From Streptosporangium album (lineage in GTDB: Bacteria > Actinomycetota > Actinomycetes > Streptosporangiales > Streptosporangiaceae): DNA of 64,000 bases. Made by a program: the position numbers and the translations under genes. This document shows positions 1 through 64,000 of this stretch, one piece after another; position 1 is the stretch's first letter; each line of letters starts with the position of its first letter. The stretch spans positions 124,001-188,000 of the forward strand of contig NZ_JACHJU010000006.1 of the NCBI RefSeq assembly GCF_014203795.1. Reading direction: 5' to 3'. The notes beneath the pieces are model-generated. The model saw only the letters and a program-made list of their open reading frames with translations. It did not search any database and was not told the origin of the DNA.

Positions 1-768
1 CAGGATGAACTGGTTCTGCGGGGTGCGCACGGTGGCCGCGAGCAGGTTGAGCTGCTGGGAGCTGAGGAAGGCGGCGGTGAAGGCGGTGGCCGGGTCGTTG
101 TAGACCTGGCCGGGGGTGCCGACGTCCTGGAGCACGCCCCGGTTCATGATGGCGATCCGGTCGGCCAGCGTCAGGGCCTCGACCTGGTCGTGGGTCACGT
201 AGATCGTGGTCACGCCGAGCGAGCGGACCAGCGAGGAGATCTCCATCCGGAGTTCGGTGCGCATGCCCGCGTCGAGGTTGGAGAGGGGCTCGTCCATCAG
301 GAAGAGCGAGGGCTGGCGGACGATCGCCCTGCCCATCGCGACGCGCTGGCGCTGGCCGCCGGAGAGCGTTCCAGGGCGGCGGTCGAGGGTCTCGTCGATG
401 TGCAGCGCCTTGGACAGCTCCGTCACCCGTTCCCGGACCATCGCCGGATCGGCCTTGGCGATCTCCAGGGGGAAGGCCATGTTGCCGCGCACCGTCCGGT
501 GCGGGTAGAGCGCGCCGTTCTGGAAGACCATCGCGACGTCACGGTCGCGCGGGGCGAGGTCGTTGGCCAGGTCGCCGCCCAGCCACAGATCTCCGGTGGT
601 GATCTCCTCCAGGCCGGCGATCATCCGGAGGAGAGTGGACTTGCCGCAACCGGAAGGGCCCAGCAGGACCAGGAACTCCCCGTTCTCGGCGCGCAGGTTC
701 ATTCGATCGACCGCGAGGTACCCGCCGGGGTAGACCTTGCTCACATTGTCGAGGACGACGGTACCCAT
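1..768 (-). CDS. Sugar ABC transporter ATPase, UgpC/MsmX type (3' end outside window)
   Basis: Nucleotide-binding subunit that would power carbohydrate uptake at the cytoplasmic face. Reading leftwards from ATG at 768, 256 codons stay open to the window edge. Walker A GPSGCGKST is near residues 37-45, followed by a Q-loop (VFQNGALYPH), the signature [12 protein letters not shown], Walker B LFLMDEP and the switch histidine in YVTHDQ. The C-terminal regulatory (TOBE/MOI) domain typical of this family would lie off the edge. A GGAGG stands about ten bases before the ATG. It is divergent from a LacI regulator, suggesting sugar control. MsmX-type ATPases often serve several transporters, so it could energise permeases that lack an ATPase, such as those at 55-57 kb; that link is inference. 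Confidence 0.93.
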   Translation of the reverse strand, partial: MGTVVLDNVSKVYPGGYLAVDRMNLRAENGEFLVLLGPSGCGKSTLLRMIAGLEEITTGDLWLGGDLANDLAPRDRDVAMVFQNGALYPHRTVRGNMAFPLEIAKADPAMVRERVTELSKALHIDETLDRRPGTLSGGQRQRVAMGRAIVRQPSLFLMDEPLSNLDAGMRTELRMEISSLVRSLGVTTIYVTHDQVEALTLADRIAIMNRGVLQDVGTPGQVYNDPATAFTAAFLSSQQLNLLAATVRTPQNQFIL

Positions 769-985
769 GCGCGCTCGTTCCTCCCGGACCATGTTGCCCG
801 GATCCAGCCTTGTGATTGATGAGGTAGTACATCGCGCTACTTGCCCATGTGTCCATAGGTGTTGTTAGAAATCGCACATCTACCGGTTACTTCGCTTTTT
901 TTCGACTATTAGGAAAGTTTCGAGTCAGAAGACATCGGGCCACAACTGGATCAACGCCCGTAACGATGGGCGGGGATGTTACGGT

Positions 986-1014
986 TTGCACAAAGTTTCG
1001 GTAACGCGTTTCAT
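986..1014 (+). promoter_or_regulatory. Candidate promoter and LacI-type operator
   Basis: In the 308-bp divergent gap between the ABC ATPase and the LacI gene, TTGCAC (986-991) and a weak TTTCAT (1009-1014) are 17 bp apart. The spacer contains the CG-centred palindrome AACGCGTT (1003-1010). CG-centred palindromes are the usual core of LacI/GalR operators, so autoregulation is plausible. The -10 match is poor. Confidence 0.35.
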
Positions 1015-1076
1015 GCCCGGAGAGCTGAACGTCTCCTGGCTTGCACGCGATTCAGTCGCATGGTGGGGTACGTCTG

Positions 1077-2141
1077 ATGGATGGCGAGATCACGCATACG
1101 CCCCGATCCCGACCTGATGGCGCGGGGATCCGGCTGGCCGACATCGCCGCGCAGGCGGGGGTCAGCGAGGCCACGGTCAGCCGGGTGCTCAACGGCAAAC
1201 CGGGCGTGTCGCAGGGGACCAGGCAGGCGGTGCTGACGGCGCTGGACCTGATGGGGTACGAGCGTCCGCAGCGGCTGCGCCAGCGCAGCAACGGGCTGAT
1301 CGGCCTGGTCACCCCGGAGCTGGACAACCCGATCTTCCCGGCGTTCGCCCAGGCGATCGAGAAGGCGCTGACCCAGCACGGCTACACCCCCGTGCTCTGC
1401 ACCCAGCTCCCCGGCGGTGCCCCCGAGGACGAGTTCACCGAGCTGCTGATCGATCGCGGGGTGAGCGGCATCGTCTTCGTCTCCGGGCTGCACGCCGACA
1501 CCACGGCCAAAATGGACCGTTACGCCCGGCTGACCGACCGCGGCCTGCCCATCGTCCTGCTGGACGGCTACAGCGGCCAGATCAAGGCGCCGTTCATCTC
1601 TCCCGACGACCGGGCGGCGGCGCGGCTGGCCGTACAGCATCTGGTGGATCTGGGGCACGAGCGGATCGGCCTGGCCGTCGGGCCGCGCCGGTTCGTGCCG
1701 GTGATCCGCAAGATCGAGGGGTACCGGCAGGCGATGGCGCAGCTGCTGGGCGCGACCGAGGTGGACGAGCTGATCTCGCACTCGCTGTTCTCGGTGGAGG
1801 GTGGGCAGGCGGCGGCGGCGCAGTTGCTGGAGCGTGGCTGCACCGGGATCGTGTGTGCGTCGGATCTGATGGCGCTGGGCGCGATCCGGGCCTGCCGGGA
1901 CCGGGGGCTGTCGGTCCCGGGGGAGGTCTCGGTGGTCGGATTCGACGACTCGCCGCTGATCGCGTTCACCGATCCGCCGCTGACCACCGTGCGCAAACCC
2001 ATCGGCGCGATGGCCTCGGCCGCCGTGGCGACCCTCCTGGAGGAGATCAACGGCATCCCGAGCAGGCACATCGAGCTGATGTTCCAGCCCGAACTGGTCG
2101 TGCGCCGCTCGACGGGCTCCGGCCCGCTGGTCAACCGCTGA
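1077..2141 (+). CDS. LacI-family transcriptional regulator
   Basis: DNA-binding sugar-responsive regulator of 354 residues. The N-terminal helix-turn-helix is IRLADIAAQAGVSEATVSRV and the hinge-helix region follows (NGKPGVSQGTRQAV). The remainder is a periplasmic-binding-protein-like effector domain ending with the family motif VVGFDDSPLIAFTDPPLTTV. I chose the ATG at 1077, nine bases after GGTGGGG, rather than an in-frame ATG at 1041 with no ribosome site at a suitable distance. It is divergent from a sugar ABC ATPase and followed after 49 bp by a PfkB kinase. It probably controls both. The effector cannot be told from sequence. Confidence 0.95.
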   Translation: MDGEITHTPRSRPDGAGIRLADIAAQAGVSEATVSRVLNGKPGVSQGTRQAVLTALDLMGYERPQRLRQRSNGLIGLVTPELDNPIFPAFAQAIEKALTQHGYTPVLCTQLPGGAPEDEFTELLIDRGVSGIVFVSGLHADTTAKMDRYARLTDRGLPIVLLDGYSGQIKAPFISPDDRAAARLAVQHLVDLGHERIGLAVGPRRFVPVIRKIEGYRQAMAQLLGATEVDELISHSLFSVEGGQAAAAQLLERGCTGIVCASDLMALGAIRACRDRGLSVPGEVSVVGFDDSPLIAFTDPPLTTVRKPIGAMASAAVATLLEEINGIPSRHIELMFQPELVVRRSTGSGPLVNR

Positions 2142-2190
2142 GCGTGCGCCGCGGGGCGGGACCCCCGGCGCGGACTGGAATCATGGAGAG

Positions 2191-3105
2191 ATGAAGACCG
2201 ACTACGACGTCGTCGTCATCGGCGGCACCGGAGTGGACACCACGGCCTACGTGCCCGAGCTGCCACTGCCCTACGCCGACACCTACGCCGTCCCCCCGAT
2301 GATCGACCGGATCGGCAACACCGGCAGCGGTGTCGCGCTCGGCTGCCACGCGCTCGGACTCAAGGTGAGGCTGGTCGACCTGATCGGCGACGACCCGCAG
2401 GGCCGGCTCATCCGGGAACACCTCGAAACCAAGGGGGTGGAGTTCGCCTGGGCGCCCGCCCCCCAGGGCACCCGGCGCAGCGTCCTGCTGGTCGGTCCCG
2501 ACGGGCGGCGACTGTCGCTGTTCGATCCGCGCGCCGTGCCGGACGAGCGGCTGCCCGGAGAGCTCTACCTGGCGGCGGTGCGTGACGCCCGGCACGTCCA
2601 CGTGTCGCTCACCGACTTCTCCCGGCATGTCTACCCCGACCTGGAGAGCCTGGGGGTCGGGTCCGTCTCCACCGATCTGCACGACTGGGACGGGGAGAAC
2701 AACTACCACAGGGACTTCGCCTACTCCTCCGACCTGGTCTTCCTGTCGGGCACCGCCCTCGGCTCCCGCCGCGACGCCGTCATGCGCGACATCCTGGACG
2801 GCGGCCGTGCCACGACCGTGATCTGCACGGCGGGCGCCGAGGGCTGCCACGTCCTCGACGCCGACGGGCTCCGGCACGTTCCGGCCGCCCCGCTGCCCGG
2901 CCCGGTGGTCGACGGCAACGGCGCCGGCGACGCCTTCGTCTCCGGCGTCCTGTACGGCCTCCTCGCGGGCCGTCCGCTGGACGAGGCCGTCCGGTTGGGC
3001 GGTCTCGCGGGCGCACACGCCTGTACGGCTCAGGGCACCCACGAGGATCCCATCGACGAGGCGACGCTGCTCCGCCGTGACCGGGAGCCCGCCCGGCTCC
3101 CGTAG
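2191..3105 (+). CDS. PfkB-family carbohydrate kinase
   Basis: A 304-residue ribokinase-like sugar or nucleoside kinase that would phosphorylate a sugar in the cytoplasm. The N-terminal substrate-binding glycines appear as RIGNTGSGVALG near residues 37-48, and the C-terminal PfkB signature DGNGAGDAFVSGVLYG carries the catalytic aspartate. The length is normal for the family. The start is uncertain: GGAGAG lies only two bases before the ATG, and no better in-frame start is seen. It follows the LacI gene on the same strand, so it probably belongs to the regulated sugar locus that includes the divergent ABC ATPase. Ribose, fructose and inositol-type substrates are all possible. Confidence 0.9.
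   Translation: MKTDYDVVVIGGTGVDTTAYVPELPLPYADTYAVPPMIDRIGNTGSGVALGCHALGLKVRLVDLIGDDPQGRLIREHLETKGVEFAWAPAPQGTRRSVLLVGPDGRRLSLFDPRAVPDERLPGELYLAAVRDARHVHVSLTDFSRHVYPDLESLGVGSVSTDLHDWDGENNYHRDFAYSSDLVFLSGTALGSRRDAVMRDILDGGRATTVICTAGAEGCHVLDADGLRHVPAAPLPGPVVDGNGAGDAFVSGVLYGLLAGRPLDEAVRLGGLAGAHACTAQGTHEDPIDEATLLRRDREPARLP
3082..3102 (+). terminator. Stem-loop at the end of the PfkB kinase gene
   Basis: CGGGAGCC (3082-3089) pairs perfectly with GGCTCCCG (3095-3102) around a five-base loop, overlapping the last codons and stop of the kinase. There is no T-run, as is common for actinobacterial terminators. Confidence 0.45.
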
Positions 3106-3125
3106 CCATGAGACGAGGGACTCCC

Positions 3126-3287
3126 CTAAGTTGATGGTGGCCTATCAGCCGGGTAGCGGCGATGGTTGCCCGCGGTCCTGCGGCTGCGGATGAGGCCCTT
3201 TCCCTCGTGGAAGTGCAGGGCGGTGACCGCGACACCCGAGCGCGCGGCGAGCCGGCCGACGGTGAGCTCGGCGGCGTCGGAGGGAGG
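3126..3287 (-). pseudogene. soxR-like MerR regulator remnant (N-terminal HTH only)
   Basis: Directly after the stop codon of the neighbouring ABC ATPase the same frame reads [19 protein letters not shown], then [19 protein letters not shown] and a TAG stop at 3126. This is the conserved winged-helix start of SoxR, the MerR-type redox sensor, which normally has about 150 residues and a C-terminal cysteine cluster binding [2Fe-2S]. Here only about 50 residues remain, with no start codon, no dimerisation helix and no cluster cysteines. The usual FYE is FHE. It looks like the scar of a deletion. I see nothing to suggest it is expressed on its own. Confidence 0.75.
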
Positions 3288-4064
3288 TCAGGCCGGGGTG
3301 GGGGTGTCGGCCACGCTGAGGGCGCCGTCGCGCAGCTCCAGGACACGGTCGGCCAGGGTGATCAGGCCGGGGTCGTGGGTGGCGACCAGCGCGGTGACGC
3401 CCTCGCTGCGGACCAGGGCGCGGATCAGCTGCATGATCTGGTGGCCGGTCTGCGAGTCGAGCTGACCGGTCGGCTCGTCGGCGATCAGCAGGCGGGGGCG
3501 GTTGGCCAGCGAGCGGGCGATGGCCACCCGCTGCCGCTGGCCGCCGGAGAGCTCGTAGGGGCGCTGGTTGACGTGGTCGGCCAGGCCGACGAGGGAGAGC
3601 AGCATGCGGGTGCGCTCCTCACGCTCGGCCACCGGGGTCCGGGCCAGCCGCATCGGCACACCGACGTTCTCGGCCGCGGACAGGACGGGGATCAGCCCGA
3701 ACGACTGGAAGACGAAGCCGATCACGTCCCTGCGCAGAGCCAGCAGGCCGTCCTCGGCCAGCGCGGTGACGTCCTGTCCGGCGACCGCCACCCGTCCCGC
3801 GTCCGGCCGGTCCAGGCCGCCGACCAGGTTGAGCAGGGTGGTCTTGCCGGACCCCGACCGGCCGCGGATCGCGACCAGCTCACCGGCGTCGATCAGCAGG
3901 TCGAGCCCCTGCAGGGCGACCACCTCGACACCCTCGGTCTTGTAGATGCGCACCAGGTTGTCGCACAGGACGTGCGCGTTCTCCCCGAAGGCCGGCCGGT
4001 GCCGTACGGCCTCCGCCTCCAGCTCGGACAGCGCGGGCGATGCGGGCTCACTCGGTCGGCTCAA
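3288..4064 (-). CDS. MacB/LolD-type ABC transporter ATPase
   Basis: ATPase of 258 residues that would drive a MacB/LolCDE-type (FtsX) exporter. Walker A is GRSGSGKTT, the signature [16 protein letters not shown], Walker [10 protein letters not shown], and the switch histidine VATHDPG. About 30 N-terminal residues precede the usual fold start. The start is TTG at 4062-4064, seven bases after GGGGGA, one base past the upstream permease stop, so translation is probably coupled. It is the last gene of a three-gene exporter operon (permease, permease, ATPase). Because the first permease is disrupted, the transporter may be inactive unless two copies of the second permease suffice. Confidence 0.93.
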
Positions 4065-4065
4065 C

Positions 4066-6648
4066 TCAGTCCCCCACTCGGATGGCGGACCCGAGGGAAC
4101 GCCGGCGGCCGAGGGCGGCGTGCAGGAAGGCGCCGAGCACGGCCGTCGCGGCCAGCCCTCCGGCCAGCAGGATCGGCATGGTCAGGTCGGTCGGATAGTC
4201 GTCCACGGCGAGGTCTCCGGTGTAGGCGCGGAGGTCGACGCCCGGCCCCAGTACGGCGGGCAGGCCGAGTCCGAGCAGCAGCCCAGCCGCGGCGGTGAGC
4301 AGGATGATCGGGGAGATCTCCAGCACGGTCAGGCGGCGGGCCTGCGCCTCGGACAGCCCCAGGGTGCGCAGGCGGGACAGGGCCCCGTTCCGGTCGGCCG
4401 CTCCGATCACCAGGGCGATCATCACGGCGGCCAGTGCGTAGCCGGCCATAGCGATCGTGACGACGGTGAAGGTGCGGCGGATCGTCTCGGTGAGCGGCGC
4501 CCTGGCGATCTCCGCGCGCACGTCGCCGAGGGTCGTCACCAGGGCTCCGGGAACGCCGGCCGCGGCCAGGAGCCGCCTGCCGTCCAGGTTGTCGCCCTCG
4601 ACGAGCACCGTGTTGGGCAGGCTGTCACCCGGCGGGACCAGGATCAGCGGGCCGGTGCCGTACGCGCGGGCCAGACCCGTGACGACTCCGCCGGGGGTCA
4701 GCTCGCGGGGAGGCGTGCCGGGGAGTTCGATCACGCCGCGGCCCCGGAGTTCGGGGGAGACCAGCACCGGCGCGTCCGGCAGGGCGAACGGGCTGTCACG
4801 CAGGATGGCCCGGTAGGCGTGGACGTCCACCGCGAGCACCGTGACCGTCAGCCGGTCGGCGCCGACGGCGGCGCTGGTCCGCGTCGCGGGGACGACCTTC
4901 CGCACCCCCGGGACCTTCCTGACGCGGTCGACCACCTCCGGGCCGATGAGCAGGTCGCTGTCCAGGCGGGCGGGCGCCCCCACCCGCTGCCAGGCCGCCG
5001 CCTCCTGGGTGGCGGCCAGCCCGCCGGACATCACCGCGCCGAACACCGCGACCGCGAGCGCGGGGAGCAGGATCAGCGCGTGCAGCGCGGACGCGGGCCT
5101 GGCCCTGGCGGCCAGGGTGAGGCCGAGGAAGGGAACGGCGGGCCGCAGCCTGGCCGCCAGCCGTACGGCCAGGCGGAGGGGGAAGGGGTAGCAGCGCAGC
5201 ACGACCAGCGCCACGGCCAGGGTCAGCCCGGCGGGCGCCAGCAGCAGGAGCGGGTCGGGGCCCCGTTCGCCCACCTGGGTGGTGAGCCCGCGCGAGCGCA
5301 GCAGGTAGACGCCGGCGAGGGCGACGACGACGATCACCGCCTCCACGGTGATCCGCCGGGGCGAGGGCCGGGCGGCGGTGACGTCGTCACGCCGCTCAAG
5401 TGACGGCCATCGGTGGGCGGCGGCATGCCCGGCGGCGAGAAGCGCCGCGGCGGCCACGACGGAGAGCGGGCCGAGGTGCACGATCGCGGTGAGCGGGCCC
5501 GGCACGGCGTAGGACAGGGCGTATCCGGCCAAGGCGCTTGGCACCGCGACCGTCGAGGTCACCGCCGTCGCCGTCACGGCGACTCCCGCCAGAGAGGCCC
5601 CCCGGGCGCGCATCAGGGCCAGGCTCCGGTGCATGCGCTCGGCCAGCAGCCTGACGGCGAGCGCGATCACCCCCACGGCGACGGCGAGCAACCCGCCGAG
5701 GACGAGGAGGAGCAGGGACTCGGCGACGCGCAGCCTGGCCAGGTAGCCGGTCAGCAGGTCGTCGAAGGCGGTCTCCAGCGCCGCCCGCGAGGAGCCGGTG
5801 ACCGCCACGGGGACGGCGCCCCTGAAGGCCCGCACCGCCTCGATCAGCGCCGGGGCCCCAAGCGCCGTCACCGCCGACCGGTCGACGCCGATCACCCAAC
5901 GGTAGGACATGTTCTGGTACAGGGGTCCCAGCACCGGCAGGCTCTCGGTGGACACCAGCCCGGTGGCGTGCCATATGTCGACGTCCGATCTCGGCGGGCG
6001 GATCTTCATGACCTGCCGGACGGCGGCGTTGTGCTGCCAGTAGCGGTCCCCGGCATCCGCCGGCTCGAACAGGCCGCTGACGCGGGCTGCGAGTTTCTCG
6101 CCCGTGAGCAGTATGGTCGCGCCGACCGCCAGCCGCATCTCCTCCGCCGCCCTCCGGGCCAGTGCCACCTCCAGCAGAGGCCCGCCGTCGAGCCGCGAGG
6201 GCGGGCCCGGCGGCCGGCCGGCGACGTATCGGACGCGCCCGTCGGCGTCCGACAGCCAGCTCAGGTCGAGGGCCTGGTGGATACGGGCCTCGCCGTCCAC
6301 GGACATGATCGAGTTGTTGGGCTTGGACAGGCCGTAGTGGCTGGTCCCCGAGCCGAGCGGTGTCACGACGGGCAGGAGGTCGGCGGGCAGGCCGGCCCTG
6401 AGGCTCTGCTCCATCGCCAGCAGGGACTCCCGGGTGACCGGCCCGTCGGGGCCGGCCTGGCGGGCGCTGGTCATGATCAGGTCGCTGCGGCTCGCGGAAC
6501 TCGTGGCGATGACGTCCCGCAACGCCTCGTCGTAGGAGGACTGCGTGGCCTTGGGCACCGCGGCGACCAGCAGGCAGGCGCTGAACACCAGCAGCCCCAG
6601 CACGGCGGCCGCACCCCGGTGGACCCGGACCAGCACCCAGGCGTTCAT
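4066..6648 (-). CDS. FtsX-family ABC exporter permease (second permease)
   Basis: A large membrane protein of 860 residues. It starts with a TM segment (AAAVLGLLVFSACLLVAAVP), followed by a long extracytoplasmic region of about 240 residues, several TM helices near residues 280-370 (LLLLVLGGLLAVAVGVIALA), a second external domain, and a final three-helix FtsX unit (YALAAVMIALVIGAADRN onward). This doubled FtsX layout is typical of large actinobacterial permeases exporting lipids, peptides or antibiotics. The ATG at 6648 follows GGGGAGGACCG and overlaps the preceding permease stop as ATGA. The ATPase follows after one base. The substrate cannot be deduced. Confidence 0.9.
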   Translation of the reverse strand: MNAWVLVRVHRGAAAVLGLLVFSACLLVAAVPKATQSSYDEALRDVIATSSASRSDLIMTSARQAGPDGPVTRESLLAMEQSLRAGLPADLLPVVTPLGSGTSHYGLSKPNNSIMSVDGEARIHQALDLSWLSDADGRVRYVAGRPPGPPSRLDGGPLLEVALARRAAEEMRLAVGATILLTGEKLAARVSGLFEPADAGDRYWQHNAAVRQVMKIRPPRSDVDIWHATGLVSTESLPVLGPLYQNMSYRWVIGVDRSAVTALGAPALIEAVRAFRGAVPVAVTGSSRAALETAFDDLLTGYLARLRVAESLLLLVLGGLLAVAVGVIALAVRLLAERMHRSLALMRARGASLAGVAVTATAVTSTVAVPSALAGYALSYAVPGPLTAIVHLGPLSVVAAAALLAAGHAAAHRWPSLERRDDVTAARPSPRRITVEAVIVVVALAGVYLLRSRGLTTQVGERGPDPLLLLAPAGLTLAVALVVLRCYPFPLRLAVRLAARLRPAVPFLGLTLAARARPASALHALILLPALAVAVFGAVMSGGLAATQEAAAWQRVGAPARLDSDLLIGPEVVDRVRKVPGVRKVVPATRTSAAVGADRLTVTVLAVDVHAYRAILRDSPFALPDAPVLVSPELRGRGVIELPGTPPRELTPGGVVTGLARAYGTGPLILVPPGDSLPNTVLVEGDNLDGRRLLAAAGVPGALVTTLGDVRAEIARAPLTETIRRTFTVVTIAMAGYALAAVMIALVIGAADRNGALSRLRTLGLSEAQARRLTVLEISPIILLTAAAGLLLGLGLPAVLGPGVDLRAYTGDLAVDDYPTDLTMPILLAGGLAATAVLGAFLHAALGRRRSLGSAIRVGD

Positions 6649-9180
6649 CGGTCCTCCCCGATCCGCAGGGCCCGGCCCATGCCCTGCCGCCGCAGCGTGC
6701 GGGCCAGCCCCCCGACGATCGCGAACAGCAGCGCGGCCACCGCGGCCAGCAGGGCAAGCGTGGGAAGCCAGGGGATGTCCAGCAGGACCTCCGGGGTGAC
6801 GGAGGTCGCCTGGCCGGTCAGCACGAGGTGGGGAACCACCAGGGAGGCCACCACCACGGCCACCGCGGTGCCGGCCGTCAGGGACAGCCCGATCAGGAAG
6901 GCCTGCTCCACCACGAGCAGCCCGAACACCTGGCGGAAACCCACCCCGAGCGCCCGCAGGATGGCGAACTCGGCGGTCCGCTCCCTGGCCGCCACCGCGG
7001 CGTTGACCACGAACCCGAGAGCGGCGAAGACCAGCGCCGCGAGGAAGCCGAGGACCAGCGCCCCCTGCAGGCCGCCGGCCAGCGGGTCGCCCTGCAGCCC
7101 GCGGGCCAGCGAGGACAGGTCCACCACGGTCACGTCCCACTCGGGGTGGCGGACCAGCTCGGCGGCGGCGGCCGTGGTGTCCGCCCCGCGCGTCCCCAGC
7201 CACCACTCGGTGGGCGGGCGCGGCGTCTGGTGGGCGAGCAGGTTCCAGGCCTGCATGGTCTGCCAGTCGAGCAGGACGGCGGGCTTGTCGGGGGGCGTCC
7301 CGGGAAGCTCGTCCACGATCCCGGCGACCCTGATGAGGGTGGGCCTGCGGTCCAGGGTGACCTTGGCCTCGGAGCCGGCGGCGAGCCCGCGCTTGGCGGC
7401 CAGGTCGGCGGTGACCACCACCGGCAGCGGACCGAGGAAGGCGCCCTGTGGCGCGCCCTCGGGGGTGAAGACGTTACCGTCGGGCACCCCGTCGGCGACC
7501 GGCACGAACGTGACCCGCTGCGGCGCGAGCGCGTCGAACGGGTCGCGGCTCGGCGGGGCCTTGAACGCGATCGTGAACAGCCCGTGCCCGCTGTCGCGGC
7601 AGGTCCACCGTGATCGCGGCGATGACCAGCGGGTAGGTCAGCTTTCCGCTGCGCCCGCGCAGTGCCGCCAGGTCGACGGCCGACTCGCTCTCGCCGAGAG
7701 CCGGGGTGACCGGGACCGAATGGCGCACACCTTCACCATCGACGATCGTCAGCGTCAGCGGGACCCGGGCGTACGACTCGGCCAGGGCCGAATCGTCCAG
7801 AGTCAGCCGCGTCCGCACGGCCAGCTGTGCGGGCCTGCCCGGGATCGGCAGCCCCGGCAGGTTCGGCCGCCCGGCGGTGAGCCGGTTCGCGAGCACGCCT
7901 ATCGGCTCGTCCGACAGGTCGGGGCGGAGCTTGAGCATGCCGGGCAGCTCGGCCCCGTCCACGGCGAGAAGGGTGGCCTCCTCGGCCGCCAGCTCGGTCC
8001 CGGCCCGGTAGGCCGGGCTGAGCGAGGTCACGCCCGGCAGCGCCGCGTAGGCCGACGCCCGCCCGAGCGGCCCGAGCTCCACGTTCTCCGGCGGCGACGC
8101 CACCCGCAGGTCCGCTCCGGCCCGGTGCCTGGCCTGGTCGTCCTGGGAGGCCCGCCAGGTGGCGGTGGTCGCCATGCTGACCACGCCGATCGCGATCGCC
8201 ATGGTCAGCAGCAGCGCGGCCACCCCGAGCAGCGCCACGTCCGCGCCCGCCCGCTGCGCGAGGCCGTACCGCTCGCCGCGCCCGCGCGCCGACTGGTCCT
8301 CCACGTAGGTACGGCGGGCGCCGCGCAGCGCGGGCAGGGTCATCAGGACGGCGCAGCCCAGCGCGACCGCCGCGGAGACGGCGTAGGCCGTGGGCCCGGC
8401 CTCGATCGCGAGCCTCGCCCCGGACGTCTTCAGCCAGGGGATCGCGCTCACCGCCCGGAGCAGCGGCGGGGCGAGCAGGGGCGCGACGGCCGCGCAGGGC
8501 AGCGCCACCAGGGCGGCCTCGGCCGCGGCGAGTAGCGCCAGCCGTAGGGTGCCCGCGCCGCGCGAGCGCAGCAGCGCCGTCTCCATCCGCCGGTGGTCGG
8601 CCAGCAGGCGGGCCGTCAGCATCAGCGCGTAGGCGGCGAGCAGCAGCAGTTGCAGGACCGGGACGAGCATGGTCGACCTGGCCACCAGGGTGGCGGTGGC
8701 GAGCTGGTCGAGCGTCTCCGGCAGGCTGGTCGACAGCGAGCAGTCCTCGCATCCGGGCCGCGCCCTGAGCGCCTTCTGGGAGCCGGTGACCTCGGCGGCG
8801 AAGGCCGCCCGCAGCCGCTCGCGCGGGACCGGGCGCAGATCGGGTACGGCGAGCCAGCTCACGGTGGTGCCGGCCGCGAACCGCTCCAGGAACGTCCGCT
8901 CGGACACCATGAGCGGTCCGTGGGTGACGTAGCCGCCGATCTCGACGCCCCGGCTGAGCAGCGTCTGGCCGTTCCAGCGCTCGGAGTAGGGCTCCCACAG
9001 CTCGAAGACGCCGACGACCCGGACGCGGACCCTCCGGTGGTCCAGCCGTCCCTCCACCGTGATCAGGTCTCCGGTGGAGAACCCGGTGGCCCGCGCGACG
9101 GCGCCGGTGATGGCGGCCTCCACCGTCCGGTCCCGGCCCGTGCCGGGCCAGGATCCCTCCAGCAGCCGGGCGTGTCCCTC
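6645..9180 (-). pseudogene. FtsX-family ABC exporter permease, main body, frameshifted and cut off from its 5' end
   Basis: Reading leftwards from 9180 the frame encodes extracytoplasmic sequence and the TM block (LLLLAAYALMLTARLLADH, then three more helices), but near 7600 it runs into AITVDLPRQRARAV and then nonsense. The adjoining frame resumes sensibly as DSGHGLFTIAFKAP and continues to the FtsX C-terminus (VLGFLAALVFAALGFVVNAA) and stop at 6645. One missing base at about 7597-7603 explains the shift. The N-terminal 125 codons lie on the other side of the IS element at 9181-10189. Repaired, the protein would have about 970 residues. A sequencing error could explain the frameshift but not the insertion. 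Confidence 0.85.
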
Positions 9181-10189
9181 CAGTGAGTCATTGTCAGCAA
9201 CCGGCGTTCACGCTGGGTGACAGCTGCCTGTGAGCTTGCTCCCGGTGGAAGAGGACGAGCGCCGCGGCGACGATACCGCCGATCTTCCAAGGGCACTTGC
9301 TGACGTTCCGCAGTGCCTTGAACCGCATCTTGAGCTGGGCGTTCGCTCGTTCGGCGAGGGCTCGGAGCGCACCGTGGACCTTGTTGTACTGGATCTGATC
9401 GTCGGTGAGTGTGCCACCCCGAGACCTCTTGTACGGCAGGCGAAACCCCATACCCGCATCGACGTAGCCGAGGTCGGCCAACGTGATCAGCCCGTCCTCG
9501 GCGGCCTTGGCCAGCGGGTCGAGGAGGCCGTGCAGGCGGGCACAGGTGAGATCGTGTTCACGGCCGGGCCGTACCTCAGAAGTCCACAGCGGGTCGCCGC
9601 CGGGGCTGGACAGGACCTGAATGTTGCCGCCGTGCTGCTTGTGTTTTCCACTCCACCACAGGTCGGCGCCGTTCGGGCCCAGGGCGCGGCAGCGGTCGGT
9701 TTCGATCAGCGTGCCATCCAGATGCAGGTGGGTGTAGCCGGCGGCCTTCGCCGCCGTGAGCGCCTCCTGTAGCGTCGGCGCCGGGGCCTTCAATACGGTG
9801 ACCCCTTCTTCGACGTACCGATCACAGGTCGCGTGCGAGATGGCGTTATCGGCGGCCAGCCGGGCGATCCGAGCGCCGTCCACCAGCCAGCGGATGATCA
9901 GAACGGCCTGCTTGAACTCGCCCAGCGCCCGAGTGCCCGCGCGGGTGCGGCGCCGTACCCGCTCGGCGCGCAACAGCCCGGCCAGAAACAGCACAACCTC
10001 GCGCGGCATGTCCAACTCGGCTGTGTAGGTGATACTGGAGGTCACGTGAAGCCCTTGTGTGCGGTGCGGTGGATCCTTCGACAAGACCCACCCCTACCAG
10101 GGGCTTCACGCTTTTCTCTACTTGATCACTCCCACGCCCGCCGTGATCGGCTACACACGGTCATCGACCGTTGCTGACAACGTCTCAGT
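9181..10189 (-). mobile_element. IS5-family insertion sequence, copy A
   Basis: A 1,001-bp element bracketed by ACTG at 9181-9184 and 10186-10189 (read on the minus strand). The ends are imperfect inverted repeats: TTGTCAGCAAC is identical in both, with matching bases outside it. The whole unit recurs at 41608-42616 in the opposite orientation with the same length. Removing 1,005 bp (the element plus one ACTG) rejoins the permease frame as Q-G-L-E-G-H. This supports a clean insertion with a short target duplication, although ACTG also borders copy B, so it may be a preferred target. Confidence 0.9.
9194..10045 (-). CDS. IS5-family DDE transposase (copy A)
   Basis: A 283-residue transposase. 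It has an N-terminal helix-turn-helix-like part (RRTRAGTRALGEFKQAV) and a DDE_Tnp_4-type catalytic core: D in HLDGTLIETDR, D in LADLGYVDAGM, E in LAERANAQLKMRF. GTG at 10043-10045 follows AAGGGCTTCAC and begins MTSSITYTAEL. An upstream TTG would add 13 poorly placed residues. It differs from the copy at 41752-42603 by only four residues (for example RLAADN against RPAADN), so both look potentially active. A hairpin spans its ribosome site (see copy B). It interrupts an ABC permease. Confidence 0.93.
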   Translation of the reverse strand: MTSSITYTAELDMPREVVLFLAGLLRAERVRRRTRAGTRALGEFKQAVLIIRWLVDGARIARLAADNAISHATCDRYVEEGVTVLKAPAPTLQEALTAAKAAGYTHLHLDGTLIETDRCRALGPNGADLWWSGKHKQHGGNIQVLSSPGGDPLWTSEVRPGREHDLTCARLHGLLDPLAKAAEDGLITLADLGYVDAGMGFRLPYKRSRGGTLTDDQIQYNKVHGALRALAERANAQLKMRFKALRNVSKCPWKIGGIVAAALVLFHREQAHRQLSPSVNAGC

Positions 10190-10563
10190 CCCTGGTAGAC
10201 GCCGAACCGGAGCAGCTCGGGTCGCTGCCTGCGCTCCTGACCGGGCATCGCGTAGGAGTCCGACTGGGCGCTCATGGTCACCGAGGTCGGCAGGCCGGCG
10301 TAGGTCTCGGCGGCCTGCGCGCGCACGGCCTGGTCGGTCCGGGCGAAGGAGTCGCCGCGCACCGGGGATTTGATCACGGCCCCGGCGGTCCCGATCGACG
10401 CCCTCTCCAGCGTCTGGCGGACGCCCCCGTCCGCCACCGAGGTGGCGTACATGGTCAGCCCGACGAGTGCCGTGGTGGCGAGCAGGATCGCGCCGAAGGC
10501 CGCGAACAGCAGGAGCGGCTCGCTGAACACCCGCCGGAATACCAACGGTGTCCGCCCCCGCAT
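10190..10563 (-). pseudogene. 5' fragment of the disrupted FtsX permease
   Basis: The start of the first exporter permease: MRGRTPLVFRRVFSEP, then a TM helix (LLLFAAFGAILLATTALVGL) and the beginning of the extracytoplasmic domain up to RFGVYQG, where the IS5-family element begins. ATG at 10563 follows GGAAGG by eight bases; an ATG at 10587 has GGGGCG too close. The rest of the gene continues at 9180. Read through the element it would run into IS sequence and stop, so only a truncated membrane stub would be made. Confidence 0.85.
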
Positions 10564-10589
10564 GGAATCCGCCTTCCGTGCATTCATCG

Positions 10590-11054
10590 CGCCCCGATGT
10601 ACGCACGTTCCGGGGAATCAGGGCCACGGACAAGTTTGCGGTGAATACGGTGATAGATCCGATATATTGCGGCAATGGGGGCGTGATATTGAAATTGTGA
10701 CATTCACCGAGCATGGGGACGCACCGAAGAGATGGACCGCTGACCGGCATCGACGGACAGGACATCATCAGGCCCTGTTCGTGGAACGACCCCAATGGTC
10801 CCGACGGCTCCCACATCTACGAGCCGAACCCCGTCCCGGACGTCAGAATCCCCCGCAAGGTCGGGCCCTTCAGACGCGGAACATGGTCGGGCGAGATGGA
10901 GAGCTTCGCCGTACGGCGGGGCAACTTGCCGCGCAAGCCGACCTATCGCCACTCGGTCGCCCACGTCGCCGTGGCTGTGCGGTACGGGACCACCGTCGTC
11001 TATCTCCGTTGGCAGGGGCCAGCCGGGCCGAGATCGCCACGGGAGAACGACCGG
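10590..11054. other. Region between permease start and integrase relic, no secure gene
   Basis: The first 110 bases are relatively AT-rich (around 10620-10700) and probably hold the promoter of the broken exporter operon. A plus-strand frame from ATG 10713 encodes about 110 residues with fairly natural composition ([20 protein letters not shown] and on to [14 protein letters not shown]), then degenerates. I recognise no family. It could be the start of a hypothetical gene cut by the event that left the integrase relic. Confidence 0.3.
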
Positions 11055-11245
11055 GCACCTCGACCACCGACACACGGCGGCGAGCCGGCTCGTGCAACAG
11101 GGGGTTCCGCTGTACAACGTTCAGAAGCTTCTTGGTCACGCTTCGTATGCGACGACTCTGCGGTACGCGCATCTGGCTCCAGATGCGCACGACGCGGCGG
11201 AGGACGCATGGTCGAAGATCAACGCGCACCGGGAGCGCCGGAGTC
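11055..11245 (+). pseudogene. Tyrosine integrase C-terminal remnant
   Basis: The frame reads [20 protein letters not shown] followed by [20 protein letters not shown] and an alanine-rich tail. This is the end of a phage-type tyrosine recombinase: H-x-x-A motif, KLLGH with the third catalytic residue, and the TLRYAHL tyrosine nucleophile. Everything upstream, including the first catalytic arginine, is missing, and the frame above is unrelated. Its tail overlaps antisense the last codons of the oxidoreductase at 11219. Probably the scar of a lost integrative element. Confidence 0.75.
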
Positions 11246-14200
11246 CTGATCATCGTTCAGCTGATCGAGGATGGCCCTGGCAGAAGCGCGGTATCTGGCC
11301 ACGTTGCGCAGCTTGACGTGCTCGTAGCCGCGGATCACGTCCGGGAGCTCGGCCAGCTCGCGGACCCGCTCCTCGTTCTCCGGGGACAGGCGCGCCAGGG
11401 CGTTGTGCACGTCGCGGGTGTACTCGGCGACCAGGCCGCGCTCGGTCCTGCGCACCCCGGCCATGCCGAACGGGTCCAGCGGGGTGCCGCGCAGCGCGCG
11501 CATGCCGTACAGCAGGCGGAAGGCCGGGTCGAACCAGGTGCCGAGGCGGATCTTGCGGTCCATGCCCAGGGCCCGGAGGACCGGCGGGTGCAGGTTGTAG
11601 GAGATCTTCGCGCCGGGACCGAACTCGGCGGCGATGCGGGCCCGCTCGGCCGGGTCGAGGTGGAGCCGGGCCACCTCGTACTCGTCCTTGTAGGCCATCA
11701 GGCGGTGCAGCTGGCGGGCGTAGGCCTCGGTGATCGGGGAGCGGTCGGCGGAGACCTCCCGCTCCCCGGCCAGGACCGCGCGGACCGCGTCGGCGTAGCG
11801 GGCGGCGTAACGCAGGTTCTGGTAGGCGGCCAGGTCGGGCACCCGTACCGCCAGGATCCGGTGGAGCTCGGTGCCGGGCGCGGCGACCGAGTCCACGAGC
11901 GCGGCGACCCGGGGGGCGGGTGGCTGCTCGGCCGGGGCCGGGGAGCCGGTCGCCCGCGACACGGCGTCGGGGTCGGCGACGACGGCCCGGCCCCAGTGGA
12001 AGGCGGCGATGGTCTTCTCGGCGGCCTTCCCGCCGTTCACCCGGATGGCCCGCTCGATCGACTCCAGGCTCAGCGGGATGAGCCCGCGCTGCCAGGCCGC
12101 GCCGACCACGATCGTGTTGGCGGGCATGTGGTCGCCGAAGAGCTTCTGGGCGAGGTCCTCGGCGTCGAGGTAGACGTTCAGCTCGCGCCGGGTCCGTGCC
12201 TCCAGCGCGCCGATCGGCGAGCCGAGACCGGTGACGTGCGTGGCCGGGTCGAGGACCATGGAGCCGGTGGGGACCAGGCTGGTGGAGACCACCGCGACGG
12301 TCCGGCCGGGGTCGGCGCCGCCCAGCTGCTTGGGGTCGGTGGCGCCGATCAGGTCGAGCGCGAGGTAGGCGTCCACGCCTCCGGTGCCGGACTGCCCGGT
12401 CCGGTCGTCGCCGCCGTCGAAGATCCGGATGTCGGAGACGACCGTGCCGCCCTTCTGGGCCAGGCCGGTCTGGTCGAGTCCGCGCGACTGCCTGCCGTCG
12501 AGCATCGCGGCGGCGCCGATGATCTGCGCCACGGACACCACGCCGGTGCCGCCGATGCCCACCAGCCGGACCGTCGTCTCCCCGGTGCGGGACTCGGGCA
12601 CGGGCATCGGGGGAGGGACCGGTACGGCGGTGCGTCCGCGGTTCTTCCCACCCGGCACGACGGTCAGGAAGGAGGGGCAGTCCCCCTCCACACACGAGTA
12701 GTCCTTGTTGCAGGACGACTGGTGGATCTCGGTCTTGCGGCCGAACTCGGTCTCCACCGGCAGCACCGACAGGCACTCCGACTTCTGCCCGCAGTCGCCG
12801 CAGCCCTCGCACACCCGCTGGTTGATCGCGATCCGCCTGACCGGGTCGGGCAGGTCGCCCTTCTTACGCAACCGCCGCTTCTCGGCCGCGCACTGCTGGT
12901 CGTGGACCAGCACGGTCACGCCGGGCGTCGCGGCCAGCTCGCGCTGCGTGTCCTCCAGCGCGGTGCGGTCGCGGACCTCGGCGATCCGCGCCAGTCTGAC
13001 CCCCCGGTAGCGCTCGGGCTCGTCGGTGGTGACGATCACCCGGCGCACGCCCTCCGCCTCCAGCCACCGGGTCAGGTCGGCCACGGCGAGGGACGGGGTG
13101 ATCGTCTGTCCGCCCGTCATGGCGATGGCGCTGTTGTAGAGCAGCTTGTAGGTGATGTTGACGCCCGCGCCCACCGCGGCGCGTACGGCGAGTGAGCCCG
13201 AGTGGTGGAAGGTGCCGTCACCCAGGTTCTGGAAGATGTGCGGGGTGTCGGTGAACGGCGCCTGGCCGATCCACTGCGTGCCCTCGCCGCCCATCTGGGT
13301 CAGACCCGTCAGGGTGCCCTTGCCCTCGCGGTTGAGCACCACCATCGTGTGGCAGCCGATCCCCGCGCCCACCGGGGCGTTGTCCGGGACGGCGGTGGAG
13401 CGGTTGTGCGGGCAGCCCGAGCAGAAGAACGGGGTGCGCTGGGGGCCGAGCAGCTTCAGCGGCGCCGGGCGGGAGATCACGGTCAGCCCCTGGGCGATCC
13501 GGTCGCGCACCTCCGGTGTGAACCGCCCGCCCGCGCCGGAGACGGCCTGTTCCGCGGCACCGGAGGAGGACTCGACCGGCACCGCCGCGGCGGGTCCGTC
13601 CAGCCCCTTGCGGCGCAGCCGGAACGCGATCGCCCGGGCGGCCAGGTCGGCGTCGACGCCCCCGGCCCGCGGGATCAGGGCGGCGCCGTTCTCGTCGAGC
13701 TTGCCCAGCACGCGTGGGGCGTCGGCGGTGCCGTACAGGACGTCCTTGACCAGGGTCTCCAGCAGCGGACCCTTCTCCTCGACGACCAGGATCTCCTCCA
13801 GCCCGCGGGCGAAGGTCCGGACGATCTCCGGCTCCAGCGGCCAGATCATGCCGATCTTGAGGATGCGGATGCCGAGCTCGGCCGGGTCCACGCCCAGTCT
13901 GCGGAACCCCTCACGCACGTCGTGGTAGGCCGTGCCGGAGGCGACGATGCCGAGCCACGCCTCCCGGGGGTCCACCGTGACCTGGTTGAGGTGGTTCTCC
14001 CTGGCGTAGGCACGGGCCAGCTCCAGCCGGGGGCCGACCAGCGTGCGCTCCATCTCCAGCGACCAGGGGGTGAGCAGGGTGGCGTCCGGCGTGTGCCGGT
14101 ACGGCCTGCCCTCGTGCTCGACGACGGGCATGACGGGGACCACCCGGCCGGGACCGACGCCGACCGTGCCGGTGGCGTCCACCACGTTGGTGACCGTCTT

Positions 14201-14809
14201 AACCGCCACCCACAGGCCGCTCGCCCGGGAGGCCGCGATCGCGTGGCGGCCCAGGTCGAGCAGCTCCTGGACGCTGCCCGGATGGATGATCGGCATGCCC
14301 ATCGCGGCGAGCGCGCTCTCGGTGGCCGAGGGGAGCGTCGAGGACTTGCAGGTCGGGTCGTCGCCGCAGAAGGCGATCAGGCCGCCCTGGGGGTGGGCGC
14401 CGACGAAGTTGCCGTGCCGCAGGGCGTCGGCCGCGCGGTCGACGCCGGGGGCCTTGCCGTACCAGACGCCCAGGACACCCGCCTTGCGCGGCCGGGGGAG
14501 CACGGGCACGAGCTGGCTGCCCCAGACGGCGGTGGCACCCAGCTCCTCGTTCTGGCCCGGCCGGTGCACGATGTCGAGCGGTCCGGTGTGCCTGTGCGAG
14601 CGGGCGAGCTCCTGGTCGAAGCCGCCGAGCGGGGAGCCGGGGTAGCCCGACACCATCGCGCCCGTGTCGAGGCCGGCGGAGCGGTCGGCGCGCATCTGGT
14701 CGAGGATCACTCGGACCAGCGCCTGCGTTCCGGTCATGAAGACCTGCCCGGCCTCAAGGACGTAGCGGTCCTCGGAGGTCACCTCGCGGGCGTCGGCGAT
14801 GATCGTCAT
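11219..14809 (-). CDS. Indolepyruvate ferredoxin oxidoreductase, fused alpha-beta form
   Basis: A 1,196-residue enzyme converting arylpyruvates (from aromatic amino acid transamination) to aryl-acetyl-CoA with ferredoxin reduction. The N-terminal pyruvate-oxidoreductase half contains [14 protein letters not shown]. The thiamine diphosphate domain is marked by [12 protein letters not shown] and [20 protein letters not shown]. Ferredoxin-like cysteines follow as [13 protein letters not shown] and [15 protein letters not shown]. The C-terminal gamma-type domain contains [23 protein letters not shown] at 14809 ([10 protein letters not shown]) follows GGGA by eight bases; the longer upstream frame has no suitable start. 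It is divergent from an Lrp/AsnC regulator, the usual actinobacterial arrangement for aromatic amino acid catabolism. Confidence 0.95.
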
Positions 14810-14897
14810 GATCGTGGTCCCGTCTGTCTGCGCCGTTCTGGCTGCCGCAAGGTTATGCCAGGGGAGACGGAATCCGATGTCAACATTTATAGCCATT

Positions 14898-14915
14898 GAT
14901 GCTCTGGTTAGCATC
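14898..14915. promoter_or_regulatory. Palindrome in the oxidoreductase/Lrp divergent promoter
   Basis: GATGCT (14898-14903) and AGCATC (14910-14915) form a perfect inverted repeat with a six-base spacer, ending eight bases before the Lrp ATG. The surrounding sequence is unusually AT-rich for this genome. It is a plausible Lrp/AsnC binding site for autoregulation and for the divergent oxidoreductase. Confidence 0.5.
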
Positions 14916-14922
14916 TATTGCC

Positions 14923-15375
14923 ATGGATGCAACTGATCGCGCAATTCTCGGGCTTCTGCAGGTGGAGGGGCGGCTCAGCAACCTCGAGCTCGCCGAGCGG
15001 GTACGGCTGACCCCGTCACCGTGCCTGCGCCGGGTCCGCAACCTGGAGGAGTCGGGGGTGATCACCGGCTACCGTGCCGTGGTCGACCCGGCCGCCGTCG
15101 GGCGCGGGTTCCAGGTTCTCGCCTACGTCGAGCTCGAGGGGCAGGACGCCGAGACCGTCACCGCTTTCGAGGCGGCCGTCATGAAGATCGACGACGTGAT
15201 CGAGTGCCTGCGCATGTTCGGCCGGCCCGACTACGTGCTGCGGGTCGCCGTGCCCGACATGGACGCCTACAGCCAGCTCTGTCTGGAGAAGCTCGGCCGT
15301 CTGCCCGGACTCGACAAGCTCACCTCCCAGATCGCTATGAAAGCCCTCAAGCCGGGTGGTGCTCTGCCGCTGTGA
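14923..15375 (+). CDS. Lrp/AsnC-family transcriptional regulator
   Basis: A 150-residue feast/famine regulator. The N-terminal helix-turn-helix covers residues 3-45 (LDxA-type start MDATDRAILGLLQVEGRLSN). The C-terminal RAM ligand-binding domain contains RAVVDPAAVGRGFQVLAYVE and the glycine-rich motif before PDYVLRVAVPDMDAY. The ATG at 14923 is chosen from homologous family starts; the upstream in-frame ATG at 14896 would enter the promoter. Divergent from indolepyruvate ferredoxin oxidoreductase, so it probably senses an aromatic or branched amino acid and controls that gene. It converges on the phosphatase gene, with three bases between the stop codons. Confidence 0.94.
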   Translation: MDATDRAILGLLQVEGRLSNLELAERVRLTPSPCLRRVRNLEESGVITGYRAVVDPAAVGRGFQVLAYVELEGQDAETVTAFEAAVMKIDDVIECLRMFGRPDYVLRVAVPDMDAYSQLCLEKLGRLPGLDKLTSQIAMKALKPGGALPL

Positions 15376-15378
15376 CCG

Positions 15379-17484
15379 TCAGCGCCACGTGATCGGCCCG
15401 GCGCCGGCCCGAGAAGGTGAGACCCGCTCATCGAGGAGATCGGACGGCAGGCGTACGGCGATCATCGCGATGTCGTCGTCCCCGCCGTCGGCAAGCGTGG
15501 CCAGCAACTCGTCGCAGAACGCCTCCAGGGGCCTCCTGGCGAGCCGCGCGGCGTGGTGGCGTAGCCGGTCCAGGCCCTCGCCGATGTCCTCACCCGGCCG
15601 TTCGACGAGGCCGTCGGTGTAGAGGAGCAGCGTGCCGCCCGGCGGCAGCGGCTCGACGGCGCTGGCGCGCGGGCCGTCGCGGAGCACGCCGAGGATCGGG
15701 GCGCGTGCCCCCTCCAGGAAGCGGCTGCCGCCGTCATCGGTGACCATGAGGGGTGGCGGATGCCCGGCCACGGAGTAGCTCAGCCGCCATGGGCCGTCCT
15801 CCGGTCTCTCGACACGGGCCAGGACGCAGGTCACGGTCTCCTCGCCGTACAGGGTCTCCATGGCGATGTCCAGGCGCCTCAGGATGTCCCCGACCGGTTC
15901 CTCTCGGTCGACCGCCAGCCCCCTGAGCATGTTGCGTATCTGGCTCATGGTGACGGCGGCGGGCAGGTCGTGGCCGGCCACGTCCCCGATCGTCAGCATC
16001 GTGGCGCCGTCGCGCAGCCGGAAGCAGTCGTACCAGTCGCCACCGACCTCGGCGGCGGCGGGACTCGGCCGGTAGCGGGAGGCGATCTGCAGGCCCGGTA
16101 CGGCGGGCGGTTCCGGGAGCAGGCTGTGCTGCAGGGCGAGTGCCACGCGCTGCGTGCGCCGGTATTCGATGGCGTTGCTGAGAGGGTCGTGCGCGTGGTC
16201 GAACATCTGGCTGATCAGGGCGACGTCGGCCATGCTGATCGGGGTGCGTTCCCCGCAGGCGGAGGCGGACACCACGGCCGCCACGGTGCCGTCGACGATC
16301 ACGGGCACCAGGACCACGCTGTTGGCCCTGGCCGAGACGAGCCACGCCTCGGCCGCCGCCGGCGCGGCGCCGGGGGCGGGCTTTCCCGGAGGGAACGTCC
16401 TGTGCACGGGACGGCGGCGCCGTACCGTGTACGTGAATATGTTCTCGGTATCGAAGGTCTCCTCGCCTCTCTCCGGCAGCTCGGGCAGCCCCGGCCGCAC
16501 GGCCGAGACGGCATGGTGCGCCGAGATCGGTGAGGCCTCGGGACGGTCCGGGGTCTGGGGGAGCAGGTAGATGATGCACCCGTCGGCCAGGTCCGGCACG
16601 ATCACGTGGGTCAGCGCGGTGAGCATCTCCTCCAGGCGCGTGATGTCGGCGGTGGCGGCGGCAGCACGGTCGAGCAGCTCACGGCGCCGGCTCTCCTGCC
16701 ACTCCTGCTCGATGTCGGTGCAGGTGCCCACCCACTCCACCACGCTCTCGCCTTCGAGCACCGGCACGGCGCGGATGCCGAAATGCCGGTAGGAGCCGTC
16801 CGCCAGCCGGAGCCGGTAGGCGTGCTCCCACAGGGGGACCACCTGCTCGAGCGCCTCCTTCCACGCCCGGGCGGTCGGCTCGCGGTCGCAGTGGTGGAGG
16901 GCGTTCAGCCACCCGTCTCCCCTGAACTCCTCCCATGACTGCCCGGTCATCCTCTCCCAGCTCGGGCTCGGCTCGATGAAACCGCCTTCGGCGTCGGCCA
17001 CCCAGAACATCTGCACGCCGACGCTCCCCAGCTTCTGGTAGCGCTGGAGAAGGCGGCGCTGGTTCTCGGCGAGGGACTGGATCTGCCGGGCGGCGGTGAC
17101 CTGCTCGGTGACCTCGGCGGACACCAGCAGCACCCCGCGCTCACCGTCGCCGAGGGCGATCTCCGACAGGCTGAAGGTGAAGAAGCGCTCCTGCGGGCCG
17201 GCGTCGGCGTAGGCGAGCTTCACGGGGGCCGCGGTGACGGTCACCGGCTGCCCGCTCGCCAGGACCTGGTCGGCCAGCCCGTAGTAGTAGTCACGGTCGG
17301 GATGTCCGCTGAACGCCTCCTGGGCGAGGGCCTTGAGCGTCCTGTCGCCGAAGATCGCCCGATAGACGGCGTTGGCGTACACCAGCCGGCGGTCTCGTTC
17401 CCTGGTGACCGCCACCCCGACGGGGGCCGGGTCGAACACCTCCAGCCCCAGCTCGCTGGATCTCTCGTCCGGGGCGGCTCTCAT
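15379..17484 (-). CDS. PAS-PAS-GAF-SpoIIE protein phosphatase
   Basis: A 701-residue cytosolic PP2C-type serine phosphatase, likely acting on an anti-sigma-factor antagonist in a stress or developmental partner switch. Order: PAS (about residues 12-125; DPAPVGVAVTRERDRRLVYA), a second PAS (about 150-270; MFWVADAEGGFIEPSPSWER), a GAF-like region (about 280-440), and the SpoIIE domain. The metal-binding aspartates appear in EVGGDWYDCFRL, TIGDVAGHDLPAAV, LLLYTDGLVERPG and GGDDDIAMIAVRL. I chose ATG 17484, seven bases after GGGAAG, over an upstream GTG. No kinase domain or anti-sigma gene is next to it, so its target is unknown. Confidence 0.93.
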   Translation of the reverse strand: MRAAPDERSSELGLEVFDPAPVGVAVTRERDRRLVYANAVYRAIFGDRTLKALAQEAFSGHPDRDYYYGLADQVLASGQPVTVTAAPVKLAYADAGPQERFFTFSLSEIALGDGERGVLLVSAEVTEQVTAARQIQSLAENQRRLLQRYQKLGSVGVQMFWVADAEGGFIEPSPSWERMTGQSWEEFRGDGWLNALHHCDREPTARAWKEALEQVVPLWEHAYRLRLADGSYRHFGIRAVPVLEGESVVEWVGTCTDIEQEWQESRRRELLDRAAAATADITRLEEMLTALTHVIVPDLADGCIIYLLPQTPDRPEASPISAHHAVSAVRPGLPELPERGEETFDTENIFTYTVRRRRPVHRTFPPGKPAPGAAPAAAEAWLVSARANSVVLVPVIVDGTVAAVVSASACGERTPISMADVALISQMFDHAHDPLSNAIEYRRTQRVALALQHSLLPEPPAVPGLQIASRYRPSPAAAEVGGDWYDCFRLRDGATMLTIGDVAGHDLPAAVTMSQIRNMLRGLAVDREEPVGDILRRLDIAMETLYGEETVTCVLARVERPEDGPWRLSYSVAGHPPPLMVTDDGGSRFLEGARAPILGVLRDGPRASAVEPLPPGGTLLLYTDGLVERPGEDIGEGLDRLRHHAARLARRPLEAFCDELLATLADGGDDDIAMIAVRLPSDLLDERVSPSRAGAGPITWR

Positions 17485-17824
17485 GGGGCTTCCCACAGCT
17501 GAGGCCTCTCCATGAAGCGGACATTAGTGGTGCATCTGACCCGATTGGGTCGTATATCCAAACAGTTCGGATATATATGGACGACGGTTGCCGTCGAACC
17601 CCGAAGATCTACCTTGTCTTCAACGGCGCGAGCGAGGTCCGCCGCCGCCTCGTCGTCGGCCGATCCCGGCATCGCCGGATGACGGATAGGCCGCCGGATC
17701 ATGGCCCGGCTGAGCCCGAGGTGGGCGACAAGGCCGGCGAGCCCGTCATAGGCCCATTCGACCCGCCGGTCTCCGCCTCCGGGAGTGATCGTGCCCCGAG
17801 CCGGCAGGGAAGTACGATCGACCA
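17485..17824. promoter_or_regulatory. Phosphatase/Nudix divergent region with AT-rich inverted repeat
   Basis: Within this 340-bp gap TATATCC (17553-17559) and GGATATA (17569-17575) form a perfect seven-base inverted repeat with a nine-base spacer, about 70 bp upstream of the phosphatase start. It is very AT-rich for this genome and may be an operator or promoter element. A minus-strand frame of 114 codons crosses the gap but starts with TTG inside the Nudix start, has no ribosome site and no recognisable domain, so I do not call it. Confidence 0.45.
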
Positions 17825-18361
17825 ATGACCGAAATGACCGAGACCACGCCCGGCTGGCTCACTCCTGAGGAGTTGGAGTCGGCGCGTGCGCGGATGCCGA
17901 TCCTCTACGTCGACGCCGTGCCGGTGCGGGTCGACGACGCCGGAGTGGTCACGCATGTCGGCCTGCTGTTACGCATCGGATCGGACGGGACGGTCAGCCG
18001 CGCCCTCGTCTCCGGGCGCGTGCTCCTTCATGAGCGCGTCCGCGACGCGCTCATGCGCCACCTGGAGAAGGACCTCGGCCCGGTGGCGCTGCCTCGCGTC
18101 CCGGCCTCTCCGCAGCCGTTCACCATCGCCGAGTACTTTCCGACGCAGGGTGTCACGTCCTATCACGACCCCCGGCAGCACGCGGTGTCCCTCGCCTACG
18201 TCGTCCCGGTCGCGGGAGACTGCCGGCCCCGGCAGGACGCCCTGGACCTTGTCTGGTTCACGCCGCAGGAGGCCGCGTCGCCGCTGGTACAGCAGGAGAT
18301 GCCCGGTGGACAGGGCACCCTGCTGAAGCAGGCTCTCGCGTACGTCGGCTGCCTTCCCTGA
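17825..18361 (+). CDS. Nudix-like DUF4916 protein
   Basis: A 178-residue actinobacterial protein of the DUF4916 family, a Nudix-fold relative. It begins TPGWLTPEELESARARMPIL, the family's usual N-terminus, followed by YVDAVPVRVDDAG and a core with RALVSGRVLLHERVRDAL in place of a canonical Nudix box. The strict GX5EX7REUXEEXGU motif is absent, so hydrolase activity is doubtful. The end LDLVWFTPQEA is typical of Nudix C-termini. An AGGGAAG lies about 13 bases before ATG 17825; the second in-frame ATG at 17834 is an alternative. It stands alone between divergent and convergent neighbours. The substrate is unknown. Confidence 0.85.
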   Translation: MTEMTETTPGWLTPEELESARARMPILYVDAVPVRVDDAGVVTHVGLLLRIGSDGTVSRALVSGRVLLHERVRDALMRHLEKDLGPVALPRVPASPQPFTIAEYFPTQGVTSYHDPRQHAVSLAYVVPVAGDCRPRQDALDLVWFTPQEAASPLVQQEMPGGQGTLLKQALAYVGCLP

Positions 18362-18701
18362 CATCCCGGGGTGTGACACGGCTTACGCGAGGAGCACGGT
18401 GATCCGGCCTCCGGAGCAGGCCGGCGCAGGATGTGTGGTGGAGGGGATTGATGGAGGGGATTGAGCGCCGGCGTCACGGCGCCGGGTGGATCCCGAGGGC
18501 GGCGCAGGCCGGCCGGATCCTCACCACGCGCAGGAGTTTGTCGAGGTCGGCAGCCTCGACCTCGACGTATCTGCTGATCACTTTCTTTACCGTGACAGGG
18601 GAACCCCGCCGGGCGTCACGGAACAGCGACGATCCTCACCACGAATCCCTCCGAAAGACTCGTGGGAGCCGGGTCCGACGTCACCGTCGACCCTCCTGGC
18701 C
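18362..18701. other. Intergenic region, possible 35-residue ORF
   Basis: I see no recognisable gene in these 340 bases. A minus-strand GTG (18579-18581) to TGA (18474-18476) frame would encode a charged 35-residue peptide containing SRYVEVEAADLDKLLRVVRI. It lies downstream of the XRE-DUF397 pair but has no good ribosome site. Treat it as doubtful. Confidence 0.25.
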
Positions 18702-18896
18702 TCAGACGGAGTCGGTCTTGATCCGGGTCAGGAAGTCACTCCACACGGTGGGGGAGAACAGCAGGGCCGGCCCGCCGGGGTTCTTGCTGTCGCGGACGGC
18801 GACGACGCCGGGGAGGTTGACGGCCACCTCGACGCACTCGCCGCCGTTGCCGTTGCTGCGGCTGCTCTTGTGCCACCGTGCACCGGTCAGATCCAT
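18702..18896 (-). CDS. DUF397 protein
   Basis: A 64-residue DUF397 protein. It has the family's diagnostic features: WHKSSRSNGNGGECVEVA at residues 8-25 and VAVRDSKNPGGPALLFSPT at 32-50. In actinobacteria DUF397 proteins are paired with Scr1-type XRE regulators, and in Streptomyces such pairs behave like regulator-modulator or toxin-antitoxin-like modules. The ATG at 18896 overlaps the end of the upstream XRE gene by ten bases, so the two are co-transcribed and translationally coupled. Confidence 0.95.
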   Translation of the reverse strand: MDLTGARWHKSSRSNGNGGECVEVAVNLPGVVAVRDSKNPGGPALLFSPTVWSDFLTRIKTDSV

Positions 18897-19711
18897 GAAC
18901 TCATCCTCTTCTCGATAAAGGCCGCGGAGGCGGCCTGGGGAAGTGCCCAGGAACGCAATGCGTCGAACTGGGCGGAAAGGGGGTCAACCCGGGCGGGGTC
19001 GGTCAGGAGCTGCGCGTTCTCCGCGTTCTCCATGTACACCACATCGGGCGCTCCTCTGAAGGAGAGGACCAACATGGGTCCGGCCAGCCCGGGGTAGGCC
19101 CCCACCTCGAACGGGATCACCTGAAGGGTGACCCGTGGCCGTGTCGCCGCCTCCAGGAGGTGCTCGAGCTGCGCGCGCATCACTCGGGCACCGCCGATGG
19201 GGCGGGCCAGCACGGCCTCGTCCAGCAGGACGAAGAGGATCGGCGGTTCGGGGCGGTCCAGCAGCCGTTGCCGCTGCATCCGCACCGTCACCATCTCCTC
19301 CACCTGCTCGACGGTGTCGAACGGCCGACCCAGCCGGGTCAGCGTCCGTGCGTAGTCCTCGGTCTGTAACAGCCCCGGCACCACCGCGAGTTGGTAGTTA
19401 CGGAGTGTGCGCGCCTCCCACTCCAGCTCGAACAGTGAGCGGACCCAGGTGGGCGAGGACTCCCGGCCGATCAGCGGCCAGAGCTTGATGAGCGCGCCGC
19501 CCGTCTCCAGCACCTCGTCGCATCGCTGCGCGAACTTCCTGGTCGGGGCCCGCATGGCGGTCTCCACCAGGCCCACCAGCGAGGTGGAGTAAGCCGTCCG
19601 CTTCGCGAGCTCCTGCTGGCTCCAGCCCATGGCCTCTCGCAGCCGGCGCAGCTCGGAACCCCAGTAAGCCATGACGCTGGCGCTGGGGTCCAGCTCGTTT
19701 GGGGCGGGCAT
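18887..19711 (-). CDS. XRE-family regulator with DUF5753 (Scr1-type)
   Basis: A 274-residue DNA-binding protein. The N-terminal HTH_31/XRE domain (about residues 15-75) contains LRRLREAMGWSQQELAKR, followed by the DUF5753 effector domain with its hallmarks: FELEWEARTLRNYQLAVVPG, LLQTEDYARTL, and VTLQVIPFEVGAYPGL. The ATG at 19711 is five bases from GGGAG; an earlier in-frame start would enter the promoter region. It overlaps the DUF397 gene. A small hypothetical gene lies divergently at 19886, a recurring arrangement. Expected to autoregulate; the ligand or partner is unknown. Confidence 0.93.
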   Translation of the reverse strand: MPAPNELDPSASVMAYWGSELRRLREAMGWSQQELAKRTAYSTSLVGLVETAMRAPTRKFAQRCDEVLETGGALIKLWPLIGRESSPTWVRSLFELEWEARTLRNYQLAVVPGLLQTEDYARTLTRLGRPFDTVEQVEEMVTVRMQRQRLLDRPEPPILFVLLDEAVLARPIGGARVMRAQLEHLLEAATRPRVTLQVIPFEVGAYPGLAGPMLVLSFRGAPDVVYMENAENAQLLTDPARVDPLSAQFDALRSWALPQAASAAFIEKRMSSWI

Positions 19712-19748
19712 GGGGGCTCCCGTCCTTTCGGGTCCTACATGTGCCGGG

Positions 19749-19759
19749 GTGGGTCCCAC
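19749..19759. promoter_or_regulatory. Short perfect palindrome upstream of the XRE gene
   Basis: GTGGGTCCCAC is a perfect 5+1+5 inverted repeat 38 bp upstream of the XRE start in the divergent gap. It may be the autoregulatory site; the match is short and G/C-rich, so chance occurrence is possible. Confidence 0.3.
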
Positions 19760-19885
19760 AGGGGAACCCAACCAAGATGCATGTGTCTCTTGGTAATCGA
19801 GCACCTACCGAAAGTAATCATCTCACGGCACCCTGTGAAGAGGAAACGACTCGAGGTTTTCCCTAACACCGAAAGGAGGTGGGCA

Positions 19886-20344
19886 GTGGCTGACCTCCGA
19901 GGTGTGCTCGCGGGAACGCCCGCCTTGCACGCCGCTTCCCTGCTCCGTGACGAGCTGGAACGGCACGGCGTGGAAGGCGACGTCCACGACGGCTACGGAC
20001 TGGCCCTGGTGTCGGTCTGGGCCGACCTGGTGGTCTGGACCGACGGCATGGTCTACCGCTGGTGGAACGGCTGCCTGGCACCGAGAACCAGGCAGCGGCT
20101 CTACGCCGTGTACGGCATGGACAACCCGGCCGCCGTCGGCCGCGCGGTGATGCTGCGCTACGCCGAGCTCAGGGAGAAGCACCCGCGCTCCGGGCTGATC
20201 GCCGAAGCACTCCTGTCATACCCGTACGGGCGCGAAGGGGGGCCGGCCGGCTTTCTCCGTCCGGCCATCGCGATCGCCGGACGTGACGATCGCGTACGCG
20301 TCCCCGCGGCGCCTCTGCCGCTGGAGGCCGTGCACGGTCGCTGA
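19886..20344 (+). CDS. Hypothetical actinobacterial protein
   Basis: A soluble protein of 152 residues I cannot assign. The GTG at 19886 is supported by a strong GGAGGTGGG just upstream; the open frame runs further back but without any site. The middle is aromatic (YGLALVSVWADLVVWTDG, YRWWNG) and the C-terminal 30 residues are low in complexity (VPAAPLPLEAVHGR). No signal peptide or membrane segment is visible. It is divergent from the XRE-DUF397 pair, and comparable small genes are frequently found beside such pairs, so it may be under XRE control. Confidence 0.65.
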   Translation: MADLRGVLAGTPALHAASLLRDELERHGVEGDVHDGYGLALVSVWADLVVWTDGMVYRWWNGCLAPRTRQRLYAVYGMDNPAAVGRAVMLRYAELREKHPRSGLIAEALLSYPYGREGGPAGFLRPAIAIAGRDDRVRVPAAPLPLEAVHGR

Positions 20345-20439
20345 CGGGTGGCCTGCCGGCCGGACAGGGGTCGACCGGCAGTCCGCCCGTCGGGCGACCA
20401 CCGCGACACGGCCGGCTTTCTCGCGGCGCCGTCGGCGGC

Positions 20440-21447
20440 ATGATGGACTACTCCGGTGAAGGCCGCTGGAACCCGCGGTCGCCGAAGGGGTCTCTCATCA
20501 TCGTGTCACCGCGGTTTCGAGGCGGGCTGACCGCAGCCATGGGCGCGACGGTCGCCCTCCTCCTGGTGGGTCACCGGCTGCTGCCGAACTGGCGGGGCAT
20601 GGGCAACACCTTCGACAGCGGTCTGCCGTGGCTGGGGCTGGCGATCCCAGTCCTGGCCCTGGTCGCCTTGGCCCGATGGTCGTGGCTCGCGCTGGCCGGA
20701 GTCGTGATGCCGGCCGTGATGTGGGCGATGATGTTCGGTCCCACGTTCGTCCGCGTCACCGGTGCCGGGCCGCGGGACCTGCGCGTGGTCCACCAGAACG
20801 TCAACTACGCCAACGGCGATCTGGCGGCGACCGCCCGGGCTCTGCGGGCCACGGACGCCGACATCCTCATGGCCGCGGAGGTCCCCGACGACCCGGTGCT
20901 GATGAACGGGACGGTCGATCCCGCCTTCGCCCGGGAGATCGATCCCGGCTACCCCTACCGCTTCCCTGACAATCCGGGTGTGGCGGTGTGGAGCAAGTAT
21001 CCCGTCGAGGGCCTGCCGCAGCCCGTGCCCGGGGTGGTGCGTTCACGGCACGCGATCATCCGCACGCCGCGGGGGCCGGTCAGCTTCTACGCGGTGCACC
21101 TGTCGTCCTTCCGCCCCGACCAGCCGTCCGTCATCGCGGGCCGCAACGCCGAGATGGAGGCCCTGGCCCGCGCGGTCCAGGGGGATCCCAGCCCCCAGAT
21201 CATCGTCGCCGGCGACCTGAACACCGCCACCACCGACCGGGAGCTGAGCCGTCTCACCCCGCTCCTGTCGTCCGTCGCTGACAGGGCCGGCACCGGCCTG
21301 CAGTTCACCTGGCCCGCCACCCTGCCGATCGTCCGCCTGGACCACGTGCTCACCCGTGGTTTCACGGCCCTCGACAGCCGGGTGCTGCCGATGTCGGGCA
21401 GCGACCACCGCGCGATCCTGGCCGACCTCAAGGTCTCCGGCCACTGA
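20440..21447 (+). CDS. Membrane-anchored endonuclease/exonuclease/phosphatase-family protein
   Basis: A 335-residue protein. About three N-terminal TM helices (AMGATVALLLVGH; LAIPVLALVALARWSW; LALAGVVMPAVMWAMMFG) precede an EEP-fold hydrolase domain (residues about 105-330) probably facing outside. The metal and catalytic motifs are present: HQNVNY, ADILMAAEV (metal glutamate), FYAVHLSSF, AGDLNTATTDRE (D-x-N), LDHVL and the terminal SDHRAI. Relatives cleave phosphodiester bonds in nucleic acids or sphingolipids. The start is uncertain: ATG at 20440 or 20443, or GTG at 20503, none with a good ribosome site. Confidence 0.87.
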   Translation: MMDYSGEGRWNPRSPKGSLIIVSPRFRGGLTAAMGATVALLLVGHRLLPNWRGMGNTFDSGLPWLGLAIPVLALVALARWSWLALAGVVMPAVMWAMMFGPTFVRVTGAGPRDLRVVHQNVNYANGDLAATARALRATDADILMAAEVPDDPVLMNGTVDPAFAREIDPGYPYRFPDNPGVAVWSKYPVEGLPQPVPGVVRSRHAIIRTPRGPVSFYAVHLSSFRPDQPSVIAGRNAEMEALARAVQGDPSPQIIVAGDLNTATTDRELSRLTPLLSSVADRAGTGLQFTWPATLPIVRLDHVLTRGFTALDSRVLPMSGSDHRAILADLKVSGH

Positions 21448-21537
21448 CCCACGCCACCGGGCGAGCCTGCCTGAGGGGATCCGAGGCGGAACGAGAACGG
21501 GTTCCCCGTGTTCCCGAGGCGATCTCGGCCGCCCGGG

Positions 21538-22179
21538 TCAGGGGCCGTCGAAGCGGATGGCGCACAGCAGGTCAGAGGCGGGCCGGTCCAGCACGGTGAC
21601 GCTCGCGGCAGGGGGAAGGGACCCGCCGCGGGCACGGTCGACCAGCACCCGCCAGCGTCGGCAGTGCCGGGCGAAACCGGCTCCGGTGACGACCCTGCCC
21701 CGGGAGAGCTGTCCCGCGCGGGCGACCTCCGGTTCGACGTCGAGCATGATCAGATGGACCTCGCTGCCGACCCGGCGGGCCAGCCAGGCGAAGCCGTACA
21801 GGATGTGCGGCCAGGTGCCCCGGGTGTGGGCCACGACGCCGTGCCCGCGCACCAGCGCCCGCGCGATCCGCGACACGTGGGTGGCGTGCACGATCGGGGT
21901 GCGGATCCGCGGCGGGATCGGGCCGAGGTAACGGGCCCACCAGTTGCGGGACTGCCGCGAGTCGATCACCCGCACCTCCCCGGTCCGGACCGGTTCCCTC
22001 TCGTCGCCGCGCAGCCCGTAGAGCCGGTCCAGCAGGGTGCTCTTGCCCGCGCCGGGAAGTCCCGCGAGCAGCACCAGCGATCCGGGGGGATAGGCCAGGT
22101 GCCCGCTTCCGTCCGCCCCGGGGGAGGGGACGTGCCCGATGGGAGCCCCGGAGGCGGGAGGCGGGGTGTCAGCGGACAT
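21538..22179 (-). CDS. P-loop kinase-like ATPase
   Basis: A 213-residue protein with a disordered Pro/Gly-rich N-terminus followed by a P-loop in LVLLAGLPGAGKSTLLDRL (GLPGAGKS) and a zeta-toxin/AAA_33-like kinase fold. Possible lid arginines occur in PIPPRIRTPIVHATHVSRIA, and HLIMLDVEPEVARAGQLSRG resembles the nucleotide-kinase second half. ATG 22179 follows GAGGAG by five bases. It stands alone. It could phosphorylate a small metabolite or nucleotide; there is no antitoxin next to it, so I do not call it a toxin. Confidence 0.82.
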   Translation of the reverse strand: MSADTPPPASGAPIGHVPSPGADGSGHLAYPPGSLVLLAGLPGAGKSTLLDRLYGLRGDEREPVRTGEVRVIDSRQSRNWWARYLGPIPPRIRTPIVHATHVSRIARALVRGHGVVAHTRGTWPHILYGFAWLARRVGSEVHLIMLDVEPEVARAGQLSRGRVVTGAGFARHCRRWRVLVDRARGGSLPPAASVTVLDRPASDLLCAIRFDGP

Positions 22180-22331
22180 GGGGACTCCTCGAATGCGCTC
22201 GGCCATTCGAGGTCTCCTTCACCCGCGTCTCGCGGGCGACCGCCCGGGGACGCCACAGGGCGTCCGTACTGACCGGGCCGGTCCTTGGGAAGTACTCCCC
22301 TCGTCATGACAGGGTAGGGGACTCCGGCCTG

Positions 22332-22945
22332 TCACTCCACCTCTCCGCCGGTTCGCCGCCCCGATGTGTCCCTGTAGTTATGGATCTGTCCTCTGGCGGC
22401 CACGGCCGCCGGGCGCCGCGTCGCCTCGGCCACCGGGTCCGCGTGCGCGGCCCGTGCCAGCCGTACGGCCCGGCCCAGATCCTCGGCCAGCGTGAGCGTC
22501 GCGGGCACCAGCCCCTCGCGGAGCTGGTCTCCCCGCAGCACGGTGTCGGCGCAGGAGACCTGGCAGCCCATCTCCACGCAGGCCGCGCGGGCGATCCTCT
22601 CCGACCACCGGTTGGAGACCGCGTCGACGACCAGGGTGTTGCCCTTGTCGTCGGCGAGGGCCATCGGGTCGCGCCGCCGGGCAGGTAGGCCAGGGGGATC
22701 TCCTCCACCTCGGCGATCCGCACGCTGCCGGTGCGGGCACCGGCCCGTTCGGCGCGGGAGACCGCCTCGTCGCGGGCCCCGTTGAGCATGGCCTCGCGGG
22801 CTCCGGAGAAGACCTGGTCCACCTCGCCGCCGACCTGCGCGATGGCGGCGCCGACGGCGTTGGCGACGGCGAAGTGGGCGGGACGGTGGACCTCGTCGAA
22901 GCCGGGCAGGCCGTCGGGGATCCCGCACAGGGGAAAGCCCATGAC
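22332..22945 (-). pseudogene. Fused remnants of a hydantoinase/oxoprolinase gene and a DUF917 gene
   Basis: Right part (22942 down to about 22676): DGLPGFDEVHRPAHFAVANA, then VGAAIAQVGGEVDQVFSGAR and VEEIPLAYLPGGATR, the C-terminus of a hydantoinase/oxoprolinase subunit. Left part, in another frame: PMALADDKGNTLVVDAVSNR, then ARAACVEMGCQVSCADTVLR, which matches the middle of DUF917 proteins. DUF917 genes normally follow hydantoinase genes, so an internal deletion of over 1 kb appears to have joined the two at about 22672. Neither has a start or a complete domain. It is the relic of an operon for ring-opening of hydantoin- or oxoproline-like compounds. Confidence 0.75.
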
Positions 22946-22968
22946 CGCCGGGTGGGGCGGTCATGGGC
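22937..22968. terminator. Long perfect stem-loop
   Basis: GCCCATGACCGCC (22937-22949) pairs perfectly with GGCGGTCATGGGC (22956-22968) around a six-base GGGTGG loop. Thirteen G/C-rich pairs make this one of the strongest hairpins in the window. It lies 177 bp past the end of eda and probably terminates the Entner-Doudoroff operon; no T-run follows. Confidence 0.65.
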
Positions 22969-23144
22969 CGGGTTCCATGAGTGTCACACCGGGTCACGGC
23001 GGCTCATGGCGCACGCGGGCCTGAAGGGAGGGACGGCCCGCCTGCGAGACTTCGAAGCCGGGACCCGCGGGAGCCCCGGAGCCGGGTCCGGGCGGGTCAC
23101 CCGCACGGTCACATGCTCAGGGCGGCCCGCTCGGCACCGTCCGG

Positions 23145-23756
23145 CTAGCGGAGCGTGGCGGCCTCGGCGGCCAGCTTCTCGATCCGCGCGTAGTCGCCGC
23201 CGGCCAGCGCGTCGGCCGGGGTGAGCCAGGTCCCGCCCACGCAGCCGACGTTCGGCAGCGCGAGGTAGTCGGGGGCCGTCGCGAGCCTGATCCCGCCCGT
23301 CGGGCAGAACCGGACGTCGGGCAGCGGGCCGCCGAGCGACTTCAGGTACGGCAGGCCCCCGGCGGCCTCGGCCGGGAAGAACTTCATCTCCGTCAGCCCG
23401 CGTTCGGCCAGGGCCATGACCTCCGACGCGGTCGCCACGCCGGGCAGGAACGGCACACCGCTCGCCTCCATGGCGTCCACCAGCTTCGGCGTGCCGCCCG
23501 GGCTGACCAGGAACCGGGCACCGGCCGCCACGGAGGCCGCCACGTCGGCCGGGGTGCGGATCGTCCCGGCGCCGATCACCGCGTCGGGCACCTCGGCGGC
23601 GATCCGCTCGATCGCCTTCAGCGCGTCAGCCGTACGGAGGGTCACCTCGATGACCGGCAGACCGCCCGCCACCAGGGCGCGCGCCAGGGGCACGGCGGTC
23701 TCCAGGTCGTCGATCACGACGACCGGCACGACCGGGGCGATGTCCAGCAGACTCAT
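23145..23756 (-). CDS. eda: 2-dehydro-3-deoxy-6-phosphogluconate (KDPG) aldolase
   Basis: Last enzyme of the Entner-Doudoroff pathway. It splits KDPG into pyruvate and glyceraldehyde-3-phosphate. At 203 residues it is a typical class I aldolase barrel: the catalytic glutamate in PVIEVTLRTADAL, AVIGAGTIRTPAD, FLVSPGGTPKL, the Schiff-base lysine in EMKFFPAEAAGG, and the phosphate-binding VRFCPTGGI. ATG at 23756 overlaps the glucokinase stop as ATGA, so it is translationally coupled as the fourth gene of zwf-edd-glk-eda. Confidence 0.96.
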   Translation of the reverse strand: MSLLDIAPVVPVVVIDDLETAVPLARALVAGGLPVIEVTLRTADALKAIERIAAEVPDAVIGAGTIRTPADVAASVAAGARFLVSPGGTPKLVDAMEASGVPFLPGVATASEVMALAERGLTEMKFFPAEAAGGLPYLKSLGGPLPDVRFCPTGGIRLATAPDYLALPNVGCVGGTWLTPADALAGGDYARIEKLAAEAATLR

Positions 23757-24709
23757 ACATACTCCATGTTCGACAGGCGCTGGTTCAACCAGGCCGCCGC
23801 GCCGACCAGCGCGGGCTGGGGAGCCACGATCAGCGTCGTGGCGATGGCGGAAAGATAGCCGTTCAGCGTGGGGGTGGCCTCGAACCGGCGGCGGAAGTCG
23901 CTGGAGGCGACCCGGTTCACGATACGGGGTAGCACGCCGCCGCCCAGGTAGACACCGCCCCGGGTGCCCAGGGTCAGCGCGACGTTCCCGGCGAAGGTGC
24001 CGAGCATCCCGCAGAAGACCTCGACGGTCTCCGCGCACAGCGAGTCGTCCATCCGGGCCACGATGTCGGAGGCGGACAGCCGCGGCGCGTCCACGCCCTG
24101 CACCAGTGCCAGACCCCGGTGCAGCCGGGCCAGTCCGGGCCCCGACAGCAGGTGCTCGGCCACCACGTGGTCCAGTCCGTCCGCGCGCAGCGCCTGGACG
24201 ATCGCGTGGTCGCGATCGTCCAGGACCGGCATGGTGACGTGCCCGCCCTCGCCGGGGACGGGCACCCAGCCCCGTCCCGCGGGCACCAGGCCGCCCACGC
24301 CGAGCCCCGTCCCCGGCCCCAGCACGGCCTTGACCCCGCGCGAGGGCTCGGGCCCGCCCAGGGAGGCCAGGTCACCGGCGCCCAGGTACGGCAGGGACGC
24401 CGCCAGAGCCTCGAAGTCGTTGAGCAGTTCGGCGTTGGGGATGCCCAGGTCGCGCATCGAACCCGACCACCCGGCGTTGGTGAGCCGGTAACGGTCGCCC
24501 TCGACCGGCCCCGCGATCGCGATGCAGGCCGCTCCCGGCTGAACTCCGCCCGCATGATCTGCGAGATAGGCGGCTACGGCTTCGGGGAGCCCATCGTGAT
24601 CCGCTCCGGCCAGTACGGCCACCGCCTCCGGCTGCCCGCCCGGCTCCGTGACGAGCCCGAACCGGGCGTTGGTGCCGCCGATGTCGGCGACCAGCCAGGG
24701 AAGGCTCAC
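23753..24709 (-). CDS. glk: Glucokinase
   Basis: ATP:glucose 6-phosphotransferase feeding the Entner-Doudoroff pathway. It has 318 residues with the ATP-binding [14 protein letters not shown] at the N-terminus, [32 protein letters not shown] (catalytic Asp in NDFEA) and [11 protein letters not shown]. This is the E. coli/proteobacterial Glk family rather than the ROK glucokinase usual in Streptomyces, which makes transfer of the operon possible. GTG at 24709 follows AAGGGAG by seven bases and overlaps the edd stop as GTGA. Confidence 0.94.
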
Positions 24710-26586
24710 GCTCCGGCTCCCTTCACGGCGTCCGCGGCGACGCCCTCGGCGTGGCCGTTCAGGGCGAAGATTCCGGCGCCGCGTTCGGCGGGGCTCGCCG
24801 AACGGCGGAAGGCGGCGAACAGCTCGCGGCCGGTGCCCACCCACTGGGCGTCGGTGAGCGGCGCGCCCTGCGGCGTGCGGGCGGCCAGTTCCTCGGCCGG
24901 GACCAGCAGCTCCAGGGTGCCCGCGGTGGAGTCGAGACGGATCGGGTCGCCGTCGCAGACCAGCGCGATCGGACCGCCGTGGGCGGCCTCGGGCGACAGG
25001 TGGATGGCGGCCGGGACCTTGCCCGACGCGCCGGACATGCGGCCGTCGGTGACGATCGCCACCCGCTGCCCCCGGTCCAGCAGCACCGACAGCGGCGGGG
25101 TGAGCTTGTGCAGCTCGGGCATGCCGTTCGCGCTCGGCCCCTGGTAGCGGATGACCGCCACGAAGTCCTGCCCGTCCAGCTCGCCCGCCTCGAAGGCGCG
25201 GAGCAGCTCCAGCTGGTCGTCGAAGACCTTGGCGGGGGCCTCCACGACCAGGTGCTCGTCCTTGACGGCGGAGACCTTGCTGACCGCGCGGCCCAGGTTG
25301 CCGTCGAGCATGTGGATGCCGCCGTCGGGGGAGAACGCCTCACTCACCGGCCGGAGCACGTCGAGGTCGGTGCTGCCACCGGTGCGCTCCTGCCAGACCG
25401 GCTCGCCGTCCTTGAGCTCGACGGACGAGCGGTAGTGGTCCAGTCCCCGCCCGGCGATCGTCAGCACGTCACGGTGGAGCAGCCCCGCGTCCAGCAGGTT
25501 GCCGATGAGCACCTGCATGCCGCCCGCGGCGTGGAAGTGGTTCACGTCCGCCTGCCCGTTGGGGTACATGCGGGTGAGCAGCGGCACCACCTTCGACAGC
25601 GCCGCCAGGTCGTCCCAGAGCAGGTCGATGCCCGCCGCCGCGGCGATGGCGACGATGTGCATGGTGTGGTTGGTGGAGCCGCCGGTGGCCAGCAGCGCCA
25701 CGCAGGCGTTGACGATCGCCTTCTCGTCGACGACCCGGCCGACGGGGGTGTACTCCTCGCCGTGCGCGGTCAGCTCGACCGCCCGCTTGCCCGCGGCCCT
25801 GGTCAGGGCCTCGCGCAGCTCGGTGCGCGGGTTGACGAAGGTCGAACCCGGCAGGTGCAGGCCCATGACCTCGATCATGACCTGGTTGGAGTTGGCGGTG
25901 CCGTAGAAGGTGCAGGTGCCGGCGGAGTGGTAGGACTTCGACTCGGCGTCGATCAGCTCTCCCTTGCCGACCTTGCCCTCGGCGAACAGCTGCCGCGTGC
26001 GGGCCTTGACCTTGTTGGGCAGGCCGGAGGACATCGGCCCGGCCGGCACGAACACCGCCGGCAGGTGGCCGAAGTGCAGCGCGCCGATCAGCAGCCCCGG
26101 AACGATCTTGTCGCAGACGCCGAGCATGAGCGAGGCGTCGAACATGTCGTGAGAGAGGGCGATCGCGGTGGCCATCGCGATGACCTCGCGGCTGTAGAGC
26201 GACAGCTCCATCCCCGCGCGGCCCTGCGTGATGCCGTCGCACATCGCGGGCACGCCACCGGCGAACTGCGCGACTCCGCCCGCCTTGCGGACGGCCGCCT
26301 TGAGGATCGGCGGGTAGGTCTCGTACGGCTGGTGCGCCGACAGCATGTCGTTGTAGCTCGACACGATCGCCACGCCCGGCTTGACGTTGGCGCGCAGGTC
26401 CAGCTTGTCGGCCTCTCCGGCGGCCGCGAAGCCATGGGCCAGGTTGGCGCAGCCCAGGCTGGCCCGGGCCGGTCCACGCCGGCGGGCCGCCTCGGCCTCG
26501 GCGTCGAGCCGTGCCAGGTAGGCGGTGCGGCCGGCACGGCTGCGCTCGATCAGACGGTCGGTGATCTCCTGGATCACGGGGTTCAT
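24706..26586 (-). CDS. edd: Phosphogluconate dehydratase
   Basis: Dehydrates 6-phosphogluconate to KDPG, the defining step of the Entner-Doudoroff pathway. It has 626 residues of the IlvD/Edd family. Cluster-binding cysteines are visible in [20 protein letters not shown] and [16 protein letters not shown], and other family motifs are [31 protein letters not shown] and [17 protein letters not shown] [4Fe-4S] cluster is expected. The ATG at 26586 is five bases after GGAAGAGG; the longer frame reaches back into the zwf end. It sits 52 bp after zwf and overlaps glk. Confidence 0.96.
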
Positions 26587-26638
26587 CAGGCCTCTTCCAA
26601 CGTTGTCGGGTCGGTCTGCTTCCGTTCGCTGCGGGCGG

Positions 26639-28117
26639 TCACTCATCCGAGCTGTCCTCATGCCAGAAACGGCCGCTGCGCAGGACGAGCTCGTGGGCTC
26701 CGGCCGGCCCCGGGGAGCCCGCCGGGTACGGCTCGGGCGGCGTGCCCCACGACTCCCACTCGCGCAGGATCGGGTCGATGAACCGCCAGGCGGCCTCCAC
26801 CTCGTCGCGCCGCATGAACAGGGTCGGGTTGCCGGTGAGGACGTCCATGAGCAGCCGCTCGTAGGCCTCGGGCACCCGGGTGGTGAAAGTCTCGGCGAAG
26901 CTCAGGCTGAGCGGGACCGGCTTGAGGGCCACCTCGCCCGCGCCCGGCTCCTTGGCCATGATGTCCAGCTTGATGCCCTCGCTGGGCTGCAGGCGCAGCA
27001 CCAGCCGGTTGGGCGCGCTGCCCGGGAAGATCGAGTGGGGCACCTCCTTGAACTGCACCATGATCTCCGAGCACCGGTACGGCATGCGCTTGCCGGTGCG
27101 CAGGTAGAACGGGACGCCCGCCCAGCGCCAGTTCTTCACCTCGGCGCGGATCGCGGCGAAGGTCTCCACCTGGCGGGACGCCTCGGTCGGGGCGGTGTTG
27201 TCGGGCTCGTCGAGGTAGCCGGGGACCCGCACGCCGCCGGACTCACCCGCGGTGTACTGGCCGCGGACGGTGAAACGCTCCACCTCGCCGCCGGTGATCG
27301 GCCGCAGCGACTCCAGGACCTTGACCTTCTCGTCACGGATGGACTCGCGGTCGTTGCGCGACGGCGGCTCCATCGCGACCAGGCAGAGCAGCTGGAGCAG
27401 GTGGTTCTGCACCATGTCGCGCAGCGCGCCCGCGTGGTCGTAGTAGCCGCGCCGGCCCGGTGTGCCCACGGTCTCGGAGGCGGTGATCTGGACGTGGTCG
27501 ATCCACAGGGAGTTCCAGATCGGCTCCAGGAACGCGTTGGCGAACCGCAGGACGAGCAGGTTCTGGACCGTCTCCTTGCCCAGGTAGTGGTCGATGCGGT
27601 AGATCTGCCGCTCGTCGAAGATGGCGCCGACCTCGTCGTTGATGCGCTGCGCGCTGGCCAGGTCGCGGCCGAGGGGCTTCTCCAGCACCACCCGCGAGGC
27701 GGGGGTCACCAGGCCGGCGCGGTGCAGCTCCCGGCAGAACGGCCCGAACGTCATGGGCGGGCTGGCCAGGTAGAACACCCGGTCACGCTGCTCGTGCCCG
27801 GCGAGCAGGCCGGTGATCTTCGACCAGCCTGCGGTGTCCTCGCCGCCGATGTCGACCGAGACGTGGTGCAGGCGGCCGAGGAAACGCTGCCAGATCTCGG
27901 CGTCGTCCACCGGTACGGAGGCCCGTACCTCGGCGTCCACCTTGCCGCGGAAGTCGGCGTCGTCGAGCCCGCCACGGGACATCGCGATGATCCGGGTCTC
28001 GGGGGAGAGCCGGCCGTCACGGTCACAGTGATAGAGCGCGGGAAGAAGCTTCCGCATGGAGAGGTCACCTGTGCCGCCGAAGACGATCAGGTCGGCGGAT
28101 TGCGGGTTCTCTGACAT
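26639..28117 (-). CDS. zwf: Glucose-6-phosphate 1-dehydrogenase
   Basis: Oxidises glucose-6-phosphate to 6-phosphogluconolactone with NAD(P)+. It has 492 residues. The dinucleotide motif is [20 protein letters not shown], the catalytic motif [21 protein letters not shown] is shown here in part ([12 protein letters not shown]), and the substrate lysine lies in LEKPLGRD. First gene of the minus-strand zwf-edd-glk-eda operon. 6-phosphogluconolactonase (pgl) is not in the operon, so it must be elsewhere or the lactone opens spontaneously. ATG at 28117 follows GGAG by eight bases. A consensus-like promoter lies 45-73 bp upstream, opposite a ROK regulator. Confidence 0.96.
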
Positions 28118-28161
28118 GGGGAGGGCTCCGTGGTGATCTACCGAAATTGGGGATGGATCGG

Positions 28162-28190
28162 ACACTAGTCATATCTTGCGCTCTACACAA
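28162..28190 (-). promoter_or_regulatory. Promoter of the zwf operon
   Basis: On the minus strand TTGTGT (28185-28190) and TAGTGT (28162-28167) are 17 bp apart, matching the TTGACr/TAGrrT pattern of actinobacterial vegetative promoters. The start point would lie about 38 bp before the zwf ATG. Confidence 0.55.
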
Positions 28191-28214
28191 GCGGAGTTTT
28201 GTCATCTTAGATGA

Positions 28215-28231
28215 GAAAGCTCGAAGCTTTC
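28215..28231. promoter_or_regulatory. Candidate ROK operator between zwf and its regulator
   Basis: GAAAGCTCGAAGCTTTC is a perfect 7-3-7 inverted repeat set in AT-rich DNA, 32 bp before the ROK ATG and 25 bp upstream of the zwf -35 box. Its position suits control of both divergent genes. Confidence 0.55.
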
Positions 28232-28262
28232 ATTTCATAAGTAGGTGTGGTTCACTGGGCCG

Positions 28263-29441
28263 ATGCCTCGACGTCCCGCTACCGCGCTTGCCACCAGCGG
28301 TGAGGTGCTCCGCCTCATCCGCACAGGTGAGGCTGCCACGCGCGCGGACATAGGGCGTGTCACCGGCCTGTCCCGGCCCGCCGTCTCGCTGCGGGTCACC
28401 GAGCTGCTGGACCGGGGCCTCATCATGGAGGACAGCGAGGGCCCCTCCACCGGCGGGCGGCCGCCCACCCGGCTGGTCTTCAACGCCTCCGGCGGCGTCG
28501 TGCCGGTCGCCTCGCTGGGCGCGAGCCGCGCGCAGATCGCCGTCTGCGACCTCGCGGGCCGTGAGCTGGCCCGGACGAGCCTGGGCGTCGACGTGGAGGA
28601 GGGACCTGACGTCGTCCTCCCCCTGGTCATGGACACCTGGAGCGAGCTGCTCGGCGACCGGCCGATCTCCCAGGTGCGCGGCGTCGGCCTGGGCGTCCCC
28701 GCGACGGTGGAGTTCGCGGCCGGCCGCACCGAGAGCGCCCGCATCATGGCGAGCTGGACCGGCGTCGCCATCCCGCCGATCATCGCCGAGCGCTTCCCCG
28801 TCCCCGTCTTCCTCGACAACGACGTGAACGTCATCGCGATCGGCGAGCACCGGGCCGTCTACGCCGGCGAGGCCGACGACCTGCTGTTCATCAAGGTCTC
28901 CACCCGGATCGGCTCCGGTGTCATCGCGGGCGGCGAGATCCTGCGCGGCGCGCTCGGCGCGGCCGGGGAGATCGGGCACATCCCGGTCCGCGACGGCGGG
29001 GGAGTGCTGTGCCGGTGCGGCAACATCGACTGCGTCGACTCGGTGGCCAGCGGCACCGCGATCCTGCGCGACCTGCGCGCCCGGGGGCGCGAGGTGAAGA
29101 CGCTGGACGACGTGGTGAGCCTGGTCCGGGCAGGTGACGCCGAGACCATGTCCGTGGTCCGCGACGCCGCGCGGATGCTCGGGGAGGTCGTCGCCAGCGC
29201 CGTCAACCTGCTCAACCCCTCCGTGGTCGTGCTGGGCGGCGACGTGGCCGAGACCTTCCAGCCCATGGTGTCCGGTGTGCGCGAGGTCGTCCACCGCCGT
29301 TCGACCGCTCTGTCCACCCGCAATCTGCGGATCGAACGGAGCCGCCTGGGCCCCGGCGCGGGCATCGTCGGCTGTGCCCACATGGTCCTCGACCACATCC
29401 TGTCGCCCGAGGCCGTCGACGCCCTTCCACGAGTGGGCTGA
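28263..29441 (+). CDS. ROK-family transcriptional regulator
   Basis: A 392-residue regulator with a winged helix (about residues 10-70; TRADIGRVTGLSRPAVSLRV) joined to a ROK sugar-kinase-like domain. The ROK cysteine signature CRCGNIDCVDSVASG binds zinc. The phosphate-binding motif LGVPATVEF and FLDNDVNVIAIGEH are present. STRIGSGVIAGGEI replaces the usual GTGIG signature, so sugar binding without phosphorylation is likely. Divergent from zwf-edd-glk-eda, it is the obvious glucose-responsive repressor of that operon. The start at 28263 is favoured by homology; no clear ribosome site precedes it, and GTG 28245 is an alternative. Confidence 0.92.
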   Translation: MPRRPATALATSGEVLRLIRTGEAATRADIGRVTGLSRPAVSLRVTELLDRGLIMEDSEGPSTGGRPPTRLVFNASGGVVPVASLGASRAQIAVCDLAGRELARTSLGVDVEEGPDVVLPLVMDTWSELLGDRPISQVRGVGLGVPATVEFAAGRTESARIMASWTGVAIPPIIAERFPVPVFLDNDVNVIAIGEHRAVYAGEADDLLFIKVSTRIGSGVIAGGEILRGALGAAGEIGHIPVRDGGGVLCRCGNIDCVDSVASGTAILRDLRARGREVKTLDDVVSLVRAGDAETMSVVRDAARMLGEVVASAVNLLNPSVVVLGGDVAETFQPMVSGVREVVHRRSTALSTRNLRIERSRLGPGAGIVGCAHMVLDHILSPEAVDALPRVG

Positions 29442-29453
29442 TCGCCGTACGCC

Positions 29454-29737
29454 TCAGCCCGCTTCGGTCGTGGTGCCACCGGGCGCCCGTGACTGGCGGC
29501 GCACGGCGAGCACGATGTCCGCGACCGCGACCGCGACCACGGCCGGCACGGCCATGACCACGGTGAGCCAGGTGAGGCCGGCCACGAAACCGAGCACGCC
29601 GATGCCGGCGATCGCCACCAGTGCGAACGACACGAGGCGGCCCCGGCCCATGCGCGGACCCGCTTCTCCGCCGCGTCTGCGTCCCACTGCCGGTCCCGGT
29701 CGGCGAGGGGGAGGTCCTGAAATCGTGTCACCGTCAT
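29454..29737 (-). CDS. Small membrane protein, apparently frameshifted
   Basis: From ATG 29737, eight bases after GGGAG, the frame reads MTVTRFQDLPLADRDRQWDA and DAAEKRVRAWAG, a natural cytosolic N-terminus, then becomes nonsense. The neighbouring frame continues with two TM helices (RLVSFALVAIAGIGVLGFVA and LTVVMAVPAVVAVAVADIVL) and a short basic tail. A one-base indel near 29640-29650, in a GGCC/GGGG run, would join them into a protein of about 94 residues. Alternatively an ATG at 29652 starts a two-helix protein alone. Convergent with the ROK regulator. Function unknown. Confidence 0.6.
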
Positions 29738-29874
29738 GGTCGTTCTCCCTGGGAGCCGAGGTGGTCCAGGAGGTTCCGTACCGGCTGCCGGGCTCCATGC
29801 CCGGTCGGCGACATATGTGCTCCTTGTGCTCTTCGTGCAGTGATACTTGGTGTCCTCAGCGGAGAGGGGTAAAC

Positions 29875-30540
29875 ATGGGCCTCGCGGCTCCGACGGTGAC
29901 GGCGGACGACATGCCCGTATGGGGCGGGAGACCTCCTTGGAAAGTGCTCCTCCTGTGCGGAGCCTCCGGGACGGGCAAGAGCCAGGTCAGCTATCCGCTG
30001 GCGCGGCACCACGGGATCCCGATCGTCGAGGTGGACGATCTCGTCGAGGCGCTGCAGGCCATGACCACACCCGAGCAGCAGCCACTCCTGCACCACTGGC
30101 GCACCCACCCCGAAGCCGCACGGCTGCCCCCGGACGACATCGCCGACCTGCAGATCGCCATCGCCGAGGCACTCGTCCCCGCCGTGGACGCGATCGTGGG
30201 CAACCATCTGGAGACCGACACCCCGGTGGTCATCGAGGGGGACTACCTGCTGCCCGCCCTCGCCGTACGGGACAGTTTCGCGGGCGTCCCCGCCGACGGC
30301 CGGGTCGCCGCCGTGGTCCTCCACGAGCCGGACGAGGCCCAGCTGGTGGAGAACTACCGGCGCCGCGAACCGGACCACGGCGAGCAGCTCCACCGCGCCC
30401 GGGTGAGCGCCCTGTACGGCGGACGCCTGGCCGCGCAGGCCGCCGAGGTGGGTGTCCCGGTGGTGACCGCACGCCCCTGGGACGACGTGCTCGGCCGGGT
30501 CGTCGCGGCACTCGGCGCCCGGGCGGTCTCCCCCTCCTGA
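29875..30540 (+). CDS. P-loop small-molecule kinase (2-phosphoglycerate-kinase-like)
   Basis: A 221-residue cytosolic protein. The P-loop is in VLLLCGASGTGKSQVSYPLA (GASGTGKS), followed by a HGIPIVEVDDLVEAL nucleotide-kinase-like second strand, and later VIEGDYLLPALAVRDSF and VVLHEPDEAQLVENYRRREP, consistent with a lid arginine pair. This resembles the 2-phosphoglycerate kinase/AAA_33 group, whose members phosphorylate small metabolites. ATG at 29875 has an excellent GGAGAGGGG site. It is monocistronic, with a TetR relic behind it. The substrate is unknown. Confidence 0.8.
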   Translation: MGLAAPTVTADDMPVWGGRPPWKVLLLCGASGTGKSQVSYPLARHHGIPIVEVDDLVEALQAMTTPEQQPLLHHWRTHPEAARLPPDDIADLQIAIAEALVPAVDAIVGNHLETDTPVVIEGDYLLPALAVRDSFAGVPADGRVAAVVLHEPDEAQLVENYRRREPDHGEQLHRARVSALYGGRLAAQAAEVGVPVVTARPWDDVLGRVVAALGARAVSPS

Positions 30541-30548
30541 GAGAAGCG

Positions 30549-30893
30549 GTGGGGTCCTCCCTGCTGACGCCGGCCGACGTGGCCGCGGCGGCCGGGGTGT
30601 CGACGGGCGCGCTCGTCCAGCGCTACGGCAGCAAGCGCGGCCTGCTCCTCGCCTTCCTCCACCTGGAGCTGGCCGACGACGAGTTCCGCGCGCTCCTGGG
30701 CGACCACATCCGCGGCGTCCGGGCCGAGCTGCTCGGCTACCTGGAGGCCGCCGTGGCGGGCGGTCACCTGGTGAGCACCGCCGACCTTGCCGCGCTGGCC
30801 TCGGCCGCCGACTCGATCCGCAACGGCACCCAGCTCACCTGGGCGATGACCCGGTCGGGCTCGCTCGCCGACGCGCTCCGCCGCGATCAACAT
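30549..30893 (+). pseudogene. TetR-family regulator remnant
   Basis: The frame reads LLTPADVAAAAGVSTGALVQ, then RYGSKRGLLLAFLHLELADD and a helical stretch to TWAMTRSGSLADALRRD, then loses coding character. This is the recognition half of a TetR helix-turn-helix plus parts of the ligand domain; the first HTH helix, much of the middle and the end are gone (about 115 codons instead of about 190). A GTG at 30549 could start it, but there is no ribosome site. It is probably a deletion product just left of an insertion sequence. Confidence 0.7.
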
Positions 30894-30945
30894 TCTCGCC
30901 GCCGGGCAGGCGGAGAGACTAAACGACTGTGGAGTGCGGGTAAGA

Positions 30946-30961
30946 CCGGAACATGTTCCGG
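30946..30961. repeat. Perfect 16-bp palindrome
   Basis: CCGGAACATGTTCCGG is fully self-complementary, with no spacer. It lies 68 bp before the left end of the IS1182-type element and just after the TetR relic, so it may be a leftover operator or a target hotspot. Confidence 0.5.
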
Positions 30962-31028
30962 CGCCGCGCGAAGAAGCAGTAACCCACCGGGAGCCGCACG
31001 CGCGGCAGACCGGAATCTCCGTTCTTTA

Positions 31029-32814
31029 GGACTCTGTTGGCCGATTCGAGTGGTGATCATCGTTTGACGTGGCACGGTGGAGGAACCCTCTTGCAGACAG
31101 TGTGTGGAGGAGGTTCTGCCATGTCTCTGCGTCCCCGTCCCGCTGGTGAGGTGCCGGAATCGACCGTCCGGGTAGCATGGGCGGCTTTCCCCAAGGGATG
31201 TCTGGCGATGCGGGTCCGTGATGAACTCGGTCCGTTCTTCGAAGACGAGCAGTTCGCCGAGGCGTTCCCTGCGCGGGGCGGACCTGGGCTGTCTCCCGGG
31301 ATACCGGCGCCGGTGTCGGTACTGCAGTTCGCCGAAGGGCTGAGCGATCGGCAAGCCGCCGACGCGGTGCGCGGGCGGATCGACTGGAAGTACGGCTTGG
31401 CCCTGGAGCTGACAGATCCGGGATTCGACTTCTCGGTGCTGAGTGAGTTTCGCGACCGCATCATCGCGCGCGGGATCGAGCAGAAGGTGCTGGATACGCT
31501 GCTGGAGCGGTGTTCGCAACTGGGGTTGTTGCGCGCCGGTGGCCGTCAGCGCACCGATTCCACCCATGTGCTGGCGGCCGTGCGGACGCTGAACCGGATG
31601 GAGTTCGTCGGCGAGACGCTGCGTTGTGCGCTGGAGGCGTTGGCCGCCGCGGCGCCCGGCTGGCTGGCTGGCCGAGGTGGTCTCGGCCGAGTGGATCGAA
31701 CGGCATGGGGCGCGGGTGGACGCCTATCGGTTCCCCAAGGGGGAAGATGCCCGGACCCGGTGGGCTCTAAGGGTCGAAACCGATGGGTTCGCCCTGCTGG
31801 AGGCGGTCTATGCGCCCGGCGCCCCGGCCTGGTTGCGGCAGATCCCGGCGGTTCAAGTGCTGCGCGTGGCCTGGGTGCAGCAGTATCACCGCGACGAGAA
31901 GGGGGTGCGCCGGCGGGAGGCGAAAGATCTCCCGCCGGGCAGAACCCGCCTGGCCTCGCCCTACGATCCACAGGCGCATTACGGCGTCAAACGCGGCTCG
32001 GGCTGGTGCGGCTACAAGGTCCACCTGAGCGAGACCTGTGACGAGGACGCCCCACATCTGATCACCAACGTGGCCACGACCAACGCCTGCACCGGCGATA
32101 TCGAGCTGACCGCACCGGTCTATGCCGCACTGGAGCGACGCGGGCCACGACCCGGCGAACACGCGGTCGATGCCGGATACACCAGTGCCGCGCTCATCGT
32201 TTCGGCCCACAGCGCCTACGGGATCGACCTGCTCGGGCCGGTCGGCATCGACACCACCGAACCGGGGCAGGCCCAGGCCGGGCTGACGCAGGGGGACTTC
32301 GCCATCGATTGGGACCGTCATCGGGTCACCTGCCCGCGTGGCGCGGTCAGTGTCTCCTGGTCTGATCAGCGCAAATCCAACGGAACCCCGATCACCCAGA
32401 TCCGTTTTTCCAACGACGACTGCGGTCCATGCCCGGTACGCCAGGCATGCACACGCGCTGCCCACGGCAAGTACGGCCGCACCCTGACCCTGTTACCCCA
32501 GCCTCTGCAACAGGTGCTGGAGCAGCGCCGATACGACCAGCAGACCCAGGAATGGAAGGACCGCTATGCCGTCCGGGCAGGGGTGGAAGGAACGATCTCC
32601 CAAGCTGTCCGGGCCACCCAGATCCGTCGGACTCGTTACCACGGCCTGCCCAAGACCGCGCTTGGGCACGTCTTCACCGCCACCGCGATCAACCTCATCC
32701 GCCTGGATGCCTGGTGGACCGGCACCACACGCGGCCGTACCCGCATCTCGCACCTGACCCGACTCGCCTGCGATCTCGGCCTGGCAGCCTGATGTCAATC
32801 GGCCAACAGAGTCC
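31029..32814 (+). mobile_element. IS1182-family insertion sequence
   Basis: A 1,786-bp element with perfect 18-bp terminal inverted repeats, GGACTCTGTTGGCCGATT at 31029-31046 and its complement at 32797-32814. The flanking bases TTTA and TTCA are similar but not an identical duplication. It holds one transposase gene split by a frameshift. It abuts the stop codon of the winged-helix gene at 32816 by one base. Confidence 0.9.
31121..32792 (+). pseudogene. IS1182-family transposase inactivated by a 4-bp repeat expansion
   Basis: ATG 31121 follows GGAGGAGG by seven bases. The first part reads through FPKGCLAMRVRDELGPFFED, VLQFAEGLSDRQAADAVRGR and RQRTDSTHVLAAVRTLNRME, the usual IS1182 N-terminal and catalytic segments. 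At 31658-31669 three GGCT units stand in a row; with two units the frame would continue as PGWLAEVVSAEWIERHG and on through YGVKRGSGWCGYKVHLSETC, HAVDAGYTSAALIV and the cysteine-rich CGPCPVRQACTRAA to the TGA at 32790. The extra unit causes a +1 shift. The repaired protein would have about 555 residues. Confidence 0.88.
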
Positions 32815-32815
32815 T

Positions 32816-33940
32816 TCAGGGCGGAGTGGATGTCAATTCGCCGACGCCCAGCGCGGCGCGGCGGGGGACCCGGAGGACTACCGGTGAGCCGTTGACCGCC
32901 GGCGGTGCGGGACGTCTCCTTCCTTCGGTGGCGGCGGTGCAGAAGGGGTGGCGGGGGTCGCGCCCGCAGCCGGGGCAGGCGGGGCAGGCGGTGCCGTCGG
33001 TGATGTCGGCGGCCAGTTTCCGGAGTGTGTCGTCGAAGCGGAGAAGGTGCTCGTAGTGCCCGAATGCCGGGTCGGTGACGAATTTGGCGCAGTAGTCGGC
33101 GATGGCCGCCGGAGCGTGGTGGACCAGGGCCTCTGAGATCCTTTTCAGCAGCCGGGAGCGCAGCCAGGCCGGAGCACAGCGGTAGTGGCCGGGCAGCAGG
33201 CCGAGCACGGTGGCGGCCATCCGGGTGAGTTCTTCGGGCCTCGCCGCAGGCGTCGTGGCGGCGCCTCGCGCGTTACGGTCCGCACGCTCGCCTGCGGCGA
33301 GAAGAGGAAGGGCTTTTCTGGTCTCCTCGGGGTGCTGGTCTTCTTGCCTGTCTGTTCTTCTTATGGGGGTGGGTTTCCCACTGGTGGTTTTCCCGTCGTA
33401 GGTCGTTACCTGCGGGTTTTCGGTGTTCGTGCTGGTCGGGGCCAGCGGCGGGTTTTCCGGCGCGGGTGAGGGCGGGACGGTCCCAGGGACAGGGACGGTG
33501 TCTTTGGTGGGGGTGGTGGTCTCCTCAGGGTGGGGCCGGGGTGCCCAGGGGTCGCACAGGATGTAGTCGACGACGCCGAGCCTGCCGTCGCGGCCTCGGT
33601 CGCGCTCGCGCACGAGGTAGCCGTAGCCCTCCAGCTCCCTGATGGCGGTCCGGGCCGCGTCGCGGCCGTCGGGGGCGGCGCAGACGATGGTCTTCTCCGA
33701 GACCCGGAAACCGGCCGCGTGGGAGGACAGCCAGCCCAGGAGGCCGCGTGCCTTCCATGACAGCCGCCCGTCGCGGAGCCACTGGTTGGAGATCCGGGTG
33801 AACCGGCTGGTGGGGGGCGTCGCGCGCCGGGCATGCCGTCCGCTCCCCGGAGCCGGGGGGACGGACCGGAGGCGCGTTCCGGCCGCCTGGCCGGAGGGGG
33901 TGTTTGAAACGGACGCGGGCGCGCCGGTACAGTCGGGCAT
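32816..33940 (-). CDS. Winged-helix protein resembling replication initiators of mobile elements
   Basis: A 374-residue protein. A winged-helix domain at about residues 45-130 (RFTRISNQWLRDGRLSWKAR, GLLGWLSSHAAGFRVSEKTI, AIRELEGYGYLVRERDRGRD) resembles the HTH domain of actinomycete plasmid or phage replication proteins. A long Pro/Thr-rich linker and a C-terminal helical part with a possible zinc site (CPACPGCGRDPRHPFC) follow. ATG 33940 is eight bases after AGGAGA. The stop codon lies one base beyond the IS1182-type element, so the last residues may have been altered by insertion. Confidence 0.75.
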   Translation of the reverse strand: MPDCTGAPASVSNTPSGQAAGTRLRSVPPAPGSGRHARRATPPTSRFTRISNQWLRDGRLSWKARGLLGWLSSHAAGFRVSEKTIVCAAPDGRDAARTAIRELEGYGYLVRERDRGRDGRLGVVDYILCDPWAPRPHPEETTTPTKDTVPVPGTVPPSPAPENPPLAPTSTNTENPQVTTYDGKTTSGKPTPIRRTDRQEDQHPEETRKALPLLAAGERADRNARGAATTPAARPEELTRMAATVLGLLPGHYRCAPAWLRSRLLKRISEALVHHAPAAIADYCAKFVTDPAFGHYEHLLRFDDTLRKLAADITDGTACPACPGCGRDPRHPFCTAATEGRRRPAPPAVNGSPVVLRVPRRAALGVGELTSTPP

Positions 33941-34637
33941 GGATCTTTCTCCTGGTGGTGCAGGGTGATTGATCAAGGCCTTGGGTCGGTGCGCTAACAC
34001 CGGCTCAGGGCCGTCTTTATTTGTCCGGGCGACTGCGTCGCCGACCTCACCCTTATGGGCTTCCGCGGTCGGGCCACAGCCGCTGCTCACGACGGCGGTC
34101 GCCGCCTTCTCGCTGTGAGGCACTTTCTACACCCGGAACGAACACTCCGGCATCCCGATCGCGCAATGACCGATTTGTCGTCTCGGAGAGATAAGTGAAA
34201 ACGTGCAGAGTGAATTATCGAGATCTTCGATCACGCCAGTTTCAGATCCTTTCTTCATCCTGCGCTGTCGGCCTGAAGGATGAGTATCGTCTTGGCGGGC
34301 TGACCGGTGCGAAGTGGGTGTCAACGTGTCTTCCTCAGCCTGGATCCACCGCGTGATTCCTGCTGATCATTGTCTGGTCCATTTTCTCCGCGAGGGCCGT
34401 TTCTCCTGACGAAGCGCTGTTTTCGGGTGTGGGAGAGCCGCCGTGCGCGGGTCGCGGCTTGTCCAGGTGTGCAGGGGCTCGGCGATGGGGGCTGGTGCGG
34501 GTGCGCGGGTGACTTCTGGGGTCGTGGCGGGGCGGTGACCGGGGAGTTCGGGCGGGTCAGGCCGCTCGGGCGGGCGGCGGGTCGTGGACGGGGTCGAAGG
34601 CGTTCAGCCACGCGTACTGCCAGTGCCAATGCTTGGG
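33941..34637. other. Promoter region and gene debris upstream of the winged-helix gene
   Basis: The first 380 bases include a stretch of clearly lower GC (34180-34280) suggestive of promoter DNA; a minus-strand 43-codon frame from ATG 34255 there has no family match. Bases 34559-34650 encode, on the minus strand, a plausible peptide end (KHWHWQYAWLNAFDPVHDPP then a stop), which enters the end of the IS701-like element and seems to be the tail of a gene cut by it. I see no complete gene. Confidence 0.35.
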
Positions 34638-35459
34638 TAGTACGGCAGCCGCCATTCGCTAGTTGAGCTGGGAGTATGCGGTGGTCAGGCGGGCGCGTCG
34701 GTGAACCCATCGGGCGCGGGCTTGGTGTCGGCGGCGCCATGCTGACCAGTAGGCCGTGCGGAACAACGAACGCGACGTTGTCGTGGCGGCGTTGGACAGG
34801 TGCTTGAGCTCGGCGATGGTCAGCGGGATCATGCCCGGGTCCTCGGGCGGCTGCTGGTCGGGACCGGCGGTGGCGATCCAGACCCAGGCGTAGGTGCGTT
34901 CGCCCTTGGAGCCGTCGCCGGCCGAGCGGATGGTCCACCTGCGTTTCTGCTTCAGGTGCTTGGCGACCACCTGCTCGCAGGTCAGGCGGGTGCCGCCGCC
35001 GAGGGTGAGGGTGAAGGAGGAGCGGACCCGCAGCACGTACGCCTGCCGGTGTTCCTCCAGGAAGGTGCGCAGTTGGGGGCAGGCGCCGTACACCTCGTCC
35101 CCGGCGCGGATGTAGGCCAGGTGGACGGTGTTGATGCCGTTGTCGATGCCACCCGCGCAGCGATGCTCCAGCCATTGCGTTTGTACAGGTCGGACATGAC
35201 CGCGCGGACGTACTTGACGGCCTGCAGGCGCGGCTCCATCCGTGCGAACACGGGTGCCGGCGCGGTCATCAGTTCGTTCAGTTCCGCTGGACACGCTCTG
35301 CCTCCACGATGAGCGCAGCAGCCGCTCCCGATCTTGTTCTTCTCACACAGACATGATCACGAGCGGCTGCTCTCGTTGGACCGGATTCCCATCACAAGAT
35401 CACATCGACCCAGGCGAGTATCTGGCCAGCTCACAAGGCGAATGGCGGCTGCCGTACTA
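34638..35459 (-). mobile_element. Internally deleted IS701-like element
   Basis: Positions 34638-34659 and 35438-35459 are perfect 22-bp inverted repeats, and similarity extends inward (GAGCTGG on both sides). They enclose 822 bp with transposase debris on the minus strand; IS701 elements are normally about 1.3-1.5 kb, so this copy has lost several hundred bases. Intact ends mean it could be mobilised in trans, like a MITE. It ends two bases before the stop codon of the MpaB-like gene. Confidence 0.82.
34659..35269 (-). pseudogene. IS701-family transposase remnants
   Basis: An N-terminal piece (RMEPRLQAVKYVRAVMSDLY, KRNGWSIAA) is followed, in another frame, by the middle of the enzyme: AYIRAGDEVYGACPQLRTFL, EEHRQAYVLRVRSSF, QVVAKHLKQKRRWTIRSAGD, YAWVWIATAGPDQ. 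The first catalytic region between them is deleted. The C-terminal WSAWRRRHQARARWVHRRAR matches typical ends. The order and spacing correspond to IS701/DDE_5 transposases, but the protein cannot be functional. Confidence 0.75.
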
Positions 35460-35460
35460 G

Positions 35461-36876
35461 CTAGGACAGGAGGGAGTTGTAGGCGACCGAGTGCTGCTGC
35501 CCAGACATAAAGGACAGGAACTGCCTGACGAAAGCGCTGCGCGAGTAGCTGTCGCCTCTGCCGGTCAGATCGCGGTGGAAGGCCGTGCGGAACAACGTCT
35601 GATACTCCTGGGCGTCGATCGTCTGGTCGTCGTCGACGTCGGTGACATCGAACAGCACATCGGCGATCTTGACCAGTCCGGAGCTGGGCAGAGAGGGAGC
35701 TGAGGCGGCGTATTCCTGGCGCGTGACGCGTCCGTCGCCGTCGGCGTCGAGATTGGTTTGCAACTCCCGCCACCAGGCGGCGTAGGCGTTGTAAAGCCGC
35801 TCCTCGTCCTGTTCATCCAGGTCGAGCCGAGTGGCGATCTCTCTGGCCATGGCGGCCAGGTCGGGCCAGGCGAGGTAGCCGTCGCCGGTCTGGTCCAGGA
35901 CCTCGGCGAAGAACTGGTCAGCCGAGCGTGTGGCTTGATTGACCTCGTCGGGAGCCGGGGTGATGAGTCTGAGCATGGCCGCGGCCTGGCCGGCCTTGCG
36001 GCGTACGTTCTCCCACGGTCCAGAACCACCGGCGTGGTCGGGATCCAGCAGGCTCATGAACGAGCCGACCTGCACCCAGCCGTTTGGAAGCAGGCGGGTG
36101 GCGAATCCGGCGGTCAGGTAGGCCCCGTGCATAAGTGCCCGCGCCCCTGGGAGGTCAGGCAGGGCGACACGTCGGCAGAAGGATTCCGGCAGCGACGCGA
36201 TGGTGACCGCGGCGGCCACAGGGCCTGCCACGGCCCGGCCTGCGGCCCACACCGCGGGATGGCTGCGCAGCAGGGGCGGCGCGGGCACATTGGCGAAGAG
36301 CCGGTAGAGGATGACGCGCACCGCTTCGGTGCTCTCCAGACGATGGTCGATCATGTCGTCGTAGTAGGGCCAGAACTCCTGCAACGTCGCAGGGAGCTGG
36401 TCGCTGTTGCCCTCGAGCAGGGCCAGCAACGTCCGGAACTCGGTGTAGAGCTGTTCCACCGCGGGCCCGTCCAGCGACTCACCGCCCAGCCGATACATCG
36501 TCACCGCCGACTCGAACAAGGTCGCCACCACCCAGGCGCGTGCTTCGGCGTCCATCGCGTCGTAGCGGCGGCCTTGCGGGTCGGTGCCCGAGATGCGTGC
36601 GTGCAGGCGGTTGAGGCGAGCTGCCTCCCGGCTGCGAACGTGCCGGTCCGGGTCGAGCATCCGCTGCGCGCTTACCACGGTGTTGCGCAGACGCCGCCAC
36701 GGATGCGTCACGAACGTCGAGTTTCCGATCAACGCCGTGCCGATCTGCGGGTGCGCGGCTTCCAGAACCGTGGCGCGGGTCACCGCAAGGCCCCAGCGTG
36801 CCTCGTTGACGAGGCGGCGCAGCATCGAGTTCGGCCCGAAGACGTCGACGGTCTCCTCTGCGGTGGTCTGATTCAT
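35461..36876 (-). CDS. MpaB/rubber-oxygenase-like protein with EF-hand domain
   Basis: A 471-residue fusion. Residues about 10-300 are a DUF2236/MpaB oxygenase domain (EAAHPQIGTALIGNSTFVTH, LHARISGTDPQGRRYDAMDA, EARAWVVATLFESAV), the family of haem proteins that includes fungal MpaB, which cleaves a farnesyl side chain, and latex-clearing protein. Residues about 315-450 hold EF-hands: loops D328-D339, D377-E388 and D413-E424 keep the calcium ligands, and a fourth is degenerate, as in calerythrin. No signal peptide. ATG 36876 follows GGGAGAG and overlaps the cis-prenyltransferase stop as ATGA, so the pair is tightly coupled. A polyprenyl substrate is therefore likely, but this is inference. 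Confidence 0.88.
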   Translation of the reverse strand: MNQTTAEETVDVFGPNSMLRRLVNEARWGLAVTRATVLEAAHPQIGTALIGNSTFVTHPWRRLRNTVVSAQRMLDPDRHVRSREAARLNRLHARISGTDPQGRRYDAMDAEARAWVVATLFESAVTMYRLGGESLDGPAVEQLYTEFRTLLALLEGNSDQLPATLQEFWPYYDDMIDHRLESTEAVRVILYRLFANVPAPPLLRSHPAVWAAGRAVAGPVAAAVTIASLPESFCRRVALPDLPGARALMHGAYLTAGFATRLLPNGWVQVGSFMSLLDPDHAGGSGPWENVRRKAGQAAAMLRLITPAPDEVNQATRSADQFFAEVLDQTGDGYLAWPDLAAMAREIATRLDLDEQDEERLYNAYAAWWRELQTNLDADGDGRVTRQEYAASAPSLPSSGLVKIADVLFDVTDVDDDQTIDAQEYQTLFRTAFHRDLTGRGDSYSRSAFVRQFLSFMSGQQHSVAYNSLLS

Positions 36877-37610
36877 CGAAGTTTCTCTCCCGTCGTGGCG
36901 GCCGGCTGGCGGACATCGCCGAATCGGCGCTGGCGCCGCCGGTAGGCGTCAAGGCATTCCCAGAGGTGGGTCGCGCGAAAGTCAGGCCATAGCACCTGCG
37001 GGAAGACCCATTCGGCGTAGGCCACTTGCCAGAGCATGAAGTTGGAGATCCGTTGCTCTCCGGAGGTACGAATGACCAGGTCCACATCCGGCGTGTCGGA
37101 GTATGGGAGATGCCGGGCGAAGGTGGCCTCGGTGACCTGCTCGGCGGGTACGGCGGCGCGGATCAGTGAACGGGCAGCTTCCACGATGTCGCGACGTCCC
37201 CCGTGATCGAAGGCGATCGTCAGCGTCATTTGCCTGTTGTCACTGGTAAGTGTCATCAGATCGGTGATGTCCTGAGCCAGCAGTGGTGGGATCCGCGGAT
37301 CGGCCATGCCCAGGAACCTGCACCGGACACCTCGCGCGTGCAACGCCGGTGCATGCTTGCGGATGGTCCGGCGCACGAGCCTCATCAGGATGTCGACCTC
37401 GCCCGCCGGCCTCCGCCAGTTCTCGGTGGAGAAGGCGTACAGGCTTAGCCACTTGATGCCAGCCGAGCGTGCCGCCTCGATGGCGTCGATTACGGCGGCC
37501 TCTGCCGCCTCGTGGCCTGCGGTGCGCGGCAGCGATCGCTGCGCGGCCCACCGCCCGTTCCCATCCATCACACAAGCCACGTGACGCGGCAATCCGCTGA
37601 TAATTTCCAT
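36873..37610 (-). CDS. cis-Prenyltransferase (undecaprenyl-diphosphate-synthase family)
   Basis: A 245-residue Z-isoprenyl diphosphate synthase, condensing IPP onto an allylic primer. Motifs: HVACVMDGNGRWAAQRSLPR with catalytic D16, GIKWLSLYAFSTENWRRP, LTIAFDHGGRRDIVEA, and VDLVIRTSGEQRISNFMLWQ with the conserved Arg/Ser. The length is typical of medium-chain enzymes; product length cannot be read reliably. The start at 37610 has no Shine-Dalgarno, but a near-consensus promoter ends 12 bp upstream, so the transcript is almost leaderless. It overlaps the MpaB-like gene. An isolated pair of this sort differs from the housekeeping uppS context and suggests specialised isoprenoid metabolism. Confidence 0.93.
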   Translation of the reverse strand: MEIISGLPRHVACVMDGNGRWAAQRSLPRTAGHEAAEAAVIDAIEAARSAGIKWLSLYAFSTENWRRPAGEVDILMRLVRRTIRKHAPALHARGVRCRFLGMADPRIPPLLAQDITDLMTLTSDNRQMTLTIAFDHGGRRDIVEAARSLIRAAVPAEQVTEATFARHLPYSDTPDVDLVIRTSGEQRISNFMLWQVAYAEWVFPQVLWPDFRATHLWECLDAYRRRQRRFGDVRQPAATTGEKLR

Positions 37611-37620
37611 AGCGAAGCGT

Positions 37621-37649
37621 TACTATAGCATTACTAATAGTATTGTCGA
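37621..37649 (-). promoter_or_regulatory. Promoter and operator of the prenyltransferase-oxygenase operon
   Basis: On the minus strand TCGACA (37644-37649) and TATAGT (37622-37627) are 16 bp apart, each one mismatch from the sigma-70 consensus, unusually good for this genome. The inverted repeat TACTAT (37621-37626) / ATAGTA (37637-37642) overlaps the -10 box and spacer and could be a repressor site. The start codon at 37610 leaves only a few leader bases. Confidence 0.7.
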
Positions 37650-37981
37650 GTGTCGCAGTCCGTAATTGCCAGATAGCGGCGGAGCTTGGGGTGCCGTGTT
37701 GAGCAGGATCACCCCCACGATCGGCAGGGCCAGCGCCACGACGACGCCCACGAGCGGGTCCGGCCGAGGTGCGACCAGAAGCGGCCATTGATCAAGCTGC
37801 TTCGTAATCTCGGAAGTGGAATCCGGCCTCCCAACGGGCGCGAACAGCGCGATCTCGGCAGTCCGCCCTGGAGACCATTTCCGAGATCGATACATCCCGG
37901 AAGTGGAGGCGGAGCTCGGTCGGACTGCCGAGTCGGCATCCACCCAGCTCAGAGCCCTCCATGATCTGATCTTGGCCGGAA
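37650..37981. other. Decayed region before the truncated glycosyltransferase
   Basis: A minus-strand frame encodes one hydrophobic helix (PLVGVVVALALPIVGVILLN) followed by a short tail, with no start or domain; it may be the end of a lost membrane protein. The rest (37810-37980) has imperfect repeats around GGAAGTGGA but no recognisable gene. Confidence 0.3.
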
Positions 37982-39022
37982 TTGCCGGTATCTCGGCTGG
38001 ACCCGAATCCCGCGCAACGGCAGAATGCCGACCAGCTCGCCGCACGCGCCGCACTCAGCGAACCAGACGCGGCCCTGCTCGCAGACACCCATTGGGAGAA
38101 GTGGAGCCACAGCCCCTACTGGCTGTCTGCGCTACGTGCGGCCTCCGAGCAGGCCAGCACGATCGTCACCGTCTCCGAACACGACCGTGACCTCGCCTAC
38201 CGGCTCCTGCCACTCCAGGGCCAGGACCTGCCCGTCATCACCAACGGCGTGGACGTCAACCAGTTCCGCCCCCGCCCTCTGACCGATAACGAACGCAGCG
38301 CCCACCTGCGCCACTGGCTCGTCACCGACCCGCGCGGATGGCGGCCAGGCGGCAAAGCCGCAAGCATCCGCTACACCGACGCCGACCTGCGCCGCCTGTA
38401 TGACGCCAACGGACGCCTGCGCCCGCTGCTGCTGTGGGTCGGACGGTTCCTGCACTTCAAACGCGTTCCCGTCCTGCTGGAAGCCTTCGCCCAGGTCCGA
38501 AAGGAACTCGACCCCGCCCCGGCGCTCCTGATGTGGGGAGGTTACCCCGGCGAGTACGAAGGCCCTCACCCGGCCGACCTCGCCCAGGACCTCGGAATCG
38601 ACGATGACGTGTTCTTCCTGGGCTGGCGCGGTCACGACGAACTCCCCATCGGGCTCAACTGCGCCGACCTGATGGTCGCCCCCGCCGTTGATGAACCCTT
38701 CGGCATGGTCTACATCGAAGCCATGTCCTGCGGTACCCCGCCCGTCGCCACCGCCACCGGTGGACCCGCCCGCACCATTACCCCCGCTGGCCCGCATGCC
38801 AACGGATGGACTGTGCGGCCCAACAACGCGCCCGATCTGGCAGCCACTCTCATCCACGCCCTCACCCACCCCGGCGAGCGAGCACGACGGGCCCATAACG
38901 GCTCCGCTCACGCCTACAACACCTACAGCTGGCAAACCGTGGCCGACCGCTACACCGCCATCTACGAAGAGACAACCACGAGAAGCGTGCGACAAGGAAA
39001 CGTCACAGCCCTCACCCGTTGA
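37982..39022 (+). pseudogene. Glycosyltransferase family 4 protein, N-terminally truncated
   Basis: About 346 codons. The C-terminal GT-B half is complete: nucleotide-sugar domain with LLLWVGRFLHFKRVPVLLEA, LLMWGGYPGEYEGPH, DDVFFLGWRGHDELP and the E-x7-E motif in EPFGMVYIEAMSCG, then a helical end. The N-terminal half is reduced to its last part (TIVTVSEHDRDLAYRLLPL, PVITNGVDVNQFRP); about 100-150 residues that normally form the acceptor-binding Rossmann core are missing. There is no ribosome site. It was probably an alpha-glycosyltransferase of cell-surface or secondary metabolism, now likely inactive. Confidence 0.75.
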
Positions 39023-39180
39023 ATCGGCACAGATGTTCGGCCGGGGTGAACCCGCGCTGCAGCAGGCCGATGACATGCAGCGCCTTGACCAGTTCGCTCG
39101 GGTCGGCCACCGCGCCCAGGTCTTGCCACACTTCGCCCGTGGCCCGACACCGTAGAGCGATCCGTACCGGGCCTGTACGG
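39012..39180 (-). pseudogene. C-terminal fragment of an unknown protein
   Basis: The frame ending at TGA 39012 reads RIALRCRATGEVWQDLGAVA, then DPSELVKALHVIGLLQRGFT and PAEHLCRFNG. This has natural composition and periodicity, but the frame closes upstream at a TGA near 39190 with no start codon. It overlaps the end of the glycosyltransferase relic. I do not recognise the family. Confidence 0.4.
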
Positions 39181-39218
39181 CGTCCTCGTCACGTTCGAGA
39201 CCCGAAAGTTGGCGGGGG

Positions 39219-39464
39219 TCAGCCTGCCCAGAGGATGTCGTACACGGTGACGGTGCGGGCGGGCCGGTCCAGGAAGAACGCCACGATGCCGTGCTCGCCG
39301 AAGGTGGCGTGCCGGAAGTTGGGCTCTTCGCTGCGGATCGGACTGCTGTCCAGCGGGTCGTCTCCGATCTCCAGCAGTCGCTCTACGAGCGCGGTGAAGG
39401 CCTCGGGCGGCAGCCCGGGGATCTTGCTGGAGGCGGATGCGTGGTAGGTGATGCGGTAGTTCAC
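39219..39464 (-). CDS. RelE/ParE-like toxin of a type II toxin-antitoxin pair
   Basis: An 81-residue protein starting at GTG 39464 (MNYRITYHASASSKIPGLPP). The pattern is that of RelE-fold toxins: a short beta strand, two helices (EAFTALVERLLEIGDD), then strands with basic residues and the ending FGEHGIVAFFLDRPARTVTV and YDILWAG. In RelE relatives such proteins cleave mRNA on the ribosome; ParE relatives poison gyrase. The key catalytic residues are not clearly conserved here. It overlaps the upstream DUF6247 gene as GTGA, which supports a toxin-antitoxin unit. Confidence 0.78.
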   Translation of the reverse strand: MNYRITYHASASSKIPGLPPEAFTALVERLLEIGDDPLDSSPIRSEEPNFRHATFGEHGIVAFFLDRPARTVTVYDILWAG

Positions 39465-39778
39465 GCGGGGCGGCCGGCGGCGCGGGCGGCCACGAGGTCG
39501 GCCCATCCGGGGATGATGTTTTCGGCGGGGACGGTGTTGATGCCGGCCGCGGCCTCGGCGCGGGCCTGCTCGTGTCCGGGGTCGGCGTACATGAGGGCGC
39601 GCAGATCCCAGAGGTGGAGAACCTTCTGCAGCTGCCGGTAGCGCCAGGGTTCGGCGGCGGCCTCCAGCGCGGCACGGTAGTCGGCCAGGAACTGGCTTCG
39701 ATGCTCGGCAGGCAGCCGACTCAGGATGTCGTCGGGGTCGTGCCCGGCGCCGTGGTGATCCACCGGCTGAGCTGTCAC
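39461..39778 (-). CDS. DUF6247 protein, probable antitoxin
   Basis: A 105-residue DUF6247 protein (HDPDDILSRLPAEHRSQFLA, DYRAALEAAAEPWRYRQLQK, VLHLWDLRALMYADPG). This family is confined to actinobacteria and regularly precedes RelE-like genes, so it is the probable antitoxin. GTG at 39778 lies seven bases after GAGGAG; in-frame alternatives further up lack a site. The toxin gene follows with a four-base overlap. The pair sits in a decayed, IS-rich zone, where such modules often persist. Confidence 0.82.
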   Translation of the reverse strand: MTAQPVDHHGAGHDPDDILSRLPAEHRSQFLADYRAALEAAAEPWRYRQLQKVLHLWDLRALMYADPGHEQARAEAAAGINTVPAENIIPGWADLVAARAAGRPA

Positions 39779-40083
39779 GGTCGTCTCCTCGGGGTGCATC
39801 GAGGTGGGTCCTGGCTGCGCCCAGTGTATGCCGGTCAGCGCGGATTGGTTCGGGCCGTCGACTACCACGAGCTCTCCAGCATCCACCTCTACCCCGGCCT
39901 TGGTGCCAAGGTCGCAGCTTTGGCCTCGCCTGAAGCGGTCATCACGGAGGTTCTCCTTCCGCCGCTCAACGACCACACCTTCCGATGGAGGTAAGCAGGC
40001 CTGCGCACGCGGCCCGTCACGGCCCCGTCACGATCCGCCGAGAGCCGGGGACACGGGCGAGGCTCGCGGGCCAGGCTCAGGCC

Positions 40084-40278
40084 ATGACCGAGCGAGCGGT
40101 GACTTTGATGGGCGGCCCGCTGGACGGGACGGCGGTCCCGGGGCCGATGGTGATAGCGGACGGAACCCTGGAGACAGGGGCGTACATGATCGTCCCGGGA
40201 GAGGCGTCCCGGGCGGTGTACGAGCCTGAGCCTGGAGCGGATCCGTACGTCTGGCATTACCGCGGGCAGATCGACTGA
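40084..40278 (+). CDS. Small hypothetical protein
   Basis: A 64-residue protein with the pattern VTLMGGPLDGTAVPG, an even spread of acidic residues, and the end YVWHYRGQID. Short proteins with a GGPLDG motif near the N-terminus are frequent in actinophages and actinobacterial genomes without known function. No strong ribosome site is seen before ATG 40084. A G/C-rich hairpin-prone tract follows (40300-40370). Confidence 0.55.
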   Translation: MTERAVTLMGGPLDGTAVPGPMVIADGTLETGAYMIVPGEASRAVYEPEPGADPYVWHYRGQID

Positions 40279-40481
40279 CGCGCCGTAGGGCGGTGTGGGC
40301 CGGCCGGAGAGCCGCGGGCCCAGCCCGCGGCCGCCCGGCGGCGCGTCAGCGGCCCGCCGGCGGGCCGCGCTTTGATTCCCTGTAAGGACAATTCGGTAAT
40401 CAGCCCGATCGGCGATCGTCGTCGTTGTACTCGTCGTTCTGGTCGTGCTCATGCTTGTCCCCGGCTGACTGGGCTCGCCGG

Positions 40482-41096
40482 TTGAACTCATTTCGGGCAG
40501 TGGCGCAGCCGGTGTGGGCGCAGCCCAGGCAGACCAGCGGCGTTGCCGACGGCGCGTACGACGTCGGTGACGCCGTCGACCGTCAGCCGCCCGCGCTGCC
40601 CGGTCCATAGCCCGTCGCCGACACCCTCGGCGAGGGCAGGCCGGGTGTGGTCAGCAGTTCGGCGCGGGCCAGTAGCCAGGCGGCCAGGCGTTCGCGGGCC
40701 GGGACCGGGAGCGGAACAGTGCGGACTTCGTCGCCCTTGCCGTGCAGGCCGGGCGGTGATGGGGACGTCGGCGATGGTCAGGCGCTGGCATTCCTCGGCG
40801 CGGGCGCCGGCGCCGAAAAGGGAGGCGTCGCAGGGGGCCGCGCCGGTCGGCGGCCCGGCGCACCGCGTTCCCCTGCGCCCGGGTCAGCGCTTCGGGGCGC
40901 CGGGTTTGGGGATGCGGGCGCGTTTGACGGCCAGGCGCAGGCCGGGGCCGTGCTCATACAGCAACGTCACCACCGCCAGCGCCTGATTGACCGTCGCCGG
41001 GGAGAACACCTGCCGACAGGAGTCGAACCGGAGGCCAGTCGCCGTCGCTGAGTGAGGACGCGTGCCCACGGTGGGGCGCCTCAACTCTGCACCCAT
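40482..41096 (-). pseudogene. XerD-like tyrosine recombinase, decayed
   Basis: Pieces in several frames line up as one recombinase. The core-binding segment is VFSPATVNQALAVVTLLYEH, then RLAVKRARIPKPGAPKR and a stop; the catalytic domain pieces are LFGAGARAEECQRLTIADVP (first catalytic region) and GRLTVDGVTDVVRAVGNAAG, LPGLRPHRLRH (H-x-x-R). The frame ends at 40482, before the tyrosine. At least two frameshifts separate the pieces. It marks a former integrative element at the right side of the accessory zone. Confidence 0.75.
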
Positions 41097-41154
41097 CGTA
41101 TAGCGCCGCGCCTTACCGGCAGCAACGCCTCATTCCGTTGCCGTGCATCCGCGC

Positions 41155-41607
41155 TTACAGGTGCGCCACCACATCCGGTGTGCCCTCCGGGTAGAGCGGA
41201 TCTGCGCCGCTGATAGGCGGTGGGCAGGTGGTATCGGTCATGGTGACCGCGCCAGGGGCACGGATGGAGCCGCTGAATTCTACGCATAACAGGACGGTGA
41301 TGGAGCTGTACCACAAGCCTCCGCCCTTCTCGGTCGTCTCGGTGAACCCGGCCCCGACCTTGATCAGGCCATGCGGATCATCTGAGGTATCGAAGGTCTT
41401 GACAGCCCCGGCGCCCAGAACAGCGTTGATCGCCTGAGCGATGACCATCTCTGCGGCGGCGCCTTCGTTGGAGGCTCCGCGCAACGCGGCGGCGAACTGC
41501 GACTTCGCCTCGGTAGCCTGCTGTTTGACGACTTCTGTAGATTCGCCGGTCGCCTGCCCCTTGGGGTCCAATGGATTGCTGCAACCGGACAGGGCGGCGG
41601 TCAGCAG
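41155..41607 (-). pseudogene. Lipoprotein gene lacking its 5' end, cut by IS5-family copy B
   Basis: From the IS border the frame reads SLLTAALSGCSNPLDPKGQA with a lipobox LSGC, then a helical stretch (STEVVKQQATEAKSQFAAAL) and a beta-rich end with VLLCVEFSGSIRAPGAV, stopping at 41155. The basic start of the signal peptide is missing, and DNA beyond the element does not supply one in frame, so the two sides are no longer the original neighbours. About 145 residues remain. The family is not recognised. Confidence 0.7.
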
Positions 41608-41687
41608 ACTGAGACGTTGTCAGCAACGGTCGATGACCGTGTGTAGCCGATCACGGCGGGCGTGGGAGTGATCAAGTAGAGAAAAGC

Positions 41688-41751
41688 GTGAAGCCCCTGG
41701 TAGGGGTGGGTCTTGTCGAAGGATCCACCGCACCGCACACAAGGGCTTCAC
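41688..41751 (+). promoter_or_regulatory. Hairpin over the transposase start
   Basis: GTGAAGCCC (41688-41696) pairs with GGGCTTCAC (41743-41751), whose last base adjoins the GTG start of the transposase and which contains its ribosome site. Two further pairs extend the stem. Transcripts entering from outside would fold and hide the start, while a transcript beginning inside the loop would not. The same arrangement is in copy A. Confidence 0.6.
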
Positions 41752-42603
41752 GTGACCTCCAGTATCACCTACACAGCCGAGTTGGACATGCCGCGCGAGG
41801 TTGTGCTGTTTCTGGCCGGGCTGTTGCGCGCCGAGCGGGTACGGCGCCGCACCCGCGCGGGCACTCGGGCGCTGGGCGAGTTCAAGCAGGCCGTTCTGAT
41901 CATCCGCTGGCTGGTGGACGGCGCTCGGATCGCCCGGCCGGCCGCCGATAACGCCATCTCGCACGCGACCTGTGATCGGTACGTCGAAGAAGGGGTCACC
42001 GTATTGAAGGCCCAGGCGCCGACGCTACAGGAGGCGCTCACGGCGGCGAAGGCCGCCGGCTACACCCACCTGCATCTGGATGGCACGCTGATCGAAACCG
42101 ACCGCTGCCGCGCCCTGGGCCCGAACGGCGCCGACCTGTGGTGGAGTGGAAAACACAAGCAGCACGGCGGCAACATTCAGGTCCTGTCCAGCCCCGGCGG
42201 CGACCCGCTGTGGACTTCTGAGGTACGGCCCGGCCGTGAACACGATCTCACCTGTGCCCGCCTGCACGGCCTCCTCGACCTGCTGGCCAAGGCCGCCGAG
42301 GACGGGCTGATCACGTTGGCCGACCTCGGCTACGTCGATGCGGGTATGGGGTTTCGCCTGCCGTACAAGAGGTCTCGGGGTGGCACACTCACCGACGATC
42401 AGATCCAGTACAACAAGGTCCACGGTGCGCTCCGAGCCCTCGCCGAACGAGCGAACGCCCAGCTCAAGATGCGGTTCAAGGCACTGCGGAACGTCAGCAA
42501 GTGCCCTTGGAAGATCGGCGGTATCGTCGCCGCGGCGCTCGTCCTCTTCCACCGGGAGCAAGCTCACAAGCAGCTGTCACCCAGCGTGAACGCCGGTTGC
42601 TGA
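41752..42603 (+). CDS. IS5-family DDE transposase (copy B)
   Basis: A 283-residue transposase, identical to copy A except at four positions (RPAADN, LKAQAP, LLDLLAKA, EQAHKQLS here). The catalytic D-D-E residues are intact (HLDGTLIETDR, LADLGYVDAGM, LAERANAQLKMRF). GTG 41752 follows AAGGG. The high identity means the two copies separated recently. It would move this element and possibly the segment between the copies. Confidence 0.93.
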   Translation: MTSSITYTAELDMPREVVLFLAGLLRAERVRRRTRAGTRALGEFKQAVLIIRWLVDGARIARPAADNAISHATCDRYVEEGVTVLKAQAPTLQEALTAAKAAGYTHLHLDGTLIETDRCRALGPNGADLWWSGKHKQHGGNIQVLSSPGGDPLWTSEVRPGREHDLTCARLHGLLDLLAKAAEDGLITLADLGYVDAGMGFRLPYKRSRGGTLTDDQIQYNKVHGALRALAERANAQLKMRFKALRNVSKCPWKIGGIVAAALVLFHREQAHKQLSPSVNAGC

Positions 42604-42616
42604 CAATGACTCACTG

Positions 42617-42719
42617 GTTCGCGGTCGACATCGCGGGCAACGTCGAGAAGAACTACCGGCCGGACGGCAACGGCGGCAACTACCGGAAGGAAAGAGTCGA
42701 GGTCCGAAAGGCCCGGTGA
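42617..42719 (+). pseudogene. 3' tail of an unknown gene at the border of IS copy B
   Basis: Directly after the element the plus frame reads WFAVDIAGNVEKNYRPDGNG, then GNYRKERVEVRKAR and TGA at 42717. The hydrophilic tail is followed by a strong terminator hairpin, which suggests a genuine gene end. The beginning is absent. It does not continue the lipoprotein on the element's other side. Confidence 0.45.
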
Positions 42720-42735
42720 CCCGCCGGATACCAGA

Positions 42736-42770
42736 AGGTGGCCGTCGATCCGTCTGGTCGACGGCCACCT
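42736..42770 (+). terminator. Strong stem-loop terminator
   Basis: AGGTGGCCGTCGA (42736-42748) pairs perfectly with TCGACGGCCACCT (42758-42770) around a nine-base loop, 16 bp after the TGA of the truncated gene. Confidence 0.75.
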
Positions 42771-43030
42771 GCCGCTGTCTCCCGGTCTGCGGAGGAACGG
42801 CCCTGCGGCGCCGTCAACCGTGCAGCAGCCGCATCGGCCGCGTCGCCTCCCGGACCATCCGGCCGGCCCCGCCCCGTCCCGTCCCGCGCCGCGACCGCCA
42901 CCGGCTCGGGGGACCTCCCGCAGCCGGCATCCGGCAAGCAGGCAATATGGAGTGCGAGTGGCCACCGGGTCGGCAGGCACACTCGGCACCGTGAAAAGAC
43001 GCGGATGCGCGGTTGACGGAGAAAGGGACG

Positions 43031-43984
43031 ATGATGCGCACCTGGCTTACTGACCGGTTCGGCCTTGAGGTGCCCTTGGTGGGCGCACCCATGGCGGGGG
43101 TGGGCGCAGGTCACCTGGCTGCGGCTGTTTCGGAGGCGGGGGGACTTGGCATGGTCGGCGTTCCCGCTGCGGCGTCGGCCCAGTGGGTCACGGAACAGGC
43201 CGTGGTCGCAGGGGCCGGCGGCCGGCCGTACGGGGTCGGGCTCATGGCCTGGGCGCTGCGCGACAATGCCGCCCCGTTCGAGGCGGTCCTGGCCGCCCGG
43301 CCCGATCTGGTGTCGGTGAGTTATGGGCCCTACGCGGGATACGTCGAGTCTCTGCGGCAGGCGGGCAGCACCGTGGTCACCCAGGTGGGCACGACGGACG
43401 AGGCGCGCGCTGCCGAGCAGGCCGGGGTGGATGTCGTGGTGGCGCGCGGCTCCGAAGCCGGCGGCCACGGGCGCAACGATGTGGCGACGCTGCCTCTTCT
43501 GCAGAGCGTTCTGGAGGCGGTGCGGATCCCGGTGCTCGCAGCGGGGGGCATCGCGACCGCTCGCGGGCTGGCCGCCGTACTCGCCGCAGGGGCGGACGGC
43601 GCCTGGGTCGGTACGGCCTTCATGGGCTGCGTCGAGACGACGATCTCCTCGGAGGCCAGGCGGCGTCTTCTGGCTGCGGGGGAGACCGACACGTCCTACG
43701 GGCGGGTTTTCGACATCGCCCAGCGGCTTGCCTGGCCGCCGGAGTACGGCGGACGCGCGTTGCGCAACGCGTTCTTCGACCGGTGGGCGGGCCGGGAGGA
43801 GGAGCTGGCATCCGATGACGATGCGTGTGCCACGCTCGACGACGCCCGCCGCGAGGGCGATTTCGACACCGCCTGCATCTATGCGGGCCAGGCCGTGGGG
43901 ATGGTGCGGCGGCAACGGACCGCCGCCGACGTGGTCGCCGATTTCGCCGGCGCGAAGAGGCTGCTGAGCCGCTTCACGATGTGA
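43031..43984 (+). CDS. Nitronate monooxygenase
   Basis: FMN-dependent oxygenase of 317 residues (2-nitropropane dioxygenase family) that oxidises nitronates. It has the TIM-barrel landmarks: LVGAPMAGVGAGHLAAAVSE at the N-terminus, VVARGSEAGGHGRN (the active-site region, with the conserved GxEAGGH), VPVLAAGGIATARGLAAVLA (written IPVLAAGGI here) and GADGAWVGTAFMGCVET binding the FMN phosphate. ATG 43031 follows GGAGAAAGGG closely; the next ATG at 43034 is an equal choice. The SDR relic behind it suggests it once formed part of a longer catabolic unit. It may detoxify nitro compounds such as propionate-3-nitronate. Confidence 0.92.
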   Translation: MMRTWLTDRFGLEVPLVGAPMAGVGAGHLAAAVSEAGGLGMVGVPAAASAQWVTEQAVVAGAGGRPYGVGLMAWALRDNAAPFEAVLAARPDLVSVSYGPYAGYVESLRQAGSTVVTQVGTTDEARAAEQAGVDVVVARGSEAGGHGRNDVATLPLLQSVLEAVRIPVLAAGGIATARGLAAVLAAGADGAWVGTAFMGCVETTISSEARRRLLAAGETDTSYGRVFDIAQRLAWPPEYGGRALRNAFFDRWAGREEELASDDDACATLDDARREGDFDTACIYAGQAVGMVRRQRTAADVVADFAGAKRLLSRFTM

Positions 43985-44135
43985 TCAGGACGCCCCGGGC
44001 ACCGCGTTCGATCCGGACGACATCGCCGAGCACTACTGGCGGTTGCACACCCAGCCGCGGCACCAGTGGGAGCACCAGGCCCTCCACACCGGGCCGACCG
44101 CCCGGGAGGGGAGCGGCGCGTTCTCGGCAGCCTGA
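43985..44135 (+). pseudogene. Short-chain dehydrogenase C-terminal remnant
   Basis: The frame reads GTAFDPDDIAEHYWRLHTQP, then RHQWEHQALHTGPTAREG and a stop at 44133-44135. The pattern DPDDIAEHYWRLHTQPR is typical of the end of a subgroup of short-chain dehydrogenases. About 200 upstream residues, with the Rossmann motif and catalytic tyrosine, are absent. It follows the monooxygenase stop without a start. Confidence 0.65.
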
Positions 44136-44215
44136 GCCGGGAGCCACGGCCTCAGGACGGGCGGCACCGGTCCCGCGAGGTGCCACACGGGCGGCACCGG
44201 AATTCCACGGGCACG

Positions 44216-44353
44216 TCAGGGCACCTCGACCGGTGTGTCTCTGGCCGATATCCCCTCTTCCAGAGGGGCCGCACTCTGCCGGTCGCGCAACGCCCTGGCG
44301 ATCGCCAGGCGCTTCTTTCTCCGCACGGCGGCGATCCGTTCTGCTGCGATCAT
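44216..44353 (-). CDS. Small basic hypothetical protein
   Basis: A 45-residue frame from ATG 44353: MIAAERIAAVRRKKRLAIAR, then ALRDRQSAAPLEEGISARDT and a short end. The strongly amphipathic basic helix looks natural, but no domain can be named and the ribosome site is weak. It may be a genuine small protein or a fragment of a lost regulator served by the palindromes at 44436-44493. Confidence 0.35.
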   Translation of the reverse strand: MIAAERIAAVRRKKRLAIARALRDRQSAAPLEEGISARDTPVEVP

Positions 44354-44435
44354 CGTGCGTCCATAGGTGCTCGCCGTACCGGATCGAGAAAGATCGCACG
44401 CTCAGACGGATACTCGCCCATGTCTCATCCCCCGA

Positions 44436-44465
44436 CAAACTATGGACTGTTTAGTCCATAGTTTG
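44436..44465. promoter_or_regulatory. Long perfect operator palindrome
   Basis: CAAACTATGGACT (44436-44448) and AGTCCATAGTTTG (44453-44465) are perfect inverted repeats around GTTT. A 13-base perfect arm is far beyond chance and typical of TetR-family operators. No intact TetR gene is adjacent. Confidence 0.75.
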
Positions 44466-44477
44466 CGGTGGCAGCAG

Positions 44478-44493
44478 TGGACTGTCAAGTCCA
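44478..44493. promoter_or_regulatory. Second copy of the TGGACT-N4-AGTCCA operator
   Basis: TGGACTGTCAAGTCCA repeats the core of the palindrome at 44436-44465 (TGGACT, four bases, AGTCCA) with 30 bp between the first bases of the two cores, about three helical turns, suggesting cooperative binding of one regulator. Confidence 0.7.
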
Positions 44494-44546
44494 GTGTAGG
44501 TGATGTGTCCCACTGCTAAACGGCTCTCACCTGCGAAAATGGTAGA

Positions 44547-44798
44547 TCAGGACAGGAGGGTCTCTCCGATCCAGCCGTCGGGCGAGCATCCCGGAGGGAT
44601 GGCGAACACGGCCGAGCCGATGGGGGGCGTCCACTCGTTCTCGGTGTCGGCCGGCGCGGAGAGCGCCACCTGCGCGGTCCCGGAGGCGGCACGGTCGGTG
44701 GAGGGGGTCTGCTCGGGAGCGCACGCGGCGAGGGCGCCGGCCGCCGCGGCGGCGCCCCCCGCGAGCAGCCCCCTGCGAGTGATTCGGGGGTCTCGCAT
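44547..44798 (-). pseudogene. DyP-type peroxidase with large internal deletion
   Basis: An 83-residue frame. It starts with a Tat signal (RITRRGLLAGGAAAAAGALA) and a Ser/Thr/Ala linker, as in secreted DyP/EfeB/DtpA peroxidases, then goes directly into PPIGSAVFAIPPGCSPDGWI and GETLLS, which resembles the last residues of those enzymes. The roughly 300 residues with the haem-binding GxxDG motif and distal histidine are missing, so the gene seems to have been deleted in frame. In Streptomyces a DyP gene (dtpA) stands beside a PCu(A)C chaperone, exactly the neighbour here. The C-terminal match is by memory of the family. Confidence 0.6.
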
Positions 44799-44814
44799 GC
44801 TTCCGGTCCCTGGG

Positions 44815-45372
44815 TCAGCCGTGCTTCCTGCCCATGTCCGCGCCGGGCCGGTAGTCCTCCTTGCCGCCGGCGAAGTCCTTGCCGACGGCGGTGAACTTCA
44901 GGGTCTCGCCGTCGGAGAGGGTGAGGGTGAAGGGGATCTGTGCGCCCGGCTTCACTTCCTTGGTGACGCCCATCAGCATGAGGTGGTCGCCGCCCGGCAT
45001 GAGCTGGTGGGTGCCGCGCGCGGGAATCATGAAGCCGCCCTGTTTGGGCCGCATGACCATCTTGCCCTTGGTGTCGACCACCTCGTGCAGCTCGACCTTG
45101 GGCGACAGCGGTGAGGCGCCCGAGACGACGGTCACGTCGCCGTCGGTGTTGTTGACCAGGGTGCCGAAGGCGGCGCTCATCCCCTTCTTGGTGGTCTTCA
45201 CCCACGGATCGGTGATCGAGAGGGGCACGACCTTGTTGGCCGTGTTCGCCACGGCGGGCGCGTTCGCGGCCGGTACGGCCTCCTGCTTGGGGGACTCGCC
45301 GCCGCATGCGCTCACCGACGCGGTGGCGAGGGCGGCCAGAAGGGCGGCGGAGAGAACACGACTGACAATCAT
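44815..45372 (-). CDS. PCu(A)C-type copper chaperone lipoprotein
   Basis: A 185-residue extracytoplasmic copper(I) chaperone that supplies copper to cytochrome oxidase or secreted cuproenzymes. The signal ends in a lipobox (ATASVSAC, Cys23). The copper motif H-M-x(n)-M-x(n)-H-x-M is seen in KVELHEVVDTKGKMVMRPK and GTHQLMPGGDHLMLMG; the C-terminal HG after MGRK is a further possible ligand. ATG 45372 follows AAAGG. It lies 16 bp before the deleted DyP gene in one operon, as in the Streptomyces copper-maturation cluster. Confidence 0.93.
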   Translation of the reverse strand: MIVSRVLSAALLAALATASVSACGGESPKQEAVPAANAPAVANTANKVVPLSITDPWVKTTKKGMSAAFGTLVNNTDGDVTVVSGASPLSPKVELHEVVDTKGKMVMRPKQGGFMIPARGTHQLMPGGDHLMLMGVTKEVKPGAQIPFTLTLSDGETLKFTAVGKDFAGGKEDYRPGADMGRKHG

Positions 45373-45486
45373 GGAAAACCTTTCAGGGTGTACGGCGCCG
45401 CGGCTGGAGCTGTGCTCGACATGCCGCGGGAAGACGCCGGGAGGTCGGGTGGAACACCCGGCGCCGGCATGCCCGGCCCGGGGTCG

Positions 45487-45729
45487 TCAGGTCGCGAGGC
45501 CCCGTCGGAAGGGCGTGACGGGGCAGGGCCCGGGGGGGCCTCGCCGGATCACCACGTGACGGAGCGGGGACGGGCGGAGGGCGGCCGCGAGCCCCGGAAC
45601 CAGCCCGCCCGCCGCGCCCCACGCCGTGGCCGTGATCCCGGTGCACGTGCGCGCGACCACGCCCAGCCTGAGAAGCACCACGGCGGAGGCCGAGGAGCGG
45701 GCGAGACGCAGGGGCGCGGGCACTGGCAT
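45487..45729 (-). CDS. Hypothetical small protein upstream of the copper chaperone
   Basis: An 80-residue frame from ATG 45729: MPVPAPLRLARSSASAVVLL, then one or two weakly hydrophobic stretches (GITATAWGAAGGLVPGLAAA) and a Pro/Arg-rich end. In Streptomyces a small membrane protein lies in this position of the copper cluster, so this may be a degraded relative. I cannot confirm that it is expressed. Confidence 0.35.
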   Translation of the reverse strand: MPVPAPLRLARSSASAVVLLRLGVVARTCTGITATAWGAAGGLVPGLAAALRPSPLRHVVIRRGPPGPCPVTPFRRGLAT

Positions 45730-46054
45730 GGTGTGGCAATCATCACACACAGCGAGATCGCCTGGTGACGGAGAGTGATTCTCGTTGGCGTGGACGGTTC
45801 CGAGAGGGGCCGCGAACCGGGTGAGGCCACATGAACCGGATGGGAGGCGTGAACCGTGCCCGGGGTGGGTGGGCCGGGACGGGACGTGTGCCGAAACCGG
45901 GACAGTTGAACTGGTGCCGATGAAACGAATTCACCGGGCTGCGCTCTCAGCGAAAAGCGCTCACAGCGAACGGGACGAAATCGCGGGGGTGGGTGGCGTT
46001 ATCGTCACATGGATTCATCGTTCATAAATTCTGGATTCGGGGCAGGTGAAAGAG
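45730..46054. other. Gap before clpP
   Basis: I find no gene in these 325 bases. The last 60 are less GC-rich (TGGATTCATCG, TTCATAAATTCTGG) and should hold the clpP promoter; no confident -35/-10 pair can be named. Confidence 0.3.
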
Positions 46055-46633
46055 ATGACCAGTCCACAGCCCGTGTTCGAGGACCCGTTGTACCAGCGGT
46101 TGCTCCGCAAGCGGATCGTCGTGCTCGGCAGCGAGGTGAACGACGAGGTGGCCAACCGGATCTGCGGCGAGCTGCTGCTGCTCTCCGCCGACAACGACCG
46201 CAGTGACATCTGGCTCTACATCAACTCGCCCGGCGGCTCGGTGCCGGCGGGCATGGCGATCTACGACGTGATGCAGTACATCCCCAACGACGTCGCCACC
46301 GTCGGCATGGGCATAGCGGGCTCGATGGGGCAGTTCCTGCTCTGTTCGGGCGCCCCCGGCAAGCGGTACGCGCTGCCGCACGCCAGGGTCATCATGCACC
46401 AGCCGTCCGGCGGCATCGGCGGGACGGCGACCGACATCGCCATCCAGGCCGAGCAGATGCTCTACACCAAGCAGATGATGCGCGAGCGGATCGCCTTCCA
46501 CACCGGCCAGACGCTGGAGCAGATCGAGGCCGACTGGGACCGCGACCGCTGGTTCACCGCCACCGAGGCCAAGGACTACGGGTTCGTCGACGAAGTTATC
46601 CGCAGCACCCGCGAGGTGGGGGCGGAGAATTAG
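46055..46633 (+). CDS. clpP: ATP-dependent Clp protease proteolytic subunit, solitary paralogue
   Basis: A 192-residue ClpP serine peptidase. Catalytic Ser90 lies in GIAGSMGQFLL, His115 in VIMHQPSGGIGG and Asp164 in DWDRDRWFTA; the spacings (25 and 49) equal those of E. coli ClpP. The start of the mature protein (FEDPLYQRLLRKRIVVLGSE) resembles actinobacterial ClpP3/ClpP4-type paralogues. ATG 46055 is six bases after AGGTG; an upstream GTG at 46046 is the alternative. It has no second clpP or clpX next to it, unlike the housekeeping clpP1P2 operon, so it is probably an accessory, conditionally used subunit. Confidence 0.93.
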   Translation: MTSPQPVFEDPLYQRLLRKRIVVLGSEVNDEVANRICGELLLLSADNDRSDIWLYINSPGGSVPAGMAIYDVMQYIPNDVATVGMGIAGSMGQFLLCSGAPGKRYALPHARVIMHQPSGGIGGTATDIAIQAEQMLYTKQMMRERIAFHTGQTLEQIEADWDRDRWFTATEAKDYGFVDEVIRSTREVGAEN

Positions 46634-46714
46634 CCGCCCGTTCTCGGAGTGATTTTCTCTCCTAATTCCGGCGTAGGTCGAGAATGGCGGCGAATTTTTC
46701 TCCGGAATCGTAGA

Positions 46715-46961
46715 AGGGCTCGCCGTGCGGTTGCCGGTGGGCCCGGACGAGGGCGTGGCGGGCCGTCTCCTCCGGGAGCGGCACGCCACCAAGGCGTACT
46801 CCTCCCGCGCCAACCGCGCCTACCTGCGCAGACGCGCCAACCGCGCCTACCTGCGCAGACGCGGCATCCGGGCGGTCATTCCGGAGAAGCCGGACGGCTA
46901 CCTCGCCGGGCTCCACCTGCGAGGCGCCATCCTATGGATTCGAAGCCTCCGACCCACCTGA
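46715..46961 (+). pseudogene. IS5-type transposase remnant with tandem duplication
   Basis: The frame contains ATKAYSSRANRAYLRRR and RGIRAVIPEKPDGY, the well-known segment of IS5-type transposases around the third catalytic residue, then LHLRGAILWI, its last helix. Only about 60 residues survive. This is a different group from the complete copies at 9.2 and 41.6 kb. It is a relic of an older insertion between clpP and the lipoprotein gene. Confidence 0.65.
46806..46859 (+). repeat. 27-bp perfect tandem duplication
   Basis: Positions 46806-46832 are repeated exactly at 46833-46859. The unit is nine codons, so the frame of the transposase relic is kept and RANRAYLRR is doubled. It arose after or during decay of the element. 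Confidence 0.9.
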
Positions 46962-46982
46962 GATCCAAACTCCGGACACGGC

Positions 46983-48287
46983 CTAACGGCGGACGTGGAG
47001 GGAGGGTTTCTCGTCGTCGCCGCAGCCCGCCCTCCCGGCCAGCAGGAGACGGGAGGTGGCGGGGACACGAGTGATCGTGAAGCCGTCACCGCAGACCTCG
47101 CCGGCGACGCCGCGGTAGTCGCGGGTCCATCGTCGTCCGTTGTAGCGCAGCAACGTGACCCGCGTGGGTACATCGTCGCCGCCGTATTCGACCCCGGCCA
47201 CCCACACGTCGTCAGCGGCGAAGGCGGTGACGCTCTGCAGCGTCACCTTCCACCGGGGCAGCTTGATCTTCTTCCAGGAGGTTCCGTTCCAGTGCAGGAC
47301 CAGCGGTCCGCCCGGCCCGTCCTGGTCGCAGGCCCACCGGGTGCCGGTCTCGCCCACCGCCCACACGTCGGACGGGCCGTTCTGCCAGATATGCCGCAAC
47401 GAGCCGCGTCCCAGCCAGGGCAGCCTCATCTGCGTCGGCGCGCTACCGGGGGACGCGCTGTGCCAGATCGCCGGGTGCGAGTCCGTGCATCGGCCGCTGG
47501 ACGACATGCCCGCGATCCAGATGTGCCCCGCTCCGGCGTCCACGGCGTTGAACCTGCCTCCACGCCGATACTCCCGCCTGCTGAAACGCCTGCCGTTCCA
47601 GGTCAAGAGGATGGGCGAGCTGATCTCACCGGCGGACTCCCGGCCGCGCAGCCCGATCAGAGCGGCTCGCCGGCCGTCCACGGCGACGTCGGTCAGCCGG
47701 TCGGTCAGCCAATGATCCTTGCGGTCTTTGAAGGACGTGTGCAGGTCCCAGGCGTCTTCGAAGGGTGTGTGTATGTCCCAGTTTCGGCCGTCCCAGCGCA
47801 AGGCCAAGGGGAACCGTTTGAGATCCGGGCCGTCTTCACCCATGGCATCGACGCTGCCGACGACCCAGGCGTTGCCGGAGTCGTCGGCGTCCACTGCTCT
47901 CAACTCCGAGCTGAGCGCGCCGGAGATGCGACCCCAGATGTTCTGCCCGACCCGCCATCGCAGGCCGTCCATGCGCAGCAGAACTCCCCAGGGAGACTCG
48001 TCCTCCGCGTCGGCGTGATGACCGACCGCCCAGGCCGTGTCAGGACCCGTCGCCGCCACATCGTTCAGAGCGGTGGCGTACTGCTCACCGTCCGGCTCCA
48101 CCGACTGCCATACAGGCGTCGAAACCGGAGAGGCCGTCGGGGACGACTGCGGTGCCGCGCTCGACGCGGACGTCTCCGGCTGGCCTGCTGAAGCCGGCGG
48201 GCCGGCCACCGGCGATGGTTCGGCCGTGCACGCCGTCAGCGCGAGCACGCAAGCGATCACTACCGTTCGGCTACGCGTGATCTTCAT
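46983..48287 (-). CDS. Secreted lipoprotein with beta-propeller-like repeats
   Basis: A 434-residue surface lipoprotein. It has a lipoprotein signal (VVIACVLALTACTAEP), a 40-residue Ser/Pro/Thr linker, then repeated blades with the pattern D-x-W-x-x-G: DTAWAVGHHADAED, GNAWVVGSVDAMG, HIWIAGMSSSGRC, DVWAVGETGTRW, DVWVAGVEYGG. Each is followed by a WNG or YNGRRW strand (LTWNGRRFSR, LHWNGTSWKK, LRYNGRRWTR). This is typical of six- or seven-bladed propellers of unknown ligand. The ATG at 48287 is preferred; the ribosome site is weak. It stands alone. Confidence 0.8.
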   Translation of the reverse strand: MKITRSRTVVIACVLALTACTAEPSPVAGPPASAGQPETSASSAAPQSSPTASPVSTPVWQSVEPDGEQYATALNDVAATGPDTAWAVGHHADAEDESPWGVLLRMDGLRWRVGQNIWGRISGALSSELRAVDADDSGNAWVVGSVDAMGEDGPDLKRFPLALRWDGRNWDIHTPFEDAWDLHTSFKDRKDHWLTDRLTDVAVDGRRAALIGLRGRESAGEISSPILLTWNGRRFSRREYRRGGRFNAVDAGAGHIWIAGMSSSGRCTDSHPAIWHSASPGSAPTQMRLPWLGRGSLRHIWQNGPSDVWAVGETGTRWACDQDGPGGPLVLHWNGTSWKKIKLPRWKVTLQSVTAFAADDVWVAGVEYGGDDVPTRVTLLRYNGRRWTRDYRGVAGEVCGDGFTITRVPATSRLLLAGRAGCGDDEKPSLHVRR

Positions 48288-48404
48288 GCCCACGCATTGT
48301 GGCAGAGCCTCAGCTGTCTGGGTGGCGGGGCAATACTGTCCACAGGGCCGGGAGCGATCGAGGGCCGGGGGATCGCCGCCGTCGCGACCCGCCCGTACCC
48401 GTCG

Positions 48405-49133
48405 TCAGTGATGGCAGAGCAGGCAGCGCAGGGCCTGCTCCAGGGATCCGGCGTCGGTCACGGGAACGGGCCAGGGCAGGCGGACCAGGGTGGGGTCCTC
48501 GATGCCGGAACGGATGGTCGCACCGAAGCGGTCGAGCTCCCAGAGCCAGGCCCTGGAGACGGGAGCGGCCAGGAGCGAGCGCAGCGTGTTCTCCACCTGT
48601 CCCCGGTGGGCGGCGTTCACATGGCGGAGCATGCGCTCGGCGTCGTTCATCAGGGGGTCGGGCTCGGCGCCGAGATACTCCTCGGCGTCCAGGACGCCCG
48701 ACTCGGGGCCGGTGAGGTAGATCACCTGACCGACGTCGACACGGAGCAGCCGGGGGCCGCCGGTGCTCTCCACGGCCTCGAACAGCGCCTCGTCCGGGCA
48801 GTGCTCGGCGATCGCCACCGCGGTCTCCCGCGCCTCGTCGGCCGGTACGGCCTGCACCCAGCCCTGCACCTTGAGCAGGCCGCGGGAGAGCTCCAGGCCG
48901 TCCAGGGAACGGTCCGCGGACAGATCGACGGTGACCACCGGCTCGTCGCGCACTCCGTGGAGCGGGTCTCCCGGCGCGACCAGCAGCACCGGCCGCCCGG
49001 CGCCGTCCACCCCGCCCCTGGCGGGCATCGCGGGCCGGGCCGTACCGGAGAGGGACACATGGGTGGGAGCGGCGGTCGCCGCCAGTGTGCGGACACGCTC
49101 GGGGATGGGCGGAGCGGTGACGGGCTGCTGCAT
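48405..49133 (-). CDS. DUF2470 protein, iron-regulated
   Basis: A 242-residue protein with the pattern of the haem-utilisation/pyridoxamine-oxidase-like group: an N-terminal split-barrel-like half (RTLAATAAPTHVSLSGTARP, RPVLLVAPGDPLHGVRDEP, VVTVDLSADRSLDGLELSRG, LLRVDVGQVIYLTGPE) and a C-terminal DUF2470 segment (LMNDAERMLRHVNAAHRGQV). Relatives bind or break down haem. ATG 49133 follows AAGGAG by nine bases. It shares a divergent promoter with an S4 paralogue, and the promoter has strong iron boxes, so both should be induced by iron shortage. Confidence 0.82.
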   Translation of the reverse strand: MQQPVTAPPIPERVRTLAATAAPTHVSLSGTARPAMPARGGVDGAGRPVLLVAPGDPLHGVRDEPVVTVDLSADRSLDGLELSRGLLKVQGWVQAVPADEARETAVAIAEHCPDEALFEAVESTGGPRLLRVDVGQVIYLTGPESGVLDAEEYLGAEPDPLMNDAERMLRHVNAAHRGQVENTLRSLLAAPVSRAWLWELDRFGATIRSGIEDPTLVRLPWPVPVTDAGSLEQALRCLLCHH

Positions 49134-49170
49134 GGACCTGTTCTCCTTGAGGTCGGAGGACACTTGTAGT

Positions 49171-49204
49171 TAAGGTTAGGCTTACCTCACTTAGGTAAAC
49201 CTAA
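49171..49204. promoter_or_regulatory. Double DtxR/IdeR-type iron box
   Basis: TAAGGTTAGGCTTACCTCA (49171-49189) fits the 19-bp iron-box consensus of DtxR/IdeR/DmdR1 with about three differences, and TTAGGTAAACCTAA (49191-49204) is a second, near-perfect inverted repeat beside it. The pair fills the divergent gap between DUF2470 and the S4 paralogue. Confidence 0.82.
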
Positions 49205-49220
49205 TCACAGAGGAGTGAGT

Positions 49221-49835
49221 GTGCGCTACACCGGACCCAAGGTGCGCCTGTCCCGCCGGGCGGGCGTCCCGCTGACCCGCAAGGCCGTCCGCTACTTCGA
49301 GGAGCGTCCGTACCCGCCGGGCGAGCACGGACGCAAGACCAGCCGGCGGCAGACCGGCGACTACGGCCTCCGGCTGATGGAGAAGCAGAAGCTGCGCTGG
49401 TACTACGACGTGTCCGAGCGGCAGATGCGCCGCTACTGGGACATGGCGCTACGCGGCACCGGGCGTTCCGGAGCCGAGCTGGTGGTGCTTCTGGAGAGCC
49501 GCCTCGCCTCGCTCGTCCTGCGCGCCGGCCTGGCCCCGTCCATCTACGCGGCCCGCCAGTACGTCACCCACGGTCACCTCACCGTGGACGGCCGCAAGGT
49601 GGACATCCCCGGTTACCTGGTGAAGCCGGGCCAGGTCATCGCGGTGCGGCAGCGGTCACGCGGGATGCAGCCGTTCGTCGCCGCGGCCGAGGGCGTCTAC
49701 GCCGACGACCGGATCGCCCCCTACCTGAACGTCGACCACGCCGAGCTCCGCTTCACCGTGGTCGACCGCCCGCTGCGCGAGCAGATCGCCGTCCCGGTGG
49801 ACGAGCAGCTCGTGGTGGAGTTCTACTCCCGCTGA
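49221..49835 (+). CDS. rpsD: Ribosomal protein S4 paralogue without cysteines
   Basis: A 204-residue uS4 protein of the small ribosomal subunit. The N-terminal domain (RYTGPKVRLSRRAGVPLTRK, PYPPGEHGRKTSRRQTGDYG, LMEKQKLRWYYDVSERQMRR) and the S4 RNA-binding domain (SRLASLVLRAGLAPSIYAAR, QYVTHGHLTVDGRKVDIPG) are complete. There is not one cysteine, so the metal site of C+ S4 proteins is absent. GTG 49221 is five bases after AGGAG; the GTG at 49215 is too close. It is outside any ribosomal operon and sits under an iron box, so it is probably an alternative S4 made in metal starvation. Confidence 0.93.
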   Translation: MRYTGPKVRLSRRAGVPLTRKAVRYFEERPYPPGEHGRKTSRRQTGDYGLRLMEKQKLRWYYDVSERQMRRYWDMALRGTGRSGAELVVLLESRLASLVLRAGLAPSIYAARQYVTHGHLTVDGRKVDIPGYLVKPGQVIAVRQRSRGMQPFVAAAEGVYADDRIAPYLNVDHAELRFTVVDRPLREQIAVPVDEQLVVEFYSR

Positions 49836-49918
49836 CCCACCGGGGGCGTCCGGCGGTCGGTCACCGTCGCGTCACAGGAGCGTCGGGCCGTCCGGGCGCC
49901 GGAGCGTCCGGACGCCGG

Positions 49919-50785
49919 TCATCTGCTGCCGGATCGCCCGCGCGCCGACCCTCGTCGCCGGGGTGCCGGGGCGCTCACCCGCCGGTCGCCCGCCCCCGGC
50001 GTCACGGGCGCCCCTTCTCGCAGCTCCCGCACCTCCGCCCGGAGGGCGGCCAGCTCCGCGAGCACGGTCACGCCGAGGTCGCGCGTCGCCTGGACCGACT
50101 CCTCGGTGTGCTCGTCCTCCATCGCGCTGACCACCACCGCGATGAAGAGGTTCAGCACGACGAAGGTGCAGACCAGCATGAAAAGCACGAAGAACACCCA
50201 CGCCGACGGGTGCTCGTCCATCACCTCCCGGGTGATGTCGGACCACGCGTCTCCGGTCATCATCTGGAACAGGGTGAACAGCGAGGTGGGCAGGTCGCCG
50301 AAATACTCCGGCGCGGTGGCGTGATAGAGCTTGGTGCCCATCACGGCCGCGACATAGAGCACCAGGCCGAGCAGCAGGACGATCGACGTCATCCCCGGCA
50401 CCGCGGTGAGCAGGGCCGTCACCACCCTGCGCAGGCTGGGCACCACGGAGATCAACCGCAGTGCCCGCAGGATCCGCAGCGCCCGTAGTACCGACAACCC
50501 TCCGGCCGTGGGCAGCAGGGAGACCGTGACGATCAGGGTGTCGAAGAGGTTCCACGGGTCGCGGAAGAATCGCAGCCGGTCGACGTAGAGTTTGGCGGTC
50601 AGCTCCGCCACGAAGATGTAGAGCGCCAGATGGTCGACGACGGTCAGCGCCGTGCCGTACCGCCCGACGGCGACAGCCGAGGTCTCCAGTCCCAGGGTGG
50701 CCGCGTTGGTCACGATGACCGCGATGATGAACCGCTGGAAACGCGGGGTCTCCAGTACGGCGCGGACACGCTCGCGCGTCGGCAC
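49919..50785 (-). CDS. Single-domain voltage-gated cation channel, calcium-type filter
   Basis: A 288-residue channel of the NaChBac/NavAb type. Six TM helices; S4 carries R101, R104, R107 and R110 at every third position (LRALRILRALRLISVVPSLR). The pore reads TLFQMMTGDAWSDI, with Asp179 and Asp183 where NavAb has Glu and a neutral residue, giving TGDAWSD. S6 ends in VVLNLFIAVVVSAMEDEHTE. A C-terminal coiled coil (VLAELAALRAEVRELREG) and a basic tail follow. GTG 50785 is seven bases after GGGGAG. In bacterial channels extra aspartates in this loop turn sodium into calcium selectivity, so calcium permeability is predicted. It stands alone. Confidence 0.9.
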   Translation of the reverse strand: MPTRERVRAVLETPRFQRFIIAVIVTNAATLGLETSAVAVGRYGTALTVVDHLALYIFVAELTAKLYVDRLRFFRDPWNLFDTLIVTVSLLPTAGGLSVLRALRILRALRLISVVPSLRRVVTALLTAVPGMTSIVLLLGLVLYVAAVMGTKLYHATAPEYFGDLPTSLFTLFQMMTGDAWSDITREVMDEHPSAWVFFVLFMLVCTFVVLNLFIAVVVSAMEDEHTEESVQATRDLGVTVLAELAALRAEVRELREGAPVTPGAGDRRVSAPAPRRRGSARGRSGSR

Positions 50786-50978
50786 GGATGACTCCCCGGG
50801 GGTCGTAGGGCCGAGTGGACTGCCGGGAGATCATATCGCCGAAGATCGTCTTTTCCGTACGGCGGGCATCCCGCCCCCGCCGGCCCGGAGGGAGAGTCCG
50901 TGTGCCCGTCGGGGTGGGCGGGAGGCGGCTACGGGAACCGGTACCGGAAAAGATCGCCCTCGGCGCGGGCCGTCCCGC

Positions 50979-51662
50979 CTACGGAATAGCCCTGGAGGTA
51001 TCGGCCCCGCCGGCCCGCGGGATGTCCTCCCAGCGGATGCAGTAGTCGCCGATCCCCGACTCCAGGAGGCGGAAGGCGTGGCCGGCCTGTTCGCGTAGAT
51101 CCGGGGCTATGGTGTCCGTGCTCTCGCCGGCGAGCATGCGCTGGACGGTGTACGTCATCAACGTGTGGAGCGTCGCGCAGATCTGGGCGGCGACGAGCCT
51201 GGGGGTGAGGTCGTCGGAGTCGGCGTCGACCTCGTCCGCCAGGGTTCTGGCCAGGGCCTGTTCCCGCCGCTCGTTCATCTCCCGTACCCGGGCGGCGAGC
51301 GACGGGCTCGCGCCGAGCATCCGGGCGAAGTCGTCGCTCCCTTCGTGGAAGCCGTACCGCCAGTGTCGGGTGTCCAGGGCGTCCAGGAAGTCACGGCGCA
51401 GCGCCTCCGCCGCGCTCTCTCCCGGTCCCCGCTCGCGCACGACCTTGCTGGGCAGCTCCTCCACCTCGTCCTGCCGGTCGAAGAGCAGATCCTCCTTGGT
51501 CGCGAAGTAGTTGAAGACCGTGTTGACCGAGACGTCCGCAGTCCTGGCGACCTCCGCCACGGTCACGTTGTCGAACCCCCGGGCCAGGAACAGCCCCGTC
51601 GCGATGTCGGAGATGCGTAGCCGGGTCTCTCTCTTCTTGCGCTCGCGCAGGCCCTCGCTCAT
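50979..51662 (-). CDS. TetR-family regulator of the adjacent ABC exporter
   Basis: A 227-residue repressor. Its N-terminal TetR HTH is RERKKRETRLRISDIATGLF, GFDNVTVAEVARTADVSVNT, VFNYFATKEDLLFDRQDEVE, followed by a helical ligand domain (MLGASPSLAARVREMNERRE). Divergent from a DrrAB-type exporter, with a 22-bp palindrome between them, so it should repress the exporter until its drug or lipid ligand binds. The start at ATG 51662 is consistent with the family; the ribosome site is weak. Confidence 0.93.
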   Translation of the reverse strand: MSEGLRERKKRETRLRISDIATGLFLARGFDNVTVAEVARTADVSVNTVFNYFATKEDLLFDRQDEVEELPSKVVRERGPGESAAEALRRDFLDALDTRHWRYGFHEGSDDFARMLGASPSLAARVREMNERREQALARTLADEVDADSDDLTPRLVAAQICATLHTLMTYTVQRMLAGESTDTIAPDLREQAGHAFRLLESGIGDYCIRWEDIPRAGGADTSRAIP

Positions 51663-51695
51663 ACCTCCATTCTATGGGGCCGGGCAAATTTTGCA

Positions 51696-51717
51696 GTGAC
51701 ACCAAATTTGGTGTTAC
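51696..51717. promoter_or_regulatory. TetR operator palindrome
   Basis: ACACCAAATTTGGTGT (51699-51714) is a perfect 16-bp palindrome, extending to 20 of 22 matched positions (51696-51717). It lies midway between the divergent tetR and ABC ATPase genes and covers their promoter zone. Confidence 0.85.
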
Positions 51718-51738
51718 TTTAATTCCGGAGGCGATCAA

Positions 51739-52539
51739 ATGATCAAGACATCGAGTCTGAGCAAGACCTTCCCGGGTGGCGTCGACGCCGTCCGGGGTGT
51801 GGACCTGGCCGTGGAGGCCGGGGAGATCGTGGGCTTCCTCGGTCCCAACGGCGCGGGGAAGACGACCACCATGCGCATGCTGACCACGCTGCTCCGCCCC
51901 ACCGGAGGCACTGCCACGGTGGCCGGGCACGACCTGCTCGCCGACCCCCGGGGCGTACGGCGGCGCATCGGCTACGTGTCCCAGGGCGGGGGCGTCGGCC
52001 CGGCGAACCCGGTGGGCGAGGAACTCGAACTCCACGCCATGCTGTACGGCATGCGGCCCGCCGAGGCGCGCGGGCGGGTCGCCGAGATGCTCGGCCGACT
52101 GCGCCTCACCGGACTGGAGGCGCGGCCGGGTGGCGCGCTGTCCGGTGGCCAGCGCCGCCGGTTCGACCTCGCGTTCGGCCTGGTCCACGGCCCGTCGCTG
52201 CTCTTCCTCGACGAGCCCACCACCGGTCTCGACCCGCAGAGCCGGGCCGACCTCTGGGACCACATCAGGCGCCTGCGCAAGGAGGAGGGGCTCACGGTCT
52301 TCCTCACCACGCACTACCTCGACGAGGCGGACGCGCTGGCCGACCGCCTGTTCATCATCGACCACGGCGTGATCGTCGCCGAGGGCACCCCGGCCGAGCT
52401 CAAGGACGGCGTCGGCACCCTCGACGACGTCTTCCTGTCCATCACCGGCCGATCCCTGAGGGAGGAGACGCCGGGGAGCGAGCCCGGCGCGACGGCCGGC
52501 GAGGCGAGAGTCGCCTCCATGACGGATGAGGAGCGGTGA
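51739..52539 (+). CDS. DrrA-type ABC exporter ATPase
   Basis: A 266-residue nucleotide-binding subunit of a daunorubicin-resistance-type exporter. Walker A GPNGAGKTT, signature LSGGQRRRFDLAFGLVHG, Walker B LLFLDEPTTGLDPQSRADLW, switch histidine in FLTTHYLDEADALADR, and the DrrA C-terminal element VGTLDDVFLSITGRSL. ATG 51739 is eight bases after GGAGG. It overlaps the permease gene as GTGA and is controlled by the divergent TetR. Substrates of this class are drugs, lipids or glycolipids. Confidence 0.95.
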   Translation: MIKTSSLSKTFPGGVDAVRGVDLAVEAGEIVGFLGPNGAGKTTTMRMLTTLLRPTGGTATVAGHDLLADPRGVRRRIGYVSQGGGVGPANPVGEELELHAMLYGMRPAEARGRVAEMLGRLRLTGLEARPGGALSGGQRRRFDLAFGLVHGPSLLFLDEPTTGLDPQSRADLWDHIRRLRKEEGLTVFLTTHYLDEADALADRLFIIDHGVIVAEGTPAELKDGVGTLDDVFLSITGRSLREETPGSEPGATAGEARVASMTDEER

Positions 52540-53279
52540 GCGACCTGATGAGCATCGTCCGTGACACCTGGCTGATCTTCCGGCACAACGTCCGCCTCTC
52601 CCTGCGGCAGAAGGCCGGGATCATCTTCGGCGTCCTGCAGCCCCTGCTCTACCTGGTGCTGTTCGGTCCGCTGTTCGCCACCATCGGAACATGGGAGACG
52701 CTGATCCCCGGCCTGCTGGTCCAGGTGGGACTGCTGAGCGCGGGCATGGCCGGGTTCGGCGTCGTCTTCGACGCCAGGTCGGGTGTGCTGGAGCGGCTGC
52801 GGGTCACCCCGGCACACCGGGTGTCCCTGCTGCTCGGCCGGGTTCTGGGCAGTTCGGTCACCCTGCTGATCCAGTCGATCATGTTGATCGTGGTGGGCTA
52901 CGCCTTCGGCATGCGCGCGGCGGTCCCCGGCGTGCTGGCCGGGCTCGTCCTCATGGCACTGCTGGGGGTGAGCCTGGCCGCCCTGTCGAACGCGCTCGCG
53001 CTCACCATGAACCCCGACCTGTTCCCGCCGATCATGAGCACCGGGATCGTCCCGCTGGTCCTGCTGTCGGGTGCTTTCCTGCCGATGTCGATGGCGCCCG
53101 GCTGGTTGAACGCGCTGTCGCTGGCGACCCCGTTCCGCTATGTCCTCGAAGCCGTCCGCGAGCTGTTCGCCGGACACTACGCGACTCCGGCCGTGGCGGC
53201 CGGAGTCGCGGTCACCCTGATTCTCTCCGTGGTCTGCGTGACGGTCGGCACCCGCGTCTTCAACCGCGAGAACGCTTGA
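52536..53279 (+). CDS. DrrB-type ABC-2 permease
   Basis: A 247-residue membrane partner with six predicted helices of the ABC-2 type: GIIFGVLQPLLYLVLFGPLF, GLLVQVGLLSAGMAGFGVVF, VTLLIQSIMLIVVGYAFGM, GVLAGLVLMALLGVSLAALS, GIVPLVLLSGAFLPMSMAPG and GVAVTLILSVVCVTVG. The motif between helices 2 and 3, DARSGVLERLRVTPAHR, is typical of DrrB. GTG 52536 overlaps the ATPase stop. A strong terminator hairpin follows at 53293. Confidence 0.94.
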   Translation: MSDLMSIVRDTWLIFRHNVRLSLRQKAGIIFGVLQPLLYLVLFGPLFATIGTWETLIPGLLVQVGLLSAGMAGFGVVFDARSGVLERLRVTPAHRVSLLLGRVLGSSVTLLIQSIMLIVVGYAFGMRAAVPGVLAGLVLMALLGVSLAALSNALALTMNPDLFPPIMSTGIVPLVLLSGAFLPMSMAPGWLNALSLATPFRYVLEAVRELFAGHYATPAVAAGVAVTLILSVVCVTVGTRVFNRENA

Positions 53280-53292
53280 CCGGCGGCGCCGG

Positions 53293-53323
53293 GCGGAGCC
53301 GCGCGGTCAGCGTGCGGCTCCGC
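53293..53323 (+). terminator. Terminator after the DrrAB-type operon
   Basis: GCGGAGCCGC (53293-53302) pairs perfectly with GCGGCTCCGC (53314-53323) around an 11-base loop, 14 bp after the permease stop. Confidence 0.75.
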
Positions 53324-53375
53324 GTGCCCGGACCGGAGGGCCGGCCGCGTCCCATGGCCCGGGTGTCGCCCCGCT

Positions 53376-53609
53376 TCACTCCGGCGGGCCGTAGGGCTCG
53401 ATCCTCGGGTCGGAGTAGGGGCCGCCGCCCGCCTCCGGGTCGAGGGCGCGGGCGGCCTCCTCACTCACGCGCAGGCCGTACAGGCCCTGGTCGGGATCGA
53501 TGAGCACCAGGCCGTAGCCGGTGTCGACCTCCTTCTCCGACAGCCCCAGGTGGCGGATGGCCTGCGAGAGGGTCGCCTGGGGCGGGAGCCGTACGGTGAC
53601 AAGGAGCAT
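53376..53609 (-). CDS. Small hypothetical protein
   Basis: A 77-residue soluble protein (MLLVTVRLPPQATLSQAIRH, LGLSEKEVDTGYGLVLIDPD, QGLYGLRVSEEAARALDPEA, then a Gly/Pro-rich end). The composition is convincing, and a hydrophobic-charged beta-alpha pattern suggests a compact fold, but I cannot name the family. No Shine-Dalgarno precedes ATG 53609; TAGCGT eight bases upstream would suit a -10 box of a leaderless transcript. It follows the solute-binding-protein operon after a terminator. Confidence 0.65.
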   Translation of the reverse strand: MLLVTVRLPPQATLSQAIRHLGLSEKEVDTGYGLVLIDPDQGLYGLRVSEEAARALDPEAGGGPYSDPRIEPYGPPE

Positions 53610-53674
53610 GGGACCAACGCTACGCTTCGCGCCCGCGCTGTGGAGAGGGGAGCGCTCCGGGGTGTTCCGTCGCA

Positions 53675-53700
53675 CCGGGCATCCGGACGCGGATGCCCGG
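53675..53700 (-). terminator. Terminator of the solute-binding-protein operon
   Basis: CCGGGCATCC (53675-53684) pairs perfectly with GGATGCCCGG (53691-53700) around six bases, 20 bp after the stop of the binding-protein gene on the minus strand. Confidence 0.8.
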
Positions 53701-53720
53701 TCCCTGCGGGCCGGACCGGC

Positions 53721-55064
53721 CTACATGCGCCTCTCGATCGTCTTGCGGACCGACTCCGTGCTCTTCCTCAGCTCCTCCGCCACGGTCTTGAACACCGCCG
53801 CCGCGGGCTGGTTGTCGGCGTAGATCTTCTGGAGGCCGCCGTAGAGCACCCGGTTGGCGTTGGGGACCTGCAGCCGCACCTGGTCCTGCTCGTGGGTCTT
53901 CGGCAGCTGGTCGACCGCCTTCTTGAAGTTCGGGTTGTCGGTGAACAGCTTCTGCATCTGGGGAGTGGCCGCCGCGGCCTTGGTGGCGGGAAGATACCCG
54001 GTGTCGATCGTCCACTGGGCGGCGTTCTCGGGCTTCGCGAGGAACGTCAGAAACTCGAAGGCCGCCTGCTTGCGCTCCTTGGGCGCGCCGGCCATGACGG
54101 AGATGCCGCCGCCGCCCGTGGGGCAGCCGAACGCGGTCTCCTCGGGAAGGAACGCGGTGCCGACTTTGAACGGGGCGTCCTTGGTGATGCCGGTGAGCGC
54201 GCCGGTGGACTCGGTGAGGGTCGCGATGAGCCCGTTGGTGAAGTCGAGCTTCGGGCTCTGCGCCATGTAGGCGAGCTTGTCGTCGTGGATGAGCTTGCGC
54301 TGCCACTCGCCGGCCTCGACCGCGCCGCCGGTGTCGACGGTGACCTCCAGCCCTTTGGAGTAGTTGCCACCCCACTGCCAGACGGTGCCCTGGAACTGCC
54401 AGTCGCCGTCGATCTGGGCGTAGGCGGTGAGCTTGGGCGACTGGCCGGCGACCTTCTGCGCGGTGAGGGCGGGGGCCCACTCGCGTAGCTCGCTCCAGGT
54501 CTTCGGGCCCCGGTCGGGCAGCCCGGCGGCGTCGAACAGGTCCTTGTTGTAGTAGAAGATCGGGGTGCTCCGGGCGAAGGGCACCCACCAGACCTCGTTC
54601 TTGACGGTGCCCTCGGCGATGAGCTGGTCGGTGTAGTCGGCGGCCTTGAGCCCCTTGCCGAAGTATCCGTTCAGCGGTTCGAGGGTGTCATTGAGGTAGA
54701 ACTTGTTCCAGGTCACGTCGCTGAAGACGCACAGGTCGGGGATCTGGCGGGCCTGCAGGGCGGTGGCCAGCTTCTGGGTGGTCTCATCGTAGGTGCCCTG
54801 GAACTGCGCTTCGACGTAGATGTCGTTCTGGGAGCCGTTGAACTTGGCCACGAGCCGCTGGAACGCCTCGCCGGGACCACCGGTCCAGGGGAACCAGATC
54901 ACGATGCGCTGCCGCTTGGCGTACTGCCCGGGCACCTTGCCTTCGGGCTGTGCCATGCCCGCGCCGGAACCGCCGCCGCAACCGACGGAGGTGAAGGCGA
55001 GCAGGCCGGCGCCGGCGGTGCCGAGAAACTGCCGCCTGTTGAACGAGGAGAAGGACGTGTTCAT
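53721..55064 (-). CDS. Extracellular solute-binding protein (UgpB/sugar type)
   Basis: A 447-residue lipoprotein that captures the substrate of the ABC importer encoded upstream. The signal has Tat character (NRRQFLGTAGAGLLAFTSVG, lipid-bearing Cys at residue 29). The mature part is a family 1 binding protein: RIVIWFPWTGGPGEAFQRLV, FNGSQNDIYVEAQFQGTYDE, PDLCVFSDVTWNKFYLNDTL, WWVPFARSTPIFYYNKDLFD. The opening and aromatic residues resemble UgpB, the glycerol-3-phosphate/glycerophosphodiester binder, which agrees with the glycerophosphodiesterase in the operon. ATG 55064 follows AAGGA. Last gene of the operon. Confidence 0.93.
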   Translation of the reverse strand: MNTSFSSFNRRQFLGTAGAGLLAFTSVGCGGGSGAGMAQPEGKVPGQYAKRQRIVIWFPWTGGPGEAFQRLVAKFNGSQNDIYVEAQFQGTYDETTQKLATALQARQIPDLCVFSDVTWNKFYLNDTLEPLNGYFGKGLKAADYTDQLIAEGTVKNEVWWVPFARSTPIFYYNKDLFDAAGLPDRGPKTWSELREWAPALTAQKVAGQSPKLTAYAQIDGDWQFQGTVWQWGGNYSKGLEVTVDTGGAVEAGEWQRKLIHDDKLAYMAQSPKLDFTNGLIATLTESTGALTGITKDAPFKVGTAFLPEETAFGCPTGGGGISVMAGAPKERKQAAFEFLTFLAKPENAAQWTIDTGYLPATKAAAATPQMQKLFTDNPNFKKAVDQLPKTHEQDQVRLQVPNANRVLYGGLQKIYADNQPAAAVFKTVAEELRKSTESVRKTIERRM

Positions 55065-55095
55065 GGGGGGATCCTTTTCGAGGAGGCGACGAGGG

Positions 55096-55914
55096 TCAGC
55101 CCTTGACCGCACCCTGGGTGAGGCCGGTGACGATGTGGCGCTGAGCGAGGAAGAAGACGATGAGCACGGGGGCGACGACGAACATGGCGGCGGCCATGAC
55201 GGCACCCCAGTTCGTGTATCCCTCCTGGTTCTTGAGCAGGAGCAGTCCGACGGGCAGAGTGCGCATCGACGCCGTGTTGGTGACGATGAGCGGCCAGATG
55301 AAGTCGTTCCACTTGCTGACCAGCGACACGATGCCGACGGTGACGAGCATCGGCCGAGACATGGGCAGCACCACGCTCCACAGGGCACGCAGATGGCCCG
55401 CGCCGTCTATGCGGGCGGCCTCGATGAGCGCGCCGGGCAGAGTGAGCATGTGCTGGCGGAGCAGGAACGCCCCGAAGGCCGAGGCGACACCGGGGATGAC
55501 GATCCCCTGGTAGGTGTTGATCCAGCCGAGCTCGGAGACGGTCAGGTAGTTGGGCAGCAGCGTCACGTGGCCGGGCACCATCATCGCGCCGAGCAGCACG
55601 ACGAACAGCACCCGCTTGCCGGGGAACCGCAGGAACGCGAACGCGTACGCCGTGAGCACGGCGTTGGCGACCTCAAGGATGCTGCCGGCGAACGTCGTGA
55701 TGACGGAGTTGAGGTAGAAGTCGGCGAAGGGGGCGGCGTTCCAGGCGTCGCTGTAGTTGCCGGGACGGATATTGGTGGGCAACCAGACCGGCGGCCAGGT
55801 GTAGATCTGCGACGGGTCCTTCAGGGAGGAGGACAGCAGCCAGTACAGCGGGCCGACCATGATGACGCCGATGACGACGAGCAGGGCGTACTGAACGGTG
55901 CGGGCGATTCTCAC
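55096..55914 (-). CDS. Carbohydrate ABC permease (UgpE/MalG type)
   Basis: A 272-residue inner-membrane subunit with six helices. It begins ARTVQYALLVVIGVIMVGPL and carries the EAA loop for ATPase docking, LIEAARIDGAGHLRALWSVV followed by LPMSRP. A large first external loop with PPVWLPTNIRPGNYSDAWNA is characteristic of the MalG/UgpE branch. GTG 55914 overlaps the partner permease stop (GTGA). It needs an ATPase from elsewhere; none is in this cluster. Confidence 0.93.
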   Translation of the reverse strand: MRIARTVQYALLVVIGVIMVGPLYWLLSSSLKDPSQIYTWPPVWLPTNIRPGNYSDAWNAAPFADFYLNSVITTFAGSILEVANAVLTAYAFAFLRFPGKRVLFVVLLGAMMVPGHVTLLPNYLTVSELGWINTYQGIVIPGVASAFGAFLLRQHMLTLPGALIEAARIDGAGHLRALWSVVLPMSRPMLVTVGIVSLVSKWNDFIWPLIVTNTASMRTLPVGLLLLKNQEGYTNWGAVMAAAMFVVAPVLIVFFLAQRHIVTGLTQGAVKG

Positions 55915-56870
55915 TTGTAGTGCACCTTCCGCTCGAGGTACCGCGTCTGCACGAGCGTGATCGCCAGGAGGATGACGAACATCACGATCGAACTCGCTCC
56001 GGCGGGGCCGGCCTGGAAGCTCCGGAACCCGGAGTCGTAGACGAACCACGACAGGATGGTGGTGGCGTCGCCGGGACCGCCGCCGGTGGTCAGCGCGATG
56101 ACGTCGAACGCCTGGAACGAGCCGATCGTGGAGGTGACGACGAGGAAGAACGTCACCGGCGACAGCAGCGGCAGGGTGAACCTCCGGAACGTCGTCCAGG
56201 GGCCGGACCCGTCCAGGGCCGCCGATTCGTACACGTCCTTGGGCAGGCCCTGCAGTCCGGCGAGGTAGACGATCGCGGCGAAGCCGGTGTTCTTCCAGAG
56301 GTAGACGATGATGACCGCGGGCAGCGCCCAGTCGGAGTCGGTGAGCCACGAGGGTGACTCAGCGCCGAGCGCGGAGAAGAACACCCGTGACAGGCCGTAG
56401 TTCGGGTCGAAGATGAACGCCCACACGAGGCCCACCGCCGCGCCCGAGAGCACGTGCGGGGCGAACACCATCGTCCGGACGAACGTGCGACCTCTGAGCT
56501 TCAGGTTGAGCAGCAGCGCGATGCCGAGGCCGAGGAGCATGCTGCCGCCCACGACGCCGACGGTGAAGTACACGGTGGTCAGCAGTACGTCGGCGAACCC
56601 GAGGCTGGTGAACATGTCGACGTAGTTGTCGAGACCGACGAAGTTCTTGATCGGCGAGATCATGTCCCAGTCGGTGAGACTGAGGTAGGCGTTGTAGAGC
56701 ACCGGCCAGTACGAGAACACCACGATGAACAGGAAGTTCGGTGCGACGAACGCAAGGAACATCAGGTACTCGCGGCGTCGGCGCCGCCGTGCCCCGCCGG
56801 CGCCGGACGGGATCCTGTGCGCCGTCGTGGGAGGCGCCGTCCCGGCGGTGGTGGTCGTCGCGGCCGGCAT
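55911..56870 (-). CDS. Carbohydrate ABC permease (UgpA/MalF type)
   Basis: A 319-residue inner-membrane subunit: basic N-terminus (GGARRRRRREYLMFLAFVAP), six helices, and the EAA loop YESAALDGSGPWTTFRRFTL. The other family motifs are VVFSYWPVLYNAYLSLTDWD and VFAPHVLSGAAVGLVWAFIF. ATG 56870 lies six bases after GGGACG and shares its A with the glycerophosphodiesterase stop (TGATG). It forms the membrane channel with the following UgpE-type protein. Confidence 0.93.
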   Translation of the reverse strand: MPAATTTTAGTAPPTTAHRIPSGAGGARRRRRREYLMFLAFVAPNFLFIVVFSYWPVLYNAYLSLTDWDMISPIKNFVGLDNYVDMFTSLGFADVLLTTVYFTVGVVGGSMLLGLGIALLLNLKLRGRTFVRTMVFAPHVLSGAAVGLVWAFIFDPNYGLSRVFFSALGAESPSWLTDSDWALPAVIIVYLWKNTGFAAIVYLAGLQGLPKDVYESAALDGSGPWTTFRRFTLPLLSPVTFFLVVTSTIGSFQAFDVIALTTGGGPGDATTILSWFVYDSGFRSFQAGPAGASSIVMFVILLAITLVQTRYLERKVHYK

Positions 56871-57568
56871 CAGGACGTCCCGGCGTCCGTACGCAGGCGC
56901 AGCAACGAGGAGATGTCGTCGGCGACGACCCCGTCGACCCCGTACTCCATCGCGGCGACGACCTCGGCCTCGTCGCCGAGAGGGCCGACCCACACGCGGT
57001 AGCCGCGCTCACGCATCGCGGGCACCCCGGCCGCGTCGGCGACCTTCCAGCGCGGGCCGAAGTACTGCGGGCGCATGGCCTCGAGCAGTTCCTCGGGCGG
57101 CGGTTGCTCCTCGGTCCAGTCAAGGCCGATCGTGGCGTCGGGCGCGTCCGCGCGCAGCCTGATCAGGGCCTCACGGCCACCGCGACGGGCGGCGACGAAG
57201 ATGGACCGGTCGAAGGCGTCGCCGTGCCGGCGTAGCGCGGCGACCGCGGGGGCGATCACGTCGTCGGTCTTGAGGTCGACGAGGAACGTGGTGTCGTCGA
57301 ACGCGTCGAGCACCTCGCCGAAGGTCGGCACCTGATACTCGCCGCCGGTCTCGCGCACCTCGGCGAGAGTGAGGTCGGAGATGTCGGCGTCGTGGCCCCA
57401 GAGCCGTCCGAGGCCCGCGTCGTGGAGGAGCACGATGTGGGCGTCCCTGGTGAGGCGCAGGTCGAACTCAAGGGTGTTGGCACCTTTGCCGACCGCGGAG
57501 CGCAACGACGGGAGGGTGTTTTCGCGGTGGACGAGGGGGTCGCCACGGTGCGCGATCGTGAGGAACAC
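56870..57568 (-). CDS. Glycerophosphodiester phosphodiesterase
   Basis: A 232-residue GDPD enzyme that hydrolyses glycerophosphodiesters to glycerol-3-phosphate plus alcohol. Catalytic and metal residues: HRGDPLVHRENTLPSLRSAV (HRG, E), LEFDLRLTRDAHIVLLHDAG (E-x-D and the second catalytic His), VDLKTDD and the end GVDGVVADDISSLLR. No signal peptide, so it acts on imported substrate. GTG 57568 follows AAGGAG. First gene of the importer operon, which makes a deacylated-phospholipid or teichoic-acid-derived substrate likely. Confidence 0.94.
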   Translation of the reverse strand: MFLTIAHRGDPLVHRENTLPSLRSAVGKGANTLEFDLRLTRDAHIVLLHDAGLGRLWGHDADISDLTLAEVRETGGEYQVPTFGEVLDAFDDTTFLVDLKTDDVIAPAVAALRRHGDAFDRSIFVAARRGGREALIRLRADAPDATIGLDWTEEQPPPEELLEAMRPQYFGPRWKVADAAGVPAMRERGYRVWVGPLGDEAEVVAAMEYGVDGVVADDISSLLRLRTDAGTS

Positions 57569-57611
57569 GGATTCTCCTTGCGGCGGGAGGCGGGGCCGGA
57601 ACCTAACGCTC

Positions 57612-57820
57612 TTAACACTATTTGGCGTTCTGTTCACGAAATTAGTTAACACGATGGTTACATGCCAAGCAAGAGGGGGAATGCTCTATTTGCTCACGGC
57701 AAAATGGAATTAATCGGACAAATTTCCGCATTTAGGGTGGTGCTGGCGGGCAGGGGTGGCCGTTGTGCCACCCCATATTGCAACCGCTCTGTTATTTCAG
57801 ACGTTAAGAATATCGTTACA
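57612..57820. promoter_or_regulatory. AT-rich promoter region with repeated TTAACA motifs
   Basis: This 209-bp part of the gap upstream of the glycerophosphodiesterase is strikingly AT-rich. TTAACA stands at 57612-57617 and 57646-57651, CGTTA is doubled at 57802-57819, and the same TTAACA occurs at 63992-63997 upstream of the kinase operon. These may be sites for the DeoR regulator of the cluster. The region also has to terminate transcription from the phosphatase gene at 57826. Confidence 0.5.
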
Positions 57821-57825
57821 ACGCG

Positions 57826-58611
57826 TCAGGGGCGTGGGCCTGTGAGCGCGACGAGGTCGTCGAGGACGGGGCCGGATCCCGCCACGGTCACCTCCGAGTC
57901 CATGGAGTGCTCCGCGCCGCCGCGGTCGACGACGTCTCCGCCCGCCTCGCGTACGAGTGCGATGCCCGCGGCGGTGTCCCACGGATTGTTGGAGAACATG
58001 ATCAGGCCGTCCAGGCGGCCCTGCGCCACCCAGGCGAGATCCACCGCCGCGGTGCCCAGCATCCTTACCCGCTGGGCACGCGCGGCGAGCTCCGCGGTCG
58101 CCGCGAGACGTTCGGCGTTGAGCGCGGCGGCGTCGGCGCCCACCGCGTAGTCGCCCACGGCGATCACCGCGTCGGCGAGCCGCCGCGGTGCGCTCACCCG
58201 CATGGGGCTGCCGTCGGCGTGGGCGCCGGCGCCCTGGACCGCCGTGTAACGGTTGCCGAGCAGCGGCAGGTCGACCACTCCGAGCACCGGCCGTCGCCGG
58301 TACACGAGCCCGAGGGAGACCGCGACGAGCGGCAGCCCGTGCACGAAGTTGACGGTGCCGTCGATCGGGTCGAGCACCCAGGTCAGCTCACCCTCCCCCC
58401 GGGTGCCCTCCTCCTCGCCGAGGAACCCGATCGCGGGGGTCTCCTGCCGCAGATAGTCGCGGACCGCGCGTTCGACGGCGAAGTCGACCTCGGTGGCCAT
58501 GTCCCGCTCGCCCTTGGCGGTGAGGACGCCCGGCCGCCCCTCACGGACGAGACCCGCGGCGAGCTCCACCGCCTTCTCCGCCACGGGCAGGAGCGGCGTG
58601 AAGGCACTCAC
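57826..58611 (-). CDS. Inositol monophosphatase-family phosphatase
   Basis: A 261-residue Mg-dependent, lithium-sensitive-type sugar or polyol phosphatase. The motifs are TEVDFAVERAVRDYL, IGFLGEEEGTRGEGE (metal Glu), the signature WVLDPIDGTVNFVHGLPLVA (DPIDGT), and NNPWDTAAGIALVREAGGDV (WD). GTG 58611 overlaps the dehydrogenase stop as GTGA, so it is the last gene of the kinase-regulator operon. It presumably acts on a phosphorylated polyol of the pathway, perhaps inositol phosphate. Confidence 0.93.
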   Translation of the reverse strand: MSAFTPLLPVAEKAVELAAGLVREGRPGVLTAKGERDMATEVDFAVERAVRDYLRQETPAIGFLGEEEGTRGEGELTWVLDPIDGTVNFVHGLPLVAVSLGLVYRRRPVLGVVDLPLLGNRYTAVQGAGAHADGSPMRVSAPRRLADAVIAVGDYAVGADAAALNAERLAATAELAARAQRVRMLGTAAVDLAWVAQGRLDGLIMFSNNPWDTAAGIALVREAGGDVVDRGGAEHSMDSEVTVAGSGPVLDDLVALTGPRP

Positions 58612-59600
58612 CGCGTCTCCGCGAGAAACGCGGCCACGGCGTCGGCGCACTGGCGTGCGGCGCGCTGCGCCGTCTGCACCGTCGCCCCGGCGAGGTGGGG
58701 GGTGCACACCACGTTCGGAGCCGAGAACAGCCGTGAGCCGGCAGGCGGCGGCTCGACGTCGTACACGTCGAACGCCGCGGCGCCGAGCCTTCCGTCGTGC
58801 AGCGCGTCGGCGACGGCGTCGTAGTCCAGCAGCCCACCGCGGGCGGTGTTGACGAGCACCGCGCCCCTGGGCAGGCGGGCGAGCGCGGCGGCGTCGACGA
58901 GGCGGCGGGTCTCGGGCGTGAGGCGGGCGTGCACGCTCACGACGCGGGAGCGCTCGAGCAGCTCGTCCAGGCCGACCGGCGTGGCGCCGTCGAGGGTCGC
59001 GGGGTCGGCGTACGGATCGTAGACGAGCACCTCGGCGTCGAAGGCGGCGAGTATGCGGCCGACGCGCCGTCCGATCGCGCCGTACCCGATGAGGCCCACG
59101 GTGGTCCCGGCGAGCTCGGAGCCGACGGCGTCGAGGGCGTACAGGTCGCTGCGCCACTCTCCCGCGACCGTCGAGGCATGGGTGGCGGGGATGCGGCGCA
59201 GCGCGGCGAGCAGCAGGGCGACGGTGTGCTCGGCGGCGGCCACGGCGTTGCGGCCGGGCGTGGAGCGGACGTCGACACCGCGCGCCGAGGCCGCGTCGAG
59301 GTTGACGTTGACGGGCCCGCCCCGCGCGACGACGATGAGCCGCAGCGTGTCGGAGGCGTTGATGACCCGGGCGGTGAACGGGGCCATCTGGGTGATGGCG
59401 ATCTCGACTCCGTCGAGCGCCTCGATGAGGGCGTCCTCGTCACCGGACGCCTCGTCGACCTCGGCGACCGGGCCGAAGGGCGTGTGCGGCCACGGCAGCG
59501 TCAGCGTCGTGACGTCGAACCCCACGTCGAGTTGGGCGTTCAACGCGCCAAGGAGTAGGTCATTGGTGACGAAGTGGTCACCGGCGACGAGGACTTTCAC
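58608..59600 (-). CDS. D-2-hydroxyacid dehydrogenase (phosphoglycerate-dehydrogenase-like)
   Basis: A 330-residue NAD-dependent enzyme. The Rossmann motif is TTVGLIGYGAIGRRVGRILA, and the catalytic Arg, Glu and His appear in VVARGGPVNVN, NTARGGLLDYDAVADALHD and VVCTPHLAGATV. It lacks the ACT regulatory domain of true SerA, so it probably oxidises or reduces a sugar-acid or erythronate-like intermediate. GTG 59600 follows AAGGGA by eight bases and starts MKVLVAGDHFVTNDLLLGAL. It lies between the FGGY kinase and the phosphatase in one operon. Confidence 0.92.
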   Translation of the reverse strand: MKVLVAGDHFVTNDLLLGALNAQLDVGFDVTTLTLPWPHTPFGPVAEVDEASGDEDALIEALDGVEIAITQMAPFTARVINASDTLRLIVVARGGPVNVNLDAASARGVDVRSTPGRNAVAAAEHTVALLLAALRRIPATHASTVAGEWRSDLYALDAVGSELAGTTVGLIGYGAIGRRVGRILAAFDAEVLVYDPYADPATLDGATPVGLDELLERSRVVSVHARLTPETRRLVDAAALARLPRGAVLVNTARGGLLDYDAVADALHDGRLGAAAFDVYDVEPPPAGSRLFSAPNVVCTPHLAGATVQTAQRAARQCADAVAAFLAETR

Positions 59601-59622
59601 AGGGGGAGTCCCTTCTGTTCTG

Positions 59623-61071
59623 CTATCCGGAGGCGACCCACGCGGGGCGGGCAGCCGTGATCTGGGTGAGGTAGCGCTCGTAACCCGCGGCGTAACGGGC
59701 GGACGCGGCGGGGTCGGGATGGTGTGTCCGTCCGGGGGGTGGCGCCGTGGCGGGCCTGCCGAGAGTCTCGGCCGCGGCGCGGGCCGCTCCGCGGGCACCG
59801 GTCTCGTCACCGGAGAGGACGTGGAGCGGGCGGTCGAGGACGTCGGCGAATATCTGCGCCCACGCCGCGGACGCGACGCCGCCGCCGCACGCGGTCAGCG
59901 ACCCGGCGAGCCCGGCCGTCGTCAGACAGTGCCGGGCGCTGTAGGCGATCGCCTCGCAGGTGGTGCGGACGAGGTCGGCGGGACCGACGCCGAGGTGCAG
60001 CCCGTCGATCCGGCCACGGGCGCGGGGCGCGACGAACGGGGCGCGCTCTCCCGCCTCGGCGAGGAACGGCAGCATCGACAGCCCGTTCGAGCTGCCGTCG
60101 GTGAGCAGCCGCGGCAGGTCGGAGACGGTCGCGCCGACGAGGCGCAGCACCCAGTCGAGCGCGGCGGTACCGACCATCGCGGGCAGCGCCCGCAGCCAGC
60201 GCCGGTCCTGCCACGTGCTCAGCGTGAGCCCGCACGCCTCGCCGCCGGTGTCGACGGTGTCGACGAGAACCTGGCAGGCGAGGGTGGTACCGACGATGAG
60301 CAGCCCGTCGCCGACCTCGGTGACGCCGGCGCCCAGCGCCGAGGCGGGCAGGTCGTAGGGCGCGGCGACGACGGGCGTGCCCGCGGGCAGCCCGGTCGCC
60401 GCCGCGGCCGACCGGCTCAGCGCGCCGGTCGGAGCGGTGGTCACCGGGGCGAGCAGATGCCGGCGGTGCGCGAGGCCGCACGCGGCGATCAGTTCCTCGT
60501 CGTAGTCACGGCGGAGCGGGTCGAGGAACGGCGCGGACGCGTCGGACGGGTCGGTCGCGCGCAGCCCGGTGAGAGCCTGCATGACGATGTCCTTGCAGTA
60601 TCCGGCCGTCGCCGCGCGGTCGAGCACCGAGGGCTCGTGCGCGTCGAGCCAGGCGAGGACGGGGCCCGAGCAGCCGGGGAACATGAGGGTCCCGGTGCGG
60701 CGGTAGGCGGAGTCGAGCAGCCCCTCGGTCTCCCACGCCTCGATGACGGGGGCGGCCCTGGCGTCGAGCCAGGAGATCGCGGGGTGCACGGACCGTCCCT
60801 CGGCGTCGACGAGCCACACCCCGTCGCCCTGGCCCGTGATGCCGACGGCCGCCACCGTCCGGTCGAGGCCGCGCGCGAGCTCGGCGAGCACGCCGACGGC
60901 GGACGCGACGACCGTGTCGATGTCCTGTTCGTACCGGCCGTCGCCGGGCCGGTCGAGGACCGTGGGCCGGGCGGTGCGCAGCAACGCCGTGCCGTCGCTG
61001 TCGAAGGCGACGGCCTTGGTGACGGTGGTGCCGACGTCGACGCCGACGACGACCGGATCAGACGACGTCAT
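59623..61071 (-). CDS. FGGY-family carbohydrate kinase (first)
   Basis: A 482-residue sugar or polyol kinase with two actin-like domains. ATP site VVVGVDVGTTVTKAVAFDSD, substrate region VGITGQGDGVWLVDAEGRSV and ISWLDARAAPVIEAW, the catalytic Asp in VVAAPYDLPASALGAG, and the second FGGY signature region ACGGGVASAAWAQIFADVLD. ATG 61071 overlaps the DeoR gene by 14 bases. The substrate could be erythritol, xylitol, L-ribulose or similar; sequence alone does not decide. Confidence 0.93.
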   Translation of the reverse strand: MTSSDPVVVGVDVGTTVTKAVAFDSDGTALLRTARPTVLDRPGDGRYEQDIDTVVASAVGVLAELARGLDRTVAAVGITGQGDGVWLVDAEGRSVHPAISWLDARAAPVIEAWETEGLLDSAYRRTGTLMFPGCSGPVLAWLDAHEPSVLDRAATAGYCKDIVMQALTGLRATDPSDASAPFLDPLRRDYDEELIAACGLAHRRHLLAPVTTAPTGALSRSAAAATGLPAGTPVVAAPYDLPASALGAGVTEVGDGLLIVGTTLACQVLVDTVDTGGEACGLTLSTWQDRRWLRALPAMVGTAALDWVLRLVGATVSDLPRLLTDGSSNGLSMLPFLAEAGERAPFVAPRARGRIDGLHLGVGPADLVRTTCEAIAYSARHCLTTAGLAGSLTACGGGVASAAWAQIFADVLDRPLHVLSGDETGARGAARAAAETLGRPATAPPPGRTHHPDPAASARYAAGYERYLTQITAARPAWVASG

Positions 61072-61843
61072 AGCGGATACCGTTCTCTCTCATCTCCAGC
61101 AGGCTGTCCTCGGGGGCGCGGGAATCGGTGAGGACGAGGTCGAAGTCGGACAGCGGAACGAGCCGGTGCAGGGCGACGCGGCCGAGCTTGCTGTGATCGA
61201 CCGCGAGCACCGACCTCTGGGCCGCGCGGATCATCGCCCGCTTCACCAGGACGATCTCCTGCTCCTGGTGGTAGGCGTAGTTGTTCGACACCGCGGAGAC
61301 GGAGGCGAACAACATGTCGACGCGTAGCGCCTCGATCGCCTCGATGCACGGCACGCCGAGGAACGAGTCGTGCGTCGGGTAGTACTCCCCGCCGAGGGCG
61401 ATCAACCGGATGCCGCGCATTCCCGCGACCAGCTTGATGGTCTCCAGGAAGTTGGTGATGACGGTCAGCGGGGCGGCGTCCTCAAGGAGGCGGGCCAGTT
61501 CCAGCGTGGTCGTCGAGTCGTCGAGCATGACGGCCATGCCCGGCTCGATGAGCGTGCGGGCGCGGTGGGCGAGAGCGATCTTCTCCTCGCGGGCGGCGCG
61601 CAGCCGGTAGGTCACGTTGCTTTCGAAGACGCTGGACGGCTGTGCGCTCACGCCGCCGCGAAACTTGTGCACGATGCCCTGACGCTCCAGCTCGTCGAGA
61701 TCGCGGTGAATGGTCATGAGGCTGACGCCGAACAGCTCGGAAAGATCGTTGGCCGATATGGAGCCGCGCTGCAGCACGAGCTCGGCGATCTCGGCCTGCC
61801 GTTGGGCGGGACGGTTGCGCTCGGAGGACTTGGAGGTCGTCAT
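61058..61843 (-). CDS. DeoR-family transcriptional regulator
   Basis: A 261-residue repressor responding to a phosphorylated sugar. HTH: RQAEIAELVLQRGSISANDL, SELFGVSLMTIHRDLDELER. The DeoR C-terminal sensor domain has VMLDDSTTTLELARLL, GIRLIALGGEYYPTHDSFLG and VLAVDHSKLGRVALHRLVPL. ATG 61843 overlaps the histidine phosphatase stop as ATGA and follows GAGGA. Located within the operon of the two FGGY kinases, it probably senses the product of one of them and binds the TTAACA-rich upstream regions. Confidence 0.93.
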   Translation of the reverse strand: MTTSKSSERNRPAQRQAEIAELVLQRGSISANDLSELFGVSLMTIHRDLDELERQGIVHKFRGGVSAQPSSVFESNVTYRLRAAREEKIALAHRARTLIEPGMAVMLDDSTTTLELARLLEDAAPLTVITNFLETIKLVAGMRGIRLIALGGEYYPTHDSFLGVPCIEAIEALRVDMLFASVSAVSNNYAYHQEQEIVLVKRAMIRAAQRSVLAVDHSKLGRVALHRLVPLSDFDLVLTDSRAPEDSLLEMRENGIRYDVV

Positions 61844-62469
61844 GCGGTCCATCCTCGGGACACGGGCACGTTGTACGCCAGCAGCGCCACCGGACCGTCT
61901 CCGCCGGAGAATCGGAAGGTCGTCGTGGAGACCGGGTCGAGGGACGGCAGCCGCCTCCGGTAGTCGCCGAGCGGCACGCCGAGCACCGCGCAGACCAGCA
62001 GGCGGATCAGGGTGGAATGGGCGACGACGAGGATCCGCCCGCCGGGATCGGCGGTGACGAGGTCGCCGAGCCCCGCCATGGCGCGGGTCACGGCGTCGGG
62101 GGGAGCCTCCCCGCCCGGGAAGTGGTCCCCGGAGGGGTCGGCCACGAACCGGTCGGCGACGTCGGGACGGTCCGCGCGGACGTCGGCCAGGGTGCGCCCC
62201 TCGGCGATGCCGAAGTCGAGCTCGCGCAGCCTCGGGTCGACGGCGGGGGGCTGCCCGAGCGCCGCCGCCACCGGTGCGAGGGTCGCGACCGCACGTGAGA
62301 GGTGTGAGCTGGCCAGGCTCGTGAATCCCTGGGACGGCGCCCATGCGGCCAGTGCCCGCGCCTGGTCCGTCCCGACGTCGTCGAGCCCGATGTCGCTGCG
62401 GCCCGTGTAGCGGTTGGGATGGTGCCAGGAGGTCCGGCCGTGGCGGGCGAGGACGACGGTCGTGGTCAC
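61840..62469 (-). CDS. Histidine phosphatase (phosphoglycerate-mutase-like)
   Basis: A 209-residue phosphatase using a phosphohistidine intermediate. The RHG motif is VVLARHGRTSWHHPNRYTGR with the nucleophilic histidine near residue 10; LRELDFGIAEGRTLADV gives the acid, and ILVVAHSTLIRLLVC the second histidine. Such proteins in sugar operons usually remove phosphate from a sugar phosphate. GTG 62469 follows AAGGAG and overlaps the second kinase's stop as GTGA. Confidence 0.92.
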   Translation of the reverse strand: MTTTVVLARHGRTSWHHPNRYTGRSDIGLDDVGTDQARALAAWAPSQGFTSLASSHLSRAVATLAPVAAALGQPPAVDPRLRELDFGIAEGRTLADVRADRPDVADRFVADPSGDHFPGGEAPPDAVTRAMAGLGDLVTADPGGRILVVAHSTLIRLLVCAVLGVPLGDYRRRLPSLDPVSTTTFRFSGGDGPVALLAYNVPVSRGWTA

Positions 62470-63941
62470 GGTTGCTCCTTGGCGTAGCGGGCGAGTCCGG
62501 GGTCGAGATGGCCGCGGGCGGCCAACTCGTCGACGAAACCACCGTAGGCGTCGGCGAACCGCTCGGCGGCTCCGGACCGGGGCTCGACGGTCTCGGCGAT
62601 GCGGACGAAGCGCTGGGACGTCGCGTAGAGGCGGCCGTCTCCGGCGGCGGCGAGGACGGCCATGCCGAACGCCGGTTCGGGGTTCGCCGGGAGACGTATC
62701 GGCCGGCCCAGGATGTCCGCGCGCAGCTGTGTCCAGTATCGGCTGCGGACGGCGCCGCCGGTCACCGACAGCGGCCCGTCCACGTCGGCGCCGAGATGGC
62801 GCAGCGTGGCGTAGGCGAGCCGTTCGACGAACGCGACGCCCTGCAGGACGGCGGCATACCGGTCGGCCTCGTCCACCGGGGTGCCGAGCTCGAAGCCCTC
62901 CGCGTCCGGAGCGACGAAAGGGAATCGCTCGCCGCGGCCGAGCAGGGGATAGGCGATGCCTCCTGAGGGCTCGTACCGGGCGGCGGCCCGGTCGAGGGCG
63001 TCGCGGTCGACACTCGGGAACCGGCGTTCGAGGATGCCGGCGCCGACACTGGAGGCACCGCCGGGCAGCCAGCCGCCGTCGGGATGGCGGTGTGAGTAGA
63101 TCACGTTGGCCGGATCGACGATGCGGGTGGCGGTGACCCCCTTGAGGACGAGGGTCGTGCCGAGCACGGAGTTCCAGCTACCGGGGGCGAGCGCCCCGGC
63201 GGCGATCTGGGCGGCGCAGCCGTCGCTCATGCCCGCGAGCACCGGGATGCCGGCGGGCAGCCCGGTATGGTCCGCCCCAGACGCGGACACCGTGCCGAGC
63301 GGAGTGCCGGGCCGCACCACCGCGGGCAGGACCGCCTGGGGCAGGCCGAGCCTGCCGAGCGCCTCGGTGGGCCAGTCGAGGCCGTCGAGGTCGTATCCCG
63401 TCTTGAGCGCGTGACTCCAGTCGGTGGCGACGGGCCCGCCGACCAGGCGTTCGGCGAGGTGATCGGGGCAGTGGACCAACCGGACGCGCCCGGACTCCAG
63501 GTCGGCGCGTAGCGGGGCGGGACCGGTGCGCAGCAGGTGCACGAGCTTCGGCAGGGCCCATGACGGCTGCGTCGCGTAGCCGAGGGCGGCCGTCACGTCA
63601 GGCGCCTCGGCGGAGGCCCGGGCGTCGTCGTACATCAGCGCGGGGGTGCGGGGTACGCCGTCCGAGGCGTCGGCGAGCAGGAAGGTGCCGGAGGTGCCGC
63701 AGATCGCCACCCCGAGGACCGCCCGGGGATCGACGTCTTTCAGGGCCTGGCGGAACGCGCTGCCGAGCACCGCCCACCACTGCGCCGGGTCCTGCTCGTG
63801 CACGGCACCCGTGCGGTGGCTGGTCAGGCTTCCCGCGCCACGTCCGGCAACACGGCCGGTGTCGTCGACGAGGACGACCCGCAGGCTCTGAGTGCCGACG
63901 TCGACACCCGCCCACACCTGGGCTGGTTGGTCTGTGCGCAT
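62466..63941 (-). CDS. FGGY-family carbohydrate kinase (second, xylulokinase-like)
   Basis: A 491-residue kinase at the head of the operon. N-terminal ATP site VWAGVDVGTQSLRVVLVDDT, substrate region VHEQDPAQWWAVLGSAFRQA, catalytic Asp in VLAGMSDGCAAQIAAGA, and the second signature region LSVTGGAVRSRYWTQLRADI. ATG 63941 (MRTDQPAQ) is preferred on homology; ATG 63977 or 63998 would lengthen it, and the ribosome site is weak for all. It is related to but clearly different from the kinase at 59623, so the operon may phosphorylate two substrates. Confidence 0.92.
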   Translation of the reverse strand: MRTDQPAQVWAGVDVGTQSLRVVLVDDTGRVAGRGAGSLTSHRTGAVHEQDPAQWWAVLGSAFRQALKDVDPRAVLGVAICGTSGTFLLADASDGVPRTPALMYDDARASAEAPDVTAALGYATQPSWALPKLVHLLRTGPAPLRADLESGRVRLVHCPDHLAERLVGGPVATDWSHALKTGYDLDGLDWPTEALGRLGLPQAVLPAVVRPGTPLGTVSASGADHTGLPAGIPVLAGMSDGCAAQIAAGALAPGSWNSVLGTTLVLKGVTATRIVDPANVIYSHRHPDGGWLPGGASSVGAGILERRFPSVDRDALDRAAARYEPSGGIAYPLLGRGERFPFVAPDAEGFELGTPVDEADRYAAVLQGVAFVERLAYATLRHLGADVDGPLSVTGGAVRSRYWTQLRADILGRPIRLPANPEPAFGMAVLAAAGDGRLYATSQRFVRIAETVEPRSGAAERFADAYGGFVDELAARGHLDPGLARYAKEQP

Positions 63942-64000
63942 GAGAAGTCGCGGCCCCCGCTCGGACGGAAGAGTCATTAAGCGATGTGAACTTAACATTG

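Follow-up and report, generated by a model that had tools for sequence, protein, structure and literature searches.

CPT and OX, a cis-prenyltransferase and an MpaB/Lcp-type oxygenase-like protein with a C-terminal EF-hand domain, are encoded by overlapping genes in a 64,000-nucleotide stretch of Streptosporangium album DNA (the window). The two genes are strictly paired, their products belong to recognizable families and folds, the active-site residues and EF loops are conserved, and a promoter-like site stands in front of the pair. We propose, tentatively and at somewhat less than an even chance, that CPT–OX is a self-contained biosynthetic module, mobile by horizontal transfer, that produces a Z-prenyl chain and then subjects it to oxidative cleavage or modification. 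CPT would add IPP head to tail to FPP or GPP, the allylic diphosphate, and so build a Z-prenyl diphosphate. OX, whose translation is coupled to that of CPT, would act next. As an oxygenase that binds haem b and has the MpaB/Lcp/anethole-oxygenase fold, OX would use O2 to break a C=C bond of the Z-prenyl chain or of its dephosphorylated form (or to oxidise that bond), and the product would be a shorter aldehyde or ketone. The EF-hand domain would bind two or three Ca2+ ions and switch or stabilise OX, or dock OX to CPT or to the membrane. That CPT passes its Z-prenyl product on to OX is suggested by the one-message layout, the co-occurrence of the two genes and the lack of a third partner; for OX, we infer the haem, the substrate, the cleavage and the calcium control.

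What would such a module mean? If the proposed chemistry is true, two genes would be enough both to synthesise a Z-prenyl chain and to cut it. They would constitute a compact apo-isoprenoid source and a rare bacterial example of an enzyme under EF-hand control. A more specific version, which we regard as unlikely, is a calcium-switched apo-isoprenoid factory, in which CPT delivers the Z-prenyl chain directly to the haem oxygenase, a calexcitin-like EF-hand domain decides when the oxygenase cuts it, and two mobile genes by themselves give rise to short Z-isoprenoids of a new class (aldehydes or ketones, as a volatile or signal). The parts belong to known families, and it is the strict CPT–OX pair and the EF-hand fusion that appear to be undescribed. 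Among openly licensed PMC papers, we found neither a CPT paired with an MpaB/Lcp-type oxygenase nor an MpaB-type oxygenase with an EF-hand domain, in agreement with the original prediction, whose author knew of no described system of this composition.

Layout and conservation of the gene pair

The CPT gene (36873..37610, minus strand; 245 residues) and, after it, the OX gene (35461-36876, minus strand; 471 residues) are both located where the original prediction had placed them. CPT ends at 36873 and OX begins at 36876, and the stop and start codons overlap in the four bases ATGA (36873..36876, minus strand). A sigma-70-like scan detects the promoter-like site TCGACA-N16-TATAGT (37622..37649, minus strand), which has 10 of 12 matches and is the sole such site in 35200-37900, where shuffled sequences average 0.3. 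The earlier description of a four-base overlap behind one good promoter is thus borne out. Because the promoter-like site and the start codon of CPT are separated by just 11 bases, the CPT–OX message may be leaderless. A pattern search finds a -10-like element adjoining the start in 15 of 60 cassettes, exactly those in which OX is at least 70% identical, and not next to the start in the other 45 (OX below 70% identical), a count that depends on the choice of start. One of the 15 (L020) has the GTAA part only, and one of the 45 (L096) has TATAGT farther upstream.

Conserved adjacency, on which the original prediction staked itself, was found throughout. A same-strand CPT gene lies immediately upstream of OX in all 62 rows in which OX is at least 50% identical. 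These rows represent 61 distinct records (L052 repeats the genome of L026; other repeat loci of listed genomes are counted once) and include each of the 45 family genomes in which CPT and OX are both present, together with 10 class-search genomes outside the family. They leave out the decayed L100 as well as L009, L043 and L111, where OX is 26-36% identical and the fetched stretch contains no CPT. The two genes overlap by four or one bases in 44 of the 62 rows, and the others range from -38 to +92, save L040, whose outlying value of -319 stems from the automatic choice of ends (its annotation has 143 bases between the genes).

The two genes also occur in nearly the same genomes. In the 297 genomes of the window's family, OX is present in 46 (matches at E ≤1e-60) and CPT of this clade in 45 (E ≤1e-92; weakest 7.3e-103), and all 45 CPT genomes fall within the 46 OX genomes; the genome lists for CPT, OX and the ion channel discussed below were compared by hand. 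In the 46th genome (G168; L100:9016-10507), CPT and OX remain only as match pieces, and by these remnants the pair has decayed together. A class-level search of 394 genomes yields full-length OX in 16 (E ≤1.6e-141; next match 2.6e-51) and CPT in the identical set of 16 (E ≤3.1e-103). The next CPT matches in the class, in G363 and G315, have 53% identity. Among 72,556 plasmid records, the seven with OX (56-58% identity) are the seven with CPT (72-77%), with 20-86 bases between the two genes by aligned ends; the remaining 15 plasmid OX matches are at most 37% identical among the matches listed. This adjacency and co-occurrence support an obligate partnership and a layout for co-expression, the latter in line with the earlier expectation that the products should be made together.

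The cassette is patchily distributed among soil actinomycetes. Within the genus, 3 of 16 genomes have it; it is also carried by Streptomyces plasmids, and its named hosts include Streptosporangium minutum, Sphaerisporangium album, Nonomuraea cypriaca, Streptomyces sp. AcH 505, Actinacidiphila yanglinensis and an Actinomycetes MAG. CPT and OX protein distances correlate with an r of 0.88 over 60 pairs (maximum of 0.22 in 2000 permutations), although such a correlation can be obtained from joint inheritance alone. L040 and L052 were omitted from the 60 pairs, of which 45 form the alignments A1 and A2. The dN/dS ratios are 0.24-0.35 for OX and 0.09-0.18 for CPT (four comparisons each), indicating purifying selection on both genes.

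ORFs of at least 90 residues within approximately 9 kb on each side were clustered over 46 loci, and no third conserved gene was found beside CPT–OX, in a search in which some flanks are short and small or diverged genes would escape. Every cluster spanning at least nine loci overlaps CPT–OX itself and corresponds to CPT, to OX or to shadow ORFs. Off the pair, the largest cluster covers eight loci, and the one member inspected carries an ABC-transporter-like sequence.

A Streptomyces plasmid locus (L043:8974-10386) encodes an EF-hand PF09995-type protein to which OX is 34% identical over its length. Its stretch contains no CPT, and the neighbouring gene is saccharopine-dehydrogenase-like. Thus, CPT is not needed by every EF-hand oxygenase of the OX kind. 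The L043 protein represents a sister branch of OX with another possible partner.

The cis-prenyltransferase

CPT matches PF01255 (E 1.3e-74) and TIGR00055 (238 against a cut-off of 110) and falls below the cut-offs of the narrower PRK equivalogs, and its closest PDB relatives are polyprenyl diphosphate synthases. The catalytic residues, located in the DGNGRW, FSTENW and SGEQRxSNF regions, are conserved: D16, N18, H33, S61, N64, W65, R181, R187, S189 and E200 are present in 60/60 sequences, and R20 is present in 59/60. The original assignment to the cis-prenyltransferases therefore stands. Does CPT elongate in the regular manner? Asn or His at one position is the basis for the call between head-to-tail and head-to-middle synthases in the available part of PMC7839719. 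The His that marks an irregular synthase at the Asn-28 place is not found in CPT, where N18 is kept in 60/60, and Asn at this place favours head-to-tail elongation. The residues of CPT thus support its identification as a head-to-tail cis-prenyltransferase.

The paired CPT shares PF01255, TIGR00055 and the catalytic residues with UppS/IspU-type enzymes and differs from them in a clade-specific motif, DHGGR (residues 135-139; 37194..37208, minus strand), whose D135, H136, G137, G138 and R139 are present in 60/60. Together with F134, which precedes them and is kept in 59/60, these residues form FDHGGR in place of the (A/V)(N/G)YGGR of the UppS/IspU-type yardsticks, and unlike these enzymes the paired CPT is locked to OX. 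The F134-D135-H136 place is occupied by A143-N144-Y145 in E. coli IspU and by VNY and VGY in the two other CPTs of the genome, which are 50% (L064) and 36% (L066) identical to the paired CPT. NYGGR or GYGGR is found in these two and in the two next-nearest CPTs, with the G363 and G315 enzymes having NYGGR as in the L064 enzyme.

The relevant helix of CPT has the same length as that of E. coli IspU. The CPT residue aligned with IspU L137, the loss of which lengthens the product according to the excerpted text of PMC7573591, is M128. The helix length and M128 may suit a medium chain, and F134 could narrow the tunnel and shorten the product. A medium chain would also be in keeping with control of the lipid pool, in which CPT adds to the Z-polyprenyl carrier lipids and OX shortens or removes the surplus in response to calcium, tuning the envelope lipids with no separate product. 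No other pathway gene recurs beside the pair, as this explanation would have it. However, the patchy spread and the plasmid copies suit an accessory trait, and the genome already has a CPT, that of L064, which stands nearer the housekeeping enzymes. We consider such lipid-pool control rather unlikely.

The oxygenase and its EF-hand domain

OX contains a PF09995 (MpaB/Lcp/DUF2236) domain (residues 21-251; 36124..36816, minus strand; E 3.2e-45, 155 bits against a cut-off of 23). The model of residues 1-270 has a pLDDT of 89, and its first five Foldseek matches are all t-anethole oxygenase or Lcp at a probability of at least 0.98. Among them, t-anethole oxygenase (8s1j; TM 0.64, E 0.005) and Lcp (5o1l; TM 0.56, E 0.028) reach 1.00, and the best other match shown is haemoglobin at 0.51. 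The E-values of these fold matches are modest, with none below 0.001, and a catalytic-domain sequence profile found no oxygenase in the PDB. The model supports an MpaB/Lcp-like fold of OX.

The putative active site points in the same direction. R62, T66 and H92 are kept in 45/45 clade sequences, and in an alignment of 44 rows that adds 12 outside relatives, R62 and H92 are present in all and T66 in at least 90%. These residues fall at the places of R164, T168 and H198 of Lcp, the haem-positioning residues, by motif and spacing; the equivalence of H92 and H198 likewise rests on motif and spacing and not on superposed coordinates. The three Lcp residues are named as crucial in the excerpts of PMC5522427 and PMC6311187. 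Family, fold and haem-positioning residues all agree with the original assignment of OX to the MpaB/rubber-oxygenase family. The WVH histidine of most ordinary relatives corresponds to V117 in OX, and the relatives L087 and L090 similarly have no WVH histidine. We rejected the reading of V117 as a lost haem ligand because the published proximal ligand matches H92 by motif and spacing.

Could OX instead serve CPT mainly as an additional subunit, which senses calcium and regulates CPT or acts as its scaffold in the way that NgBR assists human CPT, with the oxygenase site secondary or idle? The one-to-one pairing is as strict as such a role would demand, and eukaryotic CPTs with an accessory subunit are on record in the part of PMC7573591 available to us. 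However, an idle site would not need R62, T66 and H92 in every clade sequence, and the same source describes medium-length bacterial CPTs as homodimers. A role of OX mainly as a subunit seems quite improbable to us.

OX would be a haem b oxygenase that cleaves a C=C bond. Its relatives of known activity cut C=C bonds of prenyl or alkenyl chains (excerpts of PMC5522427, PMC12724181 and PMC6311187), and the spectra of one of them, Nro1, suggest haem b (PMC12724181, in part). Given that the substrates of the superfamily vary among alkenes in the available portion of PMC12724181, the prenyl substrate of OX rests on its CPT partner. The same variety lends itself to another explanation, in which CPT provides another enzyme with prenyl diphosphate and OX oxidises the prenylated compound or an unrelated alkene, and t-anethole oxygenase is indeed the closest structural relative of OX. 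However, no third gene recurs beside the pair, and an intermediate step would therefore need a gene elsewhere in each host. We regard a substrate separate from the CPT product as not a likely one, and we retain the Z-prenyl chain as the favoured candidate substrate.

The C-terminal region of OX scores over the Pfam cut-offs for EF-hand_7 (residues 326-391), EF-hand_1 (best at 406-431) and EF-hand_6, and below that for EF-hand_5. Loop 1 (residues 328-339, D-x-T-G-D/N-G; 35860..35895, minus strand) keeps D328, Q329, T330, G331, G333 and D339 in 45/45. Loop 2 (residues 377-388; 35713..35748, minus strand) keeps D377, D379, D381 and E388 in 45/45, and loop 3 (residues 413-424; 35605..35640, minus strand) keeps D413, D415 and E424 in 45/45 and D417 in 30/45. 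The original prediction of three complete EF-hand loops is correct in the starts at D328, D377 and D413 and in the kept ligands, but loop 1 is not a textbook loop and is instead an invariant variant with T at position 3 and D339 rather than E at its end. A fourth helix-loop-helix (residues 438-455, approximately) is degenerate and has no conserved calcium ligands. The whole-OX model has a pLDDT of 79, and its C-terminal matches are juvenile hormone diol kinase, calexcitin, obelin and a Streptomyces coelicolor calcium-binding protein. The EF-hand domain is thus a predicted calcium binder, through which calcium would control OX.

A single protein that has an EF-hand and also carries out haem oxygenase chemistry, as proposed for OX, has a counterpart in the caleosins, the calcium-binding haem peroxygenases of plants. 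To our knowledge, the caleosins have no sequence kinship to OX and no prenyltransferase partner.

OX differs from each of its better-known relatives. The bacterial C=C-cleaving haem oxygenases t-anethole oxygenase (8s1j) and Nro1, both of the MpaB family, have a PF09995-type fold like that of OX, but Nro1 is far shorter (33.6 kDa), and the excerpted description of the two (PMC12724181) mentions no EF-hand domain and no CPT as a partner. MpaB, the name-giver of the family, acts in mycophenolic acid biosynthesis and cleaves a farnesyl side chain according to the same excerpt. It is a fungal enzyme of a larger cluster, and the available part of its description contains neither CPT pairing nor EF-hands. 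Lcp shares the domain family, the fold match and the R/T/H residues with OX. However, Lcp works on rubber outside the cell (PMC5522427, in part), whereas OX has EF-hands and no hydrophobic N-terminal segment. The search for such a segment was a hydropathy scan alone. It found none in OX or CPT, and extracellular rubber degradation by OX therefore seems unlikely.

Short proteins related to the catalytic domain of OX occur as two neighbouring copies in each of two genomes (G365:C19:143472-145047 and G526:C12:185832-187243).

Surroundings of the pair

An Ion_trans (PF00520) channel gene is located at 49919-50785 (minus strand), and a speculative link between this channel and the pair had been raised in the original prediction. 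The channel lies beyond the flanks that were clustered, and the link was therefore tested by co-occurrence. By hand count, channel relatives are present in 199 of the 297 family genomes, that is, in 34 of the 46 with OX and in 165 of the 251 without OX, and a cassette-bearing congener (G208) has no channel relative. We rejected the link, given that the channel is common in the family and is not associated with the pair. A reading of the pair as an anti-phage defence system was also rejected because neither CPT nor OX matched any PADLOC family at E 0.01.

Across the window, G+C content is lowest in the 2-kb bins around the pair (34001-38000; 0.651 and 0.660). At a distance of 4 kb from the pair there is a DDE transposase gene (41713-42603, plus strand). 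Both are signs of acquired DNA. Upstream of the pair, the first ORF with a family match is a glycosyltransferase group 1 gene on the opposite strand (37982-39022, plus strand). In 39219-39976 (minus strand), a DUF6247 gene (39461-39976) overlaps a small ORF that has no Pfam match (39219-39506), in a layout that we take to resemble a toxin-antitoxin pair.
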